38,775 nt of DNA, taken from NCBI RefSeq assembly GCF_000264995.1, contig NW_006767442.1, forward strand, positions 1,508,876-1,547,650, written 5' to 3'. Position 1 is the stretch's first letter. Every line of letters begins with the position of its first letter. Positions 1 through 38,775 of this stretch are shown in pieces. The notes below the pieces were generated by a model, which saw only the letters and a list, made by a program, of their open reading frames with translations, had not been told where the DNA came from and ran no database searches. Origin of the DNA: Punctularia strigosozonata HHB-11173 SS5. Taxonomy: Eukaryota > Basidiomycota > Agaricomycetes > Corticiales > Punctulariaceae. Position numbers and translations under genes: made by a program.

Positions 1-911
1 AGAAGGCAGGCGTGCGAGTAGTGCAAGGGTGAGACTGAGAGATCGTACGCGGGTCTGCATGGTTGGTAGTACAGATGAGGATGAGTCGATGAACAACAAG
101 AGCGCGAATGGGCAGGCATTCATGCACTGGGTTGCTGACAAAGATAACCAAGTCGTCAAATTCCTACAGCGGGTGGTGGACGATTATTCGCCATTTGGTT
201 GGCTAACGTTGCCAGCGGGCCCGATGAGGTGATCATGATCCTGCAAACCGCCAGGACATTCCGGGCGGGATTGGTGTTGTTCAGCCGAGTCGTTCGGTCT
301 TGTCGCGCAAACTTATAATACGACACGATCTTGGCGAGTGCAGTGCGGGTGGTGGCCTGATTCAACGCGTGGAACGCTGAAGCCTATTCAGTCGGAAGTT
401 GGCGCCCATTTGGTGGACGCCGTGCACGGACTTCGGCGAACGCCGAGTCGGATGCCGCCGCTGTGTAAAGTAGAGTACCTTGCGAGGTCGACTTTGCTCT
501 GCTATCACGCACAGAAATCCGGAATCAACATCCCGAGGGAAACTAATATCCCTGACTTGAAATGCGGTCTGCTCGCGGGCGGACCGCCAGTCCAACCCAA
601 CGCTACCAAAAGCTCGCACATAAACCTGAATAACGGCGTTGGAGGATTCCGAGGTCGATACGGTACCATGCTAGTCTTCCGACTGCAGAATGTGGTCGAA
701 GTTCCTCTGCTTGAGACAGGCTCTGTCATCTTGCGCGGACTCTGACGCAGTCAGCATACGCCGCCGGTTGTCCGACTCGGACGCTCGTCTCATCACATCA
801 CATGCCGCAGTGCAACAAACCAAGCACAAATGGCCCAAGGGTCACGCCGCAGCGTAGGGTCTAGTGTTGCCTCAAGTGTACATAAGAGAGCAAGAAAGCG
901 CAACCATGTTA
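1..911. other. No supported gene
   Basis: Short open frames exist on both strands (the longest about 135 codons at 338-745, plus strand), but none shows a recognisable domain, a signal peptide or a convincing set of splice sites. I see no RNA gene here. Confidence 0.5.
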
Positions 912-2468
912 TTACCGACGTAATACCCAAGTCCAAGGATTGAATGGAACCTCGGTGTTAGCTGTCCCGTTGACGATCTTGGGATCCGCGGCGCTATCGC
1001 TGGGCCTCGTCTCTAACTCCTGGACAGGTATCCAGCGATAATGATCCCGCACAAGGAGCCTCCATCGCCTGCTCGTCTCGTCCCACTCTACGAGCTCGTC
1101 GCCCGGAATGTTGACGAAGATGGGGTTGCCATCCACGTAACCATCGATATCAGTCGCCTCGATATCAATAATCCAGGTGGGGAACGTCCGGATCGCCCGA
1201 ATGATACATTGCATACACCGTCCGTGATTACGGTGCCAGCTTTCGAACTCGCGATAGATAGGCTTCTTTATGTCGTGGAATTGGGGTTGGTACTGTTCGT
1301 CAAACACTCGTGGTCGTCGGGGACAAATCGGCGCCGGAAGTACAAGCACGTCAGTCATAACGGAGTGATTGATCGTGATCCCGATTTCAGACATGAGAAG
1401 TCGTTCGTGTCCCATCCTCAGCGGTGTCACTTCTTCGTTCTTGCAAGCGCTGCAGTCGTAGAAGCCAATGCCCTGCTGATCCACGCCTATTCGAGGTCTC
1501 GGTGTTGGAAGCAACCGGTAGTGAGGATTCCGCTGCTTCGTGCTGTATCGGCAATCGTGCCAAGCCGGATTCTCCTCGCTCCATTTGTCGCAGAGTATAG
1601 ACAAGATGCGCATGTCATCACGCGAGAAGGCCTTCGCGGTATTGCCACTGATGTCGGACCGGATGTACCTGAACCAATGAATGAAGGTCTTGAATTCTTC
1701 CTCAGTGACCTTCCGTGCGTCAGCCGGCGGGGGTACGGCTATCGAGGATACGGTATCAAGCCTCTCCCTCAGGCTGCATCGAGCGTCGTGAGCGAAGGAA
1801 GTGCAATGGGATAGCGTCACGTACAGCTCGGGTTGTACAGATCTGTCCTCGAGCGCGCCATGCTCCACTGAAGATTCTTCGCGAGCGTCCAGATGGACAA
1901 CATCCGAGAGCAAAACCCTGGCGCTAGTGATGGCGCGCACTATGAGCTCTTCCGTCTGAGCTACTATCCTCCAAACATCCGTCGCATCTCTTCGTAGGCG
2001 GCTCAGTTTCACCGCAGAACGTTTGAGGTCGCTCCTCTCTTCCGGTGATTTCGTTTCAGGATCGACATCCAATATGACAGACACAGCATCCGGCCGACGA
2101 CGTTTCTGAGCGCGCTCTTCGTTGGGTTCGGGAAGTCGACTTCGTTTTGTTTTTCGCGTAGGAGAAGGGAGGTCGACTTTCTCTTCTGTCAATCTCGTCT
2201 GCGAACCAGCGCCCAAGACTGCTGATTCAGCATTCGGCCGACGTCGCTTTCGAGCGCGCTCTTCACTGGGTTCTGCAGGTCTACTTCGTTTGCTTTGTCG
2301 CGTGAGCTGAGGGGTATTGGTTCGAGCGGCGACCTTCTTCTGAGGATTCGAAGGTGCGGGCTCTTTTCGGGTGTCTTTCGCTCTACGAGTTGTCGCGGTC
2401 TGTGTAGTTGGTTGAGGAGAGGAATGACGATGCGACTGCTGAGCGCGGAGGTTGTATGTATGTGTCAT
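912..2468 (-). CDS. Unrecognised basic protein with NLS-like repeats, tandem copy 1 (intact)
   Basis: I do not recognise this family. The protein has 518 residues from the ATG at 2468; the frame stays open to 2504 without an ATG, and a likely leader intron ends 6 nt upstream, which supports this start. The N-terminus carries a YNLRA motif, then about 100 basic, proline-rich residues with two imperfect repeats of roughly 45 residues, each with a TRxxKRSR segment and an RKRRRP- or QKRRRP-type cluster that resembles a nuclear localisation signal. The C-terminal 250 residues look folded, with many Trp, Tyr and Cys, including a CMQC pair, a VLVLPAP segment and a WDETSRRWR stretch. The same blocks recur in the neighbouring copy, so this half is probably the conserved domain. 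A nuclear role is inference from composition only. Confidence 0.6.
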   Translation of the reverse strand: MTHTYNLRAQQSHRHSSPQPTTQTATTRRAKDTRKEPAPSNPQKKVAARTNTPQLTRQSKRSRPAEPSEERARKRRRPNAESAVLGAGSQTRLTEEKVDLPSPTRKTKRSRLPEPNEERAQKRRRPDAVSVILDVDPETKSPEERSDLKRSAVKLSRLRRDATDVWRIVAQTEELIVRAITSARVLLSDVVHLDAREESSVEHGALEDRSVQPELYVTLSHCTSFAHDARCSLRERLDTVSSIAVPPPADARKVTEEEFKTFIHWFRYIRSDISGNTAKAFSRDDMRILSILCDKWSEENPAWHDCRYSTKQRNPHYRLLPTPRPRIGVDQQGIGFYDCSACKNEEVTPLRMGHERLLMSEIGITINHSVMTDVLVLPAPICPRRPRVFDEQYQPQFHDIKKPIYREFESWHRNHGRCMQCIIRAIRTFPTWIIDIEATDIDGYVDGNPIFVNIPGDELVEWDETSRRWRLLVRDHYRWIPVQELETRPSDSAADPKIVNGTANTEVPFNPWTWVLRR

Positions 2469-2473
2469 GTTCC

Positions 2474-2554
2474 CTGTGATCAACAGACTGGTAATGTGAG
2501 CCACGGGCGAGTCACGGGCGCGTCGACCGTTTGAGCCACGGAGTCCAGACTCAC
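2474..2554 (-). other. Probable 5' leader intron of copy 1
   Basis: Read on the minus strand, a GTGAGT donor lies at 2554 and a TGATCACAG acceptor ends at 2474, with a CTCAC branch-like motif between (81 nt). The donor and acceptor fall at the same places as in the duplicate (4678-4745), although the interior has diverged. Frames upstream of the acceptor contain stops in both copies, so the intron is likely untranslated. Confidence 0.5.
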
Positions 2555-3125
2555 CGCGTCGGGATTCGATGATGCTTATGATCTCTGGGTTTGGGGCAAT
2601 CTTCCTTAAGCTAGCTGCCGATGCTTGAGCTAAACGCGTCGGAGAGTATATCCTTAGGGAGATCTTGGAGAGACCGGGGAGACGTTTTGGTGGGCCTTCC
2701 GCTCAGGGGTGAGACAATTCTCGGAACCGCAATAGACCACTGTGATATACAGGACGTATAGCTGAGGGTCAAGGTATACAGAGCCAGAACGAGATGATTC
2801 AGGCGATGCCTCATACTTGCAGCTGGTAGGTTCGTCTCGGAAGCCACGTGGTCCCTACGTGTGTTCAACAAATGGAAACAAACGGGGTAATGTAAATCAA
2901 ACAGGCTTCAGTTGCTCTAACGATGCCTCCAATTACATCTCCTTCATCACCGTGACGGAGATTGTCTTTCTTAGTGTTCAGTCCGACAGGCAAACCCTGT
3001 AATAAAATTCGAGGGCGCTAAGACAATGACCTCGGCCCGTTGACTTAGTCCTCAGTCAGACCGGTGATACACAGGAAATAAGGCAGCGCCGTAGTTTGCA
3101 TCTCTACGTAACGTGAATTCCGCAC

Positions 3126-4672
3126 TCATGCCCAGGCCCAGTGTTGAAAGGGAACCTCGGTATCGGTCGTTCCGTTGAGAATCTCAGGATTTGCAGCGCT
3201 ATCGCTTGCCCTCTCCTCTAACTCCTCAACTGGCATCCAACGATAGTGATCAAGCACGAGATGTCGCCATCGCCTTCCTGTCTCGTCCCATTCCGCCAGC
3301 TCGTCGTTCACGTTATTGATAAAGACGGGATCGCCGTCGACGTATTGATCTTTATCGTTCACCGTAATCATCCAAGGCGGAAATGTTCGAGCAGCACGAA
3401 GGATGCATCTCATGCATTGCCCGTAGACGCGGTGCCATTGTTCGAGTACGCGATATACGGTCTTTCGTATATCGTGAAGGTTGGGTTGGTATTGGTCGGC
3501 AAACACTCTGGGTCGTCGGGGACGGAGAGGTGCCGGGAGAACAAGCACATCGTCCACAACGGCGTCGTTGAAGAGGATCCCGGCCTCGTCCATGACGATT
3601 CGTTCCTTCCCTAGCCTCCGCGGCGGCCAGCGTTCCAGCTGACAAGCACTCCAGTCGTGGAAGGGAAGGCCCTGTTGATCCACGCCTACTCGAGGTCTGG
3701 GTTTCGAAAACGACACCACTTGGGCACGGCCTCGCTGCTTCGCGTCACATCGACAGTCGTGCCAAGTCACATTCTCATCGACCCAGTCTTCGCAGAGCGT
3801 CGATAGTGCGAGCATGTTCTTGCTCGAGAGGGCCTTCTCGTCTTTGCCACTGATTTCGGAGCGGATATACTGGAACGTTTTGATGAACGCCTCCAAATCT
3901 TCCTCGGTAACGGTTCGTGTGTCAGTTTGGCGCCGTTCGTGCGCTAAAGGTACAGCATCAACCTGGTCCGCCGGACTGCGTCGAGCGGCGTGAACGAATG
4001 AAGCGCGAATAAAAGCAACGTAACGTACGGTTCGGTATGTACGGATCTGTCCTCGTGTGTGTCATGCTCCACTGGAGATTCTTCGCGAGCGTCCAGATGA
4101 ATAACGTCCAAGAGCAAACGCCTAGCGCTCGTGCTGGCGCGCGCTATAAGCACCTCCGTCTGAGCCACTATCCTCCAAACATCCCTCGCGGCTGTTCGTA
4201 GGCGATTCGGTTTCACCACGGAATGTTTGAAGTTATTCCTCTCTTGCGGTGATCTCGCCTCAGAACTAACGCCCGAGATTGCTGTTTCAACGTTCGGCCG
4301 AAGTCGTTTGTGAACGCGCTCTTCGTTGTGTTCGGCAGCTCGACTTCGTTTGGTTTGTCGCGTAGGAGGAGGACGGAGGACCACGTTCTCCACCGGAGAT
4401 CCCGTCTGCGAACCCACGCTGAAGACTGCTAGTTCAGCATCCGGCCGACGTCGTTTCCGAGCGCGCTCACTGGGCTCGGCAGGTCGACTTCGTTTGGTTT
4501 GTCGCGTAGGCTGAGGGGTGTGGCCTTGAGCAGCAACCTTCTTCTGAGGATTCGAAGGTGCGGGCTCCTTCTGAGTGGCATTCGATCTGCGGGTTGTCGC
4601 AGTCTTCGCGATTTGTGGGGGAGGTGAATGAGAAGGCGATTGCCGAGCGCGGAGGTTGTATGTATGCGCCAT
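3126..4672 (-). pseudogene. Basic protein, tandem copy 2, single frameshift
   Basis: This is the paralogue of the gene at 912-2468. From the ATG at 4672 the frame matches copy 1 through the NLS-like repeats up to a YVTL motif, then shifts and stops at 3944. A second frame, open from about 4010 to the stop at 3126, matches the rest of copy 1, including the DVLVLPAP and WDETGRRWR blocks. Base alignment with copy 1 places one net 2-nt insertion (or an equivalent indel) within 4003-4020, in an A/T-rich run. No other stop interrupts either half. The break is therefore recent, an assembly error, or a functional split; I favour a young pseudogene. The N-terminal repeats keep KRRRPD- and KRLRPN-type clusters. 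Confidence 0.6.
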
Positions 4673-4677
4673 GTTGC

Positions 4678-4745
4678 CTGTGATCAACAGACTGGTGATG
4701 TGAGCCACGGGCGGCGACCGCTTGGGCCACCAATCCAAGACTTAC
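4678..4745 (-). other. Probable 5' leader intron of copy 2
   Basis: GTAAGT donor at 4745 and GATCACAG acceptor ending at 4678 on the minus strand (68 nt), positionally matching the intron at 2474-2554. The ATG lies 6 nt after the acceptor, as in copy 1. Confidence 0.5.
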
Positions 4746-5085
4746 AGCGTCCAAATTAGATCAAGCCTGCGATGTATTTGCCGTCCACCTCATGATAGTT
4801 ATCGACGCTGGAGCTACGGCGTCGAAGGAAATATCCTTCGGGAGGTCTTGGGGGAGGCGTGTGAGACGCTTGGTGGGCCGTTCAGAGACAACTCCTGGGT
4901 CTGTGGTTTATCACAGCGATATGTTGGACGTATAGTGGAGATTCCGGGTACCGGGAACCAGAATAAGACACAAAGATTTAGGCGATGTTTCCGCATACTT
5001 GGAGCTGGTAGAGGAGCGAGTCTCGCATGCCACGTGGTCCGTGCATGCATCAAACGGCGCGGGCTTGAGTTGCTCTCGAACTTCA

Positions 5086-5856
5086 ACTTTGCCCAGCATC
5101 TCGAGCGCGAGCAGTAAACAGCGCGCTCGTTTCATCGCGTTCAGTTGACGGTATCTGCGGGTCCATCAGCCCGTGCTACAGGCCGCCATATGTGGTGCCC
5201 AGCAATGACCGAGAAGGCACCCCCGAGCAAGACGAACGGGAAAACATTACTCGACCTGGTGTCGATTCAGCGGAGGATCATGCGCCGGTACTGGAACGCG
5301 CGCCCTCGGCGCGAGGTACTGGCGCGCACGCGGTAGTGCAACGTCCATACCCGGCGCCGCGCCGTCCTCTTCAGAGCGCCCATACGTTTGAGCCGAGGTC
5401 GAGGACGTCTGCGCGCATCCTCAAGGAGGTCAAGTACGCGGACGGTATTGGCGCACCACAGTGATGCGTATAGGCCTTCTTGAACTTGTATATCCGTCAG
5501 CGCCGGCGCAAGGTTCACGTTTGTAAAGCTTTGGACTTCAGCTTCAACCCTCGAGCTCGGATGGACCCGCCATATTCAGTGAATTGCGAGATCGACCTCG
5601 CGTCGAAATCCATCCTTCGCTCTAACAATGCCGCCGTTGCCTCGAGCTCTACTACCTCTAGCGCAGATCGGGAACCGATACAGAGATATCGGACTTGATA
5701 ATGGACGTCTCAGTTGTCATCATTACTGTACAGTAACTTGCGCGCTTTGCGCGGTACTTCGATAAGTGACCCGTTTTGGGTCGCGGGTATTAACGCTGAA
5801 AAAAATTGCCAGACACAGACCCTAGACCCCACATTAAGTGAAATATGGAACAGCGT
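5086..5856. other. No supported gene
   Basis: Nothing recognisable on either strand. It lies between the tandem duplication and the 3' end of a decayed DUF6534 gene. Confidence 0.5.
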
Positions 5857-7325
5857 TTATGGGAGAGCACCACTAAGCAACTACTTCATGTCCGAGAGGT
5901 TAGAAAATCTTCGGCAACGATTGGCTTCTCACCAATTTATTGAGCGTCAACTTTCCATGGTCTTCCTCCTCCAAGTGTGAGCTGGTCTGAGGACTCTGTT
6001 TTACGCCGTGATGACCGTAAACGAGCGTCTCCGTGTCTTGTACCACCTCCAGCTGGATGTTTTGAGCAATTCCGCCCCCCTGTACAGTTTCTTCGATTTG
6101 GTGCTGGCGGATTGCGAGCTGCAAGGGCCCGAAGGACAGCAGCATCGTGAAGAATGTGAGATTATACAGCTTAGGCATCAGTTGGTGGAAAAGGAGAAAG
6201 ACTAGAGAGGTTGGTATCCGGCTAAAGACTGGCTCTAGTGCCGGCCGATTAGATCTCGCCGCTCAGAATGACGTGAACTACCCACAAAACGAGAATTCCT
6301 CTTGTAATCAGCAGTCGGACCCACTTGAGAATTGGAATGTCCGTCTGCTTGAAACCTGTCTTGAGCGACCTCATTTGATACTGAAGAGATATTGTGATAG
6401 TGAAGTCCGCGAAAGTCAAAACACCCTCTGTAGATGACGATACGTTCTATTTCAGGTACGTTTAGGCCTATTCAGCATTCTCTGTCACGTGTTAAGCCTA
6501 CCTTCATCCAGTGCGTCGCGGAGAACTTCTCCAGAGATGGGGCTGTGTAAAGCGCAACCGAACCACCTGTTTGAAGTCCCATTCAGCTCAAAAGTCGCAT
6601 TGCGCAGTGTGTCTGGTGCCTAACTATAGAAAGCGGGAACCCGATAACCGAATCACTGAACCGGATCATCGTGATTAGGTTTAAGACGCAGACCATACAC
6701 ACTTTACGCACGGTAGCCAGCGTTGGTAGCCTCATTTTGGTGTCGCCATCGTTTATGCTCTCCATTCTATAGACGATGAATCTGCGAGGGACCTCCATTA
6801 TGGACGCAAAAGAGTATGTGGCCGGCCATTCACAGCTGTACAATAAGGAATATGAAGGAAGCAAGCATATTGTACCTCGAGAGACTGCCAGGAGTTGTTG
6901 CTAATGACAAAGGGTGTCCAAAATGCTGAATGAAGTAAAAGTAAACCGTGGCCGCGACTTCATACATGTGCTTACTTTGGATTATGAGCTTCGCACTCTT
7001 AGACCTAATACGACTCACGTAAGCCGGTCACTGCGCCATCGATCAAACTTGAACACAGTGAGCCTGATATTATCGGACCTAGGTTTTTTGAAGCTTACAC
7101 CAGTACGCTGACCATGGCTCTTATAACCCACGGATCCTTGGTGTATGTTGTGAGGTATATATATGCCTACAGACGGTAAGAGCATGGTCATGTGAAGTTT
7201 TAGTACACCTACCTGCTGCGCTGAAAATCCGTACATAGCGGTGGTAGTACAGAAGCCGACGGCACCCTGGAGCTTCCATATGGTAGCTCCATCTGCTATC
7301 TGGACACTGCTGAGAACCCGGCCAT
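5857..7325 (-). pseudogene. DUF6534-type membrane protein A, probably decayed
   Basis: Exons match the intact paralogues at 11878-13389 and 27972-29471 in order and splice position. They give the TAMYGFS helix, an IDGAVTGL micro-segment, the YFYFIQHFG loop, FIVYRMESINDGD, ADFTITISLQYQ, KTGFKQTDIPI and the LEVVQDTET tail. Signs of decay: the ATG at 7325, placed like those of its sisters after a TATA box, is out of frame with exon 1 and meets a TAG after nine codons. The exon starting near 6200 lacks about 15 residues (CHAALF region) present in the sisters. The donor near 6830 is GTGAAT rather than GTRAGT. A last exon ending at 5857 would give a short tail of the same type as its sisters. An unseen upstream start exon could rescue it. 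Confidence 0.6.
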
Positions 7326-7349
7326 GAGGGAGCACTGCAGCGTATTACG

Positions 7350-7357
7350 TTATATAA
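7350..7357 (-). promoter_or_regulatory. TATA box of DUF6534 gene A
   Basis: TTATATAA lies about 25-30 bases upstream of the ATG at 7325. The intact paralogue at 13389 has a comparable element about 45 bases upstream. Confidence 0.4.
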
Positions 7358-8237
7358 GAGTTGATAGCAAGGCCTACGTAATATTTAGCAGGCCTACAAG
7401 CCGTGATCGGCATCTCAGTGGATCGTAAAGGGCGTAAATGCGCCCTGGATTTGACCCCGATTGGCCACCAAATACGCCTGGGATCAACTATATATACGGC
7501 AAGGCATCTATAGCCTGTACAGGTTTGATATATAGTCCAAGGATGAAGGGACCATATCAGCTGGAGGTGAATACCCACTGAAGTTTCCACACAGAGCCGG
7601 AATAGGTGAGAGGCGAGTTCCACCCAATGTAGTTACTTCAAGTGGGTGACCGAGGTATGCGACTTGGTGTTGAGGATGCTTTGAGACATGCGCACGGCCT
7701 GCGGGCGCAAATCGGGACCAGATTCTCATTATGTTCCGATCCAGAAGATGTGTATAATTGTTTTGACCATACGGCGATGCGGGCTTTTAGGTTCAAGATG
7801 GGCGTTCAGGCACCGCAACCCTGCAAGAGCACTGATTCGGTGGCGGATAAGACCTCGGTGCCGAAAGCTCGTACCCATGCCGCAACGGCAATAACGTCCC
7901 GTTTCGATCGCAAACTTGCGTACATCCATCTGTGCCACAGCTTATCGTGTCATGCTCTGCTCATGCATCTCTGTGTGTCAGGAGTTACCATCGTGACTCG
8001 GCAGCACCAGGCTTCTGAGGGCCGAAAGCGGCGACAGACGCGTCCAAGATTCGACAAGCACATTCAACAATCACCTTCAACGAGATTCGAGCCGAAGGCG
8101 ACCATTTTCAAAGCATGATATGCCGACCCAACTCACGGTTAAGTCACCCAACTTCTGTGGACTGTCTATCTGAGCTTCCTCGCATCTCCTCATCGCCGCT
8201 CTCAAGACGCCGTCCTCACCGGCAGGACGTAACCACC
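7358..8237. other. No supported gene; region between two divergent genes
   Basis: This stretch separates the promoters of DUF6534 gene A (minus) and the O-methyltransferase (plus). An open frame at 7642-8118 (+) has no recognisable domain. I see no RNA gene. Confidence 0.45.
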
Positions 8238-10126
8238 ATGTCCGGTCTAGCTACTCTTCGTGCTTTGTCCACCCTGATATCGTCAGCGGTGCAAGATCTT
8301 GAGAAAGTATACAACAACGCATCGGCTCCGTTCCCTGATCTCGACGAGCCGTTCAACCCGTTCAACGCATCTGAAGGCGTTGCAAGAGAGCCCGGTGCTG
8401 TAGCTGCTTCGAGCGTCATCGTTGCCGCAGCAGGGCAGCTGACCGCGCTCTTGCGCCCGCCTCCGCTTTCCTTGCTATCTGCCGCTCTCTCGGTAAGTCT
8501 GCCCGTGCTGACGCCTAATACATGCTCAGAATTCGAGTACGTAGATGCATCTGTCGTCTTGCCTTCGTGCCGCCTCAACATTCAATATTACCGAGATTCT
8601 ACGCGAAGCAGGACCTCAGGTGAGCTGTAGTTATCATGCATAGAGAAGTCTGACTTACGAGTCTTTTCAGGGACTGCATGCTCGGGACATCGGCGCGAAA
8701 GCGAGCACTAGTTCTGACAAGATCGGTTTGTGAGGAAATTACTAAACACGTTCAAGATCTGAAATACGCACAGCTCGAATTCTTCGCTTGCTTGCGTCCC
8801 ACCATATTTATAAGGAGTTATCCCCAGACGTCTTCACCAACAATCGTCTGTCTTCAGTACTAGATAAAGGAAAACCTTCGAAAGAATGTTTTTACAGGTG
8901 AGTCTCTGTTTCCCTTGACACGAGTAATGCACATACCTAATGTTACTATAGCGCATCTGAGAAGTTCCAAGGAACTTCCGGAATATCTGCGATGATCGAG
9001 CATATGTAAGCATCCCGAAACATACCAACCCAGTGGAAACGCGATACTCACCATATTCATAGCACCGACGAGGCCTTCAAGAGCTCTGCTTACCTGACGG
9101 AGACTCTGTCCGATCCATCCACCGCGTTGTCGGACGACCTCACAGCTTCACCATTCGCAAAGGCATTCAACACGAAGGAGCCGATGTGGGCATGGTTCGA
9201 ACAACCGGAGAACAAGTACAGGCTCGACCGTTTCACGGTCGGCCACATTGCGACTACCAAGGTCGACCCTCCCGATAACATCCTCCAAGGGTGGTCGAAC
9301 GTGAATTCATGGCATCTGTATCGGGATTGACCATGCTTTTCACAGGCTTTAAATGGAACGATCTGCCGAAAGGGGCCATTGTAGTCGATGTGGGTGGCGG
9401 TATCGGGTCATCGTCCCTGGTCATCGCAAAGGCCAATCCAGACCTTCGCATCGTGAACCAAGATCGCGCCCCGGTGATCGAGCTGGCTAAAGTGGTTCGT
9501 GCATCATCTTTTCGCATCGCACATGCTCCTGACTTTGGTGTAGTACTGGTCTGCGGAACTTCCGGGACATCTCGAGGCTGGAAAGGCGGAGCACCAAGGT
9601 GTGGTCCGCCGCTGTACTCGCCCTGACATGATACTGATCGAGATTCAGTCCATGATTTCTTCGCTGCGCAACCGATCAAGAACGCTCACGTTTTCCTCCT
9701 TCGCAGCATCCTTCACGATCATTCGGACAAGGCTTGCGTCCAGATCTTACACCAGCTGCGCGAAGCCGCCACGTCTGAGACAAAGCTGGTCATCGTCGAC
9801 CAGGTCGTCCCGTACGCCAGTCCTGTCGACCCTTCGAAGACTGTTCCCGGTGACACACGCCCGGCTGCTCCGCCGCCTTTGCTCCCGAACATGGGAGTTG
9901 CGGCCGCACCCGTCTTCTGGGCGGATCTTCATGTGAGCATCAAATGGCTCTGATGGTGGCAAGCACTCACATTCTTTGGTTAATGCAGATGTATACACTT
10001 CTTAACGGAAAGGAACGCACCATCAACAATTTTATCGAGGTGTTCTCTCAGGCCGGATGGAAGTTGACCCAGGTTCATCACATCCCGGGCTCTTTCACGA
10101 GCCAGGTGATTGCAACGCCTGCTTGA
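8238..10126 (+). CDS. SAM-dependent O-methyltransferase (Methyltransf_2 type)
   Basis: Likely methylates a phenolic hydroxyl on a small molecule in the cytosol, using S-adenosylmethionine. Exons by splice signals: 8238-8492, 8545-8619, 8671-8725, 8774-8897, 8952-9005, 9063-9290, 9346-9491, 9544-9598, 9649-9932, 9989-10126 (about 470 residues). Visible blocks in order: an N-terminal dimerisation-type region with ITEILREAG, the winged-helix part with RLLASHHIYKELSPDVF, then WFEQPENK and DPPDNILQ, the SAM-binding VVDVGGGIG, LRSILHDHSD with the expected catalytic His, KLVIVDQVVPYA, and the C-terminal MYTLLNGKERT and FSQAGW. Oddity: exons 6 and 7 join one base out of frame with any GT-AG pair I can find (CAAGG|GTGG to CACAG|GC); a GGG run at 9289-9291 could hold a 1-nt insertion. 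The gene is intact or nearly so. Its substrate is unknown. Confidence 0.8.
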
Positions 10127-10339
10127 AGGAACGAGCATGTTGAGATATTGCAGGGCTGAATGCTATCCTCGATCTCTCGATGTAGAATACTTACGACCCC
10201 GGAGAACGTCTCGTGCCGATGGACATAGGCCAATGTAGCAGTTATTCGAGGGAATGACTCGCGTGTGAGAGGCAGTGGAGGGTAGGCAAGCGGGCGAGCC
10301 GATGGTCGTCCTTCTATCGCCCAACACACGTAGATCGTC

Positions 10340-11036
10340 GCATAAGTCCAAAAAGAAGGAAATCTAGAAGGTCCCCCCTTAGCATCTGCCACATTTTGGG
10401 CAAAATGTGCACAAATATGTAGAATTTTGTTCACTTTTTGGGCATATTTTGGTCCAAACATACCAAACAAATCACAGACTTCATCTTGTGAGATGTCTCC
10501 AGAGTTTGGTCGTGTATATTCAATCTTATTGTATCATCTCATAGGAAGCCAAAACAGATGGCATTGATATATTGCATTACATATTACAATACAACAAGCT
10601 CTATGGTTAACATCCAGTCAGCCATACTGAAATTGTTGGAGTATGAGAAGTCAGTGCGCGTTCAGTGCTCACTACTAATCTGATTGCTGTACATGTATAC
10701 ATATCTACTCGCGTCGCATCCGATGTAGCCTTACGCGCTTGCCCAGCAATCTTACCCCTCGCATTGCAGACGGGTCAAGCGCGCTCCGCGCCCGACATGC
10801 CGCCCGACATTTAACAGAAATGAGCGCGTCAAATCGGCTGCGGCGCACCCACCGAGCGCGGGGCACCGGGGCGGCGTCGAGCGGCGCACGAGCAAAGCAG
10901 GTCAGGGCCGCGCAGAGCGGTGTGTGAGAGACCGGGCGTCACGCAACGCCGGGAGCGGGGCAGCCCCGAGCACGGAAAATACCCCCGACCACGGGAGACG
11001 CGCGGCCCCGAGCACGGCAGCCGAGAAAACCCACCA
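10340..11036. repeat. Dispersed repeat, copy 1 (CpG-rich)
   Basis: Colinear with 38056-38775 in the same orientation. Shared blocks include TTTTTGGGCATATTTTGG, CCAAAACAGATGGCATTGAT, CTCTATGGTTA and a GC-rich tail with repeated GAGCACGG units. This copy has about 170 extra bases at roughly 10630-10805. It ends where similarity to the DNA flanking the UbiA gene at 18.2 kb begins, so it may have inserted there. I find no coding capacity and cannot name a transposon family. Confidence 0.75.
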
Positions 11037-11159
11037 ACGACCACGAAGAAGCTGCGCAGCATCTGCCGATACATGAGCTCGAAACCCGGTCCAATGCCCC
11101 CGGTCCCAAGCCTACTAGCGACCTGAATTGAGCATATCAACACGCACAAAAAATCTTCG

Positions 11160-11575
11160 TTAGATCAGTGTATTCTGTGGTGAGATATCGAGCGTGACGA
11201 TATAATCAGCGGTCAGTCCAGCGAACACCGTGGTACCGAGCCAGAATCCATTGCGATTAAACTGAGCAACGCGAGAATGAGCTCAGGTGCGCCGGAATCG
11301 CGTTGAAACCCAGACGGACTGATCATCTTCCAGCAGCTCACGGGATTGTCCAGGTTTACTTGCCAGAGTTCCTTGGCGAGAAGAAACGGTGATACAACAG
11401 CGACGGCGTGATAGAGGCAGCCGCTGTCGTTTGCAATTCCGCATGCCAGTAGAAGATAGCACGAGCATGCATCCAAAGACCGCGAGTAACGGCTTGGTGT
11501 ACTGAGCAAAAGGGAGTGGGGTCGATTTTACGCCGGCATGAACGTCGTCACGCTTGTATTGACAGGCATGAGAGT
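11160..11575 (-). pseudogene. UbiA-type prenyltransferase remnant, 5'-truncated and frameshifted
   Basis: Matches the last two exons of the UbiA gene at 18334-19826: GVKST, the FAQYTKPLLA helix, WQVNLDNP and the final FNRNGFWLG exon ending at the TAA at 11160, with the same intron position. Similarity also runs about 120 bases past the stop codon. Lesions: the gene is truncated upstream of about 11575, so the NDxxDxxxD half is missing. One extra base near 11455 shifts the frame between the two helices. QDKRDD has become QYKRDD, altering the second metal-binding motif. It cannot encode an active prenyltransferase. Confidence 0.75.
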
Positions 11576-11877
11576 TGCGAAGCGGCGTGCAGTGTCGTAG
11601 CGTTCGGAATGGCCGATGGTGCGAACGGCGTAGCGGAGATGGAACGGGTGCGATTCAAGAAGGTCAGCCTACGGATGCTACGGAAGGTCTCTTCAAAATT
11701 TCCGGCAATACCAGCCCCTTCTCAACGTATTCTCCGCCGGCTACCAGATTTGGAAGTCAAGGCCGCGACTGCGAGACCAATCCCCATCACTCCGCCATCC
11801 TACTCGAGCCTCACTCATCCATTCATCTCCTAGTGCCCCATACACGGTCGGAAATGAAACACGACCGTGAATTTCTA

Positions 11878-13389
11878 TTACACATCCGAAATAGAGTTGA
11901 GGGACTGGTTTGGGGTAAGTGACTTCAGTACGTCTCACGAGTAGCTGGATATAGTATGCTTACCAACTTGTCAAGTCGTACGTTGCTTCTATCCTCTTCT
12001 ACAGTTGAACCAGTTTGAGGGCTCGTTTTGGCTCCATGGTTTCCGAAGAGGTATGTTTCCGTATCTTGAACTACTTCCAAGTGAATGTTTTGAGAGATGC
12101 CGTTTGTCGGGGTCGCATCTTCGGTATGTTGGCGTGGGGCCAAGCGTAGGGGCTCGAAAGATAGCAGCATCGTGAAGAGTGTAAGGTTGTATAATTTTGG
12201 CAGCAACTGGTGGAACAATAGAAAGACTTCGTTCTTCGCCACCCCGATGAAAGTCGCAAACAACGCCGCGTGACATATTCTGAGGCTCCTCCGTCACTCA
12301 GTTTACACTGCTGTCCATGTCACGAACTCACAGAACAAGAACACCACGAGTTATCAAAAGTTTGACAAACTGAACGATCGGTATGTCCGTTTGCTTAAAC
12401 CCGGTTTTCATTTGTTTCATCTGGTATTGTAGCGATACCGTGATGGCAAGGTCTGCGAAGGTCAGAACACCTTCGGTTAATGCACATACAACCTATTGTA
12501 GACGGTTATAAGTTTCCAAGACGACCGAACACATGCTTTTGCTCACCTTGCTCCACTTTGTATTCTCGAAATCCAGTAGGGATGATGCCATGTAGAGAGC
12601 AACCGAGGCGGCTGATCAGCAGCAAATTTTGTATCAGCAGGAGGACAGACTAAGCAATAATCAACATCACCTATAGATAGCAAAAAGCCGCCAATCACGG
12701 CAACGAACTGGAGTACTGATCAGTGGCGCATGGAGCGGAATAGACGGACTCACGGTCACAGCGGTTAGCAACCTCGTTACCATGTCTCCATCACTGATGC
12801 GATCCATTCTGTACACGAAGAATCTTGAGGAGAGATACATGATGTATGACCTCGGAAACTTTGCGGTCAGCACATGATGACTTACAGTTGCACAATAATG
12901 AATATGAAAGACGTAAGCATATTGTATGTGGAGAGTGTGGCGGGGACATTGATCAGCGTCTTGTACTCGCCGAAATGTTGTATTAGGTAGTAGTATAGCG
13001 CTGATGCAACTTTCAACGACTTAGAGAGACTCGATGAGCGGAATGCGTGCACCGTGCTGCTCACATAAGGCCGACACGGCACCATCTATCATTCTTGTAG
13101 ATGACTTTGAGAAGAAATGTACGATTTTCATAGACGGAGAAGCAACGTACAAAAGGACTATGGCCATGGCCCTTATGACCCAGGGGTCTTTTGGATAGGT
13201 TGTCAAGTATGTATAGGCCTACGGTGTTTCAGCAAGAACATTATTTTTTATATTCCTCAGAGGCTCAAACCCTACCTGTCGGAAGGAGAACCCATACATG
13301 GCCGTGGTCAAGCAGAAGCCAACGAAGGCCGGTGTCCATAGCGCCGATACATCTGGAAGGACAATAGGCCGGGGGTTGGATGTGTTCAT
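11878..13389 (-). CDS. DUF6534-type multipass membrane protein B
   Basis: Integral membrane protein of a large basidiomycete family of unknown function; about 330-340 residues, roughly ten exons. From the ATG at 13389: FVGFCLTTAMYGFS helix, YLTTYPKDPWVIRAM, the short exon MIDGAVSAL, YYYLIQHFG, a helix ending in IVQL, FFVYRMDRISDGD, GGFLLSI, SVALYMASSL, ADLAITVSLQYQ, KTGFKQTDIPI, CHAALF and FHQLLPKLYN. A polar tail follows with LEVVQDTET and a final exon SLNSISDV before the TAA at 11878. Every junction keeps frame and uses GT-AG sites. The tail differs from the usual NSLLATLNSR ending of the family and is shared with genes A and C. A TATA box lies upstream. About 300 bases downstream, before the UbiA remnant, show nothing. 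Confidence 0.75.
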
Positions 13390-13430
13390 GGCGACTGTGC
13401 GGATGGACTCAGTCAAAGGTAACCTTGCGG

Positions 13431-13438
13431 CTTATATA
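13431..13438 (-). promoter_or_regulatory. TATA box of DUF6534 gene B
   Basis: TATATAAG on the minus strand, about 45 bases upstream of the ATG at 13389. Confidence 0.45.
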
Positions 13439-14459
13439 GTAGAGCGATCCTGTTGTCAGTGGTTTGGTCACCAATCAGGCCGCCGTGGCAGTATGCCTGA
13501 GGAGAATCCTGCGCCACTCGGTGCAGGCACACAAATATGTAATGACATATCTTTGTTGGCATCCAGTCGTCTCTCAATCTTGGTATTGGCATGGATATCA
13601 TGGATCATACAGGGCCACAAGCGTGCATCAATCCGAGCATCTTCCCCGGGTAAATATCGGCTCCTACACATATTAAATAGAGTACGAACAGCCTAGGAGG
13701 TTGTTAAGTTATGTACACATGAGCAGTAAAGCTCATTTGCATGTGTTATTGACCCCTTGCACTGGAAATTCCTGGGTCATTTCTAAAATATTCAGGTTGA
13801 GTCGTGGAGGTGTTACCATTCGATATCTACCATTTCAAGACCAGAACCAGCCTCGTTGAGCGTCATCCTCCCCCTTAGCGCCAGTCGTGGGAGTGTGAAT
13901 ACTCACATGGGGTAGTACTTAGATTTATCGTGGTGTCGTGCATATCATAGCCGGTGAGATAAGACCCAGCGCAGCGCGTGGGGTTAACAGCCTGAGCTAT
14001 AGTAAAGAGCCCGAGGACGAGAATTGTAGATCTTGCTCCGGTTCCTCGGATTGATTCCGGAGATTGCTGAGCTGCCGAGGCTCGCTTCCCATCTTTACGC
14101 CATTTTGTTACATTGCCATCGCTTGATCCCAGTCGTGTCATGAACTGCCATCGTCAAATCTCTGAGATATCCTACAGCCATCTCACAGCCGCATCTTGAG
14201 ACTTTGACCCTTTCTGAGCCGTTGTGGTAGTATTATAGCATGCCGGCCGCTCTTAGAGTTGGAATGCATCATGATAATTTTGGACCAAATACCTCTGCCA
14301 ATATCTCGAATGTTGACCACTGCGGCCGATATCTCAAATGCTTTAAGAATACTATCGATGATGGGGTTGGGCTCATGTATGTACGATCACCCCACATCGG
14401 GGGCCTGTCAGCTATGCCGTGTATTCGGACAGGGAATTGTATATTGCCATAGGAGTATC
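13439..14459. other. No supported gene
   Basis: A minus-strand frame from an ATG at 14141 codes about 78 residues with one hydrophobic stretch (ILVLGLFTIAQAV) and then meets a GTGAGT donor near 13908. I found no convincing downstream exon, so it is left unassigned. The rest holds nothing recognisable. Confidence 0.4.
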
Positions 14460-17042
14460 TCAAAATACATTCTCAAAATAATTGTGGATCATTGTGATCC
14501 CTTCCTTGTCCAAGGTGGTGAGTTGAGCAGTATGACCGTCCGGACGCACCAGCACCGAAACAGGCCTTTTGATGCCGTACAGGCTATAAGGGCCTCGATC
14601 GGTGTCTAGGTAGACCCTGTGTATTCTCCGTGAGCTTCTATGTCTAGTAAAAATTGTGCGACGTACTCCATGTTATTCGTCATATGATGCCAAGCAGCTT
14701 TGTGTAAAAGGCTATCCTTTCGAGCCTTGATGATTGCGATAATCGTGATTATTTCCTTCCGTTCACTGCTCCAACTACCCCGCAACTTCTCCAGCTCCAA
14801 CGTGAATAGCGAGAACCCTTCGGAGATCGAGTCGTCGGCGACATCACCAGCAAATAAGAGAAGCTTAAATCTTCCATCATAGATGAGGAGGTCAAGCGTG
14901 CAAAATGGTCTCCAGTCGCTATTGCGAATGATCTCGGCTATTGGCAGTCTCGCTCCGAGGCAAATTCCTGGTGCGAGATCCTTGTGCTGCCAGCGCGTGA
15001 GTGTTGAGCTATACTGGATGCCTACTCCGCTATAATCTGCCTCAGATGTGGACACGCAATGCCGGTTGACAAGCGGCTCACTCACGTTGTGAACATGTTA
15101 TGTTTGTGCCACAGCCTGTGGAACAATTTGTAGTCAGAAGAGATCCACCCATGGAGATGTGCACATACTCTGCGTATTCAAGGGGCAGTGAGGAAGATCC
15201 CAGAACAGCGACAATCTTGAACATTTCCTTGTCAAATTCAATGAGATCGCGCGCGAACATCTGCCTCTCTCTCTCGTATGTATCAAGCAACGATAGAGAG
15301 AAAGACCCGCGTAAGACACCAGCAATCTTCCAAGCTTGTAGCGCTCATTAGCGGACTTTCAACGTTTGAGTATCACGCGATCATCACCCAGATTGTACGT
15401 ATCTCCCATCGATACGTTGGCTCCTTGACCGGAATTAGGAGAGTGCGTATGACCTAATTATGCACATCAAGAACATCGACGTAGAGACTTGGTCGCTGAA
15501 TCAACGGTCTTACATGCGTCTCCGGCAAGGAATATCCGTTTGTTGTGCGAAAATGCGGTGGCAACACATTGCGTGACTTGAACGGGCAGGTAGGTACGGT
15601 TTGAGTTATACGACATTGTATATGTCGTTCATACTCACCAACGTATGTTGACGCCCGGGTGACGTCCAAAAGACTCAGTGAGTATGGCTTAACCCCGTTA
15701 CGAATGACCTGACAATATGAAAGCTCAATTGGAACGGGCGCAAAACGCAAGTCCGAGTTATGGGGGATACAGACCTGGTCAATTGAGTCGACGTCTGTAT
15801 CCGAGACGCTGGCGTCTGTTCGCGCACCCAAGTTGACATACGCTCTTGCTGTGGCATGGGGACGGGGTATCCACTAAGAAATGAGTTATAAAGATCTCAT
15901 CGGCGCCGACAGTTCGTTGGAAGGTACCCCTATCGCAGTGCCTGACTGCGTCAGAATTATATTCTTGGCGCGCGGTGTAGGTAGGTTGGTCCTTGGTGTA
16001 AAGTCAACGACCCCCCATTGTGTAGCTATACCAGGTCAACGGAAAGGACTATAGATTGCATACTGCTCGACTAACCTGTACGTTCACCTTGCATGCCAAT
16101 GCCTAGGAACCTCCGTACGAAGGAATGACTGCCTGCATCATTACAGGAGCTTAGACCAATATGCGCAAGAGCGAGACGTTCTCACCATCGCACGCAATAA
16201 CAAATTTCGACAAGATCTCCTCGGCAGTACCTTCGAACTTTGAGGAACATAATTCGCCGAGTTCCTGCTCTGGAGTCACATTCGATGTCCTCGCGCTAGA
16301 TTCCGAGCGGTGCACTGTCGTCTTCACAGCATACAAGACGCACGCGGGGCACAAAAAAACAGCAAAGCTTACCTTGACTGGGTATTGACCCCCATAAAGA
16401 TCATCGCAGGATACCTCTAGATGGGTCACCATCGTTTCGTACATGACATGGGTTCTCTCGGTTTCGAATCCATTCCGTAGGATACCTTCAATAAGCTCGG
16501 ATGGTAAAATCAACTACAACCGTGACAATCAGACATTATCCATTGACTCTGTGCATTTTTACCTCATAAGGGTAACGAACGGAGGGCTCGGTTATATTTT
16601 CAACTTCTTTCATCACCTGCCCTAGTTCAGTTCGTTACCGTGGTCAATGTAACCGACAAATTACTGTGATTCCCAGGTCGGGCTGATAGCCATACAGGGC
16701 CTGATATAGTCAGACTCCGTTGGCATGAGTCGGTTTGCATGATTTCATACCATACGATGCAGGTGAACCCCTAGCCGCCTAAATTCATCGCCAATACCGA
16801 GACTGTCCATAATTTCCATGGTACGGGGCTGAATTCCGTCTGCATGGCTTGCTATCTCTCCCGGAAGCCTGGCATTGACATTATCGTCCTTCAGCGGGCG
16901 CTGATATAATGAACTACTGGGCAGCGTACCGTCTATCGACAATCTGGAAATCAATGCCGAGCTTCGCCATTGCCATTGCCGCCATCAACCCCGCAGGGCC
17001 AGCTCCGATGATGAGGACATCCGTATGCATTTGGTTTGCCAT
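14460..17042 (-). CDS. FAD-dependent phenol 2-monooxygenase-like hydroxylase
   Basis: Predicted flavoprotein aromatic hydroxylase that adds oxygen to a phenol using FAD and NAD(P)H. About 16 exons on the minus strand give roughly 600-630 residues from the ATG at 17042. In order: the Rossmann GAGPAGLMAAMAMAKLG ending in DRR, then SHADGIQPRTMEIMD, RYPYE, YPVK, the DG motif FVIACDGSHSFVRR (split by an intron), WGVVDF, WIPRP with ARAYVNLG, KPYSLSL, and the FAD GD motif FLAGDACHTHSPNSGQG with NVSMGDTYNLAWK (three exons). LLDTYERERQMFA follows, then the thioredoxin-like C-terminal domain with SGVGIQY, PGICLGARLP and LVRPDGHTAQL, to the TGA at 14460. All junctions I traced keep frame with GT-AG sites. 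Motifs for FAD binding are intact. It lies head-to-tail downstream of the UbiA gene on the same strand. Confidence 0.88.
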
Positions 17043-18333
17043 GTGGTACGCGAGGATGATGCAACAGGGACGCAATTGAGGACGTGGAGTCCTCGTCCGA
17101 CAGGTTTAAATGGACTCACTGAGTGGTTTTTAATGCATAGGTAGACAGGAACCTCCGATAAATCGGGATCTCTGATCCGGGTTGTCTTGACAGTAAGTAA
17201 TGAAGCCTTTCGCAGAGGGGATGGCAGTCAAAGACAGGATAAGCGATTGAAAAGGAAATCGCCCGCTTTCCTTACGTCTATCTTGATATGAATACATCGT
17301 CAACGTGGTCCATGGCTGTAAGTAGGTGCAATGTCCCACCCGTGTAAACTATAAACGGGTCTCTTCCGACCGTGAAGTTCATAGGTCGGTGGCTTAACGA
17401 ACTGGACTTGGAAGACCACACCGTACAGTATGAACCACGCATATAAACATCTAATACACGACGTAAGTACCGCCATGCTGCGCCCATGGCATTAGAACTG
17501 AGATTAGCTTTGCACCTTGTGGTCACCACCCTCTTCGGAGCCTTCGCGATGACAAACAGTGTTGCCTTGCGTCATTGGATGATAACTAGTCAACTCGACA
17601 TTCAAGGATAATCCCCGCTCGAAAGTAGCGTAAGTAGTCGAGGGCGACGCGGATCTGAGTAGCACGTGGAGCAAAGATAAGAGACAGACAATGAGACATA
17701 GGAAGAGAGAGCTGGTGCTGCGCCACCTGACTTGAACTCCGATGAGGTCGTTATGCCCGCTCAAGAACAGGCTCGCATGTCCCTGAGAGCTGCCCTGATT
17801 TCTGATATCCGGTCGGGACGGCCCAGAACAGTCGCGGCCGGTGGTGGCGGAGGCGCCCGAAGTTGTGGAGTCAACTTTGCCCGAGTTCACCAGAAAGCTA
17901 CCTGAATTTCTCGCAGAGCACGGTGGTGTCACTGTCAATTATGGTGCTTCGGCGAGTGCCAATAAGTAAATATCGCATTCAGGGCGTACTGAAAAGTGAG
18001 AACATCGGTCGAGAGGAAACTTTGGTTGCCAGTTTTGCCGCTCCATTGTGTGAACGACTGTCTTCACGCTCTTGAGCCTGCCTGGGGAGACAACTTCGCC
18101 GCGGACACGCGGGCTTCTCCGTTGCTCGCGGATTTAGCCACCGTCACTCCAGGCGTTGCGATCGCCAACCCATATACCTCATCCCAACAAAATCCATTAA
18201 TGATTGGGAAGAAGTTGCGTAGCGTCCGCCGATACAACTGAGTTCGAAATCTAATTGAATGTCCCCCAAGCACTATGACTGCGGCCTACTCGCGCCCTGA
18301 CCTGAGCAAATCAGCATGCACGCAAAATCTTTG
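17043..18333. other. Upstream region of the monooxygenase; possible small exon
   Basis: On the minus strand an ATG at 17476 opens about 40 residues, to about 17360, that look protein-like: a hydrophobic AWFILYGVVFQVQF helix followed by VKPPTYELHGRKRPVYS and a possible GTGGGA donor. I could not extend it. Near 18195-18334 the DNA resembles 11040-11160, the 3' flank of the UbiA remnant. Nothing else is recognisable. Confidence 0.3.
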
Positions 18334-19826
18334 TCAGGCCAGTGGGTTTTGTGGCGAGTTATGGAGCGCGACGATATAGTCAGCGGTAAATCCAACGAAT
18401 ACCGTGGCACCAAGCCAGAACCCATTGCGATTAAACTGAGTAATACGAGGGTGAGCTCAGATGTGCCTGAATCATGTTGGATCACAGAGCGACTGACCGT
18501 CTTCCAGCAACTCACGGGGTTGTCCAGGTTTACTTGCCAAATTGCCTGGGCAAGAAGAAATGCGGTGATACACACAGAGATTGCGTAATAGATGCCGCAG
18601 CTGTCGTTTTCGATTCCGCATGTTAAGAGAGATAGCACAAGGATGCATCCGAAGATGGCGAGTAACGGTTTGGTGTATTGGGCGAAAAGGAGTGCGGTCG
18701 ATTTTACGCCGGCCTGAACGTCGTCACGCTTGTCTTGACAGGCGTATATAGTGTCTTGTGGCAGAGGGGACGGGGGTCAAACGAGAGAAATATATAAAAT
18801 CGGAGTAATGTAACGCTCTCACCGTACCAAAGAGTCCAACTAAAATAGGCGAATGAGCGGCTTTGTCATCTAACAACACGCGAATGACACTGACAACCAT
18901 GCCCCTACACCGAGAATAGTAGCCTGGCGGGTAATCACGCCCGTCATGACAAGAGACGCCATCGGTATACCACAATTCATAGCGAGCCCTTTTGCCATGT
19001 TCAATCTAGGGAAGATGATAGATACCGGGTTCCTCACCCAGCCAAGCCTGGGGCCAATAGGTAACTCTCTTCATGAGCGGATATAGGCCTGGAAGAACAA
19101 ATATAGAAACTAGCCCTAAGACCCAACTGGTGCACAAATCAGGCCACGGATGATCACGACGTTACGTTCAAGGATGTACTCACGCATGCGAATGCAGATT
19201 CCTGTTTATGCAATTCAATGCCCATAGATGAATAGATAGAAACACCAACGCCCCCCGCACCGATATCCTACCGTCCGCTATGGGTCGGTGCGTAGTGCGT
19301 TCTATCGGGTGCTGAGCACGTTGCACGCGAAGGTCGATGGCTCGACCTACCGACTTGACGATCGAACTCGCGATCAAGTATGTCATTCCATATGCATCCT
19401 GCACCTATAATAGCATGTCAGAACAGAAACAATATGACTTGCACTACAAGGCTTACTGAGAAATCAGGAATGAGTGATACTGAATTCATCGCAAAGAGAC
19501 TGATATACCTGTGTCCCAAGCATGCGCCAACGAAGCCGTTCCATAAATATATCGCGGTTTGGTATACAGGAAGATGTATGATTCGGGCGATCATCATCAC
19601 GGCCCACGCTTGAAGATACGGATGATTAGTGGAGGAGGCCGGGAACGGACAATACACACCATACGGCCAAAAGAGCACCATAGTCCCGGCAAATTTGTCA
19701 ACTCGGGTGAGTTCAATCTGATAAAGGTGTGAGATATCAATAATACACGTAGCACCGCTGAAAGACTCGTACCCAAGGTCCGAGCCTACGCCGCAGGTCC
19801 AAACATGAACACTTCGAAGCGAGCAT
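18334..19826 (-). CDS. UbiA-family membrane prenyltransferase
   Basis: Predicted multipass enzyme that transfers an isoprenoid diphosphate to an aromatic acceptor (4-hydroxybenzoate polyprenyltransferase superfamily). Exons: 19773-19826, 19660-19717, 19509-19608, 19351-19404, 19184-19301, 19038-19126, 18898-18988, 18823-18839 (17 nt), 18498-18754, 18334-18435; about 312 residues. Motifs: IELTRVDKFAGTM, FWPYAWA, the first Mg-diphosphate site NDILDREFD, VERTTHRPIADGRIS, LYPLMKRVTYWPQ, the second site DTIYACQDKRDD, GVKSTALLF, and WKTFNRNGFWLGA at the end. The start is inferred from a short exon ending GPW|IELTR. Oddity: the 19509/19404 junction is one base out of frame with GT-AG sites (it needs CAC AG|T GCA); a weak GTCTCT donor just downstream could restore frame. 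It may be a secondary-metabolism enzyme or a COQ2 relative; the remnant at 11160-11575 and the neighbours favour the former. Confidence 0.82.
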
Positions 19827-21609
19827 GTCGATCAAGTTCGATGGTGAACTGCCTTCAAACACGAGTCTCTCGCACAGCAACCAAGGAGAGCCTACTTTAT
19901 ATGCGAATCTGTCGTGAGACGAGATAGAATAAGGTAACCTCCATCATGGGTTTAAGCCTTCCTGTGGTCTATTCTCGTCGCTAGAGTCCCATGCCCCACT
20001 GCCATGACGAGATCGAATCATCATACGATATGGTCGGACGTACGACCGAAGGTGAGACCACGAGGAACATGCATCGGTTGCACGATAATGGAGTAGAGTT
20101 TGAAGAAACAGTTGTATCGGATGATGCACGAAGCCGAGCGAGCCATACCAGACACGGCTGGTCTGAGCGCATTCAGCGCTAGCGACCAGTTCTGGCGCAT
20201 TCATCTCTCCGATCTCTCCCATGGATCATGGATAGGTATAGCTTCGATCCATGTATGGACCGGCAAGGCATCCGCAGAGATTGCTGGATGGTGTTGGTGG
20301 GACAAAAGGCTAAGGTCAACATCTCCGCAAAAGACACGCGGCGGGTCATTGCTCACTAGCGCTCACTCCCGACCTTGACCAGGCGTCCGACGACTTGCGA
20401 TCCGAGTAATTTATGACGACAGCAACACTTGCAGAGAATCCGTGTAATCGATGCATGCCATCCGAAGAAGTATGAGTGTGTACGACTAGGTCCTGCCAGC
20501 CTCCCCGAATCGTGATTGCACGAGCTGCGGAATGTTCGGCCTGGAACTTTCGGAGAATGACATTCTTGATCATCATATGGATCGATTCGAGAGCGAAACA
20601 GCGGGATGATAGCCCATGTTATCAGGTTGTTGCATGTTGATCATGACGGCGCAAGGCAACACGAGTGGCGAGTCGCGACAGCTGCTGGCTTCGTCCTTTG
20701 CCCCTCTCCATATGTAACTTGCGCCCACGTTTGGCCCGTACCACCGGCTTGAACAATACTCGCGGCCTTCGATGATCCAGGTCGGCGTCAACCGGCGCTG
20801 ACGATTCATGCGCCTTTGTGCCTGTGGACCCCTGCACGTATATGTGGTGGCTCGATTGCGACCGCTGTAAACTCTACCGCACTGCCTGGAACGATCCGCT
20901 CGCTCGCGCTCGATGGATATCGATAATCGCAAACGATGGATATCTCATGGTCGCGTTCGTCGAGACTCGCATGTATTGCGCAGGCGGGTGAAGTCGGCTG
21001 TCTCGAAGTTGGTGCGACGTCTTCCACGAACGTACCCGACATCTTGTTCAGAGCGCACATTTGCAGCCGTTCTCCACGTTAGATGCTCCACATCCGACCA
21101 GGCAACGGCACACGAATGTTGCTGGTCTGGAACGGCTTGCCTGTGTATGCTGGCAGTCCCAGCGGGCAGGGCTCGGCTGGTGGGGAACGCGCGGGCCACC
21201 GGTGATTTCAAGGTAACACGCCTTTCATCAGCCTTACCTCGACTTTCAGCTGCCTCGTATTTCGGAGCTACAACACTGCAGATCGTTCGAACGCGCATAT
21301 CACGCAGGAATCGGTGCGCACGCTCATTCCACAGAGCGAGGATCTTCGGCCGGGGTAAGCTCTCGGTATCTAGATTGCGGCAGATTGGGCAGGCTTTTGC
21401 GCGCCTTCGATAACGCACCCCTTGTGTGGTTATATTGCATCGCGAGCTGGTCTACGTAACATTCACAATGATCGTAGAATGCCAACAGAACTGTAGGAAT
21501 GAACATGCAAGAATCAAGTTCGTGGTCTCATAAGCGCGTCGTGAAGCTGCCCAGTCAGTTTCCATTGGATAGCAGCGTTTTGAGAGTCGTGTCGTCCAAG
21601 TTGGGGCCT
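19827..21609. other. Long stretch without a recognised gene
   Basis: Several overlapping open frames up to about 166 codons lie on both strands around 20.9-21.4 kb. The longest pair are shadows of each other, and neither shows a domain I can name. One minus frame near 21400 has a CPIC pair but no further zinc ligands. No RNA gene seen. Confidence 0.4.
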
Positions 21610-23528
21610 TCAACTTTGAATAGAAGATCCTCCTTCCCCTGCGTTCGCTACCTTCCCCATTTCGTATTCCAAATCCGATTGCGGTGACGACTGTAATGGA
21701 CGATGGTGATTATATTGCGCCTCGTCCGGAGAACACACATACCAGATTAGCCAGCTTTGTAACAGTATGCAGGCCGCGGGCGCGAACGCGGATGCTGGAA
21801 CTGAGGGACGTAGCGTTTCCTGTCGCATCGTACGCCTGCGAGTCTTCTGCGAGTTGAGTGGATGCGCGGCTGTTCAGGCTACCAGATACTGTTTTAGCGC
21901 GGTCACATCTATTGTTGCGTACGGACTTACACCGCGATAACCGAGTTGGTATATACTGACAACAGCTTTCAGCATTTGTCGTTGCTATATGGTGTAGGAA
22001 ATACCTTTTCCCAGTGCTACGTGGAATGGGACCCAGATCAGCAAGTCCCTCCATATCAGGAACTGCCCGTGGCTCAGTAAGTGATGGGAAGACCTAATAA
22101 TTTGTCGTTTCGTTACCGTGATGAGATAACACGTCTGTAGAAACCTGGTTGCAAGGTGAGTATGGTGTTGCGAGTATTATTAGATCACATACGCGGCAAA
22201 AGCACCGCGGTTGACGAGAAAGAAGATGAGGCGCCTTAATCGGTAATGCGTCCTAAGATACGTTAGATTCGTCTGTGACGTCTTCGAATAAATTGTACGT
22301 GCTTGGTCCACCTTGTCTTCTGATTGTGGAGGACGAAGACCAGTGTGATGGTGACAACGACGTCCGTGAGTGTTTCCATCACCTTGTTGGAAGTAAATAT
22401 AACCTGTTCGTCGTGAGCACAACTCAAGGATTGACGGAAAGTCAAGTACCAGGGTACTATGCAGTCCCAGAGCCTCCCATTTTCCAACTTTCAACCTGAC
22501 ATTCAACATACGTTAATCATGAGTACGAACATAGGGCTGGAACAAAACATACGCAATGATAGTAAGAGCTACACAGAGTGATATTGTAAGGTTATGGGGA
22601 GTGCATTGAAAGACGTGAAGCGTACCGAGTCCCAAGACTATACTTGCGATCAGTGCGTGCTAATCGAACCAAGAGAAAGTTCGCACCCACCGTATCCAGA
22701 TATTGCCCCAATCACCTGTAACGGAATAAGACGTATGCATCGTAAACGGACCAAAGGTACGCACAATTATCGCACAAACTGCGTGCATCTTCGAGACTAG
22801 AGCAATTTCAGATATACTTGAATGAACGATGTGTATACCGATGTGTGCTCACCTATCCATATGCGGTGAATGAAGAAGCTATCAGCGTTGGTAAGTAGCG
22901 TCTTGACCCGCCTGAGTGGACATTCTTCGAGATCACGAACCAGTGCGAGATGAAAATGGTAGTGAACTGCGATGTCATGATCTCTTAGTATAGCATCAAG
23001 CACGTTCGGTGAAATGCTGACGGTAAACATGCTTTCAAGCTAATCGGGTCAAATATCGTTTCAACAGTTCGTTAGAGCACCACCCACCGATAAGCTCCAT
23101 ACGATCATCGGAATCACGGATACATTTGCGTAATTGGCGACCAAGTAGTAGTAAAGGCCATGGAAAGTTAACGCAATACTCATGGCATCGCAAGTCCTGG
23201 GCAACGATTCGACGATAGTTTGGTGGGATCTGCATGGAATGGTGCATACCATAACGCCGCAACCTGCACAGATGAACAGAGTCATGTTAAGAACGGGGCT
23301 CAATGGAATGCGCATTCACATAAAATTTCGTAGCCCTAGAATCGTCGAAGGTGATGTAGTAGAAATATGCTTGGGTGGTGGATATCCCAAAAAATCTGTG
23401 ACCAGTGCGGTAAGCGTCAGAAGTGTGCGATGCTTGTTAGGGGATGAAATACAGTACATTGCAGCCAGAATCGCTCCGATGAGCATGGTGCCATAGATAG
23501 GCCCTAGCTTGAGGTCGACATCCTGCAT
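21610..23528 (-). CDS. DUF6534-type membrane protein D (canonical tail)
   Basis: Same broad family as genes A-C but from a different branch. From the ATG at 23528: LGPIYGTMLIGAILAAM, FFGISTTQAYFYY, VAALWTCDAMSIALTFHG, YYYLVANYANVS and VWSL, then FFIHRIWI, VMETLTDVVVTITLVF, THYRLRRLIFFLVNRGAFA, LIWVPFHVALGK joined to VYTNSVIAVLNSRAS, and a polar tail ATGNATSLSSSIRVRA to the TGA at 21610. The NSVIAVLNSR block is the usual end of the last helix in DUF6534 proteins and is missing from A-C. Exon joins I traced in the C-terminal half keep frame. The middle (about 22500-22950) is less certain. The function of the family is unknown. Confidence 0.65.
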
Positions 23529-24146
23529 TCTGAGTCTCCAAGGAGCGCGAAGATCGTAAACAGTCGACGATTTGGATCAATCTGGTCGTCGCTGTTCTAT
23601 ATGCTGCATAGCCTTGGATGTGGACTGCAAGTGACATGCGACGACAACTATGTACGGGTTCGGGATTCTATTGCGCGTCCGTGCCTGGTCCGCTCCCCAC
23701 AGTGGGAGTCCGATGGCAGTCATGGAACAGTGTCCGTGACAAAGGCAATGACCTGCATGCGACAGCCTTCGCAATGATTCGGATAAGTAGTGCCATCAAC
23801 GGCATTTCTAGCACTTGCACCGTCCGCGATCTCTGGGTTTCGGCTTCTGCGTTGAGAGCCAAAGATAGCACGAGGCTCATCAGGTTTGATGATTCGCAAC
23901 AGACGCGAGGCTCGTGCACAGCGCCGGGAGAGAAAGGTTCGTTGGTGCTAAACCATCCATGGGTCGGTGTAGCGTTTAATTTCCGTGTAAAATGGAGCAG
24001 ATTGAGACTAAGTATCATCAAGTCACCGATCTTGAGTAACACAAGATAGTTAGCTGACAAAGGGGACGAGCGCAACCCAGAATTAGGGGCCTAACGTCTT
24101 GCACGTGGCGGGGGTTCGGCGTTGCCGCGCGCCATTTCCTTGGCTG
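23529..24146. other. No supported gene; upstream of septin
   Basis: Open frames at 23618-24049 (+) and 23668-24075 (-) mirror each other and match nothing I know. The region probably holds the promoters of DUF6534 gene D (minus) and the septin (plus). Confidence 0.4.
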
Positions 24147-24185
24147 TCGTCGTCGTCCACGTCGTCGTCCTCAACGTCGTCCACG
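24147..24185 (+). repeat. CGT/CGTC microsatellite-like run in the septin leader
   Basis: Imperfect TCGTCG repeat directly before the ATG at 24186, probably in the 5' untranslated region. Confidence 0.6.
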
Positions 24186-25614
24186 ATGTCCGCACCAGCA
24201 CCAACGTCTGATGGGATTGGCATAGCCAACTTGCCGAACCAGGTGAGCCAGTGCCTCACTGTCATGTTTTCGTTTTCCCAACTTACTCGTTCGCGTCCAG
24301 CGGCACAAAATCGTCGCCAAGCGCGGCGCCCACTTCACCATCATGGTGGTCGGTGAGTACTGTCATTTCATTCGGAGCTATCGTAGCTGAATTGGGCGTC
24401 TAAGGCGAGTCCGGGTTGGGTAAGACGACACTCATCAACACGCTCTTTTCGACCGAGCTCTCCGCGCCCAAGAACTACAACAGTCGTCACCACAAACAGC
24501 TCGACAAGCTCACCGAAGTTGACATCATCAAGGCCGAGCTCGAGGAAAAGCAATTCAAAGTCAAGCTTACCGTTATCGATACGCCGGGTTTTGGCGACTA
24601 CGTCAACAACCGCGACTCGTGGGCGCCCATCGTCGACTTCATTGACGACCAGCACGAGGCCTACATGCGCCAGGAGCAACAGCCTCAGCGTCACGAGAAA
24701 ACGGATTTGCGCGTGCATGCGTGCCTGTATTTCATTCGTCCTACCGGACACACGTGAGTGACGGTTTACCTGTATGACAGTGTGGGGGAATAACACGCGT
24801 TCAACAGTCTCAAGCCGTTGGACATCGAGATTATGAAGCGCCTCGGCACGCGCGTCAATCTCATCCCGGTGATTGCGAAGGCGGACACGCTCACTCAGAA
24901 CGACCTCTTCACCTTCAAGTCGCGCGTTCGCGAGGTCATTGCCGCACAGGGTATCCGGATCTACCAGCCCCCCATCGACCCCGAGGATGAAGCTCAGGCT
25001 GAATACGGGCGCATTCTCCTCGAGTCGATGCCCTTCTCCATCATTGGCTCCACTGAGGATGTTCGCACCGCCGACGGTCGCACTGTCAAGGGTCGTGAAT
25101 ACCTCTGGGGTGTTGCCGAAGGTACGCACATCTTTCCACTCACAGACGGCCTGTATATTGATCTTGCGATCCCATCAATAGTCGAGAACGAAAACCACTG
25201 CGATTTCCGCAAGCTTCGCTCGCTCCTGATCCGCACGAACATGCTCGACCTGATCTCGTCGACGGAGGAGCACCACTACGAGAACTACCGCCAGCAACAG
25301 ATGGAAACCCGCAAGTTCGGCGAGCCCAAGGTGAAGAAGCTCGACAACCCCAAGTTCAAGGAGGAGGAAGAGGCGCTTCGCAAGCGTTTCACCGAGCAAG
25401 TCAAGGCGGAGGAGGCTCGCTTCAGGCAGTGGGAGCAACATGTAAGCCTTTCTTCGTTGCTCCAAGCGCAGAAGCTAACTCACCACGCTCTCAGCTTATC
25501 GCCGAGCGCGACCGCCTCAACAAGGATCTCGAGATGGCGCACAGCGCGATCAAGGGGCTCGAAGCGGAGCTGGACACTCTCCAAGTCGGCTACAGGGGTT
25601 CAGGCAGGAGGTAG
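24186..25614 (+). CDS. CDC12: Septin, Cdc12 class
   Basis: GTP-binding cytoskeletal protein that assembles into heteromeric septin filaments at septa, hyphal tips and the bud neck equivalent. Exons: 24186-24242, 24301-24352, 24405-24753, 24808-25121, 25182-25441, 25495-25614, giving 383 residues in frame throughout. Visible: the GIGIANLPNQ N-terminus typical of Cdc12, the P-loop GESGLGKTT, the switch DTPGFGD, VDFIDDQHEAYMRQEQQP, the AKAD base-binding motif, the septin element with the invariant WGVAE, HCDFRKLR, and a C-terminal coiled coil (KRFTEQVKAEEARFRQWEQ and LIAERDRLNKDLE). Intron 4 (25122-25181, 60 nt) is stop-free and a multiple of three, so a single-frame reading would wrongly insert 20 residues after VAE. 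High third-position GC suggests a strongly expressed core gene. Assignment to Cdc12 rather than Cdc3, Cdc10 or Cdc11 rests on the N-terminus and the tail. Confidence 0.93.
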
Positions 25615-25979
25615 ATGCGTACGTTTCACTACTAGGACACCACCGCCTACGGACTCGGTGGTTTCGCGTGGTATATACCCTCTCTCTTGGAACTCCGGTT
25701 TCCCGGCTTGCACCAGTACTCTTCGAACCTTATTTAGTGGATTGTAATCGTCCTCGACAGACATGCCGTTCCTTACGACTATTTCTCGTTTGTTCCAATC
25801 ATTGCGGAATTGCATTGGTATACGTACGTGAGAAATGCTCGCAGATGGGAGATAAAATCGAGCATCGATAATCCGGGTGCATGTATGTACGACCTTGCTC
25901 CGCAGAGGCGGAGGTCGTTACAGTACAGTACGGTATCGTCGGAGCAGGAGCAACGTGTCGCCTCGTGCAAGACCAGGTG
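25615..25979. other. Intergenic region between convergent genes
   Basis: Separates the 3' ends of the septin and the repeat-containing mitochondrial-type gene. No gene or clear terminator motif seen. Confidence 0.5.
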
Positions 25980-27104
25980 TCAGTGCGTAAAATCGGGTTT
26001 TGGGCTGCCTGCCGATGCTGGCGGAGGGGTCGGTGGAGTCTTGCCCGCGGGCTTGACCTCGTCGCTCTCGATCGTCTGCGTCATGCCTTCGTCGCCAGTC
26101 GACTGGTCAGACGTCGGTGCAGATTTCAGCAGCTCGTCCGCCTCGAGGGCTGCAGCGCTGAGCCCATCCGTTACTACGCCGGCTTCCTCGTGGAAAGCGG
26201 CGGGCGTCGGCGGGACGAAGCCGCTGGCGTGCAGATGGACGCCGCCCTCAATCGTCTCAACATAGACCTCCTTCGGGACCTTCTCCTCTCTGGGGGCGAC
26301 GGTCGCAGGGAAGTCGCCCGTGACGATCGTCGCGGAGAGCTCGGGCATCAGTTCCCCCTCCGTCGCTTTGCGCTCTGCTACGGATTCTTTGGCGACCTTG
26401 CGCTCGATGTAGTACCGCAGTTCGGCATCTTCGGGTGTACGAGGAGGCTTCGCACTGGGGGCCCTGCGAGTGGCCGTAGAGTGAACACCACGGACGTTGG
26501 ACCGGCTGGTAGATGGAGTAGGCGCCGATGCGGACGATGACGTCGCCCGAAGCGACGAAGCCGATGTATGCAGAGCGCGTTTAAACGACGGTCCAGGGTC
26601 GGCTGCGGCTGGGGATGGTGTAGGTGGCGTCTTGCCGGCAGGCTTCACCTCGTCGTTCGCCTCCGTCGTCAATAGGCCCTCGTCACCGGGCGACGCGCTT
26701 GGAGAACGATCGACGTTGAGCGTGACTTCGGCCTCCAGGGTCGCTGCGCTCAGGCCGTCGACGACGACACCATTTTCCTCGTGCACGACCGCCGGGGTCG
26801 GGGGAACGAACCCGCTAGCGTGCAAATGCACGCCGTGCTCGTCGACGTATATCTCGACGGGGACCTTCCCTTCACGAGGGGCCACGCTGGACGTGAAATC
26901 GCCTGTAACGATGGTCGCTGACAGCTCGGGCATGAGCTCCCCGTCGATCGCCTTGCGCTCCGAGACCTCGTCCATCTGGGCTTTGCGCTCGACATAGTAT
27001 CGGAGCGTGACCTCTTCTGGGTTGCGCGGCGGCGGCGGCCGGCTGCGGTATGGCGAGGAAGCGCGACGTGATGTTGAAGTGTGGAATGCACGGGCTTCGG
27101 ACAT
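25980..27104 (-). CDS. Probable mitochondrial protein with an internal duplication
   Basis: Unrecognised family. From the first ATG (27104) the product has 374 residues. The frame remains open to 27218 and beyond without an ATG, so a short upstream exon may supply the true start; a GTGAGT donor lies near 27312 but its phase does not fit. The N-terminus RAFHTSTSRRASS resembles a fungal mitochondrial presequence and cleavage region. Two repeats of about 150 residues follow, near 27030-26580 and 26445-25983. Each holds LRYY(V/I)ERK, GELMPELSATIVTGDF, VHLHASGFVPPTPA and DEVKPAGKTPPTP. Between them sit RALHTSASS and VHSTATRR, again presequence-like, so the duplication seems to include the targeting segment. 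A matrix location is inference. There is no enzyme motif. Confidence 0.65.
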   Translation of the reverse strand: MSEARAFHTSTSRRASSPYRSRPPPPRNPEEVTLRYYVERKAQMDEVSERKAIDGELMPELSATIVTGDFTSSVAPREGKVPVEIYVDEHGVHLHASGFVPPTPAVVHEENGVVVDGLSAATLEAEVTLNVDRSPSASPGDEGLLTTEANDEVKPAGKTPPTPSPAAADPGPSFKRALHTSASSLRATSSSASAPTPSTSRSNVRGVHSTATRRAPSAKPPRTPEDAELRYYIERKVAKESVAERKATEGELMPELSATIVTGDFPATVAPREEKVPKEVYVETIEGGVHLHASGFVPPTPAAFHEEAGVVTDGLSAAALEADELLKSAPTSDQSTGDEGMTQTIESDEVKPAGKTPPTPPPASAGSPKPDFTH

Positions 27105-27218
27105 GCGGGATACGGGCGCAAAGGAGTGCGGGAGATCAAAGATTGACTTCTCGCGGAAAAGAGCCAGGGCTTGCAGAGAGGGCTGCCATCCACGAGAGAC
27201 CTTGGGGGCCCGTTTCAC

Positions 27219-27971
27219 GGAGTGGCTCGCAGCCGCGTTGGTCGTGGGTTGACGCCTGGGAGTTCCGTTGAGTTAAGGCTCTGTGAAAACGACATAATTA
27301 CATTCTACTCACGTCCGCGTCGGCAGCACGGAGCCACGCCACGCATGTTCATTACGTTTCTCCCTCGCAACACGACCACTGGGGCCCGCACGAGCGTCGA
27401 AAGACGTATGGAGCGACCTCTTCCCCAAATCCTGCCTCGACTCTGTAGGTCGTGCAGACGCATTTGACCTCGCTGGGGCGCAAGTATGCGAAGACCGTTG
27501 AAGGGCCGTCGGCCAGCGATTGATCATTGACCTCTTCATGCCTGAAAATGTGAGGAATAAACCAGTCCGTGCTCAGGACGGAATGCAAAGGTGAAAGGCA
27601 AGAGACGGTTGCTTACCTAAGATCAGAGTCGTCAGTGATAAAGTGACGTCGTACCTTCCTTTTTGGGCGAAAGGCCTTGAAAACCAGCGAAGGTTCGGCT
27701 CGGAGATCCGAGCCCCAAATTCGTCTTGGAGGACAGAGCGACTCTACGCATCCAGGCAACCGAGATATCATTCAGCATTATCATGAATACATGTACAAGA
27801 TTAAATTCGATTTCGCTATGCCGGGGTTATCACCGTGTTTGCTCGCTTCCGGCCAGAACAGATCTAGACCTGATCGACGGAGGTAAAATGCTAACCTTCA
27901 TCGGAGGACGCGTCAGGAGATCTCAGTACTTAGATGCGGATCGGACCAAGAAGGGAGATCGATTACTAGTA
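27219..27971. other. No supported gene
   Basis: Upstream of the mitochondrial-type gene and downstream of DUF6534 gene C. An in-frame ATG AAC ATG CGT GGC near 27350 (minus) could belong to an upstream exon of the former. Nothing else is recognisable. Confidence 0.4.
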
Positions 27972-29471
27972 CTACGCAAGCGAACCGTTGAGAGACTGCT
28001 TGGTGGTCATCAGCCGAATGTCTCGTGGTCGGATTTAACGCGATGCTTACCAACTTGTCGATGTGCATACTTCTGTGATCGTGGCCTTCGCTGGCTATGG
28101 TCTGAGGGCTGGCTTTGGTGGTCTGAGATCCAAACACGTATGTCTCGGTGTCCTGCACGACCTCCAGCTGAATATTTTGCGCAAGACCGTTCGTTGAAGT
28201 GGCATCCTCAAGATGCGATCGCGTCGCCAGTCGCAGCGGCTCGAATGACACGAGCATCGTGAAGAAAGTAAGGTTGTATAGCTTCGGCAGCAGCTGGTGG
28301 AAAATAAGAAAGATTTGCGAATTCTTGATCGCGAGGAATGTAATGAACAACGCTGCGTGGCACAAGCTATCGGACATGGTGTCAGTCGAGAGTAGTATTG
28401 ACCTATACTCATAGCTCACAGGACAAGGATACCGCGAGTCATCATGAACCGGCAGATTTTGATTATGGAGTCGTCCATCTGCTTCAGCCCAGTCCTTGAA
28501 GATCCGATTTGATATTGCAGCGAGAGTGTAATTGTAAAGTCCGCCACGGTCTGAACGCCCGTGGTAGCAGAGGACACCGCCTTCGGATTGTCATTACAGG
28601 TGAGTTATGCGGAATATCCGCAGTATGATAGACGGTTACCTGCATCCAACGAGTTTTGGCAAACATTTCCAGCGAGTCACATTTAAATAGCGCAATCGAT
28701 GCACCTAGTAAAAGGCTTGTATGACGGTGCATGGCAAAAATTATCAACTGTTCGAGTACCTATGGAAAGCACGAAACCGCATAGGGTAGCAGTTGTCTAA
28801 TCCAATCACAGGATCAACGATTGGAAATGCATATTCGTTGAATGCACTCACCGCGACCATGATGAGTACCTTGGAGGCGGTGCCATCATTCCCAATCCTG
28901 ATCATTCGGTACACATAGAACCTGCCAGTTCACCTCATCAACAAGCGTGCCATGGAGTAGAAGTGGGGACTCACAGTTGAACCAAAAGGAATACGAGGGA
29001 CGTGAGGAAGTTGTAAACGGGAAGCGTGGTGGGTAGTGAGGCCAAATTCTTGAGGTTGCCAAAATTCTGGATGAAGTAATAATGAAGAGTGGCTGCAACT
29101 GTTCAATTCGTGGTTATATATAATCAAGCTTGTCCACTGTTTTGTTCGTGCTTACAAAGTCCCGTGATTACACCATCTATCGTACTAACAAACGGCACCG
29201 TCAGATAAAGTTATCAACGAGGAGAACTGGATACGTACACAAGGGTGGCAACCAGCATCCTGATAGGCCACGGATCATGTTTGTATGTCGACAGGTACGT
29301 GTATGCCTGAAGGATCACGTTAAGCTCACACAGAAACGGTGCCATTATAATCACCTGCCGACCCGCAAACCCATACATGGCGGTCGTGACGCAGAAGCCG
29401 ATGTAGACAGGCCCCCAGAGTGTCGAAGCGGATGGATTCTGGACTGAAGGTGCGGCCAACGGTGCAGACAT
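27972..29471 (-). CDS. DUF6534-type multipass membrane protein C
   Basis: Close paralogue of gene B with the same exon plan. From the ATG at 29471: VYIGFCVTTAMYGFAGRQ, YLSTYKHDPWPIRML, the tiny exon TIDGVITGL, AATLHYYFIQNFG, a helix ending in LLVQL, FYVYRMIRIGNDG, GFVLSIG, SIALF, VADFTITLSLQYQ, CHAALFITF, FHQLLPKLYN, LEVVQDTET and a last exon SLNGSLA to the TAG at 27972. All junctions keep frame with GT-AG sites. The first intron (29307-29354, 48 nt) is stop-free and in frame. Its cytosolic tail is conserved with genes A and B, so selection likely acts on it. Function is unknown. Confidence 0.75.
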
Positions 29472-31133
29472 GACGGGACTCTGCTCTTCAGCGCACGCGC
29501 TGAGTCCACCTTTCGACGGGAAAAGTTACACTGAGCAAGATATAGTATTCGCCGAGCCCTGCGTTTCATATGAGGCTGAAGCGCAGAATGTGATGATTGC
29601 GGCGCTACGCATGTATAACTTACCGTACAGCCATGCTTACGTGCGCCCGTTATACCCAGATAACCTCGCGGGTCCTACGATCACTATGCTATCGGTACAG
29701 CGGCTATAAACTCCACGCTGAATGCTGGTAACCTGTCCTATATGCGAACGTGTGAGCAAAGCGTGAGGGGTGCGCCATACCGTGATGAGGAGGTATATTT
29801 ACTTGCAGTCCCCGGCTTTTCGGTCCTGGCGTCACTCCACCGGTATCGAGCACCCACTTGGCTGTGGAACCAAGGCGGGTTCCCAAGTCCGATATAGCAC
29901 GAAACAGAGCTATGTACACCGCATATCACGTTCATACCTTAACACAGATCGATATCATGGGGAAGCGTAGGGCAGATATGGTAGTTGCACTGTGCACAAT
30001 GGTTTGATCTAGCAAGGATGGCACTACTGTGGGATGACACAGGGACAGAAGTAAAAGTCACGCGATCCAGACAACACGTCCATGCTGTTTTTAGCCCTGG
30101 CCACAGTGGCGGTCTCCGACTGCGGTTCCCGGTCACTCCTGCACGCTGTTGAGTCAGATATCGGCTTCGCACGTCGGAGATATTGTTGGACCCGATCTCT
30201 TTCCAAGTGGTGTGCGGCGCTGATCTTCTTAGGCAGGCTGTGCGCTCGTGAGCCAACGAATCGAAGCGTTTCCTTCCACGCGATGCTTGTTAGCCTGTCT
30301 CTTACCAGTCCCTCTGAAACAAATTTTGTGATGCCTATTGCCTTCAATCAGTACCGTGGCTCTATTACTGTGACGCTTCCGTCTTTGAATCATCAAGCAT
30401 CGTGGCTATAGATCCCGCGTCGCATTCTCCACAGTGAAGACCCCTCGTGGAGAAACTTCAGTTCACGTGTTTAAGGGGTCTACCGTCTACGAATGTACGC
30501 CTGGTCCACTTGGTTCCGTGGCCGATAAAGCATTACAACCAATGCGGCTTCGACAGCACGTCCTAGCGGTCGATGTTCTCCTCGATCGACTCTATCAGCC
30601 ACAACACATCATACCTAAAACTGTCCTCTCGCACCGTGACCATTGCATCGCGGAGAACTCACGAACAAGCTCAATCTCCAGGTTTTGATATGCCTTAACA
30701 TCAAACAGAGCGTCACCGGGACATGCTTCTCTGATATACATGGCCTGCTAGGAAAACCATCGCCGCTGCTATAGAGTTCACGCAGGTCGGCTCCGAATGC
30801 GAGGGTAATAGAAGACGATCAGTCAATTAACTCCTTGGAGCAACGCTGAGTTTCGTGTAAGTCGTCTTTATACATCAGTGTTCTCTTCTCATGCTCGGCT
30901 GCCATCTTGATGCAGCAATGTGCGCTACCACTTCTGCGAAGCATCGCGTCTACTCGGGCTATATCAAGGTCCCGTCACCAAATGGGTGTCGGCACGCTAG
31001 TTTGGCCGGCGTGAAACGTGATGGAATACTATCGGTGCTCTTGAAATTCCTCATAGACAAGCGTCGATGGTGGTCCAAGACCACGCGCGTGCCAAAACCA
31101 GACAGCGAGTTTCCTCAAATCGAGCTGTCCATC
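29472..31133. other. No supported gene; laccase upstream region
   Basis: Short open frames only. The 3' part is presumably the laccase promoter, but I see no secure TATA box or metal-response element. Confidence 0.45.
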
Positions 31134-33889
31134 ATGCTGGACACAGTGCTACTCGCTCTGGCTTTGTGTGTTTGCCTTGTGCGATCCTCCACCGTGCATT
31201 ACACTGCACGGGTCGCAAACCACTTTCTTCAGCCGGACGGTTTCAATCGAAGGTACAAGTTTCTGTCCCTTGGAGAAGAATGGACATCTACTGACGAGAG
31301 AACAACGCATAGTGGAGTCTTGGTCAATGGCCAGTTTCCTGCCCCCTTAATATCTGCTACGAAAGGAGATCAACTATCCGTAAGCAGGGATACACATCGC
31401 ACAATCGCCCACTGATGTCTATCATTTTAGGTCAACGTGCTGAACTCTCTGACGAACTCCACCATGGAACTGGGGACCTCGGTGGTTTGTGTTCAACTAG
31501 AATCTCCCCTTTAATGTGTTTCAACTCTTGGATAGCACTGGCACGGGATACTCCAGCACCGTACAGCATACGCAGACGGTGTGGCATTCGTCACGCAATG
31601 CCCCATTCGTCCCCAGAAGTCCTTCATGTCAGTTTGACCGCATTACTGGGCGCAGCTACACGTTGATCATAGATGCATTCAGGTACAACTTCGGGCTGAC
31701 GAACCAAGCAGGGTACATTCAACGTTTCCCTATCTCCATATTGAGCTGACATGCGTATCAGGACATTCTGGTATCACTCTCATATATCTTTGCAATACTG
31801 CGATGGCCTTCGGTGAGCCATATAACGGTAGATTTACCTCTGCTCTTATGATTAACCGTCACTGATGCAGAGGACCTCTTGTAATCTACGGTAACCTACC
31901 TCTTGTGCTGCGCTGAGTATAGCTGATCCTATATCAAAGACCCCGACGATCCACACCGCACTCTCTATGACGTAGACGATGGTGCGTGAATGTGTTGGCC
32001 AGCTATGCGGGTGACTCATCTCGTAAAATATCAGAGAGCACAATCATAACCATCGGCGATTGGTAAACAGGATATGCTATGCGGTGCATCTACGCTTCAT
32101 GAGCCTGACGATGCACCTATCTAGGTATCACCTAACGGCCGCGTTGTCAGCTGAATTACTCCAGTACGAGCGTCCCCAAGGTTTGAGCGGTGTAGTTTAA
32201 CTAAACTCAACAGGCCTCCGGACACGACGGTGATAAATGGTCTCGGGCGGTATGCCGGTGGGCCTCTGGTGCCTCTTTCAATCGTCAATGTCCAGCACGG
32301 TACTCGCTATCGTTTCCGCGTATTGAACATCGCGTGCTTCCCGTTTTACACGTTTTCCATCGACGGGCACAAGCTCACCGTCATTGGAGCGGACGGGACC
32401 TCGGTTCGGCCGGTGACGGTTGATTCTATCGATATCCATGCGGGTGAGCTCGGCTGCCTATATCGACTGAATCTCATTTGGTCCTGAACGTTGGGAATAG
32501 GGCAGCGTTACTCTGTTGTGGTAAGCTAGGCCATCGTCCTATGTCTGCTTCAATTGCACAGTCGTTCCAGGTTCACGCCGATCAGCCCGTCTCGAATTAC
32601 TGTATGTCCAGGTAATGACCATACCACCAGACCCCATACTAAGACATAAACGCAGGGATAAGAGCAAATCCGAACCTCGGCACTCTTGGATTCGAGAATG
32701 GTATGCTTCAGTTTGTAAATTATATCAGTACTCACTAAATGACACTTTAGGAACGAACTCGGCAATACTCAGATACCACGGGGCGCGACCGGTCGATCCG
32801 GATACCACCGCAACCACGACCAATTTACTGAAAGAGCAGGATCTGCGAGTGAGTACGGCATTTCTTGTCGATCTCATAGTCCTAACGTTTTGTCAGCCTC
32901 TAGTCCCCTCATCGGTGAGTCGCCCTGGTGCTCACTATCCTAATGTTCTTGTACTTACTCGTCACATAGATTGGGGACAAGGTCGATGTCGCTCTAAACC
33001 TCGATATTGAAGAGGTGATGACCCTCGGGTTCTTGTTGCATTAATGAAGGAACAGACTGAGCGAGCTTGATATAGGCTGGAGAGTTTGGTAATTTCACCG
33101 TGAATGGCGTACAATACAATCCACCTCCTTTGCCCGTTCTCCTTCAAATCCTCAGCGGCAAGTTCTCCGCGAGCGACCTGCTTCCTGAGGGCAGCGTCTA
33201 CGTTTTGCCTCGGAACAAGCTGGTCGAGATATCTATGCCAGGGCAGGGACAATTTCCTGTAGGTGGTTATCACTCTGTGAGCATTGCGGCTCTGACCCTA
33301 CCGTGACTGAGCAGCATCCCGTACATTTGCATGGGGTAAGCGTCAACATTAAGGTGGCCGCACAGCTCACAAGAACTGCCCCGAATAGCACTCTTTCGAA
33401 GTAATTCGTAGCGCCGGGTCGTCCGAGGTCCATTTGATTGACCCTCCCGCTCGGGATGTGGTCAGTTTGGGAGCAGCTTCAGACAATGTAACGATCAGGT
33501 ACGTCAAAGAGTATCCACAGATAGCGGGCCACATCATGATGCTACGTATTTTGCCCTGTCAGATTCAGAACCGATAATCCAGGACCGTGGCTACTTCATT
33601 GGTGAGCTTGGAACATCCTGCCCCTGGCCACGCTGACCTATGCAATGCAGCGTAAGTTGAGCGAAATATCCTACCGCATTCGGCATCCTGCTCACACACC
33701 GTCGCCGTAGCACATCGACTTCCATCTTCAAGCGTGCGTTGCGCTGACATTTCGTGCATGAAATTTCTGACTGACCTCTGTACTAGAGGGCTTGCGATCG
33801 TTCTCGCCGAAGCCCCCGAGGATCAAGTTACCGGTCCGGAATCTCAAATCATCCCTCCGTCTTGGAAGCAGCTGTGCGAGGAGACATGA
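31134..33889 (+). CDS. Secreted laccase (multicopper oxidase)
   Basis: Blue copper oxidase that oxidises phenols and reduces O2 to water, exported by an N-terminal signal peptide (hydrophobic core [11 protein letters not shown]). Exons: 31134-31252, 31313-31379, 31431-31484, 31536-31627, 31683-31712, 31762-31812, 31871-31890, 31940-31981, 32035-32062, 32125-32163, 32214-32443, 32501-32520, 32571-32601, 32656-32700, 32751-32848, 32897-32914, 32970-33014, 33076-33258, 33315-33335, 33389-33498, 33563-33601, 33651, 33711-33733, 33787-33889; 502 residues, in frame. All four copper signatures are present: [24 protein letters not shown], and [12 protein letters not shown] across the last four exons. 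The axial position ten after the Cys is Leu, a lower-potential type than Phe. The 1-nt exon is needed to keep HCH in frame. Exon number is very high for the family. Confidence 0.88.
33651..33651 (+). other. Candidate 1-nt micro-exon of the laccase
   Basis: A single C lies between a TGCAG acceptor (with a CTGAC branch motif 13-17 bases upstream) and a perfect GTAAGT donor. Adding it between exons ending CATTG (33601) and starting CACATCGAC (33711) restores codons for His-Cys-His-Ile-Asp and the frame of the rest of the gene. Confidence 0.6.
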
Positions 33890-34556
33890 GTGTCGGCAAA
33901 CGTAGCCATTGGTACACTGGAGCCATGATAACGCGTTCAGTATCGACAGTGGTATGCTAAGTAATATGCAGGCGTAGTCTACACTACGTGTCATGAACGG
34001 GCACTCGCCTCTGTCCCGACCTGGGTGCGTCGAGGTGTATCGCAATCGGCTGGGTCCCTGTTATGTGGTATATGGCCGATATTTAGTGTGGTTCGGTCTC
34101 AAGCGATGTGAGGTCTGTCTCAAGCAACGCTTTTTGTTCCCGCTCTCGGCATGCTCGGCGGAGCTCAGGAGTATTTCTAGTTTTGGAGGTATCGGGCAAA
34201 AGCACCTGCCTTTTGTGGCGAAATCACTATTTTCGGGCATCATTCAGGGTAAGCTGTAAACACAGGGCGATGCTAACTCAGTGCCTGCCCGACGACCTCG
34301 CTGGTCCACTCGGTGAAGTCGGCCTCAGCCTCAGCAGCGCGTTCACAGCGTTCACGATTTACGATTGTCCTCCTTGCCGGCCTCGGACATCTCTTGCCTT
34401 TGCCTTGTCTTTGCTTTGCTCGACGTTCTTTCGTGGCCGGGCCAGGCCTCATTGTTGCTATTTGTATCCTATTGCTACGGCTACCCGACGGCGTCTAAAC
34501 CGTCGAGACGACTTGTACATCAAACGGACCAGACCTGCTGAAGAGAGCCCGAAGAA
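33890..34556. other. No supported gene; upstream of the DUF3433 gene
   Basis: Promoter and leader region. A pyrimidine-rich stretch near 34380-34440 precedes the ATG. Open frames here are short and unrecognised. Confidence 0.45.
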
Positions 34557-37500
34557 ATGCTCATTGACGACAGCAAGAGCAAGGCACTAACGGACGCATC
34601 GTCTTCACGGGACGACGATGCCTCTGTCACCCTCGGCGGGCCCTCTATACGGGAACGACCGTTCAGCCAGGACACGACGCTTGGGCAGCCCTCCATCCGC
34701 CTTCCCAACGATCCACCACCGTCATTCTCGTCCGTGACCTACAACAACCCTACCACAGCCGGAGGAAGCCCGCGGAGGCGGCGGTTTCGCGAGTCGCTGT
34801 ACGAAATACCGACTCCGGGGACGGAGGTCAAGCGCCCGCCACGCTATGAACCAATTATCCTGAGGACATGGGCCGTGCTATTGATAGCGACCATCATGAT
34901 AGTTATGGCGATCGCGTTGGAAATCGGGGTGTTGTTGTCGATCAAACGCAATGGTGAGTTTTGCGTCCAACATTATTGGTGGGATGTTCATGGGCTCGGA
35001 TAGGGTTTGGGGTACCGGAGAAGAATGCTATCAGCTTCGCCAGCCCGGCGTTCTTGCTCGTACGTCCTCCGAATTAATCTCGGAGCGGTCTCTGACGCAC
35101 ATGTACTCTCACTAGTCGTTCGTTCCGACACTCCTCGTCGCACCCCTTGCATTTCTCTGGACCGTGACGGATTGGATGATCCGGTGGTATCAGGTCAGAG
35201 GAACAGTTACGATACAATCTGGTTGGAGGCTGATGCACGATCACAGCCTTATGTGACGCTTCTGCGGGGAAATGCCCCTGCAGGTGAATCTATCCTCCTC
35301 GACTACGTATGTTCTTCTCCTACTGCATATGCGTTCGGGCCGACCCACATGCTAACTTTTGTTTGACAGATTGCGCTGAAGTATGTCTCCCAGACTCTCA
35401 ACTTGTCGCCATCGGGTTCTAATGAGCTGTTACAGCAAGATTTTTGTTGTCAAACAATCGATTAAACATCGACACTGGCTGCTGACCGTGTCGACGTTGA
35501 CCGCTCTCGGGACGATCTTGTTCCAACCTTTGGCGGGTGCGCTCTTCGAACTCAGACAGACGCCTCATAACACCAGTGAGTATTGGGACTTCTGCTCCCC
35601 ATCCGATGGCCATCATTTTTGCTGATAATCGTGCTATTACGCCTAGCTACCACGGTCAAGAATGTAGACGGCGTTGGTCTCGCGCCCGACATCAGCACCT
35701 TCAACGCATTCGTTGCTGCAGCTGGGGTGAGTGTGCCTGCTTACACTGGTCACCTCGAACTAAAAGGGAGTTCATATGTGGGTTTCAGTTCGTCGAAGCA
35801 GCGGGTACGTGGATGTAGATATTGTTTAGCCTCTTTTCGAGCGAACTAACTTGGCCTCAAGTTTTCCACAATCTTACAGATCCTCCGTTTATCAACGGCA
35901 GCTGGGCATTGGCGGAATTCAAGGTTCGTCGAAGGCTGCGCACCAAGGTCGTCCGAGTCGCTAAAACCGAAATTCGCTCAGTATCCGCCCAACCCTGACA
36001 ACAACGCGCTTTCGGTGTCGGTCCCTTGTAAGCAATGCATATTTATCGCGAAGAGGTATGCTCAGAACACCTGATCAGCCATCGCCATCAATACGAGCGC
36101 GAACTGCTTCAAACCGGATTCTACCAACCCCATCAAACAATCCAGTGGTGATGTCACGATCTTTGTAGAGGGTTCCTCCTCGTTCGCCTCTGGGTGCTCC
36201 AACCAGGTCACTCTTAACCCCAACGACTCGGAACAGCAATACGGCGTCGAGGTGGCACAGTGCGGAGCTGTTCACACCGGCTACGATGGACAGGGTAACC
36301 AGCCGATCGAAAACGATACTGCTCCGGTCTTGTTCTGGTACTATCACGAAACGCCGTCCGGCCAGAATCAGGCTGCCGCTGTATACTGCGCTCCTAGCAT
36401 CACCGTGTTCAATGTGCAAGCGATGGTGAGCATCACCAACGGGTCGGTGATGAGGATCGAGCCGCAGGACAAGTATACGTCTAAGAACAACGTCACCGGA
36501 TCGCCTCAGAACGGGCAAGCACTCAATGGGTGAGCGACCGACCCCTGCTTCGTAGGAGGCTGCAGTGCTCACGTATCGCCATCCAGTTTGTTTGCCAACA
36601 CGGACTCCCTCACTAACTCCTTCGTGAAGGCTCGGCAAACTGCGACCAGCTCGGGCGTGCCTGGCGCAGTGTTCCGTTTTGCGGTACAGCAGGACGGCAC
36701 GGGCCAGTCGACCTTCAGCGATCCCAATGGTTTCCTCACGCTGACCCAGAACATCTATGCACGTCTCTCACATACTGTTCGGGACAAAGCTGATCGTGGG
36801 TTGGATTTGCAGACGCAGTTCCTGGCGATTGTTGCGAAGTCCGTGTACTTCGTTCAGGGTACCCCCGCCGAGCTCACTGCGGAGCTCACTTCGAACCTCC
36901 CGAGGCTGTTTATGAAGTGTGTGCCCTTCGTGCTTTCATCACGATCCGCGCTCATCGAATCATCCAGTGAACTCGCTGCGCATGGCCTGGCAGCGGCTCT
37001 CGGGCTTATCGGCATCATCGGCATTGTCGTTCACATCCTGCACCGACGCGCCCGGATGGGCTTGCACCTAACTGCCCCCCCAGGCTCGATCGCGGCAATC
37101 GTCTCGCTCACCTCGCGCTCCGGCTTCGGTGATCTTCTCCTGCCCTACGACGACGTCGACACCATCCGGCACAAGCTTGACGGGCTCCGGTTCAGACTCG
37201 ACAAGCGGACGGGCGCCATTGTCGCGGAGGAGGGCGACGATGACGACGACGAGGCGGTAGGGACTCGCGGACGGCGGAAGTCGGGCATGCCGCGCCTGCG
37301 AACAGCGGGGTCTGACGACATGCGCATGTCGCTGCTCGCGCCGGGCACGGTGACGGAGGCCGTGGCGGGCGCCGGGCAACGCCACGAACGAATGTCGACC
37401 GTGTCGGAGGGCGCGTCGTTGAGGCCGCAGAGCAGCCGGAATCGATCGTCCTCGTCGTCACGGCTATCGAGCTCGGTGGGGCAGCCGCCGCTGGGGTACA

Positions 37501-37580
37501 CGGACGTACCTTACCAGTGGGAACCTTTGCCATATCCCGTGCCTCCTAGTACGGAGAAGGACAAGCAGCATAGTCCATGA
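34557..37580 (+). CDS. DUF3433-family integral membrane protein
   Basis: Fungal multipass membrane protein of unknown function; 779 residues. Exons: 34557-34953, 35004-35059, 35116-35193, 35247-35306, 35370-35380 (11 nt), 35436-35575, 35647-35726, 35789-35804 (16 nt), 35862-35933, 35982-36027, 36079-36529, 36597-36916, 36968-37580; the total is a multiple of three. A disordered cytosolic N-terminus (about 90 residues) leads to PPRYEPIILRTWAVLLI and a first helix. Then come FVPTLLVAPLAFLWTVTDW, LLDYIALN, HWLLTVSTLTALGTILFQP, a large extracytosolic domain with several Cys (36079-36529), a helix AAALGLIGIIGIVVHIL, SRSGFGDLLLPYD and GLRFRLDKRTGAI, and a Ser/Arg-rich tail. The joined IALN|KIF across the 11-nt exon fits the family pattern. 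The 51-nt intron at 36917 is stop-free. Confidence 0.85.
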
Positions 37581-38055
37581 TACGTGGTTTTGTGCACCTG
37601 TTTCATATAGTAGATGGTCGTAGTGTTGTCGTTAGTTCCTTTGTTTACCCCCGGACATTTTCTCTGTGGCAATCGGCGGTCTCTGTAGTATGTGCATATG
37701 CTAGAAATGTGAACCCCCATGGGGCCCTCCATTCGGACCCTTTGTCCCAATATTAGGAACATGACAGTTACGCCGCGTGTCTTCCCTAGATCCCTCCTCT
37801 CTCGTGTGCACTACGCTTAGGCACTGTCGTATTGTAGCGCGCCCAACGCGAACACGCCCGCCGACGTCCGCACTGCCACGAACGAGTACGCCGGAACGAG
37901 CACGCCGCACTCCGTTATCCATCAGGAAACACACCCTCTGGGAATTAGTATCATAAAGGGGGGGAATGTCAAGTAATTACTGGACTATCCGTGCAGATAA
38001 AGCCATTTTGGGGCCTTTTACAGTATATAGGAACATATAGGAGCTAATAGGAGCA
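37581..38055. other. No supported gene
   Basis: Sequence downstream of the DUF3433 gene up to the dispersed repeat. Nothing recognisable. Confidence 0.5.
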
Positions 38056-38775
38056 CATAAGTACAAAAATGAGGATATCTGGAAGGTCCCCCTGAGCATT
38101 TGTCACAAAATGTTCACAAATATGTGAAATTTTATGAACTTTTTGGGCATATTTTGGTGATTTGTAACATCAATCATCTCTTCAATATGATATATTTTGG
38201 TTCAAATAACACCAGAAACCTCCAGACTTCATGTCACATCTTGTTAGATGTCTTCACAATTTGGTCATGTGTACTATCCATTCATCAGGTATCATAATTA
38301 CATTGTGCAGGAATATACATATGTATGATTCAATCTTCTTCTAATTGTGTCATATCTCATGGGGAGCCAAAACAGATGGCATTGATGCATTACATTACAA
38401 TAAACTCTATGGTTAGAGTTCAGCCGGCCATGGCGGATGCGTCGAGCCTGCTGCAATGAGCATGTCAAATCAACTGCGGCACACCCCAAGCGTGGGGTGC
38501 TGGAGTGGCATCGAGTGGGGCATGAGTAAAGCAGGTCGGGAGCAGCGGGCGAGAGACCAAGCGTAACCCATTGCTGGGAGCTTCCAGCACTGGAAACACG
38601 TGCCTTCGACCATGGGAGATGTGCAGCTTCAAGCACGGGGAGGCGAGGCAGGGTCAAGCACGGCAGCTGGGTAGATCGAGCACGGCGGCGAGGCGGGATG
38701 GAGCACGGCGCTGCTGCAGAGTCCAGCACTGAAGGCAAGGGTGGGGTCGAGCGACGGGGTGCGGCCGGGGTGGGG
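38056..38775. repeat. Dispersed repeat, copy 2 (CpG-depleted, runs off the window)
   Basis: Colinear with 10340-11036. The A/T-rich first half keeps TTTTTGGGCATATTTTGG and CCAAAACAGATGGCATTGAT. In the GC-rich half many CpG sites of copy 1 read TpG or CpA here: AGCGCGGGGCACCGGGGCGG against AGCGTGGGGTGCTGGAGTGG. The tail continues as degenerate GAGCACGG-containing units to the window end. No coding capacity seen. Confidence 0.75.

Follow-up and report, generated by a model that had tools for sequence, protein, structure and literature searches.

A putative single-nucleotide exon in the copper-ligand cysteine codon of a Punctularia strigosozonata laccase gene

Can one nucleotide, bounded on both sides by introns, serve as an exon and complete the codon of a copper ligand? 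Single-nucleotide exons are known but extremely rare, and a laccase gene of the basidiomycete Punctularia strigosozonata HHB-11173 SS5 raises this question at position 33651 of the DNA stretch analyzed here (hereafter the window: 38,775 nt, positions 1,508,876 to 1,547,650 of contig NW_006767442.1, from assembly GCF_000264995.1, which comprises 33.57 Mb in 32 contigs). Judging from the genomic sequence, the C at 33651 is very probably a genuine exon of one nucleotide, included as a rule and contributing the third base of the copper-ligand Cys codon.

The gene spans 31134-33889 on the forward strand and reads open from ATG to TGA across 24 exons, modeled by hand reconstruction and spliced alignment. 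On this strand, exons 1-8 lie at 31134-31252, 31313-31379, 31431-31484, 31536-31627, 31683-31712, 31762-31812, 31871-31890 and 31940-31981; exons 9-16 at 32035-32062, 32125-32163, 32214-32443, 32501-32520, 32571-32601, 32656-32700, 32751-32848 and 32897-32914; and exons 17-24 at 32970-33014, 33076-33258, 33315-33335, 33389-33498, 33563-33601, 33651, 33711-33733 and 33787-33889. Hand reconstruction yielded 1506 nt and 501 aa, with 23 GT-AG introns of 48-64 nt. Spliced alignment, which covers 31212-33847 of this gene only, placed the end of exon 3 at 31484 instead of 31481, regaining the residue before HWHG and giving 1509 nt and 502 aa; both versions of the coding sequence are multiples of three. 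The alignment also favored 33276 over 33258 as the end of exon 18, with the same reading frame either way, and 33258 was kept because the resulting intron is of usual length. Neither choice has any bearing on the one-base exon.

The encoded protein matches the Pfam families Cu-oxidase_3, Cu-oxidase and Cu-oxidase_2 (PF07732, PF00394, PF07731), its top PDB match is 9gly_A (E 1.1e-193), and its closest structural relatives are PDB laccases. It combines three cupredoxin domains with all four laccase copper-ligand motifs (HWHG, HSH, HPVHLHGH and HCHIDFH), as expected of a basidiomycete laccase, an AA1 multicopper oxidase. The laccases of this genome align over their full length with PDB laccases, which are presumably basidiomycete enzymes.

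The last of the four motifs is encoded across the junction in question. Exon 21 (33563-33601, +) holds the end of an Arg codon and 12 residues and stops after the TG of the Cys codon (...CATTG). Intron 21 (33602-33650, +; 49 nt, phase 2) runs from GTGAGC to TGCAG and contains a match to the branch-site pattern CTNAC, CTGAC at 33633-33637 (+; offset 31), whose A is 14 nt upstream of the intron's 3' end. Exon 22 would be the single C at 33651 (+), the third base of the Cys codon in HCHIDFH, followed by intron 22 (33652-33710, +; 59 nt, phase 0), which runs from GTAAGT to CGTAG and has its own CTNAC match, CTCAC at 33691-33695 (+; offset 39), with the A 16 nt before the intron end. Exon 23 (33711-33733, +) starts CACATCGAC (CAC ATC GAC) and encodes HIDFHLQ, then the GC of an Ala codon. 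One base is thereby enclosed between an AG at 33649-33650 and a GT at 33652-33653, and both flanking introns are complete. A preliminary description had placed the exon end at 33601, the lone C at 33651 and the next exon start at 33711, with a CTGAC...TGCAG acceptor and a GTAAGT donor, all of which proved exact on re-checking.

With the C included, the spliced junction reads CATTGCCACATC (the genomic letters at the exon 23 boundary are GTAGCACATC), the codon becomes TGC, the motif reads HCHIDFH and the coding sequence is divisible by three. Joining 33601 directly to 33711 instead produces CATTGCACATC, in which the frame is lost after LLHC and a 507-residue product without HCHIDFH results, and retention of intron 21 gives LLHW and then a stop. 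These outcomes bear out the earlier claims that a direct join breaks both frame and motif, and that the C restores the motif and makes the 24-exon model a multiple of three (1506 nt, or 1509 nt as revised). Enumeration of single introns (GT-AG, GC-AG and AT-AC; 30 nt or longer; placed between 33566 and 33732, with the adjoining exon edges fixed) returned 104 candidates, none in frame and open, which rules out a one-intron solution using a different donor or acceptor. Requiring introns of at least 40 nt and allowing a middle exon of 1-30 nt leaves four open two-intron GT-AG solutions, of which one, the C at 33651, restores HCHIDFH; the other three, which drop the HIDFH motif or residues flanking the Cys, were rejected. 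Skipping, retention and alternative introns all lose either the frame or the motif. The arrangement was also rejected as a stwintron, given that both introns are complete GT-AG introns and that loss of all 109 nt breaks the frame. Stwintrons, as described in the literature, resemble the laccase pair in that two introns lie in close contact and are (in the laccase, would be) removed in sequence, but in a stwintron the inner intron lies within a splice element of the outer one and no exon is kept, whereas here the introns are complete and a base would be kept.

The splice sites around the C are of good quality. Scored with matrices trained on the gene's other 21 introns (with the exon 3 end before revision), introns 21 and 22 reach 13.7 and 13.1, the other 21 introns ranging from 7.4 to 15.9, and the donor of intron 22 has the top donor score among all 23. 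The strength of this donor may offset the absence of AG before it in the spliced form. Such a configuration seldom arises by chance. When the 109-nt stretch was shuffled 200,000 times with its dinucleotide content preserved, keeping the first 6 and last 5 bases fixed and requiring both resulting introns to be at least 35 nt long, AG-[C/T]-GT appeared in 5,610 shuffles and with as good a score in 2; in 100,000 synthetic 109-nt introns assembled from the interiors of real introns, it appeared in 1,401 and never with as good a score. The window holds 244 AG-N-GT sites on its two strands, two of them of the form YAG-N-GTAAGT, at 33651 and 17629. The site at 17629 reads TAG-C-GTAAGT.

These tests bear directly on the possibility of an assembly error, according to which one C of ...gtag followed by CCACATCGAC was dropped, the true genome reading ...GTAGCCACATC, and a single 109-nt intron occupies 33602-33710. 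A one-base deletion at the acceptor would give exactly such a frame problem, and a genome search gave just one match to the 109-nt stretch. Moreover, the undivided intron's score of 8.3, though low, exceeds those of the gene's two weakest introns (7.4 and 8.0), and splice strength by itself is not enough to dismiss it. Intron length, however, does not favor an undivided intron: the 179 introns modeled across 12 laccases (11 paralogs plus the gene in the window, with introns 21 and 22 counted) measure 46-87 nt, with a median of 53 and none of 90 nt or more, and a 109-nt intron would exceed all of them. An assembly error would further require an acceptor-C-donor of equal quality to have arisen by chance, at the 2 in 200,000 seen among shuffles, and no other frameshift is needed in the 12 laccase models, which total 17,301 coding nt, given a GC-AG intron in one of them (L058, G000:C1:4599600-4603700). 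We therefore regard a lost base in the assembly as very unlikely. The intron in L058 is an apparent GCGAGT...ATACAG intron after an exon ending GCATTTGTAG; the frameshift that this gene seems to carry, under GT-AG splicing only, is accounted for by it and was dismissed.

Spliced alignment agrees with the one-base exon, within limits. The exon at 33651 was recovered with 12 of 12 queries (a PDB laccase, the 4a2d chain, and each of the 11 paralog proteins), and the aligner placed it without prior instruction. Masking the middle donor or acceptor cost 40 score units, and the fallback path ended inside the intron. As a control, 177 one-base deletions were simulated (700 nt on each side, PDB query, best path scored), producing 7 paths with an exon of at most 2 nt, 32 with a frameshift and 138 of other kinds. 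By coordinate arithmetic, five of the 7 tiny exons are the one at 33651 itself, lying in view, and two are false, in L058 (1 nt) and L061 (0 nt). With a distant query, the aligner also put a false 1-nt exon into L063, in a stretch that is one continuous open frame, and L063 was for this reason left out of the intron counts and controls. Since the aligner yields false tiny exons, its output alone is no proof, and more reliance is placed on the exhaustive enumeration and on the chance tests. Taken with the alignment, they support the core of the original reading, a 1-nt exon, well at the level of sequence.

Is the exon shared with related genes? Genome searches revealed at least 12 further multicopper-oxidase loci; 11 are laccase paralogs with 53-56% identity to the window protein, and L063 (G000:C6:585800-590200) is a distant oxidase. 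HCHI is present in all 11 laccase paralog models and HCHID in 10. In L060 (G000:C9:133200-137500), the last copper motif is HCHIEPH, not HCHIDWH or HCHIDFH. None of the 11 paralogs has an intron within or directly beside the Cys codon, and the 1-nt exon is absent from all 11. The preliminary description had stated that related laccase genes are often interrupted by an intron at this Cys codon and resume with CCAC in the following exon, a generalization that the 11 paralogs of this genome do not share. The nearest match in the genome to such an intron is found in L063, one base earlier at the same Cys codon (CATT^GCCAC, T^GC). In addition, the window gene has 23 introns, of which 11 lack an exact counterpart in the 11 paralogs and 7, among them introns 21-23, lack one within 9 nt, in a comparison where some paralog models stop short of the 5' end and shared 5' introns are perhaps under-counted. 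The branch leading to the window gene is long (0.78), the median for end branches being 0.2. The window laccase is a divergent copy rich in private introns, and its long branch conceivably reflects relaxed constraint.

Such divergence invites the idea of a decaying gene, in which a true one-base deletion at the exon boundary killed the laccase and the signals of the 1-nt exon are coincidental. The long branch and a closest paralog in the genome at only 56% identity are in keeping with decay. The remainder of the gene is not, as the other 23 exons all have open frames and GT-AG sites, the copper motifs are all present, and coincidental signals of this quality are improbable (2 of 200,000 shuffles, 0 of 100,000 synthetic introns), leaving this the least likely of the alternatives weighed here and one to which we give very little credence.

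How might a one-base exon be spliced? On the reading that the C is an included exon, introns 21 and 22 would be ordinary short fungal GT-AG introns, each recognized by intron definition. A single base would have to accommodate both U1 on the intron 22 donor and the factors at the 3' site of intron 21, so the introns would be removed successively. Whichever intron left first, a normal site would remain for the other, either TTGC/GTAAGT or GCAG/CCACATC. Skipping, by contrast, would pair sites 109 nt apart, beyond the modeled range of the family, and this length constraint would favor inclusion. The splice signals, the frame, the motif and the lack of alternatives are there in the DNA; the actual splicing, its sequential order and the length argument for inclusion are what we infer. 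For Arabidopsis APC11, the authors considered exon definition across one base very unlikely and argued for sequential intron definition (PMC4674806).

Alternatively, the C might enter only part of the transcripts, with skipping or retention giving an inactive laccase and the 1-nt exon acting as a switch. The two products to be expected, a 507-residue shifted protein without HCHIDFH upon skipping and a stop after LLHW upon retention, would suit such a role, and a potato invertase construct with its exon cut to 1 nt is cited as having 33% of transcripts skipping it (in PMC4674806). However, the sites on both introns are good, the intron required for skipping is unusually long and no feature hinting at regulation was noticed in the sequence, and we see little likelihood in regulated splicing, about as little as in an assembly error.

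Returning to a normally included exon, its origin can be considered in terms of its two introns. The absence of paralog counterparts for introns 21 and 22, together with the long branch, would most simply place both as gains in the gene's own lineage. One possible origin, proposed at the outset, is that a second intron entered one base inside a boundary that already existed. For the Fusarium CYP621A gene, a different course has been put forward, in which a boundary base was lost and a cryptic 1-nt exon then rescued the gene (PMC12940212). Both the inserted-intron and the loss-and-rescue origins fit the data here; long introns are missing from this family, which makes a pair of ordinary introns somewhat more plausible than a cryptic exon inside one long intron. 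Copying of intron 22 from intron 21 was rejected, their similarity score of 8 ranking 46th among 253 intron pairs and being equaled in 22 of 100 mononucleotide shuffles. A repeated intron element was likewise rejected, the sole match of the 109-nt stretch in the genome, in a search that ignores very common words, being the stretch itself. A bolder combination, that a lineage-specific burst of intron gain in this fast-diverging laccase set two new introns one base apart at the Cys codon, that this is the first known basidiomycete case and that production of active enzyme hinges on strictly sequential splicing policed by the narrow range of intron lengths, is one that we put forward tentatively and hold to be rather doubtful as a whole.

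Transcript-backed 1-nt exons have been reported for plant APC11 and VPS55 (PMC4674806, PMC8831610) and for Fusarium CYP621A, the latter being, according to its authors, the first for a fungal gene (PMC12940212). The Fusarium case is similar to the laccase in several respects as described in that report: a nuclear fungal gene has one base between two short AG/GT-bounded introns, the base completes the codon of a conserved motif, a direct join breaks the frame, and the stretch as a whole is roughly double the length of a typical intron (PMC12940212). It differs in being an ascomycete P450 in which a G forms the middle base of a Gly codon, whereas the laccase has a C as the third base of a Cys codon, and in being backed by 20 Fusarium orthologs and SRA reads (PMC12940212), whereas the laccase exon is predicted from genomic sequence. 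APC11 and VPS55 likewise place a one-base exon between two spliceosomal introns, yet they are plant genes, conserved across land plants and verified by RT-PCR (PMC4674806, PMC8831610). The VPS55 exon is followed by a conserved GTRAGT donor, comparable to GTAAGT in the laccase, and its inclusion is alternative in some lineages (PMC8831610). Fungal mitochondrial rnl and placozoan mitochondrial cox1 also have one base between two introns, but both are organellar, and the rnl introns are group II (PMC12308204 and PMC5436844, respectively). Among the open-access literature matches listed, we found no one-base exon in a laccase or in a fungal nuclear gene besides CYP621A, and no earlier report of one from a basidiomycete or affecting the codon of a metal ligand.

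Single-nucleotide exons have been described in few families of nuclear genes, to which the laccase would add a basidiomycete example and one that falls in a metal-ligand codon, in an enzyme studied for industrial use. The 171 nt from 33563 to 33733 offer a compact natural substrate for asking which intron leaves first and why skipping loses. The window laccase is likely to come out broken or truncated from gene callers and standard read mappers; for APC11, default read mapping is reported to miss 1-nt exons in some cases (PMC8831610).

Other small exons and neighboring genes were seen along the way. In P450 genes of the basidiomycete Phanerochaete chrysosporium, exons as short as 6 bp have been reported (PMC1184071). 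Among the laccase paralogs, L062 (G000:C14:752300-756500) has a modeled 11-nt exon, CACTGGCATGG, at 1252-1262 of the reverse complement, encoding essentially HWHG alone and flanked by introns of 51 and 56 nt, and L056 (G000:C13:368800-372800) has a modeled 7-nt exon, CTTTCGG, at 1630-1636 with introns of 55 and 56 nt on either side. On a single contig, G000:C13, there are five laccase loci between about 60 and 372 kb, three of them (at about 60, 93 and 106 kb) within 50 kb. Within the window itself, a Pfam scan of 10 of the 43 listed open frames left eight without a match at E 0.01; the other two are stop-to-stop open frames, one at 18276-18776 (-) matching UbiA prenyltransferase (E 5.9e-11) and one at 24794-25744 (+) matching septin (E 1.8e-47).
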